From assembly GCA_038400315.1 (NCBI GenBank), contig CP151667.1, forward strand, positions 5,467,174-5,531,173: a stretch of 64,000 nt of DNA, in the 5' to 3' direction. The translations under genes and the position numbers were made by a program. The notes beneath the pieces were generated by a model. It was given only the letters and a program-made list of their open reading frames with translations, did no database searches and had not been told where the DNA came from. Every line of letters starts with the position of its first letter. Position 1 is the stretch's first letter. This stretch comes from Isosphaeraceae bacterium EP7 (GTDB lineage: Bacteria; Planctomycetota; Planctomycetia; Isosphaerales; Isosphaeraceae). Positions 1-64,000 of this stretch are shown here, piece by piece.

Positions 1-1
1 C

Positions 2-901
2 GCCCACGGCCTACAACGCATCACCAACTTCTCAGTTGATTTCCCGACCGTCGCAGCCCTTGGGACGGGTGTCGCGTCCTGGCAAACACTCCAGAATATC
101 TTCGTTTCGCCAGACGACATCGTTTTCAACAGCCTCGAAGACGCCAACAAGCCAGGTGGGGCAAGCTCAACTCTGCCTGACCTCACTCCGACCACGCCCG
201 GCGGCCCGTTGGAGATGAAGCTCGACTATGCTTATAGTTGGTTCTTCACCGGGCATCAGTCGGACATCACCAACGATAGCTGCTTCGTCGGTGACTTAGT
301 CGTCTGCAACAATCGCCCATTCGGCGTCGAGACCATCGGCGGGTTCGACACGGCCACGGGCGAGACGGTTGTCGAGGGTATCTTTGGCTATTCGACGCCC
401 GTCATCGACTCTCGACATGCGGCAGCCGGAGTTTCATTCGGGTATGCCCCACGTTCCTCCCGGACCGTCCTGCTCCGCTGGCCGGCCGGCATGCCCGATC
501 CCGAAGTTCGAGTCGGAGGCTGGATCGCGGACGTGACCTATGAGCGTTTAGCGAACAATGAGGCGGTTAAGCTCAGCGAGGCCCTCAGGATGGTTACCGC
601 CGATATTGCCTATAACGCAGGTCTCACATTCCCCCGAAACCCGATAGCCTTGACTCCGCTCTATGGGATGCAGCGATGCCACTGGTACCGGATCGTCCGC
701 AAGAGCGTCGTTGAGGACGAGATCCCGAACACGACTAGGCCGCCGGCCGTCGCGGGCTACCGCCGGATGACGGTGGTCGTCGGCTCTGAGCTCCAGTCCC
801 TGACGATCATGGACGCCGCCGGCAACCCCGCCCACGTCAACGCCGCCCTGGTGATGCCGAGCGTGGTAAACGTCTTCCCGCGTTCGTTCAACACCCATTA
901 A
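2..901 (+). CDS. Secretion/pseudopilin-cluster protein, 3' fragment
   Basis: The reading frame is open from the left edge to the TAA at 899-901, so the gene starts outside the window and only its last 299 residues are seen. I do not recognise a domain in this part. It is a mixed, mostly beta-like sequence without membrane segments, as expected for the globular body of an exported protein. It lies 87 bp upstream of a prepilin-type protein and a GspK-like giant protein, all on the same strand. It is therefore probably another pseudopilin-like member of the same operon, with its prepilin N terminus in the missing part. That role is inferred only from position. Confidence 0.6.
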   Translation, partial: AHGLQRITNFSVDFPTVAALGTGVASWQTLQNIFVSPDDIVFNSLEDANKPGGASSTLPDLTPTTPGGPLEMKLDYAYSWFFTGHQSDITNDSCFVGDLVVCNNRPFGVETIGGFDTATGETVVEGIFGYSTPVIDSRHAAAGVSFGYAPRSSRTVLLRWPAGMPDPEVRVGGWIADVTYERLANNEAVKLSEALRMVTADIAYNAGLTFPRNPIALTPLYGMQRCHWYRIVRKSVVEDEIPNTTRPPAVAGYRRMTVVVGSELQSLTIMDAAGNPAHVNAALVMPSVVNVFPRSFNTH

Positions 902-988
902 TCAACTCATTGCTCGTTCGCAATTCTTCATTCGTTTGTTCGTTCTCTCCCCCGGGCGGTGCCCGCGGCTCTAATCGAGGTCAACACG

Positions 989-3133
989 ATGCGTTCCCCG
1001 CTCAGTCACCTTCGATGTGGCCGACCCCGACGAGGCATGACGCTCGTCGAGATGATGGTGGTCGTCGCGCTCGTCGTGCTGATGATGTCGATCCTCGTGT
1101 CGATCTTCTCCTCGGCCACGGGCGCCATCTCGTCTTCGAGGGTCTTCGTCGAGCTCGACTCGGGCCTCCGCGGCCTAGACGCCACCATCCGCCGAGACCT
1201 CGCCGGCGTGACCGCCCGGATGACCCCGCCGCTCGACCCCAGTAAGAATCTTGGCTACTTCGAATACGCCGAGAACAGCTTCTCCGACGCCCAGGGGGAG
1301 GATGGCGACGACACACTTTCCTTCACCACCAAGGCCCCAGAAGGCCAGAAATTTACTGGTCGGTTTTACGTCAAGTACCTCATCAAACCAGGACTCATCT
1401 CGCCCACTGATGCGGGCGTTCTCTCGATCGCGACGACACAGCCGACGTTGATTAGTAGTGACTTCGCCGAAATTATCTATTTCCTCCGAAATGGCAATCT
1501 CTATCGCCGAGTTTTACTCATTGTGCCCGAGAAACAAGGTGCGGGGCTCGAGCCACCACTCGGAAGCGTATTCAATCAATTCACGTCAGGTCAGTTCAAT
1601 CTCCCCAATGGTTCGAGCTGGCAAGGCTTGAATGATGTCTCGGCACGCCCTTCGATGGTTGATGGCAGTCCAGCACCCATCCTGAATACGCTCGGAGATC
1701 TCACGAACCGCCAGAATCGATATGCCAGACCGAGATTTAGCAATGATTATGCGACATCTTTCGCAACGGCTCGTTCCATCCCGGATGGCCTTCCAGATGA
1801 TGGTAATGCCGACGGCTTGCCCGACTATTATCCGACAATGTATGCCAAAATGATGGAATCAAATCTTGCAGGCCTCCTAAATTGGACACCGCCTTCTGCC
1901 CCACAACTTTTTAACTTCAGCGCAACCCCGAATTATGAATCGATCTTCGCATTTCCCTACATCTATCCCGCCTCATACTCCAAGCCGGATCCAACGCGAG
2001 GGTCTAACGGCACGACATCCGATGTCATGGGTTGGATTCGCAGCGCGATCGTTGCCAACACGATCAATCAGTGCCCGCTTGAGATCGGCGACAATCTCAT
2101 CACGGTCGCGACGACACCCGCGATTGACAATCAGAGCTGGTGGGGATATCCGACCTGGCGTGAGACGATGAGCCCGAAATGGGGCGATCCCGTCTACAGG
2201 CTCAATTCATCATCGACCAATGGAATTCAGGCTTCGGGTATTCAGCCGCAGCCGCAAATTGGTTCGACACTCTTCACGTCGGCCACGGCAAATTGGGTGG
2301 TGAACAATATGTTGCCCCCGGTCAATCCGTTGATCGACACCACCACGGTGACAAATACCAATACCGGACAAGGGGCAGGATTCGCGATTTGGGCGAACAA
2401 TCTCCTCCCGACTTCGGCGGGTCCCCCCCCTGGGTTTACCGACAATGCGGGCTTCAGCGGCTCGGGTACACTGACCCCATTCCGGCCCACGGGTTCACCC
2501 AGTAGCGGCTACAACCCTAACATGGTCTGGGAAGACGACCTGATCCTAACCGGGGTCCGCAGCTTTGACGTAAAAGCTTATGACGATGCTTATGGCGGCT
2601 ATCAGGACTTAGGTTGGGGAAATAAGTCGATTTTGCCGGCGGATGACTTCTCCTACAACCCGTCCGTCCTACCGAACCTCGCGGCTCCAAGCACCGCAAT
2701 TCCCCTTAATTATTTCCTCGACCGCACCCCATTCCGCATGAGTTGGAACAACCGGCTCTGGAAAACGCTGGACCACACATTCGCACACGAAGGTCGCATC
2801 CCGCCACTTGTGGAGGATGGCCGATACGACGCTCAATCCTTGGTCCACCCATTGGGTGACAATACCCCCGGGGTGATCCGTATGAGGCGCGTCTGGGATA
2901 GCTGGTCGACGGATTACACCAGGGCTCCTGCCACGAATATCCTCGGCCAGGGCTGGAACCCCCCTCTCACGAATGGCCTGCCGCTAGCGATGAGCAGGCC
3001 CGCTTATCCTTCGTTCCCGCCGCCTTACCCAATGCCGCTACGTGGCATCCAAATCAACGTCCGCCTGGTCGACCCGCGGAACGAGAAGGTCCGGTCTCTG
3101 ACTATCACTCAAGACTTCTCCGACAAGCTTTGA
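989..3133 (+). CDS. Prepilin-type N-terminal cleavage/methylation protein (GspJ/PilW-like)
   Basis: A 714-residue protein with a classical type IV prepilin leader: a short basic stretch, then G16 followed by MTLVEMM, with Glu at mature position 5 and a hydrophobic helix at residues 17-38. A prepilin peptidase would cut after G16 and the protein would join a pseudopilus or type II secretion-like assembly at the inner membrane. The body of about 670 residues is much longer than a normal GspJ (about 200) and rich in Asn, Pro, Ser and Thr, suggesting a large exported domain. I chose ATG 989, which has GAGG about 8 nt upstream, over an in-frame GTG at 959. The giant protein gene follows after 93 bp. 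The substrate is unknown. Confidence 0.8.
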   Translation: MRSPLSHLRCGRPRRGMTLVEMMVVVALVVLMMSILVSIFSSATGAISSSRVFVELDSGLRGLDATIRRDLAGVTARMTPPLDPSKNLGYFEYAENSFSDAQGEDGDDTLSFTTKAPEGQKFTGRFYVKYLIKPGLISPTDAGVLSIATTQPTLISSDFAEIIYFLRNGNLYRRVLLIVPEKQGAGLEPPLGSVFNQFTSGQFNLPNGSSWQGLNDVSARPSMVDGSPAPILNTLGDLTNRQNRYARPRFSNDYATSFATARSIPDGLPDDGNADGLPDYYPTMYAKMMESNLAGLLNWTPPSAPQLFNFSATPNYESIFAFPYIYPASYSKPDPTRGSNGTTSDVMGWIRSAIVANTINQCPLEIGDNLITVATTPAIDNQSWWGYPTWRETMSPKWGDPVYRLNSSSTNGIQASGIQPQPQIGSTLFTSATANWVVNNMLPPVNPLIDTTTVTNTNTGQGAGFAIWANNLLPTSAGPPPGFTDNAGFSGSGTLTPFRPTGSPSSGYNPNMVWEDDLILTGVRSFDVKAYDDAYGGYQDLGWGNKSILPADDFSYNPSVLPNLAAPSTAIPLNYFLDRTPFRMSWNNRLWKTLDHTFAHEGRIPPLVEDGRYDAQSLVHPLGDNTPGVIRMRRVWDSWSTDYTRAPATNILGQGWNPPLTNGLPLAMSRPAYPSFPPPYPMPLRGIQINVRLVDPRNEKVRSLTITQDFSDKL

Positions 3134-3226
3134 TCCCTCGAAGAGGCGGCCCGCGACCGGGGGAAGAACCCCCGAACGGACGCCTGATATGCCGGGAACA
3201 CATCTGCTCAGGAGGGATGGATCATC

Positions 3227-6200
3227 ATGCTCGCCCGAAGAAATCGAACAGCCGGACGCCGTCGAGGCGTGGTGCTCATCCTGATCCTGGGAATGCTCGG
3301 CCTGATGGCCCTGATCGGCGTAACTTTCGCCGCATTTGCCGGCCAGGCTCAGGTTGGCTCCCGCAACTTTGCCGCGGGGGTTGCCTCGGCTAATGCCGAG
3401 CAGATGATGGATTACGCCCTGGCGCAGCTCATCAACGACACAAACAATCCGCTCTCTGCGCTGCGCGGACATAGTCTTGGCCGCGACATGTACGGCAATG
3501 ACTCCGTCATGGCGAATGGTATTAATAATTCGCTCTACAAGAATTATCTGGAGGCGCTACCGAATGGAAATTTCATCAGACTTCAGAGCGTGGGGACACA
3601 CCCTGGCGGCTCGCCTCATCCCACGCTGGCCGGCAAAATTCGGTACGAGACGAACATCCCGGTTGGATATACCTATCCCCAGCTCTATGGGCTGAACTTC
3701 ACCCAGTGGACGGCACGGATTCAGGATCCGACAGGTCCCTACGCTGCCCAGACCTTCGAGATCCTCGAGGACGATATCCTCTCCGGTGCGAACCATATCT
3801 TGACGCTCTCGGTCTCAGATGACCAGATCAGCAAGCCGCTTCCGCACCCGACCCCTCATCCGACTCCCGGCCAGAATGTGGGGGCCGATAGGGCGGACAA
3901 TGTTCCCCCGACAACGCTCTTTAACAACAACACTAACGGCCTCACGCAGCCCACTCCCCCGACGCTTCTCGCCCCTCCTGCACCTGGTGTCACGTTTCTA
4001 AGCTCACCTAGAGACCTTTCTGGCGCAGTTAACACGGCCGCTCGAGTTGTACTCGATGGCCGCCGTATTCGCGCATTCAATGGTCCAGGTGTCAGTGCAT
4101 TGAGTCGGACGCTTGCCGACGGCATCACTGAGATCAACGCGGGGTACTACCCTAACTACCGGATTAATGGTGGTCTTCTCAAGCCACTGGGAACTTATGC
4201 GGGCGTCAACGCCGGAGGTAACCCCGATGCCGTCGGCCTCGACGAAGACTATGACGCCTGCGACCTCGAGAATTGGTTTCTCGCCATCCAGAGTGCCGAT
4301 GGCAAGGTTGTGGTCCCATCCTTCCACCGCCCGGGCATTATCCGCGTGGATAATCCTGGCAATCTGCTCAACGACGACTGGATGCGGCGAGATGTGGAGG
4401 CTGCCGCAAGATTTCTTCGGCCTCGTCAGATCGACCATCCGCGCAGCGGCTTGAGAAACCTGTATCCCGACGCTAATAACCAGATCACTTACGACATTGA
4501 CAACGACGGCGACGGCACGACGGACTCCGTCTGGCTCGACCTGGGATTTCCGCCGTCTCGTGACTTGTCGGGACGACTCTCCAAGCCCCTTTTCGCGTTC
4601 CTCGTGCTCGGCCTCAACGGTCGAATGCCGCTCAATACCGTCGGCAACCTGCAAGCTCGCGACTCCAACGCATACGACTCCCCGACCGGCACCAATCCGG
4701 TCCGTTATCCGGCCAACCTCCCGACCTTCGATCATGCGTCACACTTGGGCTACTCACCGAGCGAGATCAACCCGAAATTCGCCCTCCAAGTCCCATACGA
4801 CCCAGACCCGCTTGTGACGATGAAATATTCGTTGGCGGATAATGCACTCGACCCGAACGATCTGCCTTTACAGCTCCCTGTCTTCCCTGCGCCGCCTATC
4901 GTTCCAGGGCGGAATTATCGAGGCGTCCCTGTCTGGCTCACACAACTCCGTAATCTGCTCGCCGGAACCAGGCCTCAGAAGGATCCTCAATCGACCGACT
5001 TCACGGCGAATGGTGACGCGAATCTCGTCTATTTCAATGGCGCCACTTACGCCATGCCAAACGGACTCTTCGACAACAACGACAGCATTGGTACCAGCGC
5101 TGGGATTGTGAATATCAACACCCCCGCCGTTCCCGGTCGTTGGGGCGAAGCGGGATTTATTCCCACGGCCTTGCATAACAGGGTCATCTCGGTGGCTGGC
5201 TCGTCGATCCCAACAAATACTCCTGCCACGGTACTCAATTGGATCTACCCGCCGGCTCGTGCCGGCGCGACCTGGCCCGGTGGCACCGGAATGACTTTCC
5301 CGCTCAACCATCTGAATTGGATGAACCCGGTCCGGGCCGGTAAATCGGCCTCACCCGACGCCCCACACGCCACGGACTCGACCGACGACAATTACACCGC
5401 CTGGGATCCATACCCTTATTTTCAACGCGGCCCCAATAACTCACCCCCTTTGAGCACGCCCGAGTATTACAACCACCTTGACAACTCGGGCTCGCTAACT
5501 CTCGCCTCCGAGCGGATGCGAAGATTTCTCACCCCTGTCGACGTCTCCGGCAGCGGTCGTGTCGTTCGGTATGACTCTCCTTCGCCCGCGAAAGTGGGTC
5601 TTACAGCGGCCGATCTCGGTTCTGATGCGAACTGGGGGGCGGATTCCTACGGTCGGGTCGGGTATTTCAATTACTTCAGGCCCCCTGGCCTGCCGGGTTA
5701 TGAGATCCAGAATGGTTTTTCCACCTGGGTTGCACCCCCGGGCCTGACCAATATGGCAGATACCGCCACCAACGGTCTCGGATGGCCCGCCAATACTGCT
5801 GCAAGGTCGACGAACCTTAACGTCACCGGGGGTTTTGAGTCGAGGCGGATCCCCGGGGGCATCAATCGCCGTTCGATGGGCCGTATGCCTCAGGACAATA
5901 CGACCGCAATCCAGACTGCCCAGGGCGACGCTGGCCTGCCACAAGCCCTCACGTATCTCTCTCAATCTCTACTACTCGACTATGGCAGTCTCCGCGGCAT
6001 CTCATCCGTCAGTTCTGAGCCGAGCATCGAGACGATTACCACGCGCACCGGGACTTATCCCGATAATTACACGGTGCCCCCTCCGTCGACGACCGATTCT
6101 CCCATGGGTTCGCTCGCGGACGGTCTGAGGATGGCGAGCGTCCAGTACCCGATGGGGAGCCTTGGCCGCGATGAAGCCGACGAGATGAATCTCTATCTGC

Positions 6201-9200
6201 CCACCAACGTGGACTCCCCATACAGCGTGAGCGACCTGGAATGGCTCTACCGCCTGCATGACACGGACGGCAGTTCGCTCACCAGCAGGTTGGCGAAACT
6301 TGCCCCTATCAGTTTCACCAATCCCGATGACGGACTCACACGTCGCCGGCTTTTCTCGGTCGACTCCTGGGAATTGACCAATGCCGCTTGGTCACCCGAC
6401 AATCCCGTCAGCTCGTTCCACGGTGCGATGGGGGTCCCGGCTTTCCCCAATAATTCCCACTTCGCGCCTTTCGCCAATGCCAGCGTCGCCAACTTCAGTG
6501 GCTACCAAACCCCCCTTTCTCCGGTCAACCTGGTCGACGGATCCGGCGTCTATCCGGCGTCCGAAACTCCTTCGGTCGCCCACGCAGACAAGAAGATCAA
6601 CCTGAACTTCCCCCTTCCAATCTCGAACGACCCCGATGAACCGGTCCGGAAGAAATGGATTGGCGAAACCTACAAGTATATGAAGATGGTCCTGCCGCCC
6701 AGGGCCGTAGATACCCCCGAAGAACTGGCCGAGCTGAGCCAGTTTCTCGTCAATCTGGTCGACTTCAGGGACACCGACGGCGCTTGCACCCACTTCGCCA
6801 ACCCCGACCTGAAACTCGTCGATGCGAGGGCAATTTCCCCGCCCCGTGTGGTCTTCATCAATGATGTGATTGATCCAGCGGTCTTCAGCACAAGGATTTT
6901 TGAGCAGTTCGGGATGGAGTACAACCCGATTGCACTCAACGAGGTGCTCGCCTACCGCTTTGAAGGCAAACCTTCTGGTGTTGCCACCTCGATGACCAGG
7001 CTGTTCATCGAGGTTGTGAACACGCTCGTCGAGACGGAACCCGCCGGTTCTGCCGACCTGACTCCCTCCACTGACTTGAGGGGATGGGAACTTCTGATCC
7101 TCCCCGACAATCCGGCAGGTCGCCCCAATCCGGTCAACGGCCAACTCTCGATTGATCCTCTCGCCCCCGCGCTCGCCACGAACAAGATCCAAGGCGTTCC
7201 GCTCTCGTCCTTGAGCCGTAGTCCGACGGCCGCGGCTCCGCTCGCCCAGAGTATCCCACCACTGGCCAGTCCGGTTTTGAATGCCGACAACCCCGGCCGG
7301 TACTATTACGTCATTGGACGAGACCCTTTCGACGCGACCGGTGCGCGGATTGATCCAGCCTCCGTCGAGCATGCTACGCCGGCAGTTGCTCCCGATGCTT
7401 ACCTCCAGCCCGCGCCAGCGGCAACCGTGAACCAAGATTTATTCAGGCAATTAGATCTCATCGTCGATCCGGCCAATTTCGTCGACGCCGGCACAGGCCC
7501 CACACTTCGGACGGTTCCGGTCGCTGCAGAACGTAACTTCAAGTGGCTTTATCTCCTCCGACCATCCAACCCTTTCGATCCTACCTCGGCGAAGGTCGTG
7601 GCAGACTGCATTCGATTCGCGTTCACCGACACGGGCGGTAGAGCAAACCCCGTTGCGATGGGCACGGGGATGCCCCTGACGACTCAAAGGCTGCAGCCCT
7701 TCCGCGGCGGACATTTGATCAGCCCCATCGGTCCCACGGCCGCGACTACTCCCGCCGCCAGCGGCCTGACTCCCTTCAGCCCTTCGGACGCCTACGGATA
7801 CTCGGAGCAGACCTCTTCCCCGAGCGGAACCGGCGACACCCGTACAGGCCCCATTGGCAGTACAGGAGGGACCATCAGGCAGGTCCTCGGATCCTCCACC
7901 GATAACCCCCTAAATGTTGCAACGACTCCTAATACGCCGCTCATCCTCTCAACGCTTGGGGCGGGCAACATTCCTTCCGACCCGAACTGGGAGAGGTTCA
8001 CGTTCCTCGACCGCGATTTCCAAAGCGTTGCCGAGATCTTGATGGTTCCGGTGACCCCGCCGGGCTTGTTCACCAAGAGGTTTGTTGAGAACGCCCCCCC
8101 GGCGCTCAATGTAGGTGCCTACTCAATCAGCAATGATCCCGTGCCGACGGCAATCCCCGCCGTCGGACTAGACGCAGGACAGCAGTTCCCCAGGACAACA
8201 CTCGCCGATGCGACGAATCCAGACAAAATTGTGGCCCTGACTTTCCCCTACTTATCCGACAAATTCTTCTACACCGCCGCATCCGACGCCTTCCATCCCG
8301 GTGTGAATACTGACGCTAGCACCACCCGCCGCACCACGGGTACGCAGGGGGGATGGACTTCCGCGGGTTGGCATAGGATGCTGGAATTCTTCGATGTTCC
8401 GAGTCCGGCGCTCGGCTCGATCGGGCTGGTGCAAGATGGGGCGAATTTCGATTGGGCGCGCCAGGACCTGAAGCCCGGCATGCTCAACATGAATCTGATC
8501 ATCGACCAGGAGGTCTTCCTTGGGCTCCTCGATAACCCCAATCTCGACCTGAGCAATGCGCTCGCCCCGGCCGATGGGACTACCCCGAGGGTCGTCAATC
8601 AGATCGGGAGTGCCCTGAATTACCCGAATGCCTCTTTTGCCATGACGTCCAAGTATCTCGTCTATCCCAATGATGACGATTCCTACCATAAAGAGGGGAC
8701 TACCTTAGTCCCACTACTCCCGCTCGTCCTGCCGCATAGCCCAGAAATGGGTATGACGGCCGCATTCTCCGATTTCCTTAAGCTACGACACGGGGGCTCG
8801 GGCTACCTGTTCGCCTTCGGGACCGGGGTCGTGGGCTCGGGTGCAGCCCCGACGAAAACCGTGACCCCCAGCATCGTCGAGGCCAATTCTCGGGTTGCCG
8901 CCGAGCGGCCATTCCGCTCCCTCTCCTATCCAGACATCGATTACACGGTCCTTCGCCCGGCAACACTGCCGCCGAATCTGCTATCTCTAGATGCAACGCT
9001 TCAGGTCCCTCCGCTCCTGTCCGCTCCGCTCGTCACCACGCCAGCCCAGGGGAACACTCAACCCGACTTCAAGGTCGATGGACCGGCCTCAAACTATTAC
9101 ACGGGCGACCCTGGGGTGAAAAATCCATGGGTCACCCCAGCAGTGTTGCCGCCCAACCCGGCAGCCTCATTTCCTGCCTATCGGATGCTCGCTGATTTGG

Positions 9201-10003
9201 CCACTTCGACCTCCGTCGTACCGAATGGCAATGGGAGTCTAGTCGCGGACGCCACCACCAACCCCCTCGGGACAATCACAACAATCGTCCCAAGCACAGG
9301 GGCAGACTTTATGCGTGCGTCGATCACTACAAGTGTCAATGTGACGACCACGCCGCCTTACAATGTCCCTCAACCTCCGCCAATTCCCACGCGTCGTCTG
9401 TTCGCAATCGCCGATGCTCCGAATCCCCCTGGCATGATCGCTCCTCCGACGAATAAGTTTCCTGCCAACAGGCCGCCGATGTACAACAGCAACGCGGCCA
9501 CGAAGCAGATCTGGACGGCACTTGGCGATAACGGTCAGCCCGAGATCAACCAGCCAATTCTGCATCCAAATCTTTCGAATCCCTTGGCTAATCTCACCGC
9601 CTCGGGAAGGTACGAGACACCTACCTTTAACTCACGCTTCCTCGGCGGTTCGGACCCGACTGATCGCAGGCAGCACCCTTACTTCCGCACCGAGATGCTC
9701 CAGAAGGTGATGAACCTGACCACAGTCCGAACGCACCAATTCGCTGTTTGGATTACCGTCGGCTTTTTCCAGGTCGTCCGGCCTGGGAATGCGACTTTTA
9801 TCAATCCGGACCCCACGTACCTCCCCGACGTCATCGCTCAGCCCCAGCCGGACGAACTTGGCCCGGAGATCGACCTGGAATTGGGTCGGAACCGACGATT
9901 CCGCTCGTTCTTTGTGCTGGACCGAACCAGGCTGAATGGGTTCAACCCTGGCAACCCGCAAGACTTCCGCGACGTTGTCACCTATCGTCGCCGGATCGAA
10001 TGA
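3227..10003 (+). CDS. Giant secretion-type protein with GspK/PilX-like N terminus
   Basis: A 2258-residue protein. It begins with a basic stretch (RRR at about residues 12-14) and one hydrophobic helix at about residues 15-35, in the style of GspK or PilX, and then a very long extracytoplasmic region without further membrane segments. The body is rich in Asn, Pro, Asp and Thr and resembles adhesin or surface protein composition. At about residues 422-435 there is a calcium-loop-like DxDxDG element (DIDNDGDGTTDSVW). A strong AGGAGGG lies about 10 nt before the ATG. Ordinary GspK is about 300 residues, so this is a greatly enlarged version. Together with the preceding prepilin gene it resembles the Verrucomicrobia cassettes of one very large protein plus several prepilins. 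The function is unknown. Confidence 0.75.
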   Translation: MLARRNRTAGRRRGVVLILILGMLGLMALIGVTFAAFAGQAQVGSRNFAAGVASANAEQMMDYALAQLINDTNNPLSALRGHSLGRDMYGNDSVMANGINNSLYKNYLEALPNGNFIRLQSVGTHPGGSPHPTLAGKIRYETNIPVGYTYPQLYGLNFTQWTARIQDPTGPYAAQTFEILEDDILSGANHILTLSVSDDQISKPLPHPTPHPTPGQNVGADRADNVPPTTLFNNNTNGLTQPTPPTLLAPPAPGVTFLSSPRDLSGAVNTAARVVLDGRRIRAFNGPGVSALSRTLADGITEINAGYYPNYRINGGLLKPLGTYAGVNAGGNPDAVGLDEDYDACDLENWFLAIQSADGKVVVPSFHRPGIIRVDNPGNLLNDDWMRRDVEAAARFLRPRQIDHPRSGLRNLYPDANNQITYDIDNDGDGTTDSVWLDLGFPPSRDLSGRLSKPLFAFLVLGLNGRMPLNTVGNLQARDSNAYDSPTGTNPVRYPANLPTFDHASHLGYSPSEINPKFALQVPYDPDPLVTMKYSLADNALDPNDLPLQLPVFPAPPIVPGRNYRGVPVWLTQLRNLLAGTRPQKDPQSTDFTANGDANLVYFNGATYAMPNGLFDNNDSIGTSAGIVNINTPAVPGRWGEAGFIPTALHNRVISVAGSSIPTNTPATVLNWIYPPARAGATWPGGTGMTFPLNHLNWMNPVRAGKSASPDAPHATDSTDDNYTAWDPYPYFQRGPNNSPPLSTPEYYNHLDNSGSLTLASERMRRFLTPVDVSGSGRVVRYDSPSPAKVGLTAADLGSDANWGADSYGRVGYFNYFRPPGLPGYEIQNGFSTWVAPPGLTNMADTATNGLGWPANTAARSTNLNVTGGFESRRIPGGINRRSMGRMPQDNTTAIQTAQGDAGLPQALTYLSQSLLLDYGSLRGISSVSSEPSIETITTRTGTYPDNYTVPPPSTTDSPMGSLADGLRMASVQYPMGSLGRDEADEMNLYLPTNVDSPYSVSDLEWLYRLHDTDGSSLTSRLAKLAPISFTNPDDGLTRRRLFSVDSWELTNAAWSPDNPVSSFHGAMGVPAFPNNSHFAPFANASVANFSGYQTPLSPVNLVDGSGVYPASETPSVAHADKKINLNFPLPISNDPDEPVRKKWIGETYKYMKMVLPPRAVDTPEELAELSQFLVNLVDFRDTDGACTHFANPDLKLVDARAISPPRVVFINDVIDPAVFSTRIFEQFGMEYNPIALNEVLAYRFEGKPSGVATSMTRLFIEVVNTLVETEPAGSADLTPSTDLRGWELLILPDNPAGRPNPVNGQLSIDPLAPALATNKIQGVPLSSLSRSPTAAAPLAQSIPPLASPVLNADNPGRYYYVIGRDPFDATGARIDPASVEHATPAVAPDAYLQPAPAATVNQDLFRQLDLIVDPANFVDAGTGPTLRTVPVAAERNFKWLYLLRPSNPFDPTSAKVVADCIRFAFTDTGGRANPVAMGTGMPLTTQRLQPFRGGHLISPIGPTAATTPAASGLTPFSPSDAYGYSEQTSSPSGTGDTRTGPIGSTGGTIRQVLGSSTDNPLNVATTPNTPLILSTLGAGNIPSDPNWERFTFLDRDFQSVAEILMVPVTPPGLFTKRFVENAPPALNVGAYSISNDPVPTAIPAVGLDAGQQFPRTTLADATNPDKIVALTFPYLSDKFFYTAASDAFHPGVNTDASTTRRTTGTQGGWTSAGWHRMLEFFDVPSPALGSIGLVQDGANFDWARQDLKPGMLNMNLIIDQEVFLGLLDNPNLDLSNALAPADGTTPRVVNQIGSALNYPNASFAMTSKYLVYPNDDDSYHKEGTTLVPLLPLVLPHSPEMGMTAAFSDFLKLRHGGSGYLFAFGTGVVGSGAAPTKTVTPSIVEANSRVAAERPFRSLSYPDIDYTVLRPATLPPNLLSLDATLQVPPLLSAPLVTTPAQGNTQPDFKVDGPASNYYTGDPGVKNPWVTPAVLPPNPAASFPAYRMLADLATSTSVVPNGNGSLVADATTNPLGTITTIVPSTGADFMRASITTSVNVTTTPPYNVPQPPPIPTRRLFAIADAPNPPGMIAPPTNKFPANRPPMYNSNAATKQIWTALGDNGQPEINQPILHPNLSNPLANLTASGRYETPTFNSRFLGGSDPTDRRQHPYFRTEMLQKVMNLTTVRTHQFAVWITVGFFQVVRPGNATFINPDPTYLPDVIAQPQPDELGPEIDLELGRNRRFRSFFVLDRTRLNGFNPGNPQDFRDVVTYRRRIE

Positions 10004-10084
10004 GGTCGGCCGCGACACGAACACGCGCCGGGTTCGTAATACAAAACAAACCCGGCGCGACCCGTCAACTTCGATGCTCAAGCC

Positions 10085-10114
10085 TTGCCCGGCATCACCC
10101 GCCCGCGATAAGAT
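10085..10114 (+). promoter_or_regulatory. Candidate sigma-70 type promoter for the first DUF1559 gene
   Basis: TTGCCC at 10085-10090 and TAAGAT at 10109-10114 are separated by 18 bp, with a predicted transcript start near 10121 and a leader of about 37 nt before the ATG at 10158. Supported by sequence match only. Confidence 0.35.
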
Positions 10115-10157
10115 ACCAAGAATTACGGTCCCCGAATTTCTTCCGAAAGGACCAGTC

Positions 10158-11402
10158 ATGACGCGTCGTCGTCGCCCCGGTTTCACGCTGATCGAATTGC
10201 TGGTTGTGATCAGCATCATCGGCGTGCTGATGGGCCTGCTTCTGCCCGCCGTGCAGGCGGCGCGTAAGGCGGCCCGCAAGATGCAGTGCGCCAACAACAT
10301 CCGCCAGGTCGGCCTCGGCCTGATCGGATTCATGAACGCCAAGAATTACCTGCCCAACTCCGGCACCTACGGCGAGCCCGACGTCCCGGGAGCCACCTCG
10401 AACATCGCCGCCACCGCCTTCGGCACCTCCTTCGCTGGAACCGCCTCCGCAGGCGTCACCACGAAGGTCGACCAAGGCCCGCTCTATAGCTGGGTGGTGG
10501 ACTGCCTGCCTTACCTCGACAATCAGGACATGTACAACGCCTACAATCGTAGCCGCCTGTACTATGACACCGGCCTGGTCCGGGAGACGGGCTCCACGGT
10601 TCAGATCCCGTCCAACTTCACGGTGGCGAGCACCGCGATCAAGATCCTTCAGTGCCCCGACGACGACACGCTGGCCGAAGGTCAGGGCAATCTCTCCTAC
10701 GTGGTCAACGGCGGCTTCTCCCGCTGGCACTATCCGGCCGCCTTCACCGCCGCCGACAACGCCACGGTCGGCTGGGTTGGTGGTGCGCTCGGCGATGGCT
10801 CGCCCGGCCCGGCTCCCACCTGGGGCCAGAAGGGTGTTGCTGAACGCCTGGGCGTGATGTTCCTCGGCTCGTCCTCGGGTCGTGCCCCTTGGGACGTCCG
10901 CACGACTCCCAGCAGCATCATCGACGGCACGAGCACGACCGTCCTGGCCAGCGAGAATCGCGCCGCCGGTTACTCACCCCAGATCTTCGGCTCGACCGTC
11001 TCCCTGGCCTCGAACTGGGCGACCCCTCACCCGAACTATGTCACGTTCATCGGGTCGGGCAGGATTTGCCCCGGCGGCGTCTGCGACTTCACGGCCTCGG
11101 GCCTCATGGCCAGCAACACGGGCACCGGCGGCCAGCAGATGGACGGGCCCGCCTGGTCGTTCGCCAACAAGTCGGGCACGAACGAGAACATCAACGGGTC
11201 GCTGACCGCCTCCGACGGCCGTTACCCCTATCCCACGAGCTATCACTCTGGCGGCGTGAACGTCGTGATGTGCGACGGCTCGGTTCGCTACGTCAATGAC
11301 ACCATCGACGGCAGCGTCTGGGCCAAGGTCCTCTCGCCCGCCGGCAGCAAGCTCCCCGTCATCAAGCAGCTCCCGGTCGATGCCGACGCCATCGGCAACT
11401 GA
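10158..11402 (+). CDS. DUF1559 domain-containing pseudopilin-like protein, copy 1
   Basis: A 414-residue planctomycete DUF1559 protein. The N terminus is a type IV prepilin signal (basic start, PGFTLIELLVVISIIGVL, Glu at mature position 5), followed by the family-typical segment with CANNIRQVGLGL. The C terminus carries the other family signature, HSGGVNVVMCDGSVRYVND at about residues 363-381. Such proteins are abundant in Planctomycetes and are thought to be exported and assembled at the cell surface, but no molecular role is proven. Start ATG 10158 has GAAAGG 7 nt upstream. A near-copy follows 216 bp downstream, and a strong hairpin terminator lies between them, so the two are probably separate transcripts. 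Confidence 0.93.
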   Translation: MTRRRRPGFTLIELLVVISIIGVLMGLLLPAVQAARKAARKMQCANNIRQVGLGLIGFMNAKNYLPNSGTYGEPDVPGATSNIAATAFGTSFAGTASAGVTTKVDQGPLYSWVVDCLPYLDNQDMYNAYNRSRLYYDTGLVRETGSTVQIPSNFTVASTAIKILQCPDDDTLAEGQGNLSYVVNGGFSRWHYPAAFTAADNATVGWVGGALGDGSPGPAPTWGQKGVAERLGVMFLGSSSGRAPWDVRTTPSSIIDGTSTTVLASENRAAGYSPQIFGSTVSLASNWATPHPNYVTFIGSGRICPGGVCDFTASGLMASNTGTGGQQMDGPAWSFANKSGTNENINGSLTASDGRYPYPTSYHSGGVNVVMCDGSVRYVNDTIDGSVWAKVLSPAGSKLPVIKQLPVDADAIGN

Positions 11403-11434
11403 TCCGGATGAAATTTAAACTCGATTGATCTTCA

Positions 11435-11471
11435 GAACCCCGGCACGATCTCCATGATCGTGCCGGGGTTC
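11435..11471 (+). terminator. Intrinsic terminator after DUF1559 copy 1
   Basis: A perfect 15-bp inverted repeat (11435-11449 with 11457-11471) closes a 7-nt loop, 32 bp after the stop codon. The downstream side is only weakly T-rich (TTCCTT). Confidence 0.7.
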
Positions 11472-11618
11472 CTTGCGTCAATGCTTGCACCCATTGACGC
11501 TCGCACTCGTACAGGGAAAACTAACTCGACGGTGGAATTCGGGCTCAGGACCACTCGACTTGCCGCCCAATAAAATCGCGGTTCTCTTGGTCTTCAACCT
11601 CTCTCGGAAGGACCAGCC

Positions 11619-12875
11619 ATGACGCGTCGTCGTCGCCCCGGTTTCACGCTGATCGAGTTGCTGGTTGTGATCAGCATCATCGGCGTGTTGATGGGCCTGC
11701 TCCTGCCCGCCGTGCAGTCGTCACGCAGGGCGGCCCGCAAGGCGCAGTGCGCCAACAACATCCGCCAGGTTGGCATCGGCCTGATTGGCTTCATGAACGC
11801 CAAGGGCTATCTGCCCAACGCCGGCACGTTCGGCGAAGCGGATGTGATCGGCGAGCATTCCAACATCGAAGGATCCTTGTATGGATCGAACTTCGGGGGA
11901 TCGGCCACCGGTGGCAACTCGACCAAGGTTGACCAGGGCCCGCTCTTCAGTTGGGTCGTCGACTGCCTGCCGTACTTCGATGAGCAGGGACTGTACAACT
12001 CATTCAATCGCAACCGCCTCTACTTTGACAAAGGCGCGATGCGTGAGCTGTCATCGGTCCAGTCGCCCTCGAATGCCATCGTCTCGAGCACGACGATCTC
12101 GGTCCTCCAGTGTCCCGATGACGACACACTCGTTCTGGGCCAGGGGAACCTCTCCTACGTCGTCAACGGTGGATTTACCCTCTGGCACCACCCATCCACG
12201 CTTCCGCCCGACCCCAACAAGCCCCCTCGCTTGAACCAGATTGCGGGTTGGACGGGCAGCCAGCTCGGCGACGGCGTCCCAGGGCCCACCCCTTGGTGGG
12301 GCCAGAAGGGGATCTCCGAGCGCCTCGGCGTCATGTTCCTCGGCTCCAATACCGGCGGCTGCCCCTGGGACGCCCGCTCGAGTCCCACCAGCTTCATGGA
12401 CGGCTCGTCCACGACCGTCCTGGCGTCCGAAAACCGGGCGGCCGGATATTCCTCTCAAGTCCTCGGCTCGACCGGCGGCATCAGTTCGGGCTGGGCGAGC
12501 CCGCACCCGAACTACATGATGTTCATCGCGTCGGGCAAGATCTGCCAGAATGGCCTGTGCGATACCAGCCCCTATGGCCTCTCCGTGAACGTCGACGGCA
12601 ACGGCGGCCAGACCGATGGGCCCGCCTGGTCGATGGCCAACAAGGCGGGCACCTTCGAAAATATCAACGGGTCACTCACTGCGAGCGACGGCCGTTTCCC
12701 TTATCCGTCCAGCTATCATGCCGGCGGCGTGAATGTCGTCATGTGTGACGGCTCGGTCAGGTTCGTGAACGATAAAATCGACGGCACCGTCTGGGCCAAG
12801 ATCCTCTCGCCCGCCGGAAGCATGATCCCCGTCATCAAGCAGCTCCCGGTCGACTCCGACGCCATCGGAAATTGA
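11619..12875 (+). CDS. DUF1559 domain-containing pseudopilin-like protein, copy 2
   Basis: A 418-residue paralogue of the preceding gene with the same prepilin N terminus (PGFTLIELLVVISIIGVL) and the same C-terminal HAGGVNVVMCDGSVRFVND element. The two align over their full length with short insertions, for example near position 12190. The first 90 or so coding bases and the AAGGACCAG ribosome-binding region are almost identical at nucleotide level, pointing to tandem duplication with later divergence or gene conversion. Conserved Cys pairs in the middle (LQCPDDD and KICQNGLCD) occur in both copies. Probably cell-surface or pseudopilus related; the exact role is unknown. Confidence 0.93.
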   Translation: MTRRRRPGFTLIELLVVISIIGVLMGLLLPAVQSSRRAARKAQCANNIRQVGIGLIGFMNAKGYLPNAGTFGEADVIGEHSNIEGSLYGSNFGGSATGGNSTKVDQGPLFSWVVDCLPYFDEQGLYNSFNRNRLYFDKGAMRELSSVQSPSNAIVSSTTISVLQCPDDDTLVLGQGNLSYVVNGGFTLWHHPSTLPPDPNKPPRLNQIAGWTGSQLGDGVPGPTPWWGQKGISERLGVMFLGSNTGGCPWDARSSPTSFMDGSSTTVLASENRAAGYSSQVLGSTGGISSGWASPHPNYMMFIASGKICQNGLCDTSPYGLSVNVDGNGGQTDGPAWSMANKAGTFENINGSLTASDGRFPYPSSYHAGGVNVVMCDGSVRFVNDKIDGTVWAKILSPAGSMIPVIKQLPVDSDAIGN

Positions 12876-12966
12876 TCGGTCGAGTTCAGCCCCTACAAAC
12901 TCAGCGCCCCGGCACCGTGGCCACCACCGTGTCGGGCGTGCTTGTTTCGAAGCTTCACCCCTTTCC

Positions 12967-14052
12967 TCAGGCAACCGAGTCCGCCGCAGCCAACGTGCCG
13001 CAGGCCGCCTGGATGTCGGCACCCCCGGAATACCTGCGGACGACCGGCTGTCCGACGTACTTCGTCAAGGCATCGCGAAATGCCGCCATCTCTTTGGGGC
13101 CTGGAGCCTGGAAGGACCCCTTCGGGTCGGTTACGTCGATGAGGTCGATGCGCGTCGGCGTGTCGCCGATCAGTTCGCCCAGGGCTCGTGCATCGTCCTC
13201 GCCGACGTTGCGGCCGCCGATGCAGACGTAAGCGAGATTGATCCGCTGACGACGTGCCAGGGCGTGACGTCGCGCGGCGGCCATGACCTCGGCGGCCGAC
13301 CAACGGGCCGCGACCGGCACGAGTTCCCTGCGTTTCTCGTCGATGGCCGCCCCTAGGCTGATGGTCAGGCGATACTTGTGCCCCTCGGTCGTGTAGCGGT
13401 CGATCTCGGGGACGAGGCCGACGGTGCTGATCGTGATCGCGCGGGCTCCGATCGAGGCCCCGTAAGAGCAGCGGAACAGGTCGGCGGCGGCCATCACGCG
13501 GTCGTAGTTGGCCAGGGGCTCGCCCATCCCCATGAAGACGATTCCCGTGACCCGCCGGCCCTGGCTTTCCACCATGGATCGGGCCTGCAAGAACTGGTCG
13601 ACAATCTCCCAGGTCGCCAGGTTTCGCCTGACCTTCATCCGGGCCGTCGCGCAGAAGACACAGCCCATCGCGCACCCGACCTGAGACGACAGGCAGAGGC
13701 TCACCGCACCGATCTTGTGTAGCGGGATCAGGACCGTCTCCAGCGCCAGGCCATCGTTGGTCCCGAATCTGAGTTTCTGGAACCCGTCCAGGGGCGATGT
13801 CACCGACGCTTCAAGCCGCAGCCTCGGCAGCTCACCCGCCGCCAGACTCAGCACCTTGGGGACCTGGAATCGAGTTCCCCAGACCATTGGATCGAATTCT
13901 TCCCTCCCGACCACAGCACGAACCATGCGCCGTGCCGCCTCTTCGGTCACCCCCAGCGCCAGGCAACGCTCGATCATTCGTCCCGGCGTCTGGTCTCTTG
14001 GGTCGAGCACGGCAACTCCGCTCTCTGGAATCGTATGATTACGACCGGCCAT
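12967..14052 (-). CDS. rlmN: Dual-specificity rRNA/tRNA adenosine C2-methyltransferase RlmN
   Basis: A 361-residue radical SAM enzyme that methylates C2 of A2503 in 23S rRNA and of A37 in some tRNAs. The [4Fe-4S] cluster motif is CAMGCVFC, preceded seven residues earlier by the family's methyl-carrying region Cys (CLSSQVGC), and the second catalytic Cys near the C terminus is present in GGADIQAACGTL. GxGEP (MGMGEP) binds SAM. Length is typical of RlmN. It converges on the DUF1559 cluster, with its stop 92 bp from that of copy 2. The strictly kept Cys pair favours RlmN over Cfr, but the two cannot be fully separated by eye. Confidence 0.9.
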   Translation of the reverse strand: MAGRNHTIPESGVAVLDPRDQTPGRMIERCLALGVTEEAARRMVRAVVGREEFDPMVWGTRFQVPKVLSLAAGELPRLRLEASVTSPLDGFQKLRFGTNDGLALETVLIPLHKIGAVSLCLSSQVGCAMGCVFCATARMKVRRNLATWEIVDQFLQARSMVESQGRRVTGIVFMGMGEPLANYDRVMAAADLFRCSYGASIGARAITISTVGLVPEIDRYTTEGHKYRLTISLGAAIDEKRRELVPVAARWSAAEVMAAARRHALARRQRINLAYVCIGGRNVGEDDARALGELIGDTPTRIDLIDVTDPKGSFQAPGPKEMAAFRDALTKYVGQPVVRRYSGGADIQAACGTLAAADSVA

Positions 14053-14263
14053 CCGAGGATCGTCGTCTCAAGGATCTCGGAGGCCGGCCGAATGACTGAT
14101 CGAACGCATTTCCGTCAATAATTGAGGCCGGTCCCAGGTCGCCCGAAAAAAAAGGGGCGCAAACCATCCGGTCTTCTCGCTCGTAGAAGCTGAGTTGGCT
14201 GTTTCCCGAGGGAAGCGCCACCCAATGCGATTCTCTTAAAACGACCCCAGGAGTTCACTTCGC

Positions 14264-15838
<1,575 letters not shown>

Positions 15839-15877
15839 GTCAGACCAGGCTTCCGACAGTGCGGACGGGAGACGGGG

Positions 15878-15909
15878 CGGGCCCGGCGAGAGAATTCTCG
15901 CCGGGCCCG
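15878..15909 (+). terminator. Palindromic terminator after the DegP-type gene
   Basis: A perfect 32-bp inverted repeat centred on AGAATTCT, with very GC-rich arms, 39 bp downstream of the protease stop codon and upstream of the lipoprotein gene. There is little T-tail, so efficiency is uncertain. Confidence 0.65.
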
Positions 15910-15994
15910 TTCGCGTTGACCGTTCGGCACCGAACCGCTACCCTCTCGATCCGCCGGCCGGACTTGGACAGGCGGGCCTACCCGAGGAATGCGC

Positions 15995-16735
15995 ATGCGG
16001 GCGATGCTCAAGGTCACGGTCCTCAGCTTCCTGGGCCTGTTCGCGGCGGGCTGCGGCACCACCAAGGTGACCGGGACCGCGCGATCTGGCACCGAGCAGC
16101 TCCTGCTCACGAATGCCTGGGACACCGCGATCCAGAAGGTCGACTTCCGCCCCCTGACGGGCGTGCCGGTCTACCTGGACACCACCAACGCGATGGCGCA
16201 GGACCAGGGATGGGTCGTCTCGAGCCTCCGCCAGGCGATGCTCACCCAGGGCGTCCTGCTTCGCGCCAAGCCCGAGCAGGCCCAGTGGATCGTCGAGGCC
16301 CGCGTGGGCGCCTATGGCACCGACTCGTACAACTGGCTCGTCGGCGTGCCCCAGGTCACCATCCCGACGACCGTCACGGGCATGCCGGCCGGGACGATCC
16401 CCGAGATTCCGTTCATCAAGAAGAGCGACCAGCAGGCCGTGGCCAAGCTCGCCCTGTTCGCCTATGACCGGGGCTCGGGCCGTGTGACCTGGACGTCGGG
16501 CACGTCTCTGGGAACCGCCAACGCCAAGGACGTCTACCTGGGCTGGATCGGGCCGATCCAGTCGGGCACCATCCGCGGTGGGACCGAGTTCGTGGGTGTC
16601 AAGCTGCCCACGGCGGGCGATCTGCATGGGGGCACCGACGGGCCGGCTGCAAGCAAGGACGCCCTTCCCTTCAGCACGCCTGCGATCCGGACCCCCGCCA
16701 TCACCGGCGACACCGACTCGTTCTCGCCGCCATGA
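15995..16735 (+). CDS. Planctomycete lipoprotein of unknown function (DUF6655-like)
   Basis: A 246-residue predicted lipoprotein. A hydrophobic leader ends in the lipobox LFAAGC with Cys20, so the mature protein should be lipid-anchored in the envelope. The body has no enzyme motif that I recognise. The sequence resembles planctomycete proteins grouped as DUF6655, a family assignment made from memory. ATG 15995 is chosen because GAGGA (15984-15988) is 6 nt upstream; ATG 15989 would sit directly against it. The gene stands alone between the protease terminator and apt. Confidence 0.75.
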   Translation: MRAMLKVTVLSFLGLFAAGCGTTKVTGTARSGTEQLLLTNAWDTAIQKVDFRPLTGVPVYLDTTNAMAQDQGWVVSSLRQAMLTQGVLLRAKPEQAQWIVEARVGAYGTDSYNWLVGVPQVTIPTTVTGMPAGTIPEIPFIKKSDQQAVAKLALFAYDRGSGRVTWTSGTSLGTANAKDVYLGWIGPIQSGTIRGGTEFVGVKLPTAGDLHGGTDGPAASKDALPFSTPAIRTPAITGDTDSFSPP

Positions 16736-16859
16736 TCGCCCGGATTCGGCCACGGCCTACCCCCATCGACCCGGAGTGGGTGCACAATGGGCCCGATTCG
16801 GTTATAACGGGCAGGTCCAATGCGGGACGACCCCGCTCGGGCCATGTCCGGAGCCGCCC

Positions 16860-17393
16860 ATGACCCCGCCCGCCTCCCAGGTTGATCCTCGCGACTTTAT
16901 CCGCGATGTCCCCGACTTTCCCAAGCCGGGCATCCTCTTCAAAGACATCACCCCGCTGCTGTCTGACCCGGCCGCCTTCGCCGCCGTCATCGACGGCCTG
17001 GCCGAGGCATTCAAAGACCGCCATATTGACGGAGTGGCCGCGGCCGAAGCCCGCGGGTTCATCTTCGGAGCTCCCCTGGCGCTCAAGCTCGGCGTCGCCT
17101 TCATCCCGATTCGCAAGCCGGGCAAACTTCCCTTTCAGAAGATCTCCCACAAGTACGACCTCGAATACGGGTCGGACCAGGTCGAGATGCATTCCGACGC
17201 CGTGAGCAAGGGTCAGAAGATCCTCCTCCTCGACGACGTCCTGGCCACCGGCGGCACGATGAAGGCCTGCCACAACCTGGTCTCCGACGCAGGCGGCGAG
17301 GTGGTCGCCTGCGCCTTCGTCGTCGAGCTGGCCTTCCTGGAAGGGCGTTCCAAGCTCGAGCCCTGCGAGATCTTCAGCTTGATCTCCTACTGA
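16860..17393 (+). CDS. apt: Adenine phosphoribosyltransferase
   Basis: A 177-residue purine salvage enzyme that makes AMP from adenine and PRPP. The PRPP-binding motif ILLLDDVLATGGT is present at about residues 122-134, along with the Apt-specific N terminus (RDVPDFPKPGILFKDITPLL) and AEARGFIFG. Length and domain match bacterial Apt closely. ATG 16860 gives the normal Apt N terminus, while a longer frame upstream lacks any homology. It stands 139 bp ahead of the carotenoid-type desaturase. Confidence 0.95.
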   Translation: MTPPASQVDPRDFIRDVPDFPKPGILFKDITPLLSDPAAFAAVIDGLAEAFKDRHIDGVAAAEARGFIFGAPLALKLGVAFIPIRKPGKLPFQKISHKYDLEYGSDQVEMHSDAVSKGQKILLLDDVLATGGTMKACHNLVSDAGGEVVACAFVVELAFLEGRSKLEPCEIFSLISY

Positions 17394-17531
17394 TCCGACG
17401 TCGGTCCTGTCGGACGCGGAGAGGACCGGGCCCGCATGAGGCCCGGCCCTTCGGGGGTAGCCGATTGCGTTCTCGTGCCTAGACTCAACTGGGTTGAATG
17501 CAAAGGGCGTTGCGACGGGAGCGATCGACAG

Positions 17532-19061
17532 ATGGACCACAGACGGGTCGTGGTCATCGGCGCGGGAATCGGCGGGCTCTCGGCGGCCCTTGAACTCCGA
17601 CGGCGCGGGTATGAGGTCACCGTCCTGGAGCGCCACCCGTACGTCGGCGGCAAGGCCCGAGAACGCCACGAGGCGGGGTTCCGCTGGGACGAAGGGCCGA
17701 GCATCGTCGTGATGCCCTGGGTCTATCGGACCTTGTTCGAGGCGAGCGGGCTCGATCCGGACGCCTACTTGCCGATGGATCGGCTCGATCCCGCCTTCCG
17801 CGTGGTCCTCACCGACGGCACCGACCTGACCATCCCGGCCGACGAGAAAGGGCTCTGCGACGCCTTCTCCGAGATCGACCCGGTCGACGGCCAGGCCTTG
17901 CGCGGCTTCCTGGAGAAGCTCGACCGATTCGCCGCCCTCATCGGTCACGCCTACTGCGACCGTCAGCTGGAGAGCTGGGGGCAGGTGATGCTCTCCCCCC
18001 TGCTCCTCTCCGCCGCGCTCATCTCCCCGCGTCAGTCCTACGCCGCCGAGATCGACAAGACGTTCCGGTCGAAGGCGATTCGCGAGTTGCTCTACGGCTT
18101 CCCGACCTATTCGGGGTTCGACCCCAAGCGGGCGCCCGCCTCGCTGACGATCATCCCCTGGACGATCATACGCGAGGGGGTCTGGTATCCGCGATCCGGG
18201 GGCATCGCCGCGATCCCGCAGGCGATTGCCCGCGCCTGCCGCGACGTCGGCGTCGAGATCGTCAACGGCGTGGAGGTCGAGGCGATCGAGCTCTCCGCCG
18301 CGGGCCATGTCGTGGGGGTCGCCACGTCGGCGGGCCGGTTCCCGGCTGCCGGGGTCGTCTCCAATGGCGACTACGTGAACACCCATCGCCTGCTGCGCGG
18401 CGGCAAGGGGTTTGGCAAGGAAGTCGAGTCGCTGCGAGCGGGCAAGGCGGAGCCTTCGAGCTCATTCTTCACGATCGAACTGGGCTGTGACCGGACCTGG
18501 GACAACCTGGCCCATCACCTGCTCGTGCTGACCCCGGGCTCCGACCGCGTCTATGACGAACTCTTCGAACGTGGCCAGTATCCGACCGATCCGCCGATCT
18601 ACGTGAACGCGACCAGCGTGACCGACAAGGCCGACGCGATCGAAGGGGGATCGAACCCGTTCATCGTCATCGGTGCCCCCCCATTGCGGACCGAGGATCA
18701 GGCGGCCGATCGCGAGTTCGAGGCGCGTTATGCCGACCAGCTTCTGGCCAGGCTCGAAGGGGTAGGCCTGACCGGCTTGCGGGCGTCCGCTGTCACCCGC
18801 CAGATCAAGGGGCCGACTGACTGGCGCGACGACTTCAACGCGTTCAGGGGGGCCATCTACGGCTTGGGCAACAAGCACAATATCCTCGGCGGTAGCTTCC
18901 GCCCGCTCGTCTACCGGAAGGATGTTCCGGGGCTCTACTTCGTGGGGGGTGGCGTACAGCCTGGCGCGGGGATGCCGATGGTGGTTCAGAGTGGCAAGAT
19001 CGTCGCGGACCGCCTTGCCCGCGACTTCCCCGTCTCGGCCCCATCGGTCGCACGACGTTGA
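17532..19061 (+). CDS. Phytoene/diapophytoene desaturase family FAD oxidoreductase (CrtI/CrtN-like)
   Basis: A 509-residue FAD-dependent amine-oxidase fold enzyme of the CrtI/CrtN/CrtP group. The N terminus has the dinucleotide fold VVVIGAGIGGLSAALEL and the family extension ERHPYVGGKA. The C terminus has GLYFVGGGVQPGAGMPMVVQ, the second FAD-contact motif of carotenoid desaturases. It starts a tight cluster: a family 2 glycosyltransferase 10 bp later, an acyltransferase overlapping by 4 bp, and a membrane glycosyltransferase. That set resembles the late steps of glycosylated, acylated C30 carotenoid synthesis (staphyloxanthin-like CrtN/P, CrtQ, CrtO). Whether it desaturates or oxidises a methyl end group cannot be told by eye. 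No prenyl or squalene synthase gene is in the window. Confidence 0.87.
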   Translation: MDHRRVVVIGAGIGGLSAALELRRRGYEVTVLERHPYVGGKARERHEAGFRWDEGPSIVVMPWVYRTLFEASGLDPDAYLPMDRLDPAFRVVLTDGTDLTIPADEKGLCDAFSEIDPVDGQALRGFLEKLDRFAALIGHAYCDRQLESWGQVMLSPLLLSAALISPRQSYAAEIDKTFRSKAIRELLYGFPTYSGFDPKRAPASLTIIPWTIIREGVWYPRSGGIAAIPQAIARACRDVGVEIVNGVEVEAIELSAAGHVVGVATSAGRFPAAGVVSNGDYVNTHRLLRGGKGFGKEVESLRAGKAEPSSSFFTIELGCDRTWDNLAHHLLVLTPGSDRVYDELFERGQYPTDPPIYVNATSVTDKADAIEGGSNPFIVIGAPPLRTEDQAADREFEARYADQLLARLEGVGLTGLRASAVTRQIKGPTDWRDDFNAFRGAIYGLGNKHNILGGSFRPLVYRKDVPGLYFVGGGVQPGAGMPMVVQSGKIVADRLARDFPVSAPSVARR

Positions 19062-19071
19062 GGCTCGCCCG

Positions 19072-20244
19072 ATGAGCCTCGTCTGGATTCTTGCCGTCCT
19101 GGCGGCACTTGCGGTTTGCCTCGCCTGGTCGTGCCTCGCCGCACGTCTCATCGGCCGTCGACATGCCTACGCGTTCCTGGGCCCTGATTCGACGACGGTT
19201 GACCAACCGCCGAGGATCGACGCGATCATCCCGGCACGCGACGAGGAAGAACATCTCGAGGCGACGCTGCGGGGGCTGGCCTCGCAGGACTTTCCGGACC
19301 TAGCCATGATTGTTGTCGACGACCAGTCGAGCGACAGGACGGCCAAGATCGCGGAGTCGCTCGCGGATCGCCTTGGCGCGCCGATCCGTCTGGTTCGTGG
19401 CGTCGAGCGTCCGGCCGGCTGGGTGGGCAAGACCTGGGCAGTGCATCAGGGGGTCGAGACGTCGACGGCGGACTGGATCTGGTTCGTCGACGCCGACATG
19501 ACTCTGCACCCTCGGGCCCTGGCGACCGCCATGAACCTGGCTCGCTTGCATGGGTCCGACTGCGTCTCGCTCTTCCCCAGGCCGGTCTGTCGGACCTTCT
19601 GGCAGGCGACGATCGCGACTTCGTTCCTGCAGATCCTGGCCCAGCTTTATCCGTTCGACCGGGTCAACGATCCCTCAAATCCCGAGGCCGTCGCCGCCGG
19701 CGGGTTCATCCTGGTTCGCCGGTCGGTTTACCTTGATATCGGCGGTCACGAGTCGGTTCGCGGCGAGATCGTCGAAGACATCCAGCTCGCGCGGCGGATC
19801 AAGCGGGGGGGCTTCCGCCTGACGGTCGCCCTGGCCCCCGAGCTGGCCAGGACCCATATGTACGGCAGCCTGGCGGCGATCGGGCGTGGACTGCGCAAGA
19901 ACGCGTATGCCGGCATGGACTATATCTTCTACAAGTTTGCGTTCGGCCTGATCTTCGGGGTGTTGATGGCCTGGACCCCGCTCGTCACGCTGGTTGCCGG
20001 TCTCGGATTCGGGAACCTTGTGCTCATCGGGCTGGGTGCCTGGGGGATGCTGGCTCAGGCCGCGGCCAGTTATCCGACGACGCGATTCCTTGGCGTCTCT
20101 CCCCTGTATGCATTCGCATTCCCGGCGGGAATCTCGGCCTACATGGCCATCGCCGCGTCGAGCGTCTGGCAGTACCATCGTGGCGGGACGGTCTGGAAAG
20201 GCCGGCGGTTCGAAGCGACGCACGATGAGTTGGGGGCGCGATGA
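19072..20244 (+). CDS. Family 2 glycosyltransferase, membrane-bound (CrtQ/HpnB-like)
   Basis: A 390-residue glycosyltransferase. There is one N-terminal membrane helix (about residues 2-25), then a GT-A catalytic domain with VVDDQSSDRT, the metal-binding DAD (WFVDADMTLH) at about residues 141-143, and EDIQLARRIKRGG as the acceptor-side motif. Two or three C-terminal membrane helices follow (about 285-365). The architecture matches carotenoid glycosyltransferase CrtQ and the hopanoid-linked HpnB group. It starts 10 bp after the desaturase and its stop overlaps the start of the acyltransferase (ATGA), so the three are co-translated. The expected role is sugar transfer to an oxidised terpenoid end group. 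Confidence 0.85.
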   Translation: MSLVWILAVLAALAVCLAWSCLAARLIGRRHAYAFLGPDSTTVDQPPRIDAIIPARDEEEHLEATLRGLASQDFPDLAMIVVDDQSSDRTAKIAESLADRLGAPIRLVRGVERPAGWVGKTWAVHQGVETSTADWIWFVDADMTLHPRALATAMNLARLHGSDCVSLFPRPVCRTFWQATIATSFLQILAQLYPFDRVNDPSNPEAVAAGGFILVRRSVYLDIGGHESVRGEIVEDIQLARRIKRGGFRLTVALAPELARTHMYGSLAAIGRGLRKNAYAGMDYIFYKFAFGLIFGVLMAWTPLVTLVAGLGFGNLVLIGLGAWGMLAQAAASYPTTRFLGVSPLYAFAFPAGISAYMAIAASSVWQYHRGGTVWKGRRFEATHDELGAR

Positions 20245-21005
20245 AACCCGGCGAGGAGGCCCGGATCATCCGAGCCGATAAGAGGGGCTGGCCCCGCCTG
20301 GCCGTGCACTCGATGATCGTCGGCAGGATGCGCAAGGGCCTGTTCCGGGTCAGGGCGCAAGGCCTGGAACGGCTGCGGGCCTCGATGGATGCGGAGCCCG
20401 GAGGGACGCTCTTCGTCGCAAATCACTCGTGCTGGTGGGACCTCTTCCTGGCCCACTACCTCAACGAGCAGGTCCCCGTTGACGGCTACGGCATGATGGA
20501 GCATGCAAATCTCAAGAGGTTTCGCTTCTTCAATCGGATCGGCGCATTCTCGGTCGACCGGGAAGATCTCGCCTCGGTCCGCGCATCGCTGGACTACACA
20601 TGCGAGCTGCTTGAACGCCCCCGATCGGGCGTCTGGATCTTCCCTCAAGGCAAGATCGTGGCCAATGACGCCCGGCCGCTCGACTTCCGGCCCGGGCTGA
20701 GGGCTCTCGTACGACGGGCGGGGCGGGTGCGGATCACCCCCGCGGCCTTGCGGTACGAATTCTGGCAGGACGAGAGGCCCGAGGCCTTCGTCCGATTCAG
20801 CGAACCCCGCTGGTACACTCGCGACGACCTGCCCCTGCTTCTCGGATCGGTCGAAGAACGCCTGATTGCCGAGCTGGATGCACTGAACGTCGACGTCCGA
20901 TCGCAGGAAGCCGGGCGTTTTACCACGCTGCTACAAGGTCGCGAGTCGATCAGCGAACGTTACGGCCGATTCGTGGCCGGTTTGCGCCGCGAGAGGCCGG
21001 GTTGA
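20241..21005 (+). CDS. Lysophospholipid/terpenoid acyltransferase (PlsC-like)
   Basis: A 254-residue acyltransferase of the PlsC superfamily. The catalytic HX4D motif is His62-Asp67 (NHSCWWD), and the acceptor motif IFPQGKI at about residues 133-139 replaces the usual FPEGTR. No clear membrane helix is seen, so it is probably peripheral. The start overlaps the glycosyltransferase stop by 4 bp, showing translational coupling. In the carotenoid context it most likely transfers a fatty acyl chain onto the glycosylated carotenoid, as CrtO does in staphyloxanthin synthesis. A general phospholipid role is the alternative. Confidence 0.85.
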   Translation: MKPGEEARIIRADKRGWPRLAVHSMIVGRMRKGLFRVRAQGLERLRASMDAEPGGTLFVANHSCWWDLFLAHYLNEQVPVDGYGMMEHANLKRFRFFNRIGAFSVDREDLASVRASLDYTCELLERPRSGVWIFPQGKIVANDARPLDFRPGLRALVRRAGRVRITPAALRYEFWQDERPEAFVRFSEPRWYTRDDLPLLLGSVEERLIAELDALNVDVRSQEAGRFTTLLQGRESISERYGRFVAGLRRERPG

Positions 21006-21064
21006 CCGGGCTCGCCCTTCGGCTACGATGCCGCGGGATCGAGGCCTGCGGAGGATGTGCTCGG

Positions 21065-22519
21065 ATGGATCGGCGTCTGGAATGGATCCTGCTGGCGGTA
21101 TTGCTGGCCTGGGTCCTCGGGCTCCGGGCTACGCAGCTCGATCAACCGATCCTGGAAAACTACGTCGGCCGCCAGATCCCGACGGCGATGGTCGCGCGAA
21201 ACCTGGAGCGAGGCTCGGGTTTCCTCCACCCGCAGCTCGACACCGAGCCGACCCCCAACCTATTCCTGGTCGAACCGCCGATCTATGCGGCGACGGTCGT
21301 CGGTCTCCGACGGCTGACCGGCTTGAATCTAGAACAGGCCGGGCGTTGCCTTTCGGCCCTGGGGGCGACGCTGGCCGCCTGGGGTTTGTTCGGCCTGGTC
21401 CGCCGCCGTGAAGGCCCGGCCGTGGCCTTGCTGGCGGTTGCCGCCTGGTCGATCTGCCCGCTGACCGTCCGCTACGGTCGAGCCTTCCAGCCCGACATGC
21501 TGATGATGGGCCTCTGGATCGCCGGGCTCGAACTTCTGGACCGGGGGACCAGCAGGCGGGTTCCCGGGCTTTTCCTGGTCGCGCTCGGGCTGACGATGAA
21601 GGTGACGTCGGCCCCGATGCTGGTCCCTCTGCTGGCGATCTTGCCCTGGAAGCGGCTGCCGAAGCTGCTGCTCTGCCTGACCCTGCTCGTCCCAGCGGGG
21701 CTCTGGTACGTACATGCGGGCCGGACGATGGCCTTGGCGGGGGGATCGCAGGCCTCGGCGGAGAACGGCGCAATCTGGCTCTCGGTGCTCGTGCCCAGGG
21801 CTTTGCTGGAAACAGAGACGTGGTGGCACGCCGTCCGCTTCACGTTGCTCCGAGGGTTCACGCCCCCGGGGTTTGTCCTCGCGATTTACGGCTTCTGGCT
21901 GGGTGGTCCGTTCTGGCGACAATGGACCCTTGCAGCGCTGGCCGGCTTGCTCGCGCTCGCCGCCAAGCTCCATCACGAGTATTATTGGTTGGCCCTGGCG
22001 CCCGTCGCTTCGGTTGGCATCGCTCGCGGTATCGCCAAGCTCTGGAAGGCACGCCGCGCTCGGCGGATCGCCGGCCTGGCGCTGGCCTTGGTGCTGGTCG
22101 GCTGGAGCCATGCCGCGACGCGTTCGACCTGGCGGACTCCGCCCGAGTGGGCTTCGTGGGATGTCGCGATCCGCGAGATCGAGCGAGTCGTCCCCGAGGG
22201 TGAATCGATCGTCGCGCCCGAGGCCTTGCTCTATCTGGCGGACAGGCGAGGCTGCCGGATGGAGTACTCGGCCGACTCGATACGTCGGGCGATCCGCGAA
22301 TGGCCCGGGCCGCATCCACGGGCCCTCGAAGCGACGGACCTGCTTGATTTCTACGGCACCCGGGGTGCGACCTTTTACGCGGACCTGACTACCGAGGCCG
22401 ACCCCGATCGCCGGGCGACGCTGGACCTGATCCGCCGGAATTACCCCGTGGTCGTCGACGGCTCGGGCGTCTTGATCGTCAGGCTCAGAGCTTTGAGAGG
22501 ATCTGCGGATGGCCGTTGA
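21065..22519 (+). CDS. Membrane glycosyltransferase of the ArnT/PMT (GT-C) type
   Basis: A 484-residue polytopic membrane protein with about 10 hydrophobic segments. It has the GT-C layout: a first helix (about residues 5-22), then a large loop carrying an acidic/aromatic motif (ENYVGRQIPTAMVARN), and a soluble C-terminal part. Such enzymes use polyprenyl-phosphate sugars to glycosylate lipids, proteins or cell-wall components on the outer face of the membrane. ATG 21065 has GGAGGA 9 nt upstream and places the first helix at the N terminus, so it is preferred over TTG 21002. It follows the acyltransferase on the same strand and may share its transcript. Its C terminus overlaps panB by 11 bp. 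Confidence 0.75.
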   Translation: MDRRLEWILLAVLLAWVLGLRATQLDQPILENYVGRQIPTAMVARNLERGSGFLHPQLDTEPTPNLFLVEPPIYAATVVGLRRLTGLNLEQAGRCLSALGATLAAWGLFGLVRRREGPAVALLAVAAWSICPLTVRYGRAFQPDMLMMGLWIAGLELLDRGTSRRVPGLFLVALGLTMKVTSAPMLVPLLAILPWKRLPKLLLCLTLLVPAGLWYVHAGRTMALAGGSQASAENGAIWLSVLVPRALLETETWWHAVRFTLLRGFTPPGFVLAIYGFWLGGPFWRQWTLAALAGLLALAAKLHHEYYWLALAPVASVGIARGIAKLWKARRARRIAGLALALVLVGWSHAATRSTWRTPPEWASWDVAIREIERVVPEGESIVAPEALLYLADRRGCRMEYSADSIRRAIREWPGPHPRALEATDLLDFYGTRGATFYADLTTEADPDRRATLDLIRRNYPVVVDGSGVLIVRLRALRGSADGR

Positions 22520-23309
22520 ACCCGCCGTCGTCACCCCGTTCGACCTCCTCAGATGGAAGGTCGACGGCCGCAAGGTCGTGATGCTCACGGCGTACGACTA
22601 CACGATGGCCCGCCTGCTCGACGCCGCCGGCGTCGACTGCCTGCTGGTGGGCGACTCGCTCGGCACCGTCGTCCAGGGGCGTGAGAACACCCTGCGTGTC
22701 ACCCTCGACCAGGTGGTCTATCACGCCGAGATGGTCTCTCGCGCGGCAAAACGCGCCCTCGTCGTGGCCGACCTGCCATTCGGCAGCTACGAAGAATCGC
22801 CCGAGCAGGCGCTCCGCTCGGCGACTCGGCTTCTCAAGGAGACGGATTGCCGCGCGGTGAAGCTCGAAGGGGGACGGCGGATGTCCGAGACGATCAAGAC
22901 CCTCGTCCGCGCCGGGATCCCCGTCATGGGTCACGTCGGGCTGACCCCCCAGGCGGTGCATCGCCTGGGGGGCTTCAAGGTCCAGCGAGACTCCGACGAC
23001 ATTGCCTCGGACGCACGGGCCGTCGCGGAGGCGGGAGCCTTCGCGATCGTCCTCGAATGCGTCCCGTCGCCGGTCGCCGAGCGCGTCACCGGCGAGGTCA
23101 AGATCCCCATCATCGGGATCGGAGCGGGGCCGACCTGCGACGGGCAGGTGCTGGTCACCAACGACATGTTCGGGCTCTTCGACGCCTTCCAGCCCAAATT
23201 CGTCAGGCGCTACGCCGACCTCGGCGCCGCCATCGGCGAGGGGGCCGGTCGTTATGCCGACGACGTCCGCCAGGGCAAATTCCCGACAATCGCCGAGAGC
23301 TTTCGATGA
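22509..23309 (+). CDS. panB: 3-methyl-2-oxobutanoate hydroxymethyltransferase
   Basis: A 266-residue PanB, which makes ketopantoate from 2-oxoisovalerate and methylene-tetrahydrofolate in pantothenate and CoA synthesis. The TIM-barrel signatures are present: MLTAYDYTMARLLDAAG, LLVGDSLG (metal-site Asp), ADLPFGSYE, VKLEGG, and VMGHVGLTPQ with the conserved His. IIGIGAGPTCDGQ near the C terminus is also typical. Length matches the family. It overlaps the end of the upstream membrane glycosyltransferase gene and is followed 21 bp later by a pterin dehydratase, so it lies in one rightward transcription unit. Confidence 0.96.
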   Translation: MAVEPAVVTPFDLLRWKVDGRKVVMLTAYDYTMARLLDAAGVDCLLVGDSLGTVVQGRENTLRVTLDQVVYHAEMVSRAAKRALVVADLPFGSYEESPEQALRSATRLLKETDCRAVKLEGGRRMSETIKTLVRAGIPVMGHVGLTPQAVHRLGGFKVQRDSDDIASDARAVAEAGAFAIVLECVPSPVAERVTGEVKIPIIGIGAGPTCDGQVLVTNDMFGLFDAFQPKFVRRYADLGAAIGEGAGRYADDVRQGKFPTIAESFR

Positions 23310-23329
23310 TCTAACCGGAGCATCCAGCC

Positions 23330-23710
23330 ATGCCCGACACCACCCGAGATGATCTCATCCGCAAGCGGTGCGTCCCTTGCGAGGGAGGCGTCCCCGCGCT
23401 GACGCCCGCCGAGGCCGCCACGCTGCGACCTCATGTCCCGGAATGGTCGATCACAGCCGATGGCAAGCGGATCCGTCGCGAGTGGATCGCCAAGAACTTC
23501 GTCGCCGCGATCCGGTTCTTCGACAAGATCGCCGACCTGGCCGAGACAGAGGGGCACCACCCCGATCTCCACCTGGAAGGCTACCGCAACGTAGCCGTGG
23601 AAGTCTGGACCCACGCCATCGGCGGGCTTTCCGAGAACGACTTCATCCTGGCCGCCAAGATCGACGAGATCCCCTTCGACCAGAAGAAGCCGAAGGGGAG
23701 CCAGCCGTAA
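23330..23710 (+). CDS. 4a-hydroxytetrahydrobiopterin dehydratase (PCD/PhhB-like)
   Basis: A 126-residue pterin-4a-carbinolamine dehydratase, which dehydrates 4a-hydroxy-tetrahydropterin formed by aromatic amino acid hydroxylases. The signature (E)GHHPDLHL, with its paired His active site, lies at about residues 74-81, followed by VAVEVWTHAIGGLSENDF. The N terminus has an extra KRCVPCEGG segment, with a CxxC-like pair that is common in bacterial members. No phenylalanine hydroxylase is in the window, so the partner is unknown. It converges on nadA, whose stop is 9 bp away. Confidence 0.92.
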   Translation: MPDTTRDDLIRKRCVPCEGGVPALTPAEAATLRPHVPEWSITADGKRIRREWIAKNFVAAIRFFDKIADLAETEGHHPDLHLEGYRNVAVEVWTHAIGGLSENDFILAAKIDEIPFDQKKPKGSQP

Positions 23711-23719
23711 CTCCCGAAC

Positions 23720-24826
23720 TCACTTCACGTCGAGCATCCGCTGCAAGGCGACGCGGGCCCAGTGGGCCGTCTCCTCGGGCACGCTCACCCGGTTGACGAC
23801 CGTTCCTTGCAGCAGGTTCTCGACCACCCAGGTCAGGTGCGGCAGGTCGATCCGGTACATCGTCGAGCACATGCAGACCATCGGCGAGAGGAAGTGGACC
23901 GTCTTGTCGGGATGGGCCGCAGCCAGCCGGTTGACCAGATGAAGCTCGGTGCCAACAGCCCACTTCGAACCGCTGGGGGCCTCGGCCACCGTCTTCAGGA
24001 TAAATTCGGTCGAGCCCACCAGATCGGCGGCGTCCACCACCGGCATCGAGCATTCGGGGTGAACCAGGATCTTGATCCCCGGCTCACGCTTGCGGAACTC
24101 GTCGATGTGTGCCGGCTTGAACATCTGGTGCACCGAGCAGTGCCCGCGCCAGAGCAAGACCCGACTATTTTCCAGGGCCTCGGGCGTGTTCCCGCCCAGC
24201 GGCAGCCTCGGATTCCAGACCGGCATCTGCTCCAGCGGGATGCCCATGGCGCGGGCCGTGTTGCGCCCCAGGTGCTGGTCCGGGAAGAACAAGACCCGCT
24301 TGCGGCGGGCGAACGACCATTCGAGCACCGCCCGTGCGTTCGAGCTGGTGCAGACGATCCCGCCGTTGCGGCCGCAGAACGACTTCAGCTCGGCCGTCGA
24401 GTTGATGTAAGTGACCGGCATCAGCTCGTTCAGGTCGATGTGCTCGCCCAGGTCGGCCCAGGCGGCCTCCACGCTCTCCAGGTCGGCCATGTCGGCCATG
24501 CTGCACCCGGCCGTCATGTCGGGCAGGATCACCTCGACCTCGGGCCTGGTCAGGATGTCGGCCGTCTCGGCCATGAAGTGGACGCCGCAGAAGGCGATGT
24601 AGCGGCAAGCGCGGCTTTCGGCGGCCATCGCGCTCAACTTGAAGCTGTCCCCGCGCAGGTCGGCGAACTTGATCACCTCGTCCTGCTGGTAATGATGACC
24701 CAGGATCAGCAGCTCTTCGCCGAGCGCCGCCTTGGCGGCCGTCAGCCGCGCCTCCAGCTCCTCGGTCGGCAGGTCGCGGTAAGCCTCGAAGATCAGCGGG
24801 GACGCGTCGGACAGGGTCGTGGACAT
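23720..24826 (-). CDS. nadA: Quinolinate synthase A
   Basis: A 368-residue NadA, which condenses iminoaspartate with dihydroxyacetone phosphate to form quinolinate in de novo NAD synthesis. The three [4Fe-4S] ligand Cys are visible in FCGVHFMAETA (Cys80), VCTSSNA (Cys159) and HPECSMPV. ILGHHYQQDEV and PDQHLGRN are further family motifs. ATG 24826 has GCGAGG upstream and gives the usual N terminus, so a much longer in-frame extension towards 25417 is rejected. It is convergent with the pterin dehydratase and divergent from the sensor kinase gene. nadB and nadC are not in the window. Confidence 0.95.
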   Translation of the reverse strand: MSTTLSDASPLIFEAYRDLPTEELEARLTAAKAALGEELLILGHHYQQDEVIKFADLRGDSFKLSAMAAESRACRYIAFCGVHFMAETADILTRPEVEVILPDMTAGCSMADMADLESVEAAWADLGEHIDLNELMPVTYINSTAELKSFCGRNGGIVCTSSNARAVLEWSFARRKRVLFFPDQHLGRNTARAMGIPLEQMPVWNPRLPLGGNTPEALENSRVLLWRGHCSVHQMFKPAHIDEFRKREPGIKILVHPECSMPVVDAADLVGSTEFILKTVAEAPSGSKWAVGTELHLVNRLAAAHPDKTVHFLSPMVCMCSTMYRIDLPHLTWVVENLLQGTVVNRVSVPEETAHWARVALQRMLDVK

Positions 24827-24904
24827 GGCGGGACAACCTCGCTTTCGCTCTCCGGCGACGACCCGAAACCGGGTGGGGTCGTCGCTCAGGCGCACTCTTC
24901 CCGT

Positions 24905-24910
24905 ATTATA
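24905..24910 (-). promoter_or_regulatory. Consensus -10 box upstream of nadA
   Basis: On the minus strand TATAAT (consensus) lies about 79 bp before the nadA ATG. No good -35 box is seen at 16-18 bp, so this is only a partial promoter match. Confidence 0.3.
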
Positions 24911-24997
24911 GACGAGCAAACCTCTCGAAAGGCCCAAAAGTCCCGGACCGGATGGTACGAAGCGGCGGCCGGGCCGCGAACCGGGGAGGCACCGGGC

Positions 24998-26056
24998 ATG
25001 ACTCAGGCCATCTTGATCGTGGGGGACCGGGCGGGCCACAGCCGCCTCGTCGACCTCCTCCAGCCGCCCGACTTCCAGGCGTCTTGCTCGGACGCGGGGG
25101 GGCCGATCGCGTGCGAGTCGCTCCCCAGCCTCATCATCCTGTCGACACAGGCCCATCCTGCGTGCGAGATCCGGGCCATCCGGGCTTGCCGCTCGATCGA
25201 GGGTGTTCCGATCCTGGCCCTCTGGAACCCCGCGGATGCGGCGGATGTCGAGTCGATCCTTGATGCGGGGGCCGACGATCTCATTGATCCCGACACGCAT
25301 CCCGCCCTGCTCCGCTGCAGGGTCGGACACCTGGCCCGCGGGCATCAGCTCCACCTGTCCAACCGCCGAGACGCCCAGATGGCTTCCGCCGGACGGCTGC
25401 TGGCCGGCATCGTTCACGAGCTCCGCGGCCCGCTCGCCTCGATCCTAGCGCACGCTGAGTACCTCAGGCTCACCGGCGAGGCCGACGTCTTTCTGCTCTC
25501 CGAGATCGAGCCGATCATCAGGGCGGCCGACCTGATGCGGGGCCGCCTGGAACACTTGATGGCCGGGGCATGCACCGGCCCGGGCCGGCCCATACCGCTC
25601 GACGCCGCCCCCTTGCTCCGCGAGGTCGTCGACTTCTTCCGCAAGAATCCGAACAGAAACCTCCGCCGCTGGACGGTCGAGTTGACCATCGACGACTCGC
25701 TACCCCGCGTCGAGGCCGACCCCGGGCGCCTGTTGCAAGTCGTCTTCCACCTGCTGATCAACGCCATGGAGGCCGTCAGTAATCAGCCGACCGACGGAAC
25801 CATCCGCGTCCACGCCTGGTCCGATCCCGAGACCTTTGCCATCGAGGTCGCCGATAACGGCCCGGGCATTCAACCCGGCCACGTCGCCCGCATCTTCGAG
25901 CCCTCGTTCACCACCAAGCCCGACGCCCGGGGCTACGGACTCTACCTCGCCGCCGAATTCGCCCGCGAACTCGGCGGCCGGATCGACGCGACCAATCAAC
26001 CCGACGGAGGGGCCCGCTTCCGACTTCAACTGCCTCGCGCCGGTCCGGTCGCCTGA
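24998..26056 (+). CDS. Histidine kinase with degenerate receiver domain
   Basis: A 352-residue soluble sensor kinase. Residues 1-115 fold like a response-regulator receiver but lack the phospho-acceptor: the expected Asp position is Ser49 (PSLIILST) and the usual Lys of the KP motif is absent (DDLIDPDT). A HisKA domain with His140 (GIVHELRG) follows, then an HATPase domain with INAMEAV (N box), VADNGPGI (G1) and GYGLYLA (G2). GGGGAGGC lies upstream of ATG 24998. It precedes a PAS-type kinase and a single-domain response regulator, so it probably belongs to one signalling unit. The dead receiver may bind a partner or sense conformation instead of accepting phosphate. Confidence 0.87.
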   Translation: MTQAILIVGDRAGHSRLVDLLQPPDFQASCSDAGGPIACESLPSLIILSTQAHPACEIRAIRACRSIEGVPILALWNPADAADVESILDAGADDLIDPDTHPALLRCRVGHLARGHQLHLSNRRDAQMASAGRLLAGIVHELRGPLASILAHAEYLRLTGEADVFLLSEIEPIIRAADLMRGRLEHLMAGACTGPGRPIPLDAAPLLREVVDFFRKNPNRNLRRWTVELTIDDSLPRVEADPGRLLQVVFHLLINAMEAVSNQPTDGTIRVHAWSDPETFAIEVADNGPGIQPGHVARIFEPSFTTKPDARGYGLYLAAEFARELGGRIDATNQPDGGARFRLQLPRAGPVA

Positions 26057-26120
26057 TCGGCTTCCCGGGGGAATTCAGGCCCAAACTGCTCACGTTGGCG
26101 ACATATTCCGAGCACGTCCG

Positions 26121-28190
26121 ATGAGCCGTCTCGCAACCCCTCACGCTGTTCACCCCTGGTCGCAACGGCTCGGTCACCTCGTGCCGCTGGCGGCAAGCGC
26201 CGGCGCGGCGTCACTTGCCGTGTACTGTGGATTTCCCTCACTGGCGTTGGCCGTGCTTGCAATCGGCGTCGCCGGCAACCTGGCTGGCTGGTGGGCCGCT
26301 CGGGCCGAGACCAGGCGGCTTCGATCCAACCTGATCGACTCATTGTCGAGCTGGGCCGAACGGCCGGCAAGGCAGGAGCTTCGCGTCGCACTCGGACTCA
26401 CCGACGCAGACTGGCTCAAGTTCGGTCCCTCGCTCCGACTCTTGCGCGGCGAAGACCCGCCTCCGCCGGGCCTCATGTCGCCATACCACTCCGAACCCGG
26501 CACCATCAGACGCGGGCATAACCCTTCGCTGATGACCCGCAGCGGCATGTTCGAGCCCCCGATGGCGCCCCACGTCGCCACGTTCGATCCGAATGCGTCC
26601 GCCGACTACTCCACGGCCGACATGGTCAATCGCCTTGAACCCGGCACCCTCGATTGGATCGACTCCAGCGCCGCGGAACAGTCATTCCTGGGCTTCTCCC
26701 TGGCCAAGCTCCGGTCGATGTCCTTCCTCGATATTGTTGACCCCGAGGACCGGGGACTCGCCGCCGAACAGCTCAGGATGGCGCTGCTCAAGGGGGAGGC
26801 GCATGGGCTCGTCTATCGGATCAGGACCGCGGACGGCGAGCGTAAGGCCATCGAGGTCAATGTCGGCGTCCGCTACGGTCCCGGCATGGTGGCGACCCAT
26901 CTCCGCTGCCACCTCACCGACGTCACCGCCAAGCTCAGGGCCACCCGCGAGCTGCGGCGGCGGACCAGGGAGCTGACCCTGGTCAACCAGCAGCTCAGGA
27001 AGGCGAACCGGGAGCTGGAAGACCTGCGAGACCGCTATCGCGACCTCTACCAGAACGCCCCGGCGATGTACTTCAGCCTCGATGCCAACGGCCGGTTCAC
27101 CGAGGTCAATGACACACTCGTGCGTGCGCTGGGCTATCCCCGCGAGGAACTCGTCGGCCGCCCCTATTCGATGCTGCTCACCGCCGAACGGCGGAACGGC
27201 TTCGCCAGCCAGATGACCGCGTTCGTCAAGACGGGCACCGTCGAGGTCGAGAGCAACTGGCGGTGCGCCGACGGCCGGTCGCTCGACGTCTGGGTCTCGG
27301 GCTCGGCCGTGCTCGCCGCGGACGGCTCATTCGACCACTCGCGGAGCGTCGCCCAGGACATCACCGCTCTCAGGACCCTGGAAGCCCAGCTCCAGGTCAA
27401 GAACACCAAGCTCGGCCGGACCAACGAGGAGCTCTCGCGCAAGAATCGCGAGCTGGATGAGTTCACCTACGTGGTCTCGCACGACCTCCAGGAGCCGATC
27501 CGCACCCTCATCGCCTTTTCCGACTTCCTCCTCAGGGATTACGGTGAGCAGCTCCACGAGGAAGGTCGGGAGTATGTGCACTACCTCGTCGACGCCTCTC
27601 GGCGGATGCGTTCCCTGATCCAGGACCTGCTGAACCTCTCGCGAGCCGGCTTGGTGACCGGCGAATTCGGACCGATCGACCTGGATTCGCTCATCGACGA
27701 GGCCCGCGCCGACCTCGGCGAGCTGATCCGCTCGAAAGGGGCCGAACTTCGAGTGCGAGGCCCGCTCCCCTCGATCTGGGGAGACAGGGAGCGTGTCGGC
27801 CAACTCCTGCGCAATCTCCTGAGCAACGGCTTGAAGTACAATCGGGACCCAGCCCCCTGGGTCGAAATCTCGGCCGGGCCCGATGACCCCGCCGGGTTGG
27901 CGGTGCTGGCGATCCGCGACAACGGGATCGGCATCGAGCCGCAGTTCCACGCGAAGATCTTCCAGCTCTTCCGAAGGCTCCACAATCGGGACGACTACGA
28001 GGGGACGGGGGCAGGCCTGGCCATCTGCGTCAAGATTGCACAAGCCCACGGCGGCCAGGTCCGGGTCGAGAGCGAGCCGGGAAAAGGATCGACTTTTTTC
28101 GTCAGCCTTCCCAGGCCACCGACGATGACTCAGAAGACGACGGCCCTCATGACCATCACGACGCCAACGCCGGGCACCAATTCTCCATGA
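26121..28190 (+). CDS. PAS-domain membrane sensor histidine kinase
   Basis: A 689-residue kinase. Two hydrophobic segments lie at about residues 20-58, then a linker, a first PAS-like domain (about 170-275), a coiled coil (RELTLVNQQLRKANRELEDL), a second PAS domain (about 310-425) and another coiled coil. The HisKA box VVSHDLQEPIRTL is of the phytochrome-like subtype, and the ATPase domain carries LSNGLKYN, IRDNGIGIE and GTGAGLAI. The start is placed at ATG 26121, 64 bp after the previous kinase. The stop overlaps the start of the response regulator (ATGA), so the two are translationally coupled. The input signal is unknown. Confidence 0.87.
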   Translation: MSRLATPHAVHPWSQRLGHLVPLAASAGAASLAVYCGFPSLALAVLAIGVAGNLAGWWAARAETRRLRSNLIDSLSSWAERPARQELRVALGLTDADWLKFGPSLRLLRGEDPPPPGLMSPYHSEPGTIRRGHNPSLMTRSGMFEPPMAPHVATFDPNASADYSTADMVNRLEPGTLDWIDSSAAEQSFLGFSLAKLRSMSFLDIVDPEDRGLAAEQLRMALLKGEAHGLVYRIRTADGERKAIEVNVGVRYGPGMVATHLRCHLTDVTAKLRATRELRRRTRELTLVNQQLRKANRELEDLRDRYRDLYQNAPAMYFSLDANGRFTEVNDTLVRALGYPREELVGRPYSMLLTAERRNGFASQMTAFVKTGTVEVESNWRCADGRSLDVWVSGSAVLAADGSFDHSRSVAQDITALRTLEAQLQVKNTKLGRTNEELSRKNRELDEFTYVVSHDLQEPIRTLIAFSDFLLRDYGEQLHEEGREYVHYLVDASRRMRSLIQDLLNLSRAGLVTGEFGPIDLDSLIDEARADLGELIRSKGAELRVRGPLPSIWGDRERVGQLLRNLLSNGLKYNRDPAPWVEISAGPDDPAGLAVLAIRDNGIGIEPQFHAKIFQLFRRLHNRDDYEGTGAGLAICVKIAQAHGGQVRVESEPGKGSTFFVSLPRPPTMTQKTTALMTITTPTPGTNSP

Positions 28191-28651
28191 CTCCGTCGCT
28201 TCACATCCTGCTCGTCGAGGACAGCAAACCGGACGCGCTCATCATCGAGCGTGCCCTGCGTGAGGGCCATGTCGCCCACACCCTGGTCGTGATCCAGGAC
28301 GGCCTGAAGGCCCTGGACTACCTGGGCGGCCTGATCGGCGACGGCCCAACGGGCGACGACACACCCGACCTGATCCTGCTCGACCTGAATCTGCCGGGCC
28401 TGGACGGCTGCCAGGTCCTCTCCCGGATCAAGTCCGACGAACGCCTCAGGTCCATCCCCGTCGTCGTCCTGACCACTTCGCGGCGTGAGGAAGATGTACG
28501 CCGGACTTACCAGGCAGGCGCCAACACATTCATCCAGAAGCCGTCGGAGTTCCCCCACTATCGCGACCTCGTCGTGGTCCTGAAGCAGTACTGGCTCGAC
28601 TACGCTCTCCGCCCCCCCCGACATCGCCTCACGCAAGGCCACGATCGCTGA
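28187..28651 (+). CDS. Single-domain response regulator (Rcp1-like)
   Basis: A 154-residue receiver without an output domain, of the type paired with phytochrome-like kinases. The acidic pocket (VEDSKPD), the phospho-acceptor Asp in LILLDLNLPG, the Thr in VVVLTTS and the Lys in FIQKPSEF are all present. It overlaps the PAS kinase by 4 bp and is therefore its likely partner. With no DNA-binding domain, it should act by protein contact or phosphotransfer. Confidence 0.92.
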   Translation: MTPSLHILLVEDSKPDALIIERALREGHVAHTLVVIQDGLKALDYLGGLIGDGPTGDDTPDLILLDLNLPGLDGCQVLSRIKSDERLRSIPVVVLTTSRREEDVRRTYQAGANTFIQKPSEFPHYRDLVVVLKQYWLDYALRPPRHRLTQGHDR

Positions 28652-28800
28652 TTTTCAGCCCGTTTCGCCGGGTCTGATCGGCCGAGGAACGGGGCTCCCC
28701 TCGCTCGGCCCCCGGGATCTTCGAACTTGCATCGCGTCCGGAACTAGTGTGAGATGCCTCCGCAACCCGTGGATCTCGCACCCAAGGAGGGGACGACAGG

Positions 28801-30387
28801 ATGGACTCCCGGTTCCCGCTCGCCGCCGATGCGCACGAGGCCCCCTCGGGCCGGACCAGGGCCCGCCGCCGCATCGCCGTCCCGCTGGTGCTGGCCGCCC
28901 TGACCGCCGCCGCGGCGGTTTATATGGGGTATCATTGTTTCTCCATCGGGCCGAGCCTTGAGGACTCGAATATCCTCGAGACGGTCCTGATCCGCTCCCT
29001 CGGGTCGCAATTCCTCCTCGGGCCGGGCGCCCTCTATGGGCCATTCACCAGCGACCACCCCTGGGTCCTGATCCACGCCCCGCTCTATTACCGCCTCGCC
29101 GGCCTGATGGCCTGGCCGGCCATCATCCGGGGTGTCGACGTGGACCTCGCGTCGCTCTACGCCGGGCGGATCCTGGCGTTCGCCGCCTGGGTGGCCACCC
29201 TGGTTGTCGGCTACAAGCTCACGCGTCTGGACGGTGCCCCCCGCTGGGCCGGCTACGCCTCGGTCTGCCTGATCGCCTCAGCGGCGGTGCTCGCACCGTT
29301 CCACGTCACGGTCCGGCCCGACACCCTGGGTCTCTTCTTCCAGACCGCGGGCGCCTGGCTGGTCGCGCGGGCGTGGCTCGATGGCCGTCGACCGACTCGC
29401 GACCTGATCCTGGCTTACACCGCGTTCGCGCTGGCCTCCTGCGCCAAGCAGCACGACGTCTTCGTCGCCGCGGCCTGCTCACTGGGCTTGTTTGTCGGAG
29501 TCTTCCGCGGTCGCTTCCGAGCCCGAGACGTCATCGTAGCTCACGCCGCGTCGGTCGCCATCGTCGCCGCGTATTACGGCGTTGAGGAATGGGTGACGGG
29601 CGGCATGATGTCCCGGTCTGTGTTCATCCTCCCCGCGCGGTTCCGCGAGTTGACCTACGGCGGCTGGCCCCGGGTCGGGATCATTTTCTACGACGTCATT
29701 CGCCGCTCCGCAGGCCTCCTCGTCATCGCCGTCGCCTGCCTGTTTGCATCGAACCGTCGACCGGCCGGCAACCGACTCGACGCGTTCCTGGTCGCCTTGA
29801 CCGCGGTCGAAGTCCTCTCGATGATCCCGCTCTGCTTGTACAGCACGGGTTCGTTCTATAACTACGCCATCCAGGCCGTCGTCTTCCTCTCCATCCTCGT
29901 CGGCCGCGCCCTCCCGCGTGTGCTCGAACCGACCGAAGAGACTCTCACGCCCGCGCGCCGCCTGGCATCGGCCATCGTCGTGCTGGCGACATTTGCCCTG
30001 CTCGCCGACGTCACGCGGTTCTCCCTGATCAGCTACCGACTACGGACCGAGACCAACCAGGCGCTAAGCGACCTTGTCGCGGCTTCGAGACTCTCGGGCA
30101 TTGGCCGCGAAGGACGCTACTTCATCGATGGGCCGCAGCACAACCGCCTCGTCGGCCGAGGCGAGCTCTCGCACGATGAATGGCTCTATGGCGCCTACGA
30201 AGCGACTGGTGATGTCGAACCCCGCCAGAAGTGGCTCAAGCAGGCTTTGACGGGAGACGGTCCCGTCCACCAGGTCATCGCCACTCTCGACAAGCCAACC
30301 ATCCCCGGCATTGCCGAGTCGATGGAAGAACTTGGGTACCACCGGGTAGGAGTATACGGTCCATTCCGAGTCTGGCAGCGAGATTGA
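28801..30387 (+). CDS. Polytopic membrane protein, probable GT-C glycosyltransferase
   Basis: A 528-residue protein with about 10 membrane segments between residues 25 and 415 and a soluble C-terminal domain. The first loop contains GPFTSDHPWVLIHAPLYYR, like the acidic first-loop motif of dolichyl/undecaprenyl-phosphate sugar transferases, and VRPDTLGLFF in a later segment fits the same group. AAGGAGGGG lies 10 nt upstream of ATG 28801. The neighbours (response regulator before, glutaredoxin-like gene converging after) do not suggest a pathway. The assignment as a glycosyltransferase rests on topology and weak motifs. Confidence 0.6.
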   Translation: MDSRFPLAADAHEAPSGRTRARRRIAVPLVLAALTAAAAVYMGYHCFSIGPSLEDSNILETVLIRSLGSQFLLGPGALYGPFTSDHPWVLIHAPLYYRLAGLMAWPAIIRGVDVDLASLYAGRILAFAAWVATLVVGYKLTRLDGAPRWAGYASVCLIASAAVLAPFHVTVRPDTLGLFFQTAGAWLVARAWLDGRRPTRDLILAYTAFALASCAKQHDVFVAAACSLGLFVGVFRGRFRARDVIVAHAASVAIVAAYYGVEEWVTGGMMSRSVFILPARFRELTYGGWPRVGIIFYDVIRRSAGLLVIAVACLFASNRRPAGNRLDAFLVALTAVEVLSMIPLCLYSTGSFYNYAIQAVVFLSILVGRALPRVLEPTEETLTPARRLASAIVVLATFALLADVTRFSLISYRLRTETNQALSDLVAASRLSGIGREGRYFIDGPQHNRLVGRGELSHDEWLYGAYEATGDVEPRQKWLKQALTGDGPVHQVIATLDKPTIPGIAESMEELGYHRVGVYGPFRVWQRD

Positions 30388-30411
30388 ACAGGAGCCTGGG
30401 AAGGTCGCTGC

Positions 30412-30714
30412 TCAGGACCGCCCCTCAGCTTCGATGAGTCGATCGAGGAGTTCGGGGATAATTTTCCCCTTGAACCGGACCTTTCCATCGATCGCCACGA
30501 CGGGGACTTCCAGCCCATAGCGGGCCGTCAGATCGGGGGACGTGTCGATATCGACCGTCTCCAGGGCGAAGCCGTGGCGCGCCCTCAACGGCTCGAGCAC
30601 GCCCATCGCCGTCAGGCAGCAACCGCATCCTTCCCTGGTGTAGACTGTGACCTTCCAGTGGGAAAGATTCGCGGCGGTCCGGGGCCTTAGCAGGCGGGCG
30701 AGGGCTGCGATCAT
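30412..30714 (-). CDS. Glutaredoxin/thioredoxin-fold small protein
   Basis: A 100-residue thioredoxin-fold protein of the DUF836/glutaredoxin-like group. The redox motif is CGCC (Cys30, Cys32, Cys33), so it has three clustered Cys. The cis-Pro loop is present as EVPVVAIDG. It is translated from an ATGA overlap with the stop of the molybdopterin oxidoreductase gene upstream, so the two are made together. A role in redox maintenance of that enzyme or its cofactor is an inference from context only. Confidence 0.8.
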   Translation of the reverse strand: MIAALARLLRPRTAANLSHWKVTVYTREGCGCCLTAMGVLEPLRARHGFALETVDIDTSPDLTARYGLEVPVVAIDGKVRFKGKIIPELLDRLIEAEGRS

Positions 30715-32840
30715 CGTCGGGTTTCCTTCCCGGTCGGGTCGGTGGCGGGCCCGACCTGCACGAGATTGTCGAAGAAGGTGGCGCCACCCCCCATGTCGGT
30801 GAGCGCCGTCGAGGTGGTCGCGTTGGCGTTGGCTGCTCCTGGCACGAGCTTGTTCCAGTAGAGGCCGGCAGCGACCGCGACCCCGGGCTTGACCGAACCT
30901 TCCAGCGCCACCTTCGCCAGGAACCGTCCACGATCATTATAGACCTCGGCCCAATCCCCGGCCCGCAACCCCCGGGCCTCGGCATCGGCCGCCGCCATCT
31001 CAATCGTCGGCTCTCCTGCCGCCTTTCGATGGCTCGTCGAGTTGGCGAACGTGGAGTTGAGGAACTGCGGACGCGGCGGGCTGAGGAGTTGAATCGGATA
31101 CGAACGGGCCAGATCGGGCCTAGTCTGCGGATCCTCGCGAGGCGGAAGATAAGCAGGCAGAGGGTCGAAGCCCGCACTGGCCATCGACTCCGAATACAGT
31201 TCGCACTTGCCCGACGGTGTGGGGAAATCTCCCTCGGCGAACGGTGAGTATTCCTCGGGAAGATTCAAGCGGACGCTCTGCTCGGCCACAAGTCGCTCGT
31301 AGGAAATCCCTTCCAGCGTTGGGCCGCCATCGAGGACCTCGCGGATCAGCGTCTCATCATCCGGGAACAGATCGGGCTCGAATCCCATCCGATCGGCCAG
31401 GGCCCGGAAGACGTCATTGTTGGAGCGGCATTCGCCGCGAGGCTCGATGGCCGGCGGGTTGTACATCACGAAGTGGTGGCCATAGGAACCGTGGACGTCC
31501 ACATGCTCAAGCTGGGTCGTCGCCGGCAGGACGATGTCGGCGTAGTCCACAGTGTCGGTCGCGAATTGCTCGTGGACGACCGTGAACAAATCGTCCCGGG
31601 CCAACCCCTTGAGAACCTTCGCCTGGTCGGGGGCGACGGACGCCGGGTTGCTGTTATAGACATAAAGGGCCCGAACCGGACCGCCTGGTAGCTCGCCGGC
31701 CAATGCTTGCGCCAGCTCGTTCATGTTGACCGTGCGAGTGCCGGGCGGCGAGAGGTCGGGTCGGGTGAGCCGTTGCATGTCGAAGTCATAGGTCCCACTC
31801 GTCGTGAGCAAGGCCCCGCCGCCGTGGTCTCGCCAGGCCCCCACGATGGCAGGAAGGCAGGCAACCGTGCGGACCGCCATCCCGCCGCCAAAGTGCCGTT
31901 GCATCCCGTAGTTCAGGCGAATCAGCGACGGACGTTCGGTCGCATAGCGCCGTGCCAGGGTCTCGATCTCGGCCGGTTCCAGGCCTGTGATCGACGCAAC
32001 ACGCTCGACGGGATAGTCCTCGTGCGCACGACGTCGGAGGAGGTCGGCCCCGATGGTGGCCCGTTCCAGATAGTCTTCATCCTGGAGCCCATCCCGCCAG
32101 ATGACGTGCATCAGTCCCAGGGCAAGCGCCGCATCGGTCCCTGGGCGGATCGCCAGGTGCCAGTCGGAACGGGCCGCGGTTGCGCTTCGGAACGGGTCGA
32201 TCGTGACGATGGTGGCCCCGTCGCTTCGGGCTTCGATCATCCGACTCCAGAGGTGACCGTTCGTATTGGCGGTGTTCGATCCCCAGTTGATCAGCAGCTT
32301 ACATTTTGACGCGGCCGAAGGGTCGGCCCCCAATCGACCGCGTCCCACGGTGTATTCATAACCGGCCGCCCCCGCGGAGGCGCAAATGGTCCGATCCAGA
32401 AGACTTGCGCCAAGTCGGTGGAAGAACCTGCGGTCCAGGCTGCTGGCCTGTAGCTTCCCCATCGTCCCGTAATAGCTGTAGGGCAGGATCGACGCAGGCC
32501 CGTCGCCCGAGGCCGCGATCTCGGCGAACCTCGAAGCGATCTCCCCCAGCGCCTCATCCCAGCCGATCCGAGCAAACCGCCCAGACCCTTTGGCGCCAAC
32601 CCTACGAAGTGGAGTTAACAGCCGCTCGTCGCTGTTCACTCGATCCAGGTAACGGGCCATCTTCTGGCAGAGGAACCCGCGAGTGAACGCGTGATCTTTG
32701 TCCCCTTCCAGCGAGACGGCCACCCCACCCACCACCCCGACGACCATCTGACAGGTGTCGGGGCAGTCGAGCGGACAGACACACTTGGTTATCGATTTGA
32801 CCGATTCCAAGGACTCATCTCCCCGGCCGAAATCGGCCAT
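30711..32840 (-). CDS. Molybdopterin-dependent oxidoreductase, [4Fe-4S] type
   Basis: A 709-residue catalytic subunit of the DMSO reductase superfamily. An N-terminal [4Fe-4S] motif CPLDCPDTC, with a fourth Cys in GFLCQK, is followed by molybdopterin domains (CKLLINWGSNTANTNGHLW; YVYNSNPASVAPD). A C-terminal dinucleotide-binding domain has LSPPRPQFLNSTF. No twin-arginine signal is seen, so it is probably cytoplasmic, and no electron-transfer or membrane subunit gene is adjacent. I chose ATG 32840 because the longer GTG start at 32897 would overlap the upstream gene. The protein ligand of Mo is not obvious and the substrate is unknown. The only close partner is the glutaredoxin-like gene overlapping its stop codon. 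Confidence 0.88.
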   Translation of the reverse strand: MADFGRGDESLESVKSITKCVCPLDCPDTCQMVVGVVGGVAVSLEGDKDHAFTRGFLCQKMARYLDRVNSDERLLTPLRRVGAKGSGRFARIGWDEALGEIASRFAEIAASGDGPASILPYSYYGTMGKLQASSLDRRFFHRLGASLLDRTICASAGAAGYEYTVGRGRLGADPSAASKCKLLINWGSNTANTNGHLWSRMIEARSDGATIVTIDPFRSATAARSDWHLAIRPGTDAALALGLMHVIWRDGLQDEDYLERATIGADLLRRRAHEDYPVERVASITGLEPAEIETLARRYATERPSLIRLNYGMQRHFGGGMAVRTVACLPAIVGAWRDHGGGALLTTSGTYDFDMQRLTRPDLSPPGTRTVNMNELAQALAGELPGGPVRALYVYNSNPASVAPDQAKVLKGLARDDLFTVVHEQFATDTVDYADIVLPATTQLEHVDVHGSYGHHFVMYNPPAIEPRGECRSNNDVFRALADRMGFEPDLFPDDETLIREVLDGGPTLEGISYERLVAEQSVRLNLPEEYSPFAEGDFPTPSGKCELYSESMASAGFDPLPAYLPPREDPQTRPDLARSYPIQLLSPPRPQFLNSTFANSTSHRKAAGEPTIEMAAADAEARGLRAGDWAEVYNDRGRFLAKVALEGSVKPGVAVAAGLYWNKLVPGAANANATTSTALTDMGGGATFFDNLVQVGPATDPTGKETRR

Positions 32841-32863
32841 GACGAAACGAACCCGGCGCCCCT

Positions 32864-33985
32864 TCAGGGGGTGGCCAGGGGCGTGTCGATCCAGCACTTG
32901 CGCTCGTGCGAGACCAGCACCGCGTCGGCCACGAGCTGGGCATTCAGTCCGTCCAGGAAGCTGGGTACGGCGTCTCGGCGTTCAACGATCGCCGAGACGA
33001 ATTCCCACATCAGGTCGTAGCGGAAGACGGTCGCGGGCTTACCCTGGCTGGGGTCGCGGGGGCTCCCCTCGGGCTTGAGGAACTCGGCGGGTACTGCCAC
33101 GGGGGCCAGGTCGCTACCGGTCTTGCCCAGGAGGATCGAATTGGGCTCATGCAGCCGATAAACGGCCGAGCCCTCCGAGCCGTTGATCTCGGCCCACTCG
33201 TGGCCGAAACCGTCTCGGTTGTATCCCTTGGCCAGGGTGGTCCCTTCCCAGACGCCGGTCGCACCCGATTCGAACTCGCCGATCAGGCACGACCAGTCGT
33301 CCACGTTGGAGGGGGGGCAGGACTTGCCGTCGGGCGTGGTGGTCCTGGGGGCGAACCGGGCCACGGAGCCGCTGACCCTGCGGATGGGGCCGAGGAGGTC
33401 GATCGCGAAATCGATCCGGTGGATGGTCATGTCGAAGAGGTCGCCGGCCCCGGCCTTGTCCTTGTACTGCCGCCAGCCCCAGCTCGTCTCGGGCCAGTCC
33501 AGGAACCGCTGAGACCGGAAGTGCCTGGGCTCGCCCAGGACGCCGCTCTTGAGCAGGTGCCTGAGGTAGCGCATCGATGGGGCGAACCGATAGGTGAACG
33601 CCGTCATGTTCACGACGCCATTGTCGCGCGCCGCCTCGTACATCTGGCGGACTTCCACGCCGTCCAGACCCAACGGCTTCTCGCACATGATGTGCTTGCC
33701 GGCGGTCGCCGCGGCGACGGCGATGGGTAGGTGGGTGAAATTCGGCGTGGCGATGATGACGGCGTCCACCGAGTCGTCGTTGCAGAGCGTGGCGGGGTCG
33801 CTGGTGACGTTGGAGCAGCCCCACTCTTCGCCCTTCTGTCGGGCCAGTTCGGGGTTGGCGTCGCAGACCGCGGCCAGCTCGGCCCTGGGGTCGAGCCTGA
33901 TGGCAGGGACGTGGTGATAGTCGCTGACCGCCCCCGCGCCGATGATCCCGATCCGCACCTTCTGCCCACTCTGGCCCTTCGTCAT
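32864..33985 (-). CDS. Gfo/Idh/MocA family NAD(P)-dependent oxidoreductase
   Basis: A 373-residue sugar or inositol dehydrogenase-like enzyme. The N-terminal Rossmann fold has IGIIGAGAVSDYHH, the dinucleotide-binding acidic residue is in VCDANPE, and the family motif CEKPLGL with its catalytic Lys is at about residues 101-107. The C-terminal substrate domain has AGAGDLFDMTIHRIDFAIDL, matching the usual DxxxHxxD (here DMTIHRID). No export signal is seen, unlike the many secreted planctomycete members. It is 23 bp upstream of the molybdopterin oxidoreductase start, with an 18-bp gap to the methyltransferase gene. The substrate cannot be predicted. Confidence 0.92.
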   Translation of the reverse strand: MTKGQSGQKVRIGIIGAGAVSDYHHVPAIRLDPRAELAAVCDANPELARQKGEEWGCSNVTSDPATLCNDDSVDAVIIATPNFTHLPIAVAAATAGKHIMCEKPLGLDGVEVRQMYEAARDNGVVNMTAFTYRFAPSMRYLRHLLKSGVLGEPRHFRSQRFLDWPETSWGWRQYKDKAGAGDLFDMTIHRIDFAIDLLGPIRRVSGSVARFAPRTTTPDGKSCPPSNVDDWSCLIGEFESGATGVWEGTTLAKGYNRDGFGHEWAEINGSEGSAVYRLHEPNSILLGKTGSDLAPVAVPAEFLKPEGSPRDPSQGKPATVFRYDLMWEFVSAIVERRDAVPSFLDGLNAQLVADAVLVSHERKCWIDTPLATP

Positions 33986-34003
33986 CGTCGGTCATCGCTT
34001 TCG

Positions 34004-34771
34004 TCAGAGAGAATCTGCGGACTCGCCCGTCCGCCGCAGGACAGCCAGCAGCGAGACCCCCGCAGGGGGGCGAAACCAGCTCCATGTGCCGGTCGACCGA
34101 AGGAGCCGGAACAGGGCCTCGTTGGCGGGCCCGGGCGGGATTGCATCCTCGGCCCTCGGGGCGCCCGGCTTCAACGGGACGAGCTTGCGCCACGACCGGA
34201 CCAGCCAGATGGCAGGCAGGAGCGCGGCGTTGAAATACTCGCAGCGCTCGACCTTCACGCCCGGCACGGAACCGATCAGCTCCAGCAAGTCGGCCTTATG
34301 ATAGCGCCTGTAGTGGTGCAGGACCACATCCCAGTCGCTCCAGAGCCACCGAAGGGCCGGCACAGTCAGCACGATCAAACCGCCGGGCCGGGTCAACCTC
34401 ACAAGTTCGGCCAGCGCCCCGCGATCGTCCTCGATATGCTCGAGCACATCCATGGCCGTCACCACCGTCGCGCTGCCGTCGGGCAGGTCGACGGCGTGCA
34501 GCGGGGCCTTCAGGCAGCGGCCGCCGGCCCCCTCGATCCTTGGACGGGCCAGCTCGATGCTCTCGTCATGGTCGTCCACCCCCAGGATCCGGCAGCTCCC
34601 GGCCATCTCCTCGAGCCATCGCCCCGTGCCCATCCCGGCGTCGATCAGGAGATCCTCGGGGGCGAGCTTCAACGACCGGTCAATCCAGCGACGGACGATC
34701 GCACGCTTGCCCCGATAGAACCAGTGATCGCGGTCGATCCGGTCGAGCTTGATGTATTCTGCGGGATTCAT
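34004..34771 (-). CDS. Class I SAM-dependent methyltransferase
   Basis: A 255-residue methyltransferase. Motif I is LIDAGMGTGRWLEEM, the acidic residue after beta-2 is in GVDDHDES, motif II is TAMDVLEHIEDD and motif III is LTRPGGLIVLTVP. The C-terminal part has a hydrophobic stretch (AALLPAIWLVRSW at about residues 185-197), suggesting contact with a lipid or membrane substrate. VLHHYRRYHKADL is typical of UbiE/SmtA-like enzymes that act on lipid-linked or sugar substrates. It is the second gene of a leftward group that starts at the HAD hydrolase. Confidence 0.87.
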   Translation of the reverse strand: MNPAEYIKLDRIDRDHWFYRGKRAIVRRWIDRSLKLAPEDLLIDAGMGTGRWLEEMAGSCRILGVDDHDESIELARPRIEGAGGRCLKAPLHAVDLPDGSATVVTAMDVLEHIEDDRGALAELVRLTRPGGLIVLTVPALRWLWSDWDVVLHHYRRYHKADLLELIGSVPGVKVERCEYFNAALLPAIWLVRSWRKLVPLKPGAPRAEDAIPPGPANEALFRLLRSTGTWSWFRPPAGVSLLAVLRRTGESADSL

Positions 34772-34862
34772 GGGGGCGTGACTCTCGGGCGAGGCAAGGC
34801 GGCGCGGCCGACCAGGCCCATCAAAATAGCCGATCCCCCCGGAGGACTCCAGCCGGGCAGCC

Positions 34863-35558
34863 TCAGAGTGTCAGGCGGCAGGCCAGCGCGTTCACGTCAT
34901 ATCCGATCAGATTCGGAACCGCCTCGTCGGCACCCGCGGCGAGCAAGGCGGCCAATGAGGTCGTGGTCCCGACGCCGACCGCCCACGAACCCGCGGACTT
35001 TGCGGCCTGGATACCGACCAAGGCGTCTTCGAAGACCACGCTCCGCCTTGGGTCCAGGCCGGCCTTCTTCGCGGCGACGAGGAAGATCTCGGGGTCGGGC
35101 TTGCCTCGTCGGACATCCTCGACGGAGGCGATCGAAGAGAAGTAGCCCTGGAGACCGCATGCCTCGACGGTCAGCTCCAGGTTGGCCCGCACGGCGCTGG
35201 AACCGATGGCCAGCCTGAAGCCGGCGGCAAGCAGGCGATCGAGCAGCTCGCGGACGCCGTCCATCAGCACGACCCGGCCTTGGGCCACCGAACGGTAGCA
35301 CTCTTCCTTGATGTCCGAGTATTGCGCCAGCTCGTCGGCCGGCCGTTCCTCGCCGAAGATCCTGGAGAAGATGCTCGGGTTGGTCATCCCGAACGTCTCG
35401 TGGATCAGCTCGGCCGAGACGGGCAGGCCGCAACGCTGACCCATCTCGACCCAAGCGTCCTGATGCATCGCCAGCGAGTCGACCAGCACCCCGTCGTGGT
35501 CGAAGATCGCCAGCGGAGGTGACGCGTTGGTGTTGCTCGATGAATCGGGCATGGACAT
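34863..35558 (-). CDS. HAD-superfamily phosphatase/beta-phosphoglucomutase-like
   Basis: A 231-residue HAD hydrolase of subfamily IA. Motif I is FDHDGVLVDS (nucleophile Asp and acid Asp two residues later), motif II is IGSSA, the catalytic Lys is in RRGKPDPEIF, and motif IV is FEDALVGIQAA. The alpha-helical cap after motif I and the overall length fit phosphoglycolate phosphatase or beta-phosphoglucomutase-type enzymes. The exact substrate cannot be assigned. It is the first gene of a leftward run with the methyltransferase, and a strong hairpin separates it from the upstream large exported protein gene. Confidence 0.9.
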   Translation of the reverse strand: MSMPDSSSNTNASPPLAIFDHDGVLVDSLAMHQDAWVEMGQRCGLPVSAELIHETFGMTNPSIFSRIFGEERPADELAQYSDIKEECYRSVAQGRVVLMDGVRELLDRLLAAGFRLAIGSSAVRANLELTVEACGLQGYFSSIASVEDVRRGKPDPEIFLVAAKKAGLDPRRSVVFEDALVGIQAAKSAGSWAVGVGTTTSLAALLAAGADEAVPNLIGYDVNALACRLTL

Positions 35559-35618
35559 GGAGGGAAGTCCTTCGGCGACTCGGGGGCCGACGGCGCCCCC
35601 GTTGCTGGAAATGGCGGA

Positions 35619-35647
35619 AGGCCCGGCCGGAAAACCCGGCCGGGCCT
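35619..35647 (-). terminator. Hairpin between the large exported protein gene and the HAD gene
   Basis: A perfect 12-bp inverted repeat (35619-35630 with 35636-35647) closes a 5-nt AAAAC loop. It lies 66 bp after the stop of the 762-residue gene and before the HAD start, so it probably ends the upstream transcript. No T-run follows on the minus strand. Confidence 0.55.
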
Positions 35648-35712
35648 CGATTGATGTTCATTCTACACGATCGTGCGAGCCGACGCCGGACATCGGACTC
35701 TCGCGGGACCGG

Positions 35713-38001
35713 TCAGCGAGTGCCCGGCTGGGGTACCGAAGGGTTGGGGATGGGCGGGGTAGCGGGCACCAAGGGCTGGGGCTCGGCCGGGGTGACGGGC
35801 TGGACGACCGCCGCAGGGTCGGTGGCCACCGGCGGGGGCGCGACGGCCGCAGGCTCGGTAATGGGGGCCGCGGCGGCGACCGGCGGGTTGGCGTTCGCCT
35901 CGATGGCCGGGTCGGCCTGGGCGTTGGGGTCGCGTGCCAGCACCAGCCTCATCCATCCGGTCGGGTCGAGCGGCGAGACCTCGCGGATGATGAACCCGCG
36001 CAGGGGAAGGTTCGAGAGCGGCAGGTCGAGCGGCTGCCCCTGGATCTTCAGGCGGGCGGCGGCCAGCACGATGTTCGTGGTCAGGCCCGAGAGCGGGACG
36101 GCCTTCGACTCGTCGTCGTTGATCGCATAGATCTTCGTCCCCAGGCCGGGGTCGAACTCCTCGACCCGACCGGTCAGCCGCAGCGGGCTCGTCGGGGTCT
36201 CGGGGGCGATCTGAACCGAGATGGCGAACTCGGCCTGCGGCGAGACGATCCGGTAAATCTGGGCGGGCGGGCCGATCAGGCCGCCGCCCTTGGCCGCCTG
36301 CGGCGGCGCGGGGACTTCCAGCTGGAAGTCCTTGACGAGGGCGACAAGGTTCCCCTTGGCATCTGCCTCGAACTCGGGCGGCTTGCTCGGCTTCTTCACC
36401 CGGATCGCCTGAGCGGCGGGGTCATTTAGCGCTTTAGCTGCGGCAACCGCCTCGCGATAGGCGTTGAAGTCGACATTGGTCCGGACCTTCACGCCGTCGC
36501 GCGGGGAGGCTCCGGGGGGGACCTTCTGAGTTTCGATCATGACGTTCTCGACCGCCTTGGCCTGATCCGAGATCAGGTAGCCGTCGGCCAGATTGTTCAG
36601 GATCGAGCCGAGGTGGACGTCGGCCGTGATCCCCGTGGACGGGGCGGCGAATTTGGTCGGCTGTGGCGACTCGGCCCCGACGCTGGAGGGAAGGTCCTTC
36701 CAGACCAGCTTGCCGCCGATCAGGGCGAATTCGGGGCGGGAGCGGAAATCCAGGCCGGTGACGAGCACGTTGCCCAGGGCGAGCGTGTTGTTGCCGATCA
36801 GGAACTTCGACAGGGCCGCGTTGCGCTGCGCGGCTTCGGCCGAAGTGCGCTCGTTCGTCTCCTCGGCCGACTCCTTGACGACGTTCTGCTGGATCTCGGG
36901 GATCGCGTTGTTGTAGATCTCCTGGGTGATCCGGCCTTGATTGAAGCCGACCAGGGAAGCGATGGCCCGGCCGAAGCCCCCGCCGGGCTGCGGGGTCGTG
37001 GAGATCAGGGCGTTAACGGAGTGCTGATAGGTGGGGATGATCTGAAGGCCGGACGGGCGGATGACGACCAGCACCGTCAGCGTGGGCGAGCTGAACGAGG
37101 TCGCCCCGACCTGATACATCTTCGCCACCCTGCGGCCGCGCTTGTCCTGCTCGAGCTGACTCTGGAAGTCGGTGATCGGCGTAACGCTCGACAACGCCTG
37201 GCTGTTGGTGAACGCGATGCCGTCGTCGCTGGGGAGGAGCTGGAAACCGAGATAAGGGCCGGCGGTCACCTGCGACCAGTAGCCTTTGCGAAACACCGGC
37301 CCCGACGTGACCAGGTTCGCCGCCAGCAGCGGGTGGAGTGTGGGCGTGTCGGCCGTGATGTCGAGGTTTGGCAGGCTCCAGAGCCCGCCTAGGGCCTGCT
37401 CGAGGGCCAGCGAGGGACCCCAGGGACGGGTCTGATTGCCCCCCCTGATCGCCTCCAGCCCGAGCTTCAGCCGCGCGAACGCCTGTCGGCGGACGGCGAC
37501 GGTGGGGGCCTCTTCATAAGCCTTCAATGAGCTGGCCAGCTCGTTGTCCACGAACCGGATCCAGCCGTCTCCGTTGGTCTTGGCCGATGGGTCGGCCTGC
37601 ACCGAAGCCTGGACGACGGCGAGCACCGACCGCTCGGCCTCGGCCAGCTTGAGCCGCGGCTGGAGCCAGGCATCGAGGGCGGCCTGAATCCGGTTCGAAG
37701 GCTCCCAGGCCACGCCGCGGAGGGCCGCCGAGAAGTAAGCGAGCCGGCCGAGCGAGGCGCCACGGGCCTCCGACTGCTCGGCAGCGGCGTAAGTCTTCAG
37801 CTCGCCGTCGATCGCGTCGAAGATGGCATTCCAGCCCGGTGAATTCGGGTCGGGAACGACCCCCGGCTTGGTCCATTCGGCCCGGAGCGAATCGATCGCC
37901 TCGCTCACGCCGACATAGCTGGGGGTTGCTGGCGAAGCCCCGAGGCACGCCAAAAAGCAAAGGGCGACGGCGGCCCGCCCCCAAGTTTGCGCACGTTGCA
38001 T
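35713..38001 (-). CDS. Large exported protein of unknown function
   Basis: A 762-residue protein with an N-terminal signal peptide (hydrophobic residues 9-22, ending near ASPATPS). I recognise no known domain. The first half is helix-rich with regularly placed Ala/Glu/Leu. The second half contains several beta-like blocks (for example FEADAKGNLVALVKDFQLE and LRLTGRVEEFDPGLGTKIY). The last 80 or so residues are low-complexity Pro/Ala/Val, as in a cell-wall spacer or surface tail. It is translated as a single gene divergent from the FG-GAP lipoprotein across a 379-bp intergenic region. It is probably periplasmic or surface-located. Confidence 0.7.
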   Translation of the reverse strand: MQRAQTWGRAAVALCFLACLGASPATPSYVGVSEAIDSLRAEWTKPGVVPDPNSPGWNAIFDAIDGELKTYAAAEQSEARGASLGRLAYFSAALRGVAWEPSNRIQAALDAWLQPRLKLAEAERSVLAVVQASVQADPSAKTNGDGWIRFVDNELASSLKAYEEAPTVAVRRQAFARLKLGLEAIRGGNQTRPWGPSLALEQALGGLWSLPNLDITADTPTLHPLLAANLVTSGPVFRKGYWSQVTAGPYLGFQLLPSDDGIAFTNSQALSSVTPITDFQSQLEQDKRGRRVAKMYQVGATSFSSPTLTVLVVIRPSGLQIIPTYQHSVNALISTTPQPGGGFGRAIASLVGFNQGRITQEIYNNAIPEIQQNVVKESAEETNERTSAEAAQRNAALSKFLIGNNTLALGNVLVTGLDFRSRPEFALIGGKLVWKDLPSSVGAESPQPTKFAAPSTGITADVHLGSILNNLADGYLISDQAKAVENVMIETQKVPPGASPRDGVKVRTNVDFNAYREAVAAAKALNDPAAQAIRVKKPSKPPEFEADAKGNLVALVKDFQLEVPAPPQAAKGGGLIGPPAQIYRIVSPQAEFAISVQIAPETPTSPLRLTGRVEEFDPGLGTKIYAINDDESKAVPLSGLTTNIVLAAARLKIQGQPLDLPLSNLPLRGFIIREVSPLDPTGWMRLVLARDPNAQADPAIEANANPPVAAAAPITEPAAVAPPPVATDPAAVVQPVTPAEPQPLVPATPPIPNPSVPQPGTR

Positions 38002-38380
38002 AAGCGTCGTCCTGCTAATTGTGGCTCTTCACCAGACTCAACAAAGATCGCATCCCGACGGCGGACGGCATGACCACAAATTCCACCCAAACATCCAGGA
38101 TGGTCCGATTTTACCAGAATGTCTCAAGTCCCGGCGTCGAACTCTGGCAATTCCAGTGATTGGATTGAGTGGGCAAATTGGCCAAGCGGTGCCGTGGCCG
38201 ATGGGCCGGATTTAGCATCCCTCGTGCCAGCGGAGGCGGGAGAAGACGATTCGAGGTCAAGGTCGCCGCTTGACGGGCGATTACGCCCTCGCTTGCACGA
38301 CCAGGATGGGTCTATGATGGTCCGTAGGCCAAACTTCCGGCCGACCTCAATATCGCCATCATTTCGCGGAGAATTCCTTG
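38002..38380 (+). promoter_or_regulatory. Divergent intergenic region, no gene seen
   Basis: This 379-bp stretch separates the start codons of the minus-strand exported protein and the plus-strand FG-GAP lipoprotein, so it must hold both promoters. A TATGAT box at 38313-38318 is a possible -10 for the lipoprotein gene, with only a weak TTGCAC at 14 bp. AGGA about 9 nt before 38001 fits a ribosome-binding site on the minus strand. I see no strong RNA structure, repeat or small gene here. Confidence 0.4.
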
Positions 38381-40282
38381 ATGTTGGCCCAAAGAGCCGG
38401 GCTGTACCCCTCGCTGCGCATCAATATTCCCCTCGCCCTGTTCGCCGCGTCGCTGCTTTTCGGCTGCAATCGCGGAGTGGACCTCGACAAGGGATCGGGC
38501 GCCGCGGCGACTCCGGATGTGCCCAAGCTGGCCGCCCCACCGGTCGTGCAAGACACGACCCCGAAGTCCGCCGGCGATTCGGACGACCGTCTCTCGGGAT
38601 CCCGGGTGGCCCATCCTTCGAATCTTTCGATCCCGCAGTCACCCAGTCCATTCCGATTCGAGGACATCACCAAGTCTTCGGGCGTCGACTTCGTCCACCT
38701 CTCGGGGATGAACGCCGAGAAGTACTTCCCCAGCGCCAATGGGTCTGGGGCGGCCATCTTCGACTACGACGGCGACGGCAAGATGGACCTCTACTTCGCC
38801 ACCGGTCGCGAACTTCCCGTCGACGCCTCGAGCGCGCCGGGGCCTTCCAACAAGCTCTATCGCAACCTGGGCGGCGGCAAGTTCCAGGACGTCACGGGGA
38901 CCTCGGGGCTGGGATTCCGCGGCTATTGCCACGGGATCATCGTCGGGGACCTCGACCATGACGGCGACCAGGACGTCTTCCTGGCCAATCTCGGCCAGAA
39001 CGTCCTCTTCCGCAACAACGGCGACGGCACGTTCGCCGACGTCAGCAAGGCGGCCGGCATCGACAGACCGGGCTGGTCGTCCGGCGGGGCGGTCATCGAC
39101 TACGACAACGACGGCGACCTCGACCTTTACGTATCCGACTACGGCCGCTGGCATTACCCCGAAGACCATCGGAAATGCACCGGCGAGGGGGACGGCAAGA
39201 CGCTAAGGCTCTACTGCTCGCCCAGGAGTGTCACGACCGTCAAGCATCACCTCTATCGCAACAACGGCGACTTCACCTTCACCGATGCGATTGACGAGGC
39301 ACTCGGCGTCGCCGGGCTCGACGGCAAGAAAGTCGCCCGATCCGACGGCCATGGCTTCGGCGTCGTGACCGCCGACGTCAACGGCGACGGCAAGATCGAC
39401 CTGTACGTGGCCAACGACCTCAACCCTAATTTCCTCTACATCAACAAGGGCGACGGCACCTTCGAGGACGTGACCGACTCGTGGGGCGCGGCCTTCGACG
39501 AGAAAGGCCTGGCGCAATCGGGAATGGGCGTCGACTGCGAGGACATCGACGGCGACGGCCGCCCCGACCTGTTCGTGACCAACTTCCAGAATGAGTACAA
39601 CACGGTCTATCAGAACCTGGGAAACGGGTTCATGGATATGACCGCCTTCTTCGGCCTGGCCGCAGACAGCATCCCCTGGGTTGGCTGGGGCTGCGCCCTG
39701 GGCGACTTCGACAACGACGGCTGGCCCGACGCGTTCGTGACCAATGGTCACGTCGACGACAATCGGGTCGAGCTGGGACAAGCGGGCGACCATGCGCAGC
39801 CCCCCCTGCTCCATCGCAACGAGCCGACCGGCGACACGCGGCGATTCAAGCTCTCGACCCGCGATGTCGGGCCTTACTTCGATACCAAGCACGTCGGCCG
39901 AGGTGCGGCCTTCGGCGACCTGGATGACGACGGCCGGCTCGACATCGTGGTCAGCCATCGCGACGGTGCCCCGGCAATCCTGCTGAATCGGACGCCCGGA
40001 GAGAATCGGTACGTGCGGCTGGACCTCGTCGGCGGAAAGAGCAACCGGAACTCGATCGGGGCTCAGGTCGAGCTCAAAGTGAAGGGCCGGACGATTTATC
40101 GCCAGGTCAAGGGAGGGGTCAGCATGCTGTCATCGCACGACCCTCGGCTCCTGATCGGGGTCGGGCCGAACGAGGTCGTCGAGTCCCTGGTCGTCCGCTG
40201 GCCCTCCGGCGCCGAGATCCGTCAGGCCGACCTGAAGACCAATCAGACCCTCCGGCTCGAGGAGCCGAAGTCCACCCCCTGA
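38381..40282 (+). CDS. CRTAC/FG-GAP repeat lipoprotein with ASPIC-UnbV domain
   Basis: A 633-residue predicted lipoprotein (hydrophobic leader, lipobox LLFGC, Cys28). The body is a run of at least seven FG-GAP/VCBS calcium-binding blade motifs, for example DYDGDGKMDLYF, DLDHDGDQDVFL, DYDNDGDLDLYV, DVNGDGKIDLYV, DIDGDGRPDLFV, DFDNDGWPDAFV and DLDDDGRLDIVV, which should form a beta-propeller. The C-terminal 90 residues are an ASPIC/UnbV domain (NRYVRLDLVGGKSNRNSIGA and VVRWPSGAE). Such proteins are expanded in Planctomycetes and are exposed at the cell surface or periplasm. Their ligands are not known. ATG 38381 has CGGAG about 11 nt upstream and the upstream TTG is not needed. Confidence 0.93.
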   Translation: MLAQRAGLYPSLRINIPLALFAASLLFGCNRGVDLDKGSGAAATPDVPKLAAPPVVQDTTPKSAGDSDDRLSGSRVAHPSNLSIPQSPSPFRFEDITKSSGVDFVHLSGMNAEKYFPSANGSGAAIFDYDGDGKMDLYFATGRELPVDASSAPGPSNKLYRNLGGGKFQDVTGTSGLGFRGYCHGIIVGDLDHDGDQDVFLANLGQNVLFRNNGDGTFADVSKAAGIDRPGWSSGGAVIDYDNDGDLDLYVSDYGRWHYPEDHRKCTGEGDGKTLRLYCSPRSVTTVKHHLYRNNGDFTFTDAIDEALGVAGLDGKKVARSDGHGFGVVTADVNGDGKIDLYVANDLNPNFLYINKGDGTFEDVTDSWGAAFDEKGLAQSGMGVDCEDIDGDGRPDLFVTNFQNEYNTVYQNLGNGFMDMTAFFGLAADSIPWVGWGCALGDFDNDGWPDAFVTNGHVDDNRVELGQAGDHAQPPLLHRNEPTGDTRRFKLSTRDVGPYFDTKHVGRGAAFGDLDDDGRLDIVVSHRDGAPAILLNRTPGENRYVRLDLVGGKSNRNSIGAQVELKVKGRTIYRQVKGGVSMLSSHDPRLLIGVGPNEVVESLVVRWPSGAEIRQADLKTNQTLRLEEPKSTP

Positions 40283-40306
40283 CGAATCGCCGAGAAGACG
40301 AAAAAT

Positions 40307-40347
40307 GAAGGCGGCGGCGAGGAGAAGATCTCCTCGCCGCCGCCTTC
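40307..40347 (+). terminator. Bidirectional terminator between converging genes
   Basis: A perfect 17-bp inverted repeat (40307-40323 with 40331-40347) with a 7-nt loop. It lies 25 bp after the FG-GAP gene and 34 bp from the stop of the converging DUF4340 gene, so it can serve both strands. On the minus strand the sequence after the hairpin starts ATTTTTCG, a good T-tail for the leftward operon. Confidence 0.75.
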
Positions 40348-40380
40348 GTCGCTTCGATGCCGATCGTCTTATCCCCTCGA

Positions 40381-41952
40381 TCAGGGATGACCGCCCATCC
40401 CAGGGAGGTTCAACGGAAACGACGGCTGACCGCCGCCCGGGGGCATCGCCCCTTCGGGCTTCTCAGACTTGGGGCGGATCAGGGCAGCGCGATCCAGAGC
40501 GATGCCGCGGAAGCTGTCGCCCGGCGTGACGTAGTACCAGTCGGCGAAGCGATCGGAGAGACCCTGCACCGTCTTCTGGGCGACGTCGAGCGACAGCTTG
40601 ACCTTCCTGGCCTGTTCGTCGGCCTTGTCCTTCGCGGCCTTCTCTTCAGCGATCCGCTTGGGGTCGCCGGGATCGAGCTGGAAGACGTTCTCGGGGAGTT
40701 CGAGCGGAGGTTCCGGAGGAGCGGGAGGGGGCGGGACCAGCGACGGGTCGTAGGCGACGGTCACCATGAGGTAGCGATTGTCGGCGGCCCCGGCCCCTTC
40801 GGCGGACTTGTCCTTGGGCTTGGCCGCGTCCTTGGCGGGGGCCGTATCCTCGTCGCCCGCGGAGAGGGCCTCGCCGGTGGCGATGGAGACCTCGCCGTAC
40901 CGCAGGGTGTAGACCGCGCCGTCCTCGGTGTAGACCTTCACGTCCCCCTCATTGGAGAGGATGTCGCCGGCCTTGGTGGGGTAGAACCCGCGTGAGCCGA
41001 GCGACGAGACGACCTGCTGCGTGAGCTTGAGGGCCTCGCCGCCACCGGCCTTCAGGTCACGTGAAAGGCCGGGCGGCTTGGGCCGGACACCGACGATCTT
41101 CAGGTCTCCCAGGGCGGTCACCAGGGCCTGGAGCTTTTCGCCGTTCAGCTCCTGGCCGGAGGGCAACTCGCCGTCGAAGGTCCAGGGGCTCGACGCGTCC
41201 TTGCGCTCGATGGTCAGTTTCTCGCCGGGGATGATCGCCATGCGGTCGGGGTCGACCTTGTGGCCATCGAAGACGATCTTGCGGATCTTCGGGCCTTCGA
41301 GCTTGAGCAGGTTGGTCTCGATCCAGTCGCTGAACTTGGTCGAGAGCTCCACCTTCACGTTCACGCCATAGGTCCGCTTCTGCCCGGGCACTCGCACATA
41401 TCGCTGGCCGGGACGCTCGCGGACCTCGTTGCCGATGATGAAATCGGCCAGCACGCGATCGGAGGCATCCTTCAAGGTCACCCGCTTGCCGCGTCCCTTC
41501 AGACTGGTGGTCTTCGCGTCGAGGGGGTCGACCACTCCCAGGGTCTCGTGATCCTCGGCGCGGTCGCTTCGGATGGTGTCCTTGGTCAGGTCGATGACCC
41601 CGGCGGCGGTCTTCGCCAGCCGGTCCTTGGCGTCGGCCGGGTAGTTGTAGTGCGACGGAATTGTCCAGAGGCCCGGCTTCTCGGCCTTGGCGGCCCCCTT
41701 CGCCTGCTCGGCGTCGGGCTTGCCGGGCAGCCTGGTGACCTGGAACGGGAGGGGTGTTGCGGTCGATGCGTCGAAGTCGATGACCTCGAGCGTGGTGCAG
41801 GTGGTCGGGTCGTTGAACTCGGGGAAGAAGGGCTTCCCCTGGTCGTCGAAGGCGGCGGCCGTCGAGGCGTTGCCCGGCAGCCGAACCGCGGCCGCGCCGG
41901 CGAACACGGCCGCCGCCGCGACGAATGCGATCGTCTTCTGGAGGTCGGTCAT
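40381..41952 (-). CDS. DUF4340 domain-containing protein
   Basis: A 523-residue protein with a single N-terminal hydrophobic segment (about residues 8-24), a signal peptide or membrane anchor, then repeated DUF4340-like beta/alpha units. Examples are VRVPGQKRTYGVNVKVELS, LLKLEGPKIRKIVFDG and VYTEDGAVYTLRYGEV. A Pro-rich segment (PPPPAPPEPPLELPENVF) lies near residue 425. DUF4340 proteins are encoded next to Gld-type ABC transporters in many bacteria, as here, and are thought to be an exported partner of the complex. It is the last gene of the leftward operon ABC ATPase, GldFG fusion, DUF4340. Biochemical function is unknown. Confidence 0.88.
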   Translation of the reverse strand: MTDLQKTIAFVAAAAVFAGAAAVRLPGNASTAAAFDDQGKPFFPEFNDPTTCTTLEVIDFDASTATPLPFQVTRLPGKPDAEQAKGAAKAEKPGLWTIPSHYNYPADAKDRLAKTAAGVIDLTKDTIRSDRAEDHETLGVVDPLDAKTTSLKGRGKRVTLKDASDRVLADFIIGNEVRERPGQRYVRVPGQKRTYGVNVKVELSTKFSDWIETNLLKLEGPKIRKIVFDGHKVDPDRMAIIPGEKLTIERKDASSPWTFDGELPSGQELNGEKLQALVTALGDLKIVGVRPKPPGLSRDLKAGGGEALKLTQQVVSSLGSRGFYPTKAGDILSNEGDVKVYTEDGAVYTLRYGEVSIATGEALSAGDEDTAPAKDAAKPKDKSAEGAGAADNRYLMVTVAYDPSLVPPPPAPPEPPLELPENVFQLDPGDPKRIAEEKAAKDKADEQARKVKLSLDVAQKTVQGLSDRFADWYYVTPGDSFRGIALDRAALIRPKSEKPEGAMPPGGGQPSFPLNLPGMGGHP

Positions 41953-42023
41953 CGATCAAGATCCCCGCTGGGGTTGGCTCAAATGGGTTCGTGTGGGCTG
42001 CGTCGGTCCGATCCGGCGAGCCC

Positions 42024-44762
42024 TCAGGCCAGGCGGGTCGGGCTGGCGCCCGTGTTCTCGCGCCTGATCCGGACGCCGAGGACGACGATGCCCAGGAAGA
42101 AGGCCGGCAGCGGGGGGATGAGGATGGCGAGGGTCCGGAACCGGTTCTGGTCCCCGCGGATCTTCCGCTCCAGCTCCGACTTGATGTCCTGGAGCTTGCG
42201 CCGCTTCTGGTTCTCGATGTTGGCCTTGTCGACGTCCAGCCGGCGATTCTCGACCTGCTGGAGATTGGCCAGCATGATCTCCTTGGTGCGGTCGTCCATG
42301 TCGGTGCGGGCACTGACGGCGGCCACCTTCTCGTCGAGCGCCTTCTGGCGCCTGGCCAGGTCGTCGTCCGCGGCCGTCTCGGCGATCTTGGTCTCGGCCT
42401 GGCTCTGGTCGTAGTAATTCTTCGTCTGCGCCTCGAACAGCTCCAGCGTCCTGTGCCTGGGCCGACGCTTGCGCAAGGCGATGAACGAGTCGTCGCCGGC
42501 GAGGGTATCAACGCAGTTGAGCACGAAGGTGACGTTGTCGAAGTCGAGGTTGGCGACCTTCTGACGGCGCAGGTCGAAGAACTGCTCGGAGATCAGGTCA
42601 AGGTCGGCGATGACAACGGCATTGATCGCCGCGGCGGCTTTCTCCTCGGACTTGGCGTCCTTGGCCTCGGCCGGCTTCGAGCCCTGAATCCGAGCGGCCA
42701 ACGTGTAGGCCAGACCGGTCGCAAAGTGACGGCGGCTCTGGTTCAACGGGCCGAGGCCCATGGGGCCCTGCCGGGTCAGGTCGCGGAAGGCAATCGTCCC
42801 GCCCGAGTCGCCCGTCTTCAGCAGCGGTGTGAACTCAAGGCCCGCGACGCCCCTGGGGCGCAACAGGCCGGGGAACAGCATGACGATTTCCTGGAGCCCC
42901 GAGGTCGAGGGCTGGTCGGCGTTGAACGCGTCGTTGCCGGCGTCTCCGCGGCCGACGAAGACGATCTCGGGGGGGAGGTCGCCAAGCTGCGGGTGCGGGT
43001 TGTACGTGCTCCAGACCGTCTCGGTGTTGGGCCAGTCGACGCCCAAAAGGGTCAGGAGCGGGGTCAGATCCCCCTTCGGCTCGGGGGGCTGGCCGCCGCC
43101 GAACATCCCGCCCGGCGGCTGCTTGGGCACCTCGGGGGCGAGTTGGGGGTCGAAGATCGGCATCGGGTCGAGGAACAGCAAGGCCGGTCGGCCCGCCTTG
43201 ACGTAAGCGACCAGCGTGTCGATCTGCGGCTGTGTCAGGGACGACGGCTGGGCCACGAGCAGGCAGTCGAGGTCGGTCGGGATGGGCGCATCGGGCGCGA
43301 CGGAGCTGACGTCGTACTGCTTCTTCAACTCGGTGACGACCGACCATTCGGGGGCCTGGCTCATGGCCCTGAACTCGAATCCGCCAAGAAGCTTGGCGTC
43401 GGTGCCCAGGATGCCCACCTTCTTGCGGGCGCTGCGGGAGGCAACCCGGATTGATCGTGTCAGCTCATATTCAACCGGAAGACCGGGATCGAAGAACGGG
43501 ACGACCACTTCTTCCAGGCCCGACGTGAACGCCACGCCCAGGAAGACGTCGGCGGTCTGCTGCTTGGCCTGGTCGCGGCTGAGCACCCGCCTCGGCTCGA
43601 TGCCGAACCGCGTCTCGGCATCGCGGGCCGCGTCGGAATAGAGCTCGGTGTCGACGAGGTTGAGCTGGACCCGGTTCCCGCCACGGGCGGCGAATTCCTT
43701 GAGCAGGCCGACGAGGCTGGCCTTCGTCTCGACGAACTCGCGGGGCACGTCGGGGCTGATGTACGCCTGGATGTAGACCGGGCGATCGGCCGAGACCTGG
43801 TCGATCAGGCGGATCGACTCCGGAGAGAGCGTCGAGAGCCGCTCCTCGCTGACGTCGGCCCTGGCGCCAGCCCGTGCGATCAGCACGTTCAAGCCCGCCA
43901 GGCCCACGATCAGGGCCAGGCAACGGACCAGGAAGTGGGCCGAGAGCGCCTTGCTCCGGGGCCCGCCCACCCAGTTACGCCGGCCGAGCAGCACCGTGTT
44001 GGCATAGAGCATCGCCGCGGCCAGCGACAGGAAGTAGAAGACGCCCGAGAGCGGCACCACCCCGGAGCCGAAATCCTGGAACTGCGCCGGAACCGAAAGC
44101 GATTCCACCTGCTGCCGCACCACCGGGCCGAACAGCGCCCCGAGCATGCCGAAGTAGACCGCGATGGCGCCGAAGACTGCGCCGAGGATGAAGCCCACCG
44201 TCACGTTGGACGAGAGCAGCGACGCAACCATCCCGATGGCGATCAGCATCGCCCCCATCAGCCAGTAACCCAGGTAGGTCGCGGCAATCACGCCCAGGTC
44301 GGGCTTGCCCAGCCAGGACAGGAGCGGCAGGTGCCCCAGGGCCAGGAAGACCAGCGCAGTGGTGTAGATGCCCAGTGCCGCCAGATACTTACCGAGCACC
44401 ACCTCGACGTCGCGGGCCGGCAGGGTGAGCAGCAGTTCCTCGGTCCCCTGCCTGCGCTCCTCGGCCCAGGCCCCCATCGTGATGGCCGGGATGAAGAAGA
44501 GCAGCAGATAGGGCATCCAGGCGTTGAGCGGGTCGAGGTTGGCCAGGTTGTTGGCGAAGAACTCCGGCTGCCAGAACGCCACCCACGAGCAGACGAAGAC
44601 GAACAAGGTGATGAAGACGTAGCCAGCGGGGTTGCTGAAGTACCCCGAGAAGTTGCGGCGGAAGACCGCCGAGACGATGCTGGGCCGGAACGGGCTGCGA
44701 CGGCGGGGCTGAGAGCCAGCCCCGATGCCGGCTCCGGCCTGTTTCTTCTGGACGGTGGTCAC
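42024..44762 (-). CDS. ABC-2 permease fused to GldG-type auxiliary domain
   Basis: A 912-residue fusion. Residues about 25-290 form an ABC-2 permease of the GldF type with six membrane segments, including the motif EERRQGTEELLLTLP. A seventh helix then precedes a large GldG-like periplasmic domain (about 315-790: SEERLSTLSPESIRLIDQ, VDWPNTETVWSTYNPHP). A long charged coiled coil (about 770-875) and one last C-terminal helix (about 878-898) follow. In gliding Bacteroidetes GldF and GldG are separate proteins and work with the ATPase GldA. Fusion into one chain is common in Planctomycetes. The transported substrate is unknown. The ATPase gene lies 136 bp upstream and DUF4340 71 bp downstream. 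Confidence 0.88.
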   Translation of the reverse strand: MTTVQKKQAGAGIGAGSQPRRRSPFRPSIVSAVFRRNFSGYFSNPAGYVFITLFVFVCSWVAFWQPEFFANNLANLDPLNAWMPYLLLFFIPAITMGAWAEERRQGTEELLLTLPARDVEVVLGKYLAALGIYTTALVFLALGHLPLLSWLGKPDLGVIAATYLGYWLMGAMLIAIGMVASLLSSNVTVGFILGAVFGAIAVYFGMLGALFGPVVRQQVESLSVPAQFQDFGSGVVPLSGVFYFLSLAAAMLYANTVLLGRRNWVGGPRSKALSAHFLVRCLALIVGLAGLNVLIARAGARADVSEERLSTLSPESIRLIDQVSADRPVYIQAYISPDVPREFVETKASLVGLLKEFAARGGNRVQLNLVDTELYSDAARDAETRFGIEPRRVLSRDQAKQQTADVFLGVAFTSGLEEVVVPFFDPGLPVEYELTRSIRVASRSARKKVGILGTDAKLLGGFEFRAMSQAPEWSVVTELKKQYDVSSVAPDAPIPTDLDCLLVAQPSSLTQPQIDTLVAYVKAGRPALLFLDPMPIFDPQLAPEVPKQPPGGMFGGGQPPEPKGDLTPLLTLLGVDWPNTETVWSTYNPHPQLGDLPPEIVFVGRGDAGNDAFNADQPSTSGLQEIVMLFPGLLRPRGVAGLEFTPLLKTGDSGGTIAFRDLTRQGPMGLGPLNQSRRHFATGLAYTLAARIQGSKPAEAKDAKSEEKAAAAINAVVIADLDLISEQFFDLRRQKVANLDFDNVTFVLNCVDTLAGDDSFIALRKRRPRHRTLELFEAQTKNYYDQSQAETKIAETAADDDLARRQKALDEKVAAVSARTDMDDRTKEIMLANLQQVENRRLDVDKANIENQKRRKLQDIKSELERKIRGDQNRFRTLAILIPPLPAFFLGIVVLGVRIRRENTGASPTRLA

Positions 44763-44800
44763 CGGGTCAATCCTCGTTCTGGAAAGTCGGATGAAGGGAG

Positions 44801-44827
44801 CGCCCGGCCTGCGGAGTCGGCCGGGCG
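44801..44827 (-). terminator. Hairpin between ABC ATPase and GldFG genes
   Basis: A perfect 9-bp GC-only inverted repeat (44801-44809 with 44819-44827) and 9-nt loop in the 136-bp gap. It lies inside a probable operon and has no T-tail, so it may tune expression of the downstream genes rather than end transcription fully. Confidence 0.4.
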
Positions 44828-44898
44828 TCGCCGCCGGCGCGGGGGCGCGCCGGGGTCATCTCGGATCGTTCATGGGGGTAGGCTTCGTGCCGCGAGTT

Positions 44899-45627
44899 TC
44901 AGGCGGGCTGCGCGGTAAGCCGGTGGAACTGCTCTTCAAGCGACCGGGCGTCTGGCGCCAGTTCCGAAGGCTTGCCGTCGAAGACGAGCTTGCCATCGTG
45001 GATGAACAGGACGCGATCGGCCACCGGCTCGACTTCCTGGAGGATGTGAGTCGAGACAAGCACGGTCTTCGACTTGCCGAGTTCGCGAATCAGCTGGCGG
45101 ACCCCGCGGATCTGGTTGGGGTCGAGCCCGCTGGTCGGCTCGTCCAGGATGAGGACGTCCGGGTCGTGCAGCAGCGCCTGGGCCATCGAGACCCGCTGGC
45201 GATATCCCTTCGACAGCTTGCCGACCGACTTCTGGGCGACCGAGGCGAGCGAGCATTGGTCGACGACCGCCTCGATCCGCCCCGCGAGCCTGGCACCGGT
45301 CATCCCTCGCGCCGAGCCGAAGAACTTCAGGTGTCCCAGGGGGGTCATGTCGGGATAGAGCGGGCCATTCTCGGGCAGGTAGCCCAGATGCTCCGCGGCC
45401 GAGATCCGGTCGGCCTGCACGTCAATGCCGGCGATCCGCGCCGTCCCTCGGGTGGGGGCGATGAACCCGGTGAGGAGCCGCATCGTGGTCGTCTTGCCCG
45501 CTCCATTCGGCCCCAGGAAGGCGACGACCTGCCCCTTGGGCACGGTGAACGACACGTCCCGGACCGCCAGGAACTGGCCGAATTGCTTGGAGAGACCCAC
45601 GGCCTCGATCATCAACGGACTGCTCAT
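44899..45627 (-). CDS. ABC transporter ATP-binding protein (GldA-like)
   Basis: A 242-residue ATPase. Walker A is GPNGAGKTTT, the Q-loop region is LGYLPENGPLYPDMT, the ABC signature is LSKGYRQRVSMAQALL, Walker B is VLILDEPTSGLDPNQ and the switch His is in VLVSTHILQEVE. It matches the Drug/Gld-type importers or exporters with ABC-2 permeases. ATG 45627 has GGAGGA about 10 nt upstream. It leads an operon with the fused permease/GldG protein and DUF4340, all on the minus strand. It is the last chromosomal gene before the tRNA and mobile element. Confidence 0.93.
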   Translation of the reverse strand: MSSPLMIEAVGLSKQFGQFLAVRDVSFTVPKGQVVAFLGPNGAGKTTTMRLLTGFIAPTRGTARIAGIDVQADRISAAEHLGYLPENGPLYPDMTPLGHLKFFGSARGMTGARLAGRIEAVVDQCSLASVAQKSVGKLSKGYRQRVSMAQALLHDPDVLILDEPTSGLDPNQIRGVRQLIRELGKSKTVLVSTHILQEVEPVADRVLFIHDGKLVFDGKPSELAPDARSLEEQFHRLTAQPA

Positions 45628-45973
45628 AAGATCGACTTCCTCCGACCCATCCCCGGGCAAGCTCCGCCCGGCGACGAGACACCGACGGCCCACATAGGCC
45701 CCGATTATGCATGGCCCGGACGGCGTAACGCAACCATCCCGGCCACATCCGAGGAATGCACGCGGATGTCCGCGAATTCAGCGAACCTCCGGGGCCTCCG
45801 CCCGCTCTCCTCCTATACGCAACGAAGAGTGCGGATCGTTCGCCGGGCCGGGGCAAAACCTTTAACGATCTTGCCCGAGAGCTCGGCCTCCCGTGAATTC
45901 GAGCGATTTCGGCCACCGAGGCCTTCCATCCGGGGCCTCAGCTCGATAAGATTCCCCTCGTCAGACGCAAGTC
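45628..45973 (-). promoter_or_regulatory. Intergenic region between ABC operon and tRNA
   Basis: This 346-bp stretch carries the leftward ABC-operon promoter and, on the other side, the tRNA promoter. On the minus strand TTGCGT (45728-45733) and CATAAT (45704-45709) are spaced 18 bp apart and point at the ATPase gene. A hairpin GAGGCC/GGCCTC at 45918-45939 lies just upstream of the tRNA. I see no protein gene here. Confidence 0.4.
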
Positions 45974-46047
<74 letters not shown>

Positions 46048-46052
46048 TAAAG

Positions 46053-46097
46053 CGGGGCAAGGACTTACGTCGAGTGGTCCCTGCCCCGTTTTCTTTT
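46053..46097 (+). terminator. Intrinsic terminator of the tRNA-Arg gene
   Basis: A 12-bp stem with one mismatch (46053-46064 with 46077-46088) is followed by TTTTCTTTT, 5 bp after the tRNA. It is a strong Rho-independent terminator. Confidence 0.85.
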
Positions 46098-46117
46098 GTC
46101 CCCGATTTTTGTCCCCG
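46094..46117. repeat. Direct repeat pair, possible integrase arm sites
   Basis: TTTTGTCCCCG occurs at 46094-46104 and again at 46107-46117, a 13-bp period, between the tRNA and the integrase gene. Tyrosine integrases bind short direct repeats in this position (arm-type sites). The first copy overlaps the tRNA terminator T-tail. The binding role is inferred. Confidence 0.4.
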
Positions 46118-46127
46118 GAGAACGAAA

Positions 46128-46161
46128 GAGCCCCCCGGACGGTGGCACGTCCGGAGGGCTC
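46128..46161 (-). terminator. Strong hairpin in the integrase leader, T-tail on minus strand
   Basis: A 14-bp stem with one mismatch (46128-46141 with 46148-46161) and 6-nt loop. On the minus strand it is followed by TTTCGTTC, so it fits termination of leftward transcripts that have crossed the integrase gene. On the plus strand it sits about 70 nt upstream of the integrase ATG and could act on its leader. Confidence 0.6.
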
Positions 46162-46229
46162 AGCCGATCACGAACCTCAGCGGCCCGCGAAACGGTGGAT
46201 CAACCGTGGTCCCTGTTGAGGTTCACCCG

Positions 46230-47426
46230 ATGCGGCGACGCGAACCGTTCTTCAAGAAATCCCACCGCGCCTGGTACGTGCACTTCGAGGGCTCCTACAT
46301 CCGTCTCGGGACGGACGAGAAGGAAGCCTGGGCGAAGTTCGACGAGCTCATGGTCGCGAAGAAGCGTGCCGAACGCTTCGTCACCCCCGGCCTCCCGACC
46401 CCTTACTCGCTCGGACGGCTCTACGCCGAATTCCTGGCGTCGGCGTTCGTCGACCGGTCGGAGGCGACCAGGAAGTTCTACGTCGAGAAGCTCGACCCCT
46501 TCGTCGCCCACCTGGGCGAGCAGTTCCCCGCCGACCAGCTCAAGCCGCTCCACGTCGAGCAGTGGATCGCCATCCATCCACGCTGGAAGAAGGGGACGAA
46601 CCGCACGGTCTGGCAGGCCGTCCAGCGGCTCATGAAGTGGGGCGAGCGGAGCGGGCGGACGGCCCACTCCACGGTGTGCGACTACGGCAAGCCGGGGGCG
46701 ACCCGGCGGACGGTGATCATCAGCCCCGAGGATTACGAGAACGTCATCCTCCCGAACATCCGCAGCTCGGCGTTCAAGGAGTTGGTCAACGTCGCCTGGG
46801 AGTGCGGAGCTCGCCCGCAGGAGTTCCTCGAGGCCGAGGCCCGGCACTACGACCCGACGTCGAAGCGGCTCGTCTTCCCCCAGGAGGAGGCCAAGGGCGA
46901 CAAGTGGCCGCGGATCGTCTACCTGTCTGACGAGGCGGTGCCCCTGGTCGAGCGGCTGGTCGCGCTCAGGCCGAAGGGCAAACTCTTCCGGAACCTGAGC
47001 GGTGCCGCCTGGAACAACAGCAGCGTGAATTGCGAGTGGGTCCGGGTCCGGCACCGGCTGGGCTACGCCCGGATGAAGGCCGAGGGGATCGAGCCCTCGG
47101 ACGAGGCGATCGAGAAGAAGGTGGCCACGCTCAAGCCGACCAAGATCGTCAAAGGCCGCGAACGGGAAAAGACAGCAGCCGAGCTTCGCGAGGAAGCCCG
47201 GCTGAAGTGCCGTCAGAAGATGGCGTCGAGGCTCGCCCCGAAATTCTGCCTCTACCACTTCCGCCACTCGTGGCTCGACCGGATGCTCAAGAAGGGCGTC
47301 GACGTCCTGACGTGCGCGATTCTCATGGGTCATCGTGACCCGTCGATGATTGCCAAGACCTACCAGCATCTCTCGCAGTCTCCCGATCACTTGCGGGCCG
47401 CCTTGAACAAAAGATCGGTCGGGTGA
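46230..47426 (+). CDS. int: Tyrosine recombinase/site-specific integrase
   Basis: A 398-residue phage-type integrase. The N-terminal part includes an arm-binding-like region and a SAM-like core-binding domain (about residues 55-150). The catalytic domain has Arg195 (CGARPQEF), a Lys in EAKGDKWPRIVYL, the YxxR box Tyr342-Arg345 (YHFRHSW, with Tyr replacing the usual His), His368 (MGHRDPS) and nucleophile Tyr378 (KTYQHLS). All catalytic positions are filled. ATG 46230 has TGAGG 8 nt upstream, and the open frame before it (to 46074) overlaps hairpins and repeats. It presumably integrates the element into tRNA-Arg. Its 3' end overlaps the convergent excisionase-like gene by 40 bp. Confidence 0.95.
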   Translation: MRRREPFFKKSHRAWYVHFEGSYIRLGTDEKEAWAKFDELMVAKKRAERFVTPGLPTPYSLGRLYAEFLASAFVDRSEATRKFYVEKLDPFVAHLGEQFPADQLKPLHVEQWIAIHPRWKKGTNRTVWQAVQRLMKWGERSGRTAHSTVCDYGKPGATRRTVIISPEDYENVILPNIRSSAFKELVNVAWECGARPQEFLEAEARHYDPTSKRLVFPQEEAKGDKWPRIVYLSDEAVPLVERLVALRPKGKLFRNLSGAAWNNSSVNCEWVRVRHRLGYARMKAEGIEPSDEAIEKKVATLKPTKIVKGREREKTAAELREEARLKCRQKMASRLAPKFCLYHFRHSWLDRMLKKGVDVLTCAILMGHRDPSMIAKTYQHLSQSPDHLRAALNKRSVG

Positions 47427-47620
47427 CCCTCCGTGGACCTGACCGTCCCCTTGGCGAGGTATTCATCGAGCGCGTCGGGAGGGATCAGGATCTTCCCCCT
47501 CCCGACGCCGACCCGCTGGTGGCGGAGACGCTTGGACGAGCACAGGGCATACACGCTCGCCTCGGAGAGTCTCAGCATCGGTGCCGCTTCCTTGACGGTC
47601 AGCGGCTTGGTGTCGGTCAT
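47387..47620 (-). CDS. Excisionase-like helix-turn-helix DNA-binding protein
   Basis: A 77-residue protein with a MerR/excisionase-type winged helix: LTVKEAAPMLRLSEASVYAL followed by the DNA-contact segment and GRGKILIPPDALDEYLAKG. It binds DNA and probably directs the integrase towards excision, as Xis proteins do. AAGGAGA lies 7 nt before the ATG. It is the last gene of a leftward array and overlaps the integrase 3' end in convergent orientation. Confidence 0.85.
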   Translation of the reverse strand: MTDTKPLTVKEAAPMLRLSEASVYALCSSKRLRHQRVGVGRGKILIPPDALDEYLAKGTVRSTEGHPTDLLFKAARK

Positions 47621-47805
47621 GTCTCTATCTCCTTAGCGACGCGGAGGAGTTCCTCGAAGCTTCGGATTGAGACGCCTTGCTTCTCGGCCGCCTCGAACGC
47701 GGCGGTCAGCTTTGCCCGCGTCAGGAAGCGTTGCTCGCGGAGACCCTCGGCCACGATCCGCGACCGCTCCTCCCGCGGCAGGGCTTCGAATTCTTCGTTG
47801 GTCAT
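47617..47805 (-). CDS. Small coupled protein of unknown function (62 aa)
   Basis: A short acidic, mostly helical protein (for example MTNEEFEALPREERSRIV and FEELLRVAKEIE). No domain recognised. GAGGAAGG lies 7 nt before the ATG, and its stop overlaps the excisionase-like start (ATGA), so it is translationally coupled. Helix-only composition fits a regulator or adaptor, but nothing more can be said. Confidence 0.7.
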   Translation of the reverse strand: MTNEEFEALPREERSRIVAEGLREQRFLTRAKLTAAFEAAEKQGVSIRSFEELLRVAKEIET

Positions 47806-48035
47806 GTGCCGCCTTCCTCTCGTTCCACCTGGTCACCTTGGACGACTCCGGGGGGCCGCCCCTGCCGAAACCGCCGGTCCGCGATGCGTAGCGCCTTTGT
47901 GAGGATGACCTCACTGGCCTTGATCCGCTCGATGTCCGCCTCGTCTCGCCCGGCCCGTTGCAGCCCCTCCACGATCTCGTCCCGCACCGACAGGGCGCAG
48001 AGGACCAAATCCACGTGGTCGTAACCCGACTTCAT
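47802..48035 (-). CDS. Small coupled protein of unknown function (77 aa)
   Basis: ATG 48035 follows GAGAGG by 6 nt, and the stop overlaps the next start by 4 bp. The sequence is helical (VDLVLCALSVRDEIVEGLQ and IERIKASEVILTKALRIADRR) with a charged C terminus. No known domain is recognised. It sits in the middle of a chain of overlapping small genes. Confidence 0.7.
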   Translation of the reverse strand: MKSGYDHVDLVLCALSVRDEIVEGLQRAGRDEADIERIKASEVILTKALRIADRRFRQGRPPGVVQGDQVEREEGGT

Positions 48036-48217
48036 TGGGCACCTCTCTGTTTCTGAACCTGCTCCTCGACGTAGAGGAGGAAGTGATCGTAAGTCTCGAA
48101 CTTCTTGCCTTGCTCTTCGAGCATGGCCCGCATGGCCTGCATGGCGTCGTCGAACTGGGCACGGCTGCGATAGCCGAGCGCGTCGGCGACGAGCTTGAAT
48201 CGCTCCTCGGTGATCAT
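48032..48217 (-). CDS. Small coupled protein of unknown function (61 aa)
   Basis: A short helical protein beginning MITEERFKLVADALGYRS. The start at 48217 is chosen because it forms an ATGA overlap with the upstream stop and has GAGG 8 nt upstream; an in-frame ATG at 48247 would break that pattern. The segment SRAQFDDAMQAMRAMLEEQG resembles a helical bundle. Function unknown. Confidence 0.68.
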   Translation of the reverse strand: MITEERFKLVADALGYRSRAQFDDAMQAMRAMLEEQGKKFETYDHFLLYVEEQVQKQRGAQ

Positions 48218-48717
48218 CTGGGGCGCCTCGCTTCCTCTTCTCTCCACATCGCCTCGGCTCTCGCGCCGTCGATGCGGCCGATCGCCAGCTCAGCCTGGTA
48301 ATCCTCCTCGTGGCGTCGGAGTGCCTCGACCCATCTCTCCGCGTTCGTCTTCTTCGCATCACTCAGGAAACTGCCGTGGACTTGATACGACCCCGACGGC
48401 AGCTCTCCTCCCGCGGGGAACATCGGGCGACGCTCGACCTCGTGATGGATGACCGCGCCCGCCCGGATCTGCTCGTCGATCGTGGGCGGGACGAGGTGCG
48501 GGGTCAGATCTTCCCACTTGCCGAACGGCACCAGCATCGCCCGCTGGAAGCGAGTCATCGGGGTGTGAGTCGCCACCCAGTAGAACGCGGCGCCGATCAC
48601 GAGGGGGGTGATCGTCTGCGTGAGGAACGAGGGACGCGGCCCGGTCGGGCCTCGCTTCTCCGGGTTTCGCACGACGTATGAGCGGTCGCGCCGCTCTGGG
48701 GACACGGGTGTGGACAT
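48214..48717 (-). CDS. Single-pass membrane protein of unknown function
   Basis: A 167-residue protein with a basic N terminus, one membrane segment (about residues 31-50, FLTQTITPLVIGAAFYWVAT) and a soluble C-terminal part rich in Glu, Arg and Ala. GGGGGAAA lies upstream of ATG 48717. It overlaps the 72-residue gene by one base (TGATG). Its place in the element suggests a membrane part of the transfer or maintenance functions, but no family is recognised. Confidence 0.65.
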   Translation of the reverse strand: MSTPVSPERRDRSYVVRNPEKRGPTGPRPSFLTQTITPLVIGAAFYWVATHTPMTRFQRAMLVPFGKWEDLTPHLVPPTIDEQIRAGAVIHHEVERRPMFPAGGELPSGSYQVHGSFLSDAKKTNAERWVEALRRHEEDYQAELAIGRIDGARAEAMWREEEARRPR

Positions 48718-48935
48718 CAGGATTTCCCCCCGTTGATGATCCTGAGTCGGATGGCCTCAAGTTCTTCCTCATCGATGGGCGGGGACAGCATCTCGGAGAG
48801 ACGCTGGAGGGAACCCGAGGAGCAATACACGCCGCGGAACGCACCGATGGTGATCAGCATTCCTCCCTTGCACGGCTTGCGGCTCATCAAGCAAGAACCC
48901 GGACCGGTTGCGTGGATGGTTGCGGGAATGTCCAT
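48717..48935 (-). CDS. Small Cys-containing protein of unknown function (72 aa)
   Basis: A 72-residue protein with three Cys (GSCLMSRKPCKGG and VYCSSGS) that could bind metal or form disulfides, and an acidic C terminus (IDEEELEAIRLRI). AGGAG lies 8 nt before ATG 48935. The stop shares one base with the next start (TGATG), so it is coupled to the membrane protein downstream. Confidence 0.65.
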   Translation of the reverse strand: MDIPATIHATGPGSCLMSRKPCKGGMLITIGAFRGVYCSSGSLQRLSEMLSPPIDEEELEAIRLRIINGGKS

Positions 48936-49002
48936 TGTGAGGCTCCTGGTTGGGGTAGGAGAACGAGTAGGAGAAAACGGAACGCGTCACCTGCCCGGTC
49001 GC

Positions 49003-49659
49003 CTACTCATCGAACGAGCTTTTCAGCGGCGGGATCAGGTGAATCCGGGACTCGTCCGACGCGGACGGGTCCCCAAGGACGGCGGGCGCACCCAGGGGGG
49101 CAAACGACCTGCCCCAGAACTCGAAGAAGTGGAAGAAGAGCCAGAGGGCGATGACGAAGACGAGCCCCTGGGCGAGGAGGAACGGGGCCTTGTGGGGCGT
49201 CTCCACCTTGTCGGGATCCTTGAGCTTCGCGAGCAGATGACCGAGCCCGCCGCCCGAGTGATAGAAGACTTTCGAGAATCCGATCTCACGCAATCCCTGG
49301 CCGATGACCACGACGTAAGACACGGCGCCAATGGCCATGCACCAGCGGGAAAGGACGGCAGCGTAGAACGTCCACTGGGGCGCCACGCTCGGGAGGACGA
49401 GCGTCACCCAGTGTTGCGAGGTGGCGCTGAGGATGAGCAGCGTGATGATGGCCCAGGGGATGACGTCGCGATCGTCGTCGAGCGCCGTGGCGTATTCCCA
49501 CGCGGAGTAGAGCGCGCCGACGAAGAGGAACAGGCCGTAGATCGAGGCGACGTTCCGCCACAACTCCCAGGGGGGCAGGACCGCCAGCGCCGCGGACGTG
49601 GCGAGCGCGGCGCCGATGATGACGATGACGAGGGCAAAGGCGAGATGCTTCCGGAACAT
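49003..49659 (-). CDS. Multi-pass membrane protein of unknown function
   Basis: A 218-residue protein with five likely membrane helices (about residues 6-28, 37-60, 66-89, 95-120 and 164-188). The loops carry polar charged patches (for example DDDRDVIPW, LLAKLKDPDKVE) and the C-terminal tail is soluble. GAGAGG precedes ATG 49659. It may be an inner-membrane component of a transfer system, given the coupling ATPase in the same leftward set, but no T4SS family is recognised. Confidence 0.65.
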   Translation of the reverse strand: MFRKHLAFALVIVIIGAALATSAALAVLPPWELWRNVASIYGLFLFVGALYSAWEYATALDDDRDVIPWAIITLLILSATSQHWVTLVLPSVAPQWTFYAAVLSRWCMAIGAVSYVVVIGQGLREIGFSKVFYHSGGGLGHLLAKLKDPDKVETPHKAPFLLAQGLVFVIALWLFFHFFEFWGRSFAPLGAPAVLGDPSASDESRIHLIPPLKSSFDE

Positions 49660-49723
49660 TCGGGGTGCCTCTCAAGGTGGTGAGAGTCTCCCCCCGGCTC
49701 GCGCCGAGGGGAGGGGTTGGGGG

Positions 49724-50218
49724 TTATTCGAACTCGCTGTTGTTGGACATCGCGTCCATCCACTCGCTGGCCTCATCAAGGCCAATGATCGCGTCGGTTA
49801 GGTCTCTCGGCTGGCAGAGCAGCGCAGGCCACTCTGGGATAAAGTCCGAGACGCACCCCCAAGCCTTGACGGTATAGCCCCAAGGGAACCTAGGGGCGCT
49901 GAAGACGTAAGTCCTCATCCTGCCCTTCCGGAACTCTTGAACGCCTTGCTCGGTGATGGTCCTGAACTCGGACGGAGGATCCTCGATCGATCTCCCGGCG
50001 TCGAAGTATTTCGCCGTGAAGGCTTCGACCGCGGCCAACCCTGCGATTGCCGCGGATAGGTTGCAGCTCATGAACGAGCCCCAACGACGATCTCCACATG
50101 TCCGGAACTGCTCGATCAGAAGCTCGCCCTCAATAGCCAGCAGATTCGTGGTCACGCAATCGTAGTCCCACGACTCCACTACCAGCACGTGGTCACCTCT
50201 CTTTCTCGTGTAGTTCAT
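49724..50218 (-). CDS. Paralogue 2 of a small unknown protein family
   Basis: A 164-residue soluble protein, a paralogue of the next gene upstream. Both start with TRKRGDxVL and share YFDA near residue 70 and a C-terminal WPxxLCxxRD element. The first half looks like beta strands then a long helix (SAAIAGLAAVEAFTAKYFDAG). AAAGGAGG lies upstream of the start. The two adjacent paralogues point to a local duplication within the element. No known domain; function unknown. Confidence 0.7.
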   Translation of the reverse strand: MNYTRKRGDHVLVVESWDYDCVTTNLLAIEGELLIEQFRTCGDRRWGSFMSCNLSAAIAGLAAVEAFTAKYFDAGRSIEDPPSEFRTITEQGVQEFRKGRMRTYVFSAPRFPWGYTVKAWGCVSDFIPEWPALLCQPRDLTDAIIGLDEASEWMDAMSNNSEFE

Positions 50219-50238
50219 CGTTCATTCCTCCTTTCGAT

Positions 50239-50763
50239 TTACGCTTTGTCCTCGGTCTCTCTGACGACCTCGTCCACCACGCGAAGTGCGAAGTCGAGCG
50301 CCGGGATGTCGCGGAACCGGCACAGCACAAAGGGCCAGCCCTCGACGGTGCCGGAGGCGTATCCCATGAACGCAGACTCGGCGACGTAGTTCGCGGCGAA
50401 GCTCGGAGTGATGACGTATTCGCCGCTCCCTTTCGCTTCGATCTCGAACTGCTCGTAGGGGTCGAGACCTCTTTGGGGGTAAGCCTCCGCCAGATACTCC
50501 TCGTAGGCTTCGTCGACGTATTCCCGAAGGAACCGATCGGCGTCGAAGTATCTCCGCATGAACTCCCCCATATCCACCAACGCCTGGGCCGCCTGGGTCA
50601 CGTCATTCTGCGTGAGCGTCCCCCGACGCCGCCCCGCGTCGTCGATCCGGACCTGCTCGACGTAAAGCGCGCCGCGGGCGACCAGGAGGCTCGTGGAAAC
50701 GCTCCCGTAGCTCCATGTCTCCAGCTCCAGCACGCGGTCACCTCTCTTTCTTGTTTGACTCAT
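50239..50763 (-). CDS. Paralogue 1 of a small unknown protein family
   Basis: A 174-residue acidic protein. It shares with the downstream gene the start TRKRGDRVL, the pattern of small beta strands followed by a helix, the YFDA motif (RRYFDADRFL) and C-terminal WPFVLCRFRD. The first coding bases are also nearly identical in nucleotide sequence (GAGAGGTGACC). A central segment DEAYEEYLAEAYPQ is helical and acidic. It may bind nucleic acid or another element protein, which is only a guess. Confidence 0.7.
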   Translation of the reverse strand: MSQTRKRGDRVLELETWSYGSVSTSLLVARGALYVEQVRIDDAGRRRGTLTQNDVTQAAQALVDMGEFMRRYFDADRFLREYVDEAYEEYLAEAYPQRGLDPYEQFEIEAKGSGEYVITPSFAANYVAESAFMGYASGTVEGWPFVLCRFRDIPALDFALRVVDEVVRETEDKA

Positions 50764-50817
50764 GATCTCTCCCTCGAAGGCCCCCCCCAGCGTCCGCCGG
50801 GAGGTTATTGGTTACAG

Positions 50818-51102
50818 TTAGAAGCGCGGCCACATCGACCCACGCTTGAGCTTCTTCTCGGTCTTGGCGATCCAGCGTCTCGCCCAATACAGCGACTTGA
50901 TCGCGTCGATCAGGTCCAGCGTCTCGAAGTTGTGCGTCTCGCCGATCCCCGCGGGGGAGGAGTAGAGCCGCACCATCTCGACCTTGAAGACCAGGTCGTC
51001 GAACCGGCCGCGGTTGGCGTAGACGTAGACCACCACCATGCCGAACCGCTCGCTTGCCGCGGAGTTTGTCCTGCGGTCGAATCCTTCCTTTCTGTCATTC
51101 AT
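50818..51102 (-). CDS. Small protein of unknown function, possibly related to the paralogue pair
   Basis: A 94-residue protein with a basic C terminus (AKTEKKLKRGSMWPRF). The start at 51102 has AAGGG 9 nt upstream; two further Met codons at 51111 and 51123 are alternatives. The segment FGMVVVYVYANRGRFDDL, then a strand and helix (DLIDAIKSLYWARRWI), follows the same order of predicted elements as the two neighbouring paralogues, though identity is low. Function unknown. Confidence 0.6.
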   Translation of the reverse strand: MNDRKEGFDRRTNSAASERFGMVVVYVYANRGRFDDLVFKVEMVRLYSSPAGIGETHNFETLDLIDAIKSLYWARRWIAKTEKKLKRGSMWPRF

Positions 51103-51131
51103 GACGTTCATCCCTTCTTTCATTCAGCCAA

Positions 51132-51170
51132 ATAACGGGGAGTAGCCGTGCGGGATGCACGACTACCCCG
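51132..51170 (-). terminator. Intrinsic terminator inside the leftward gene set
   Basis: A long imperfect hairpin (about 51136-51151 with 51157-51170, one mismatch and one bulge) is followed on the minus strand by TTATTT. It lies 8 bp after the stop of the 83-residue gene, so it probably ends transcripts before the next start. It could be partial, letting downstream genes be read at a lower level. Confidence 0.7.
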
Positions 51171-51177
51171 AGACGGG

Positions 51178-51429
51178 TTACAACCGGGAGTAGAGGCAAT
51201 AGATCACCCTGGCGATCACGCAGTACCCGATGGGGCGTGCGATCAAATCCAGGAAGAACAACGCCCCCAGCCAGTCCCTACCCCACGGTCGCCGACCGCC
51301 ACCGAGCCAGTCCGGACGATTCCGTTTCTTCCTTCCGGCATAGAAACGATCGATCCGCTCAAACTCGATGTCGACGACCCTGGAGTACAAGCTCCGATAG
51401 TCCTCTTCCTCCTTTCTCAACGGATACAT
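51178..51429 (-). CDS. Small membrane protein of unknown function (83 aa)
   Basis: An 83-residue protein with a charged N-terminal half (LRKEEEDYRSLYSRVVDIE; RKKRNRPDWLGGGRRPW) and one membrane segment near the C terminus (about residues 54-78, LGALFFLDLIARPIGYCVIA). GAGGAGG lies 7 nt before the ATG. It follows the coupling ATPase on the same strand, so it may be an accessory membrane partner. Confidence 0.62.
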   Translation of the reverse strand: MYPLRKEEEDYRSLYSRVVDIEFERIDRFYAGRKKRNRPDWLGGGRRPWGRDWLGALFFLDLIARPIGYCVIARVIYCLYSRL

Positions 51430-51575
51430 AAACGGCCTCCTCTTTCATTCACTAACGTTTAGACCCTGCCGCGATGCGGCTTTGTTCTCACCCTTGGGTC
51501 TGATGGGGGTGCCGGGTTTTCAAGAAACGCCGGGGGACCTTTTCCCTGATGAAAGGAAAAGCGAACGCGGGGGCT

Positions 51576-53513
51576 TCAGGACATCTCCCGAAGCTGTCTC
51601 AGAACCTCCTCGGCCTGCGGATTGCTCGGGGGCTTCTTGCGCCCGCGCACCTTCAGCGGAGGAGGTGGTGTCTTGGGTTTCGGCGGCGGAGGCGGTTCAT
51701 CGCCGTCATCCTCGTCATCGTCCTCGTCGTCGTCGGGCAGGTTCTTCTCGTCGCCACTCGGAGCGACGGCGACGAACTTGTGGCGAAGCTCGGCACCGAG
51801 GAAGGTCGTGACGCCGTCGGGCTCGGGGAATTCGGTGGCACGGATCGACTCGACGAGGGCGAGCGACATGGGAAAATCAAAAGTGATAAACTGCGGCCCG
51901 TTGAGCCGGGTGAAGCCGGTGTCGGGCGACGCCTCGATGATCGCCAGCTCTCGGGTGGAGTTGAGCATCTCGATCTCGTCGGGGCCGAACCACGGCGCCT
52001 CGACCTCTCGCGTCGAGACGGTGGTCGCGTAGCTCGTGCCGGTCGAGGCCTCGGTCACCGTGCGCGTCCGGCCGTTCTCGATCTTCGCCCGCACGCCGCC
52101 GATGGTTGCCAGCCGCTTGCGCCCCGAGTCGTCCATCGCGGTGAAGGTGATCTTGACCGGCAGGTTCGCGGTCAGCGAATCCGTGAAGTCCTTCTCCCGC
52201 GTCTTCGCGTCGGACAGGTTCTGCATCGTCGCGATGATGGACACTCGGCAGTCCCTCGCCTGCTTGATGATGAAGTCGATCGTCCTCTGGAGGATGACGT
52301 TGATCTCGTCGATGACCAGGTAGACGTGCGGCCCCCGGTCTCCCCGCGAGCGGGCGGCGCTATACGCGAGCCGGGCCACCATGCGGCCGATGGTGCGGGC
52401 CGCGATCTCGCCCACGCTCGGGGCGAGCGAGAAGTAGATCACCATCCGCGACAGCATCGCCTGGCCGATGTCGATCTGGGGGACGTTCGGGTTGATCACG
52501 TTGATCTGGGGCAGCTCGGCCAGCTCGCGAATGGTATTGATCGCTTCCGTCGCGTCCTTGATGTCCTTGGCGCTGAGCTTCATCGCCTTGCGGAACTTGC
52601 GATCCATGGCGATGGAATACATCTCCCCCCACGAGTCGACGTCGGGCCTGTATTTGAAGATCGCGGCGATGAGGGTCCGCGCCACCCCGGCGAAATACGA
52701 GTCGCCATACGTGCCACCATGTTCAAGGCCGAAGACCTGGTTGAAGAACTCGGCCTTCTCCGCGGGGCTCATCGACCGGAAGGCCGAATCCCTGAAGATG
52801 CTCCAGACGCTGGTCGGGATGTCGAGGCTATTCGAGAAGCAGAGGAACAGCGCGCCGAACATGACGCAGAGACACTTCATGCACTTCATCAAGAGCCGAT
52901 CGCCCTTTGCGTCGATGAGCAGGATGGACCCCATGCCGCGCATCAGGATCTGGATGACGATGGCGAGCATGGCCCGCATGGTCTTGCCCGAGTTGATCGC
53001 GCCCTGGATTAGGCAGCCGACGTCGAGCAGCCCGCCGAACTTGACGAGGTTCGGGGCCTCCGTATCCTTGAACTTGCCGAGCATAGCGTGATCGGCCTCA
53101 AGCTCGTGCGGCGAGTCGGCGAGGGCCTGCATGGTCTTCATCTGCCAGTCATCACTGACGGGGGTCTCCTCCAAGAGCTGATTGAGCTTCTCGATCGCGA
53201 TCTTCGGCTCGGGACTGGCCGGGCCGAATTCGATGGCGAGATCGTTCGCGGACGCGAGTGGTTTGCGGAAGAAGGGGCCGAACCAAAGGAAGGCCATCCC
53301 GAGGAGGCCCGTCGCGGCTTCGAGCACCTTATCCACATCGGTCCTCATGTTGGCTGTGAACACCGCGGTGATCGCGAGGCCGAACCCCATCACCCACCAC
53401 CGGAAGAGCTTGATCTGTTTCAAGCGTTCGCTCTCGTAGAACGGCAGGAGGCGCTTGGCCATCACCGTCCCCTTGGTGTCGGGGAGTTCCTTCCACTTCA
53501 CGGGCCAGTTCAT
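51576..53513 (-). CDS. VirD4/TraD-type coupling ATPase
   Basis: A 645-residue type IV coupling protein candidate. Two N-terminal membrane helices (about residues 37-56 and 64-82) are followed by an ATPase domain with Walker A GAINSGKT at 171-178, the VirD4-like motif LLIDAKGD at 198-205 and Walker B VYLVIDE at 397-403. A later motif (CRVSIIATMQNLSD) matches the Q-loop region of TraG/TraD ATPases. The C-terminal tail is strongly acidic, then Pro-rich (from about residue 590). Such ATPases bring a DNA-protein complex to a secretion channel in conjugation. Its start overlaps the stop of the winged-helix gene (ATGA). A typical channel (VirB) set is not seen in the window. Confidence 0.85.
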   Translation of the reverse strand: MNWPVKWKELPDTKGTVMAKRLLPFYESERLKQIKLFRWWVMGFGLAITAVFTANMRTDVDKVLEAATGLLGMAFLWFGPFFRKPLASANDLAIEFGPASPEPKIAIEKLNQLLEETPVSDDWQMKTMQALADSPHELEADHAMLGKFKDTEAPNLVKFGGLLDVGCLIQGAINSGKTMRAMLAIVIQILMRGMGSILLIDAKGDRLLMKCMKCLCVMFGALFLCFSNSLDIPTSVWSIFRDSAFRSMSPAEKAEFFNQVFGLEHGGTYGDSYFAGVARTLIAAIFKYRPDVDSWGEMYSIAMDRKFRKAMKLSAKDIKDATEAINTIRELAELPQINVINPNVPQIDIGQAMLSRMVIYFSLAPSVGEIAARTIGRMVARLAYSAARSRGDRGPHVYLVIDEINVILQRTIDFIIKQARDCRVSIIATMQNLSDAKTREKDFTDSLTANLPVKITFTAMDDSGRKRLATIGGVRAKIENGRTRTVTEASTGTSYATTVSTREVEAPWFGPDEIEMLNSTRELAIIEASPDTGFTRLNGPQFITFDFPMSLALVESIRATEFPEPDGVTTFLGAELRHKFVAVAPSGDEKNLPDDDEDDDEDDGDEPPPPPKPKTPPPPLKVRGRKKPPSNPQAEEVLRQLREMS

Positions 53514-54196
53514 TGGGGCTTCTTCTTTCTTCTCGTGAGGAGATTGAGGAGTTCCGGCACGACCACCGTGATCGCGCGGAACTTGGAGGTGTCATTGCGG
53601 AGTGCCTGCCGCACCCGCTCGGCCTTGGACCGGACCGCGGTGATGATCGTTATCTGTGCGGCATCCCGTGCGAAGGTCTCGTGCCAGGCTTGGCTGTTAT
53701 CGGCCCGCCCGGTGTAGGCTTTGCGCACCTTGTGGGCGAGTTGCTTGCTGCTCAGGCTGTACTCGGGGACGAGGATGCCGAGTCGCGTCATGTTCGGGTC
53801 GCTTCGGTCGACGTAATACCTCGATGCGCAGACCTTGCCGATGTCGAGTTGGGGGAACCGCGCCCGGAACTCGGCTCGGGGGATCCGGCTCTGCCGGTGC
53901 TGACCCAGGAAGCAGAAGGCGGCGATGGCCAGGTTCTCGGCGATGGACTGCTCGCCCGGCGGCCTGCGGTAGGCTTTCGGATCGAGCCCGAGCGTCTCCG
54001 CCCCGAGCGCGGTGAGATAGTAGATGTGGGCGTTGCCGCGATAGGCGTGGCTCGCCACGAGCCCGAACTGCTTGAGTTGGAGCAGGTGCTTCTCCATGCA
54101 CTTGGCGCCCACGTCCCCGAGGGCGACGATGAGCAGTTCCTTCGTCGCCGCGCGATAATCGCGGAGGATGATGAGGGTTCGTTCTTTTGTGGTCAT
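53510..54196 (-). CDS. Replication-relaxation-like winged-helix protein
   Basis: A 228-residue protein. The N-terminal part has a winged-helix-like pattern (LIILRDYRAATKELLIVAL, then KHLLQLKQFGLVASHAY with AHIYYLTALGAE). The next part matches the replication-relaxation family found beside VirD4-type ATPases in actinobacterial mobile elements. ATG 54196 forms a TGATG overlap with the upstream gene, and an in-frame GTG at 54199 is rejected. Its stop overlaps the coupling ATPase start. It probably binds element DNA at a replication or transfer origin. The family match is by motif order and neighbourhood, not proven. Confidence 0.68.
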   Translation of the reverse strand: MTTKERTLIILRDYRAATKELLIVALGDVGAKCMEKHLLQLKQFGLVASHAYRGNAHIYYLTALGAETLGLDPKAYRRPPGEQSIAENLAIAAFCFLGQHRQSRIPRAEFRARFPQLDIGKVCASRYYVDRSDPNMTRLGILVPEYSLSSKQLAHKVRKAYTGRADNSQAWHETFARDAAQITIITAVRSKAERVRQALRNDTSKFRAITVVVPELLNLLTRRKKKPQ

Positions 54197-54813
54197 CACC
54201 AGACCTCGAGACAGAGGCCCGCGGCCCTGCAGGCGGAAATCATCTTCCGCAGCCGGTTGGCGCTATATGACTTGCCGCCGTATTCGATGGCCCGCACGGG
54301 ATAGCCCGAGGGGTGGAGGGCGACGATGTCCGGAGCGAAGTTGCGGATCCTCCGGCGACGACGGGCCGTGTAGAACTTGTCCGATACCCAGCCGATGACC
54401 GAGCCGGGGTCGATTTCGCGAGAGGCGAGGTAGACCTGCGGCAGCATCAGGTCGTGCGAGATCTCAAACGGCTTGTTGAGCTTCGGCGGCGGGCAGCCGA
54501 TCAGGTTCGCCCCCTTGATGGTGAGGTGATAAAACTCGGTGTCACGCGGGGCGTTCACATGTCGCTCACCCAGCGCGTAGCTCCATTGGCCGAGGCAGCT
54601 CGGGATCGGTGCCTCTGGATGTGTAGAGAAGAGCGGCATCAGCAGCGGCGTTGGGCGGCTGACGATGGCGCGAGAACATGCGAGGAGTCCATACTTCATG
54701 GCGCGAATGATCGCGCCGCGGGCGGGCTCCTGAAGAAGCGGGTCGGCCTGGTCCGCGGTGAAGACCGGGAGAATGCGGCCGAGGTCGACCAATCTCAAGG
54801 CGCAGGGGTCCAT
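54196..54813 (-). CDS. Putative nuclease-like companion of the replication-relaxation protein
   Basis: A 205-residue protein. The C-terminal region has FAPDIVALHPSGYPVRAIEYGG, a PD..xE-like arrangement similar to the nuclease-fold part of replication-relaxation proteins. The N-terminal part has no recognised domain. ATG 54813 has GGAGG 6 nt upstream and the stop shares a base with the next start. It could supply a nuclease-like function that the winged-helix partner lacks, as if one family protein had been split in two. This is an inference from motif shape; the exact catalytic residues are not certain. Confidence 0.6.
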   Translation of the reverse strand: MDPCALRLVDLGRILPVFTADQADPLLQEPARGAIIRAMKYGLLACSRAIVSRPTPLLMPLFSTHPEAPIPSCLGQWSYALGERHVNAPRDTEFYHLTIKGANLIGCPPPKLNKPFEISHDLMLPQVYLASREIDPGSVIGWVSDKFYTARRRRRIRNFAPDIVALHPSGYPVRAIEYGGKSYSANRLRKMISACRAAGLCLEVW

Positions 54814-54867
54814 GCGCACCTCCGGAGGGCGTGTGGGTGGATCGGAACGGGGCGCACGAAGTCCCCG

Positions 54868-54892
54868 ACGCCGCAAAGCGCGGCGTTTTCTT
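54868..54892 (+). terminator. Plus-strand terminator upstream of the antisense RNA cassette
   Basis: CGCCGC (54869-54874) pairs with GCGGCG (54880-54885) around AAAGC, then TTTTCTT. No plus-strand gene ends here, so it would stop antisense reading from the region to the left. Confidence 0.6.
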
Positions 54893-54913
54893 ATGGATGG
54901 ATTGGGATCGGAA

Positions 54914-55021
54914 TTGACCCGGGCGGGGCAGGCGGTAAGATGGGCTTGCTGAGGGCTCTTACGCGCCAAGCGTCAGGGTCGGAACCCCTCGACACCGCCA
55001 AGTGCCGGGGGGTTCTTCTTT
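54914..55021 (+). ncRNA. Candidate small antisense RNA cassette (promoter to terminator)
   Basis: TTGACC (54914-54919) and TAAGAT (54936-54941) are spaced 16 bp apart, close to a sigma-70 consensus on the plus strand. The predicted start near 54948 leads after about 35 nt into a long hairpin (54982-54995 with 55002-55015, one mismatch) with the tail TTCTTCTTT, giving an RNA of about 75 nt. The opposite strand is the 214-bp gap between two leftward genes, upstream of the transfer operon, so the RNA would pair with that leader. It resembles FinP of the F plasmid in size, position and orientation. It has not been tested for expression. Confidence 0.5.
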
Positions 55022-55027
55022 CCGCCT

Positions 55028-55885
55028 CTATGAGACCACGAGATACCTCCCGACGCCCGAGGCGTCACAATAGGCCTTGAGGTCGCTGGCGAGTTGCGCC
55101 CGCGCATTCTCCGAAGCCACCTCGTTGCCCGTGGCCAGGTATAACGCGACCTTCTCTCCGGCCGCGGGCCTGAACATCGACGCGAGCCGCGCCGCCGGCT
55201 CTCCGGCTCGTCTCGGGGGCCCGAGCTTGTAGCCGGTGATCACCGCGTGGGGGACGAACTCGCTCCCGAGCGTCACGGCCGGGTCCCACTTCTCGTGGAG
55301 CTTGCGCTGGCCGTCGGCCTCGCCTAGCCGGTCCCACAGCTCCAGGAAGAGCGTGGTGACGGCCGAACGGATGACGAGCTCGGTGATCTCGTCATGCGAC
55401 CGGGTATGGCGAAGAGCGACGCGCTCGACCCAAGGCGCGTGCTTCGCGAGGTAATAAATCCGAGCCTCATCGCCCGGGGCCTTCTTCTTCTTCTTGCCGT
55501 AAATGTTTTCGATCAAATCATCATCAAGGATGGTCGTCGACCGAGAAAGCGGGGTCGGGTTGGCCGGAGGGGGTAGAGCAGGAAGAACCTCCTCAGGGAA
55601 CGCGAGCTCGGGATTGTACGCGGGGGTGATGATCGGCAACGACGGGATGAGCGCGGTGCGAAGTCCTAACTCGGGGCACTTCTCCATCAGCGTCGAGTTG
55701 ATGACCTTGATGATCTTCAGGTGCTCGGAGCGTGGTGCGTCCCCGCAGTAAGGTCTGACGAAGTCGTGGTCGGCGTAATTGGCGGCGCGCATGAACACCG
55801 CGGCGTCGAGCACCTCAAGCATTAGCCGGACGTTGGGAGATGCCTTCAACTCTTCGGGCGAAGGCAGGGGGAAGGTCTCGGACAT
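55028..55885 (-). CDS. Protein of unknown function, first gene of the leftward transfer set
   Basis: A 285-residue soluble protein with no recognised domain. The N-terminal part is helical (NVRLMLEVLDAAVFMRAANY), a Pro-rich linker lies at about residues 90-115, and a basic patch GKKKKKA follows near residue 130. The C-terminal part has alpha/beta segments with VALYLATGNEVASENARAQ. The start at 55885 is the best in-frame ATG but lies 5 nt after a hairpin that covers the ribosome-binding region. It is 214 bp upstream of the transfer genes and may be transcribed with them. Confidence 0.65.
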   Translation of the reverse strand: MSETFPLPSPEELKASPNVRLMLEVLDAAVFMRAANYADHDFVRPYCGDAPRSEHLKIIKVINSTLMEKCPELGLRTALIPSLPIITPAYNPELAFPEEVLPALPPPANPTPLSRSTTILDDDLIENIYGKKKKKAPGDEARIYYLAKHAPWVERVALRHTRSHDEITELVIRSAVTTLFLELWDRLGEADGQRKLHEKWDPAVTLGSEFVPHAVITGYKLGPPRRAGEPAARLASMFRPAAGEKVALYLATGNEVASENARAQLASDLKAYCDASGVGRYLVVS

Positions 55886-56341
55886 GAAAACAGCCGCCTC
55901 GATGATCGTGTGAGACGACCACCCGGCGGCTGGAGTGTCTTGAGAGACGCGCGGCCCCTACAGGACCGCGCATCTTTGTTCGACCTCTTTACCCGACGGC
56001 TGGTTCGCCTGTCAGTGCACGAGCGATTGCCCGCGCTTGTCTGAATGTCTGGAGGAACCGAGGTTTCGGAATCCACTCCACGCGCATCGTCTGTCGCACG
56101 TGGCAGCTTTTAGGTTAGGCGGCGGTGTTGCCACCCGTCAATCCGAAAATCTAGAATTTCGACCAGAATTTCGAAAACCACTCTTCGCTATCCATCTGTG
56201 TACTGCGGTGCTAAGTAGTGAAAATATGAACATGTGTAGTGACTAGCCCTGATCCGCCCGGCATTCCCCAATGCCGAGCGGGTTCGGCGCATGAAAGGTT
56301 TTTCATGGACCGGCCCGTTCGCCCTTTACCGAGGAGCGAAC
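55886..56341 (+). promoter_or_regulatory. Divergent control region with AT-rich repeats and hairpins
   Basis: This 456-bp gap separates the leftward transfer set from the rightward DUF932 gene. On the left are an inverted repeat over the leader of the 55885 gene (55891-55898 with 55925-55932) and a GC-rich hairpin (55949-55971). In the middle is an AT-rich segment with direct repeats at 56153-56174 and GTAGTGA at 56215-56221 and 56236-56242. On the right are two hairpins at 56254-56281 and 56290-56307. It probably holds both promoters and could be a replication or transfer origin. No protein gene is seen. Confidence 0.5.
56153..56174. repeat. Tandem iteron-like repeat
   Basis: AGAATTTCGA occurs at 56153-56162 and 56165-56174, a 12-bp period, in an AT-rich part of the divergent region. 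The context also gives palindromic TTTCGAAA. Possible binding site for a replication or repressor protein. Confidence 0.5.
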
Positions 56342-57115
56342 ATGTCGGAAGCGAAGCTGATGCTCCACTGCGGAGCCAGGCACGTCCCACGCACCGAGCT
56401 GGCGACGGTGCCCACGCCCGATGGTACTCGGACCTGGCGGCCGGTCAGTCACGAGCGGGTGATCTCGACCGTCGAGGAGTCCCTCCAGTCCTCGGGCTTC
56501 CTGGTCAGGAAGAGCCAATTCGGGCTCTCGCGCGGTGATGCACGCATGTTTGCCACGCTCGACCTTGAGTCGGCGTTGGCGGCTGGCGTCACCCTGGCGG
56601 TCGGCATCCGCAACTCGATGGACAAGTCGTTCCCGATGGGGTTCGCGGCTGGTTCTCGCGTGTTCATATGCGACAATCTCGCCATGCGTTCAGAGCTACT
56701 GATCCGCAGGAAGCACACGGTCAACGGCCTCTCCCGGTTCACGGACGCCATTGCGGGCGCGGTCACCGGCCTCAAGCAGTTCCAGGCCACGGAGACCCGG
56801 CGGATCGCCAGGATGCAGGAGATCGAGATCGACGACGTCAAGGCGGAGTCGGTCATGCTCCGGGCCTACCACGCGCGCATCGTCTCCCACCGCGTCCTGC
56901 CCGACGTCCTCGACCAGTGGCGCGAACCGCGCTTCGAGGAGTTCCACCCCCGGACGCTTTTCAGCCTGCTGAACGCATTCACGTCGGCGATGGCGCCGAG
57001 GTCGACCAGCAATCCCCAGGCGTATGCGACCTCGACGATGCGCCTCTACGGCGTCCTCGATCAGAACTTCCCCCTGGCCATCGAGGCGGGGGAGGTGATC
57101 GATGTCAAGCCGTAG
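56342..57115 (+). CDS. DUF932 phage/plasmid-type protein
   Basis: A 257-residue DUF932 protein, a family carried by phages, plasmids and integrative elements. Typical parts are FMVRK-like FLVRKSQFGLS, GVTLAVGIRNSMDKSFPMGFAAGSRVFICDN and LAMRSELLIRRKHT. The role is unknown, though members are often made early after element activation. ATG 56342 has GAGGAGCG 6 nt upstream. The gene is read rightward, away from the divergent control region, and the leader holds two hairpins. Confidence 0.9.
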   Translation: MSEAKLMLHCGARHVPRTELATVPTPDGTRTWRPVSHERVISTVEESLQSSGFLVRKSQFGLSRGDARMFATLDLESALAAGVTLAVGIRNSMDKSFPMGFAAGSRVFICDNLAMRSELLIRRKHTVNGLSRFTDAIAGAVTGLKQFQATETRRIARMQEIEIDDVKAESVMLRAYHARIVSHRVLPDVLDQWREPRFEEFHPRTLFSLLNAFTSAMAPRSTSNPQAYATSTMRLYGVLDQNFPLAIEAGEVIDVKP

Positions 57116-57249
57116 GGGGCCGCGTTGCCTCAAACGAGCCAACGGGAAGCGGAGATGGATCGCCATCAACCGCAACGGAGTGCGTTTTCGATAGACAGGG
57201 ACGGCCATCTCGGCAGGGATGCCGCTCCTTCTTACCGAGGACTCATCCG

Positions 57250-57558
57250 ATGGCGCGACGAAAGGCCGAAGAGGCAGCGGAAGCACCACCCGCCGAAGCA
57301 CCTCTGGAACCGCAGACGAACGGCAACAAGCCGGTCCACGCAATCCGCATGGGCCGGATCCGGGCGAGCATCTGGGGCAACCAGAACGAGCACGGGGTGT
57401 TCTATTCGGTGAAGATCAGCCGGTCCTATCAGGACGGCGAGGGTTGGAAGAGCACCGATAATTTCGGGCGCGACGACTGTCTGCTCGCGGCGAAGGTGCT
57501 CGACATGGCCCATACCTGGATCTGCCAGACGCTTGCCGGCGGCGAGATCCCCTTCTAG
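57250..57558 (+). CDS. Conserved mobile-element protein of unknown function (102 aa)
   Basis: A 102-residue protein with an Ala/Glu/Pro-rich tail at the N terminus and a conserved core: IRMGRIRASIWGNQNEHGVF, SRSYQDGEGWKSTDNFGRDD and LLAAKVLDMAHTWICQ. Similar small proteins are common on planctomycete and related mobile elements; I know this only as a recurring pattern. Start ATG 57250 has CCGAGGA upstream. The gene is in the same rightward unit as DUF932 and the primase-polymerase gene. Confidence 0.8.
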   Translation: MARRKAEEAAEAPPAEAPLEPQTNGNKPVHAIRMGRIRASIWGNQNEHGVFYSVKISRSYQDGEGWKSTDNFGRDDCLLAAKVLDMAHTWICQTLAGGEIPF

Positions 57559-57567
57559 GGTTCAACC

Positions 57568-57594
57568 GGGACACGGAAGTCCCTTCTGTTTTCG
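57568..57594 (+). terminator. Small hairpin with T-rich tail
   Basis: GGGAC (57568-57572) pairs with GTCCC (57579-57583) around a 6-nt loop, then TTCTGTTTT. It lies 10 bp after the 102-residue gene and may weakly separate it from the primase-polymerase gene. Confidence 0.5.
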
Positions 57595-57630
57595 CGTCGC
57601 CCCTCCCCCACCCAACTGGAGGCCCCGTCT

Positions 57631-58452
57631 ATGAGACCCGCGCCCCAGCGAGGGACGCTTGCAACGGGCTTATGGCTCCTCAGAAACGAGCTCGTTCCCG
57701 TGCCCACCAGGCCGCGTGAGAAACGCCCCATCGAGAACGGCTGGGGGATCGCTCCCCCGAGTCGCGGCCAGCTCATACAGACGTTTCGGGACTTCCCCGG
57801 CGCGGGCGTCGGCATGGCGCTGGGGCCGATCCCCGGAATTGTGGACCTTGAAGTCGACGACGTCGAGCGTGGCACGCCGCTCCTCGAGACCCTTGAGCTC
57901 CCTCCCACGCTGGGCTGGCTGTCGAGCCGTGGAAGTCATCGCATCTACAGGTGGGACCCCAGGCTCCCCGATGAGAAGGCCGTTCACTATCTGGCCGGGG
58001 GTGCCATCGAATTGAGGATCGGTGGCGAGAAGAAACAGACCTTCTCGGTCTGCCCTCCGACTCTGGGCGAGAACTATCGGCGCCGAGTTTGGTTTCCCGT
58101 CTGGGAGATCTCCCCATTGCCCGAAAGGCTTCTGAGGGAGATCGATCGGCCGACGAAGCCCAGGGTTGCGGCCCGGATGGTCATGCCCCGCGTGGCCGAC
58201 GGCTATTCGCGGGCGGCATTGCGGAACGAGGCCAAGGCGGTTGCCCAGGCCGGCGAGGGCAATCGGAACAGACAGCTCAACAAGAGCGCCTACTCCCTCG
58301 GGACCTTGGTCGGCGCCGGGTGGCTCGACAGGTCCGCGGTCGAAGTTGTGCTAATCGACGCCGCGTTAGCATGCGGGCTCTCGGAGCGAGAGGCGCTCGC
58401 GACGATCAAGAGCGGGTTGGATGCGGGGACTATTCGCCCCCGATCGGGTTGA
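57631..58452 (+). CDS. Primase-polymerase (bifunctional DNA primase/polymerase N-terminal) domain protein
   Basis: A 273-residue protein with a prim-pol domain. The conserved K-x-P entry (PREKRPIENGW), GVGMALGPIPGI, metal-binding acidic cluster D72/E74/D76 (IVDLEVDD) and SSRGSHRIYRW (His103) are present. The last catalytic site has ELRIGG (E127/R129) in place of the more usual DxR, and KQTFSVCPPT follows. There is no fused helicase, and the C-terminal 110 residues are helical. Prim-pol proteins make primers or fill gaps during mobile element replication. Start ATG 57631 has GGAGG 8 nt upstream. Confidence 0.82.
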   Translation: MRPAPQRGTLATGLWLLRNELVPVPTRPREKRPIENGWGIAPPSRGQLIQTFRDFPGAGVGMALGPIPGIVDLEVDDVERGTPLLETLELPPTLGWLSSRGSHRIYRWDPRLPDEKAVHYLAGGAIELRIGGEKKQTFSVCPPTLGENYRRRVWFPVWEISPLPERLLREIDRPTKPRVAARMVMPRVADGYSRAALRNEAKAVAQAGEGNRNRQLNKSAYSLGTLVGAGWLDRSAVEVVLIDAALACGLSEREALATIKSGLDAGTIRPRSG

Positions 58453-58473
58453 CGCGCCGCTGCCCCGCCGCCA

Positions 58474-58848
58474 TCAGGCCAACAGGACACGACGATCCTC
58501 GGTCCGCCGCTTCGCCTCGGCACCAGCCTTGGCGACGGCCTCGATGCCCAGGGCGATCAGAGCGTCCGTGTCCTTGCCGGCGACGAACTTCCCATTGCCG
58601 TTGATGAAATTGACGAACGCCGCCACCGAGGCGCCTATCGCCACCTCGTCGATCTTCGTGAGCCCGTGCTCGCGTTTGTGCGACTCGAGACCGCCGAGGA
58701 TCATCGCCAGCGCGCTCTGGTAGAGCGTCTCGCGGAAGGCGTCAACCTTTGCCTTCTTGGCCTCGGCGTCGAGCGGCACCGGCTTCGTCGGGCGTGCGGC
58801 GATTCTTGCTTGGTTCCGTTCCATCTCCCTCCGCAGCCTCTTGCTCAC
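58474..58848 (-). CDS. Protein of unknown function, GTG start
   Basis: A 124-residue helical protein with a basic N terminus (SKRLRREMERNQARI) and a central hydrophobic helix-like region (VAIGASVAAFVNFINGNGKF). The start GTG 58848 overlaps the upstream stop (GTGA) and has GGAGG 5 nt upstream, so coupling supports it. No domain recognised. It is the last gene of the leftward envelope operon. Confidence 0.65.
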   Translation of the reverse strand: MSKRLRREMERNQARIAARPTKPVPLDAEAKKAKVDAFRETLYQSALAMILGGLESHKREHGLTKIDEVAIGASVAAFVNFINGNGKFVAGKDTDALIALGIEAVAKAGAEAKRRTEDRRVLLA

Positions 58849-59252
58849 GCCGCCTCCGCATTCACGTTCTTCCATGCCTGGTAGAGCTTACTGAGCTCCG
58901 GAAACTCCTTGCCGTAGACCTCGCAGAACGCGATGAACATGATCACGCAGGGCGAGAGATTCTGCCGCGTGGCCTCGGCATCGAGCGCCTCGCTCATCCA
59001 CTCCATCTGCTTCGGGATGGTGAACCAGAACCTCGATAAATCACGCCGCTTCGAGCCGACGCCGCCGACGAACCCCTCGCCCGGCCGGTTTGCGAAGTGC
59101 GTGCTGAACGCTCGGCGGAAGATGTCCCCGACCGTCCGTTCGTACTTCTCGCAGACCGCCCAGACGAAGGGCACCACCCACTTCATGTCATGCCGCAACG
59201 TGACGGCGATGACCTTCAGTTTTCGCTTCGGTGTCTTCTTAGATTTCGCCAT
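58845..59252 (-). CDS. Basic protein, possible ribbon-helix-helix fold
   Basis: A 135-residue protein with a strongly basic N terminus (MAKSKKTPKRKLKV). The C-terminal part has a strand then two helices (SRFWFTIPKQMEWMSEALDA and LSPCVIMFIAFCEVYGKE), which recalls a ribbon-helix-helix DNA-binding module, though not clearly. Start 59252 is chosen over the in-frame ATG at 59285 because it fits the 10-bp gap after the upstream stop. It could be a relaxosome-type accessory or regulator. That is inference. Confidence 0.6.
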   Translation of the reverse strand: MAKSKKTPKRKLKVIAVTLRHDMKWVVPFVWAVCEKYERTVGDIFRRAFSTHFANRPGEGFVGGVGSKRRDLSRFWFTIPKQMEWMSEALDAEATRQNLSPCVIMFIAFCEVYGKEFPELSKLYQAWKNVNAEAA

Positions 59253-59262
59253 ACCTCTCCAC

Positions 59263-59667
59263 TCAGTTGTTACTTCTCTTCTCAATTACGTCTGTGAGTC
59301 CCTGTCGGTCGAGCTCTCCCTCGAGCCCGCCGTTGTTGTCCTGTTGGATTTCAATTGTCGGCTGCTCGTAATCCCCAAGGTCGTCACATTGTGAATCGGA
59401 GGAATAGGCACACCCCTCGAACTCCCGGTAGTGCTTCTTGCGCCACTCCCGATACACGTTGACGCGGGCCGAGGTGATCGGGTCCTCCGGCTTCGGGACG
59501 TATGGCCTCTTGGGGACACACTGATCGAACTTGGGATCGCGCGGATCGTGCCACCCTTCAACCATCCTGTCAGCGGGCCGCGTGCCCATATCCTCTGGCT
59601 TGGTGATCGTCACGAATCCGTATCCAGCCGCCAGTGCCAGAATCGCCAATGTCGTAAATTTGATCAT
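59263..59667 (-). CDS. Small exported Cys-containing protein
   Basis: A 134-residue protein with a hydrophobic N terminus (about residues 5-20, a signal anchor or signal peptide), then a polar body with three Cys (FDQCVPKRP, FEGCAYSSDSQCDD). It is probably periplasmic, with possible disulfides. GGGAGGCAGGG lies before the start. It lies between the transglycosylase and the basic protein in the leftward operon. No domain recognised. Confidence 0.65.
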   Translation of the reverse strand: MIKFTTLAILALAAGYGFVTITKPEDMGTRPADRMVEGWHDPRDPKFDQCVPKRPYVPKPEDPITSARVNVYREWRKKHYREFEGCAYSSDSQCDDLGDYEQPTIEIQQDNNGGLEGELDRQGLTDVIEKRSNN

Positions 59668-59698
59668 GTCCCTGCCTCCCTCTCTCCAACCGTTTTGA

Positions 59699-60355
59699 TT
59701 AACCTTCCAACTTGTCCAGCATCTCCGTGACCGCCATGTCGCTCAGCGCGTCCATTGCCCTGTCCGCATAGCGCTCCGCCATCGGCCCCGAGCCGTTGTA
59801 GCAGCGGAACGCGTCGCGATAGGTGGCCACCTTGCTCAGCTTCTTCGCCTTGGCCGCCTCTTTGCAGTTGCCCCAGACGACGCCCGCAATCTCGAAGTTG
59901 ACCCGCAGGTCGAGCAGGTCCGCCCAGGTCTTGCCATACTTCGGCGCGTGCCACGCGGCAACCTGGAAGGGCCCATACGAGCACCGATAGGCGTCACGCT
60001 GTTCCGGGTCCTTCGTGATCTTGTTCGCCTGTTCGAGCCAGAATTTTGAATCCCACTCGCACCGTTTGGCCTCGCGCCTGTTCTTCCCACCGTCCTCCAT
60101 CTTGAGCAGGGTGATGGCGACCGGCTTCTCCATGCCCATCCGCGGGGCCTCCTCGATCAACTCGTCCATCGATGGGTCCCGCTTCTCCACCTCGATCGGC
60201 ACCTGGACATGTTCGACACGGACCGGCGGATTGACGAACCCATATAAGGACAAGCCGCCGACCGCGGCACCGCTCAGCACGATCAGGAAGAAACACCAGG
60301 TCACAATCCGCTTCACCATTTTGACCTTGCGGTCGATCCAACTTCCCACGCTCAT
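59699..60355 (-). CDS. Membrane-anchored lytic transglycosylase-like protein
   Basis: A 218-residue protein with one N-terminal membrane helix (about residues 15-38) and a periplasmic lysozyme-like fold domain. The likely catalytic Glu is in ITLLKMEDGG (about residue 87), and the SLT-type signature elements follow as RCSYGPFQVAAWHAP and FRCYNGSGPMAERYAD. Such enzymes cut peptidoglycan locally, helping assembly of secretion or conjugation channels or phage exit. ATG 60355 has GGAGA 7 nt upstream. Its place in a leftward operon with exported proteins fits an envelope-penetration function of the element. Confidence 0.78.
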   Translation of the reverse strand: MSVGSWIDRKVKMVKRIVTWCFFLIVLSGAAVGGLSLYGFVNPPVRVEHVQVPIEVEKRDPSMDELIEEAPRMGMEKPVAITLLKMEDGGKNRREAKRCEWDSKFWLEQANKITKDPEQRDAYRCSYGPFQVAAWHAPKYGKTWADLLDLRVNFEIAGVVWGNCKEAAKAKKLSKVATYRDAFRCYNGSGPMAERYADRAMDALSDMAVTEMLDKLEG

Positions 60356-60388
60356 AATCGTCTCCAATTTGTTCTTTGCTCAAAACCT

Positions 60389-60631
60389 TCAGCTTCCGGC
60401 GAGCACGCACCCGCCGATCACCACGATTACCCCCGTCACGAAAATCATCACCGCCAGCGTCCGAGTGTCGATCGCCTCGACCACTTCGGGCATCCCCTGG
60501 GCTAAGTCATACGGGCTGAGCGGCAACGACCGCTTTCCGCGGGCAAAGTCCACGCGGATCACGTTGTCGATCTCCGCCCCGTCCTCGGTCTCCACCAGCA
60601 CCGGCCATCGTCCGCTGCAGTTCATGTCCAT
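60389..60631 (-). CDS. Small membrane protein of unknown function (80 aa)
   Basis: An 80-residue protein with a soluble N-terminal half and one C-terminal membrane helix (about residues 57-79, TLAVMIFVTGVIVVIGGCVL). The start at 60631 has GGGAGGG 3 nt upstream; the in-frame ATG two codons later gives better spacing. It is the first gene of the leftward envelope operon behind the candidate promoter at 60656-60685. Function unknown. Confidence 0.6.
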   Translation of the reverse strand: MDMNCSGRWPVLVETEDGAEIDNVIRVDFARGKRSLPLSPYDLAQGMPEVVEAIDTRTLAVMIFVTGVIVVIGGCVLAGS

Positions 60632-60655
60632 AGTCCCTCCCGCTGTTCAGATGCG

Positions 60656-60685
60656 ACGCTACATCGTTTGTTTTCAAACCGTCAA
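60656..60685 (-). promoter_or_regulatory. Candidate promoter and operator of the leftward envelope operon
   Basis: On the minus strand TTGACG (60680-60685) and TAGCGT (60656-60661) are 18 bp apart. Between them lies the inverted repeat GTTTG-TTTT-CAAAC (60666-60679), which would suit a repressor site. The operon starts 25 bp downstream. Confidence 0.35.
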
Positions 60686-60807
60686 CAAATATTCATAACG
60701 CCAGATGGACCGCTTCCCTTGAGCCCTATTTCGTGCTCTCCGCTGGTTTAAGCCGCTGAAAGCTGATAGCGTCGTTAAATCAACGCATTGAGTGTCTTAG
60801 AGGCGAG

Positions 60808-61140
60808 TTGGCAACCCCCTACAAACGCGGTCGGACCTTCGAATACCGCGTCAGCGCCCGTTTGGTCGGGCTCGACTACCACGTCGTGCGGTCGGCTTCC
60901 TCCCACGGGGAGGCCGATCTCGTGGCCTCCCGGGCCGGAAAGACTCTGTTCGTCCAGGCAAAGACGCAGGACCGCCTCGACCCCGGGGAATGGAACGCCC
61001 TGTTCAACGCCGCCAAGAAGGCCGGCGCGCTGCCGATCCTGGTCACCAAGGACAAGAAGCGGAAGCTCGTGTTCTGGCGTCTGACCGGACCGAAGGTCCC
61101 GAGGAGCCGGCACAAACCGAGGGAGCTCTTCGAGCCTTGA
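60808..61140 (+). CDS. Hjc-like Holliday junction resolvase/PD-(D/E)xK nuclease
   Basis: A 110-residue protein of the archaeal-type Hjc resolvase fold found in phages and mobile elements. The pattern is KRGRTFEYRV (Glu12), then SHGEADLVAS (Asp37) and LFVQAK (Gln50-Ala-Lys52), where the usual Glu of ExK is Gln. That Gln form is frequent in bacterial and phage members. It would resolve branched DNA during replication or recombination of the element. The start is TTG 60808, the only sensible in-frame start near the conserved N terminus, with GAGG about 4 nt before it. The next gene starts inside its stop codon (TTGA). Confidence 0.82.
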   Translation: MATPYKRGRTFEYRVSARLVGLDYHVVRSASSHGEADLVASRAGKTLFVQAKTQDRLDPGEWNALFNAAKKAGALPILVTKDKKRKLVFWRLTGPKVPRSRHKPRELFEP

Positions 61141-61472
61141 GCAGCGAAGGGGCGGCCGTGCCGCGGCGTGCCCCGCCGCACGTCGTGTTCGAGGCCGAAT
61201 TTACCCAGTCCAGCCCCCTGACGGGGGAGCGTGCCATGTGGGCGGCGGTCGTCCGCTGCGCCCTGTCCGAAGCACGTCGTCCGCTCCTAGGCAGCGAGGC
61301 GAAAAGCGTCCACAATGAGCCCCGTAGGGAGGCGCGGAAGTGGTTCAGGAAACGCTCGCGCGACTACATCGGCGGCTGGGGTTGGATCATCGACTCCGTA
61401 GGCATCTCGCCGCACATGGTTAAACGCATCGAAGCAGCGGCGAAGGCCAGCACAAGGCGGGATGGCGGGTGA
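61137..61472 (+). CDS. Small protein of unknown function, coupled to tape-measure-like gene
   Basis: A 111-residue protein from TTG 61137 (in-frame GTG at 61158 is an alternative). The C-terminal half (EARKWFRKRSRDYIGGWGWI, then IDSVGISPHMVKRIEA) resembles small helix-turn-helix-like proteins found near replication or structural genes of phages and integrative elements. The start overlaps the upstream stop, and its stop overlaps the start of the next gene by 11 bp. No family assigned. Confidence 0.6.
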   Translation: MSSEGAAVPRRAPPHVVFEAEFTQSSPLTGERAMWAAVVRCALSEARRPLLGSEAKSVHNEPRREARKWFRKRSRDYIGGWGWIIDSVGISPHMVKRIEAAAKASTRRDGG

Positions 61473-64000
61473 AATCCGAGACGTAGCCCTCAAGATTCGC
61501 TTGGACACGGGCGAAACCGAGGCCGCGTTGAAGCGACTCAAGGACCAGTACGACTCGCTCGGAAAGGGCGGCGGCGGCTTCGACAAGGGCACCGACAAGG
61601 CCAAGCAGAGCTTCACCGAGCTGAATAGCTCCTTAGAACTGGTCAAGAAGGGATTCTACGGGGTCCAGACTGTCTTCGATTCGCTGGTCGCCGTCATCAA
61701 CCGCGGCCAGGGCGTCAGCGAGCTATCCGCCGCGTTCGGCACCCTCCAGTCGGCAGCGGGTTCTCTCGCGTCGAACGAGCTCCAACAACTCCGCACGGCC
61801 ACCCAGGGGCTCCTGAGCGACACGGAGCTGATGCGGGCCGCGAACGAGGCCCTCGCTTCCGGGCTCAAGCCGGAGCAGTTCAACAAGGTGGCCGAAGCCG
61901 CGGACGCGCTCGGCGACGCCTTCGGGAAGAACACCAAGGTCGCGCTCGACGACCTGACTCGGGCCCTCGTCACCGGCCAGGAGAAGCTCCTCAAGCAATA
62001 CGGGATTCAGATCGATAACGCGAAGGCGGAGAAGGAATTCGCGGCATCGATCGGAATAACGGCCAAGCAGCTCAACGAAGCCGGAAAGCTCGAAGCCGCC
62101 CGAATCGCAATCCTAGACGAGATCGTCAAGAAGAGCGGTGAAGTGGCGGGCGGCACGGAGACCGCTGGCGACGCGGTCCAGAGGCTGGGCGTCTCGTTCA
62201 ACAACACGCTCGACACGATCTCCCAATACATCAACGAAGCGTCGGGCGTGGTCGCCGTATTCGACGCGATCTCGAACGCCGCAGCCAAAGCCGCCACGCT
62301 CAGCGAAGCCTACTTCGGGAAGAGCATCCAGTCCCAGCTCTTTCGGGCGAAGGAGAACCTCAGGACGCTCGAGACCGGTTCCTCGAACTTCGACATCTCG
62401 TTCCGCGAGAGCGAGGCGGGCCAGAAGCAGATCCGGGAAGTCACCGACGAGATAAAGAGGCTCGAGGCCGAGGCCGGAAAGGCGGCGACCGAGACCGCGA
62501 AGATCAAGACCGAGATCGATAAGACCGGCAACTCGACGGAGGCGCTGAGGCAGAAATACACCGACTTCGGCAAGACCAGCGAGGAGGCGAATAAAAAGGC
62601 GGAGGAGGCGGCCAAGAAGCTGCTCGCGGTCCAGGACGACCTGCGAAACACGCTGACGCAGTCCACCAGTGCGAACACGCTGAAGCCGCTCGCTGACCAG
62701 CTCGACAAGGCATTCGGCGAAAGCTTTTCCCCACAGAACGCGACTGCAGCATTCGATAAGTACATCACCGCGTTTCGATCGTCGGTCACCACCGAGCTGC
62801 AGACGAAATACAAAGATCAGCTCGGAGACGCGACCGTCCAGGGGATGATCCAGGGAATCACCGACTCGAAGGTAGCCGAGGCGACCTACGAATTCTCCAA
62901 GCAGCTCGAAGAGGCCACGAAGCAAGCGTTTCAGGGGACCGTCGATTTCTTTGCGGACATCTTCACGTCCAGCATCGACGGCAGTGCCCAAAGCATCGAG
63001 CAAACGCTGAAGGACGCGCTCAAGAGGGTCGCCGTAGGTTTCGCGAGCCAGATCGCGGCCAACATTGCGTCATCCGCCGGGTTGACTGGTCTGTCCAACG
63101 TGGGCTCCGCCCAAGGGCTCGGCCAGTCCATTGCCGCCACCTTCGGCTTTGAGGGCGGCGGGGTTAAGGGCCTGACAGACCTCTTCTCCGCTCCCGGCAT
63201 CCAACTCACCGCATCGGCTACGGCGCTCGACGGATCTGCCGCGGCGCTCACGGCTGCGGCTGGGGCGCTCGCTCAAGGCGGGCTCGGAGGGCAGCTTGGC
63301 GGACTTGCCGGGGGCGATGGTCCCTTCGGCGGCGTCACCGGAAGCGGCGGCGTCACCGGGACCGGATTTGAAAAAGTGGCCGGCTCGATTGGTTCGGAAA
63401 CGCTTCCATCAACCATTTTCGTCCAAGCCGGGATCGTTGGCGCGATCGCGGGCGCTGGGGTCATCGCCTATAACGCGATCAAGGAGTTCGACAAATCGAA
63501 CAAGAGCTTCAGCGATGCCGGGAAAGCTGGCGCGCAGACCTACTTCGCAGGCGACGTTACCGGTATCTCTCAGACGGCCTTCGCGGCGTATGCAGCTTTC
63601 GGCCTTGGTGGGAACCCGAGGCTCGCACAAGAGCGAGAAGGCCGGGCGGCAGGGATCGATCAGATTCTCGAACTCTTCGGCCAGGCGGGAAAACAAGACC
63701 TTCCCAAATTCCAGGGGATCAACGGCCTTCTCACTCTCGACGATAAGAAATTCAACATTGATCAACCCAAGGGCTCGAAGGAAGCTTTCGCGGTTGGGCT
63801 GGCCAACCCGCTCGCTCAGATCGTCTCTGGTGGCGACGAGAAGCTGACGAACGACTTCGCCGCGATCTTTGCGAACGCAACCAGCGACGCCGACAACTTC
63901 AACGAGGTGATCGCGAATACGCTCTCGCTCATGGACAGTTTGGGCTTCAACGCGGCAGACGCTAAGAAGAACCTTTCGGACACCTTTCTCGACGGAAAGC
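61462..64000 (+). CDS. Phage tape-measure-like protein, 5' part
   Basis: The frame is open from ATG 61462 to the window end, giving at least 846 residues with the C terminus missing. The N-terminal part has the repeated helix-loop pattern and motifs of tape-measure proteins (LDTGETEAALKRLKDQYD; KLLKQYGIQIDNAKAEKEF; LEAARIAILDEIVKKSG). A long coiled-coil stretch (about residues 310-400) and Gly/Ala-rich hydrophobic segments (about 525-620 and 650-670) follow. In siphophages such proteins set tail length and help DNA entry. Here no tail tube, terminase or capsid gene lies before it; instead a resolvase and a small protein do. The start overlaps the previous gene by 11 bp. Confidence 0.78.
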   Translation, partial: MAGEIRDVALKIRLDTGETEAALKRLKDQYDSLGKGGGGFDKGTDKAKQSFTELNSSLELVKKGFYGVQTVFDSLVAVINRGQGVSELSAAFGTLQSAAGSLASNELQQLRTATQGLLSDTELMRAANEALASGLKPEQFNKVAEAADALGDAFGKNTKVALDDLTRALVTGQEKLLKQYGIQIDNAKAEKEFAASIGITAKQLNEAGKLEAARIAILDEIVKKSGEVAGGTETAGDAVQRLGVSFNNTLDTISQYINEASGVVAVFDAISNAAAKAATLSEAYFGKSIQSQLFRAKENLRTLETGSSNFDISFRESEAGQKQIREVTDEIKRLEAEAGKAATETAKIKTEIDKTGNSTEALRQKYTDFGKTSEEANKKAEEAAKKLLAVQDDLRNTLTQSTSANTLKPLADQLDKAFGESFSPQNATAAFDKYITAFRSSVTTELQTKYKDQLGDATVQGMIQGITDSKVAEATYEFSKQLEEATKQAFQGTVDFFADIFTSSIDGSAQSIEQTLKDALKRVAVGFASQIAANIASSAGLTGLSNVGSAQGLGQSIAATFGFEGGGVKGLTDLFSAPGIQLTASATALDGSAAALTAAAGALAQGGLGGQLGGLAGGDGPFGGVTGSGGVTGTGFEKVAGSIGSETLPSTIFVQAGIVGAIAGAGVIAYNAIKEFDKSNKSFSDAGKAGAQTYFAGDVTGISQTAFAAYAAFGLGGNPRLAQEREGRAAGIDQILELFGQAGKQDLPKFQGINGLLTLDDKKFNIDQPKGSKEAFAVGLANPLAQIVSGGDEKLTNDFAAIFANATSDADNFNEVIANTLSLMDSLGFNAADAKKNLSDTFLDGK

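Follow-up and report, generated by a model that had tools for sequence, protein, structure and literature searches.

FinP is 79 nt long, folds into two stem-loops (SLI and SLII) followed by a 3' uridine tail (PMC8136791), and, helped by FinO, masks the ribosome-binding site of traJ (PMC9977716). A FinP-like antisense RNA of a mobile element, RepX of pRSF1010, likewise has two stem-loops (PMC8136791). In phage lambda, the 77-nt OOP RNA has its own promoter and terminator and brings about cutting by RNase III close to the cII 3' end (PMC5415839, PMC5869508). The temperate phage P22 makes the small RNA sar from its own promoter, antisense to ant (PMC13397905).

We analysed a window of 64,000 nucleotides of the chromosome of Isosphaeraceae bacterium EP7, where a first-pass annotation had placed a FinP-like antisense RNA cassette over the leader of a transfer operon. 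As predicted from its DNA, the segment 54914-55022 is likely a complete small-RNA gene, with promoter, two hairpins and terminator, facing against its neighbours (Table 1). We regard it as a credible, though unproven, small-RNA gene belonging to a prophage-like element, a known kind of thing and not FinP.

Table 1. Features of the predicted small-RNA gene, its neighbours and the attachment sites (window positions except where indicated)
Feature	Position	Strand	Remarks
3' end of tRNA-Arg(ACG), left attachment site	46003..46047	+	element starts here
TraG/TraD-type coupling-protein-like ATPase	51576..53513	-	PF12696 24.1 bits, over cut-off; SXT_TraD 4.5e-9, below cut-off
Second winged-helix/Replic_Relax-like gene	53510..54199	-	PF13814 E 0.007, below cut-off; same order in relatives
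Gene downstream of the gap: winged-helix protein, weakly Replic_Relax-like	54196..54813	-	ATG at 54813 with GGAGG
Weak terminator-like hairpin, left of the cassette	54867..54887	+	indistinguishable from chance; about 1 such site per 2 kb arises in shuffles
Sigma-70-type promoter TTGACC-N16-TAAGAT	54914..54941	+	9/12 match
Predicted small RNA, about 75 nt	about 54948..55022	+	start set 7 nt after the -10, end placed by the terminator
Stem-loop 1	54954..54980	+	loop GCCAA 54965-54969; -14 kcal/mol, z -2.05
Stem-loop 2, intrinsic terminator hairpin	54981..55016	+	loop CGCCAA 54996-55001; -22.5 kcal/mol, z -3.48, 0/200 shuffles as stable
Orphan gene upstream of the gap	55028..55885	-	positive codon score
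Right attachment-site copy	genome C1:5601041-5601084, outside the window		44-bp repeat, 3 mismatches; not a tRNA gene

The cassette and its genomic background

The promoter motif, the fold, the tail, the orientation and the element context are shown by the sequence and by computed folding. The promoter is present on the plus strand as the first-pass annotation had it, inside a gap that indeed measures 214 bp (54814-55027). The strong hairpin announced about 35 nt after the start, with its T-rich tail, was also recovered, the terminator stem beginning 33 nt after the predicted start near 54948. The -10 hexamer TAAGAT agrees with the consensus at no more than 4 of 6 positions, with a spacer of 16 nt, and this weighs against the reading as a small-RNA gene; no further promoter-like site of at least 7/12 was found when both strands of the gap were scanned. 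By contrast, the second plus-strand terminator that had been proposed at 54868-54892 as an insulator on the left could not be upheld, as its z was -1.36 and 21 of 200 shuffles were as stable.

Folding of the whole 75-nt predicted RNA gave -37 kcal/mol (z -3.39; 1/200 shuffles as stable), with pair probabilities of 0.86-1.0. Stem-loop 1, which was absent from the earlier description, lies directly 5' of the terminator stem-loop 2, and the 7-mer CGCCAAG is common to both apical loops. Stem-loop 2 is followed by the tail TCTTTC, and the T-rich tract TTCTTCTTT ends at 55021 on the plus strand; no U-tail follows the same hairpin on the minus strand. In samples of this genome, tail-less 3'-end hairpins after genes were not enriched (mean -14.4 vs -14.2 kcal/mol in shuffled DNA). 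Since only the plus side has a T-tract, and this genome shows no enrichment of tail-less hairpins behind stop codons, the hairpin appears to serve plus-strand transcription.

The frequency of such signals was estimated on a background of 400 kb sampled from the same chromosome, with genes called by codon bias and one fixed rule each for the promoter scan and the scan for U-tailed hairpins. The promoter rule matched 39 times in 62.6 kb of intergenic DNA vs 9.9 times in shuffles, an enrichment of about 4-fold, and the density of matches was 0.22 per kb in intergenic DNA vs 0.025 in coding DNA. U-tailed hairpins with dG <= -18 were about 6-fold enriched in intergenic DNA (19 vs 3.2 in shuffles). 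None of 3000 dinucleotide shuffles of this gap produced a promoter followed by a terminator on either strand. A census of such cassettes covered 464 kb with 333 called genes and 189 gaps in all, including 115 tandem gaps; among the latter, only this one carries a cassette on the strand opposite its genes. A rough estimate from the census counts gives a chance expectation of about 0.2 such cassettes over all gaps, so that coincidence is unlikely. Together, the enrichment of promoters and hairpins, the absence of cassettes from the 3000 shuffles and the uniqueness among tandem gaps indicate that these signals mean something in this genome, and the background scans favour a real small-RNA gene.

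The gap, the leftward genes and the integrated element

The cassette had been described as lying upstream of leftward transfer genes. These comprise one gene for a TraG/TraD-type ATPase and two for winged-helix proteins that are weakly Replic_Relax-like. Homologues of the 54196-54813 gene, at about 30% identity, occur in Tautonia and other planctomycetes, with a weak Pfam Replic_Relax match in one relative; at the Tautonia loci the two winged-helix genes stand in the same order, and coupling-protein homologues are found on the same contigs. A genome of the same family shares its loci with the Tautonia sociabilis record. Searches of plasmids, phages and viral contigs gave no homologue of the coupling-protein gene. 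On the other side of the gap, the orphan 55028-55885 had no homologue in 392 genomes of the planctomycete phylum or in viral contigs. Its stop codon lies 6 nt past the 3' end of the predicted small RNA, and the stretch of leftward mRNA spacer just beyond that codon is a full complement of the RNA.

Neither a leftward promoter of at least 7/12 nor a leftward terminator was found within the gap, so leftward RNA probably crosses it. As there is no leftward promoter in the gap and no traJ was recognised, the gap is probably an intercistronic spacer, and the placement of the cassette over a transfer-operon leader is not supported. Judged by its promoter motifs, the leftward operon may start at TTGACG-18-TAACCT at 56141 (8/12). 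This minus-strand site and a plus-strand site, TTGCCA-18-TAGAAT at 56128 (10/12), form a pair of overlapping divergent promoter-like sites at 56112-56157, between the leftward operon and the rightward 56342 gene.

The leader of the orphan gene showed signals of its own. Just upstream of the ATG at 55885, the minus-strand segment 55880-55975 contains two strong hairpins (-56.3 kcal/mol, z -8.4, 0/200 shuffles), a fold that is statistically far stronger than that of the small-RNA cassette. The second hairpin is followed by TTTTC and then by the ATG, an attenuator-like arrangement, and no Shine-Dalgarno sequence is visible; the start of the orphan may therefore be wrong, or be controlled by attenuation. 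Within 55921-56003 on the same strand, the 5' arm of the terminator-like hairpin reads CCAGCCGCCGGGT; upstream of it stands a near copy, CCAGCCGTCGGGT, which could compete with it for the 3' arm of the hairpin.

From its gene content and attachment sites, we read the host of the cassette as a prophage-like element of about 88 kb integrated at tRNA-Arg. The right attachment-site copy lies 88 kb rightward of the left tRNA end, and an integrase gene is found downstream of tRNA-Arg. Between the repeats are genes for a terminase (Terminase_6N match), a portal (phrog_145, 4e-25), an endolysin and a probable tape-measure protein (61462-63999, plus strand, weak match), together with a Prim-Pol primase and an Hjc-like nuclease. 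No gene for a type IV secretion (T4SS) channel was recognised among the proteins scanned, a subset of the element's genes, and no relaxase was recognised; the one recognised transfer-type gene of the element is the coupling-protein-like one. Phage head, tail and lysis genes beside a coupling-protein-like ATPase and two Replic_Relax-like genes make an unusual mix for a prophage.

Two further observations concern this element. Of the 3 mismatches in the right attachment-site copy, 2 form matched changes within the T-arm stem; this would be expected if the 3' part of another tRNA-Arg were present at one attachment end. On the minus strand, 49724-50218 and 50239-50763 are adjacent paralogous genes of unknown function, whose 5' ends are 74% identical over 82 nt.

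Comparison with FinP and with phage antisense RNAs

The predicted RNA resembles FinP in its length (about 75 vs 79 nt), its two stem-loops with a U-rich tail, its antisense direction and the proximity of a transfer-type gene. Unlike FinP, it does not reach a ribosome-binding site: its complement in the mRNA lies 135-209 nt upstream of the ATG at 54813, and in the mRNA fold the unpaired probability of the 54813 gene's ribosome-binding site was 0.09 both with and without the antisense duplex. The neighbours on the target side also differ, being the orphan and winged-helix/Replic_Relax-like proteins with no TraJ among them, as does the host element, which is prophage-like. A search of the 7.2-Mb genome with PF04352 (ProQ/FinO) gave no match, the E. 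coli positive control being found, and Rfam matched nothing in the window except a tRNA, so that homology to the FinP family was not found. The suggested likeness to FinP is thus borne out by size, by the two-hairpin-plus-tail anatomy and by the opposite direction, and is contradicted by the position of pairing. The FinP reading fails on mechanism because the predicted RNA is too far from the start codon to block translation initiation. Control of the FinP type, by pairing with a traJ leader, was accordingly discarded, and membership in the FinP family was rejected on the distance and accessibility of the ribosome-binding site, the absence of ProQ/FinO and the identity of the target.

RepX differs from the predicted RNA in two ways: FinO binds it, and it masks the translation start of repA; neither feature applies here. 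On its own, a FinP-like shape with two hairpins and a U tail argues only weakly for a FinP-like function, and the authors of PMC8136791 likewise treat these features as weak evidence.

Among described RNAs, phage antisense RNAs such as lambda OOP appear to be better functional analogues than FinP. The cassette has its own promoter and intrinsic terminator opposite an operon, inside an integrated phage-like element. As with OOP, the RNA would be of similar length (about 75 vs about 77 nt), has a promoter and a terminator of its own, runs in the opposite direction between two genes of a phage operon, and would exert its effect on the mRNA close to where the upstream gene ends. OOP, however, extends over 52 nt of cII, while the predicted RNA ends 6 nt before the stop codon, and its target gene is an orphan; the likeness drawn here is one of arrangement. 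With P22 sar the predicted RNA shares the small size, the antisense direction and the promoter of its own in a phage-type element, but sar pairs with the ant mRNA and blocks its translation, while the pairing predicted here would take place far from the start codon.

On this basis we propose that the cassette is a small-RNA gene of the integrated phage-like element whose product acts in cis, as an antisense RNA, on the spacer of the leftward mRNA through RNase III. RNA polymerase would start at about 54948 from TTGACC-16-TAAGAT and stop at the stem-loop 2 terminator at about 55022. The resulting RNA would be perfectly complementary to the spacer between the orphan 55028-55885 and the winged-helix and coupling-protein genes 54813-51576. 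With leftward read-through across the gap assumed, the two RNAs would pair in cis, perhaps nucleated by the exposed CGCCAAG loops against UUGGC loops of the mRNA. RNase III, again by assumption, would cut the duplex, after which the upstream and the downstream part of the mRNA would each change in stability separately, as with lambda OOP near the 3' end of cII. Covering of a ribosome-binding site would play no part in this action. Transcription, read-through, pairing, cleavage and effect are all steps that we infer, and we hold the explanation as a whole only tentatively, giving it somewhat less than an even chance. Transcription attenuation of the pT181/pIP501 type was considered for the same RNA and rejected, as no U-tailed hairpin was found on the minus strand between 54948 and 54813.

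Alternative readings and conservation

The strongest alternative is an expressed small RNA with targets elsewhere, acting in trans or by binding a protein, in which the CGCCAAG loops would be the working part and the overlap with the spacer incidental. The display of the same 7-mer in both apical loops would suit such a role, as would the self-contained gene, whose RNA barely reaches any coding sequence. However, duplex energies against the gene starts of the element gave no target above background. The best-placed window gene in this ranking was the downstream gene (rank 8 of 323), a rank that stems from gappy duplexes in GC-rich RNA, and the search for trans targets by duplex energy was set aside as uninformative in such RNA, background genes scoring as high or higher. 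The double-loop pattern is moreover common in the coding DNA of the family, so the CGCCAAG repeat may be due to chance. A search for paralogues by CGCCAAG-N18-40-CGCCAAG was rejected too, the listed matches reading as coding repeats (Ala-Lys type). We regard action on distant targets as rather unlikely.

Homologues of the cassette were found neither in 59 relatives, nor elsewhere in its own genome, nor in about 400 genomes of the class, phages and viral contigs. Two weak matches in the class (L108, L109) were rejected, as they had no comparable hairpins and their E-values were at the level of chance for a search of 398 genomes. In 23 locus records with homologues of the 54813 gene, a few of them overlapping records of one place, no promoter and terminator cassette was found upstream on the opposite strand. 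The conservation of promoter and hairpin anticipated for related elements was thus not seen (0/23 loci), at loci that are too distant to decide the matter.

This lack of conservation at distant loci carrying homologues of the neighbouring gene would fit a promoter that fires to give an RNA without a role, or plus-strand transcription that does no more than run into the leftward operon or shield it. Bacteria commonly show pervasive antisense transcription, which also speaks for such interference or housekeeping. An idle promoter would nevertheless have no need of a two-hairpin fold more stable than 199 of 200 shuffles, and we consider this reading improbable.

The cassette may also be no gene at all, but a chance promoter match beside a 3'-end or stabilising hairpin of the leftward mRNA after the orphan stop or, less likely, a structure of an origin of transfer. 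On the minus strand the hairpin does start about 11 nt after the stop of 55028-55885 and folds there at -23.4 kcal/mol, and about one quarter of intergenic promoter matches are expected by chance. Against this, the T-rich tail stands on the plus side with no U-tail on the minus side, tail-less 3'-end hairpins are not enriched here, and no shuffle of the gap yielded a cassette. A tail-less terminator of the orphan gene was rejected in view of the same lack of enrichment. The chance that the segment is not a gene seems small to us.

Still less probable is a two-hairpin RNA with duplicated CGCCAAG loops that, working without FinO/ProQ, would uncouple the coupling-protein/Replic_Relax module from the upstream gene; such an RNA, if real, would be carried by a phage-type element and control a transfer-type module, in contrast to both FinP and OOP. 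Least of all do we expect an RNA of the FinP type, which would pair with the leader of a transfer activator, block its translation with a FinO-like chaperone and repress conjugation: its size, its two stem-loops and 3' tail, its own promoter, its opposite direction and the nearby TraG/TraD-like gene speak for it, and they are outweighed by a pairing site 135-209 nt from the start codon, an accessibility of the ribosome-binding site that the duplex leaves at 0.09, the lack of a ProQ/FinO domain in the genome, of TraJ, of a promoter that would make the gap a leader and of a recognised T4SS channel gene, and the phage structural genes of the element.

The preferred reading remains that of a cis-antisense RNA gene carried by an integrated phage-like element. 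In our literature search we met with no paper whose main subject was planctomycete small RNAs or transcription starts. As read from its DNA, the locus would offer a compact, testable case of antisense control in a planctomycete integrated element with no detected FinO/ProQ.
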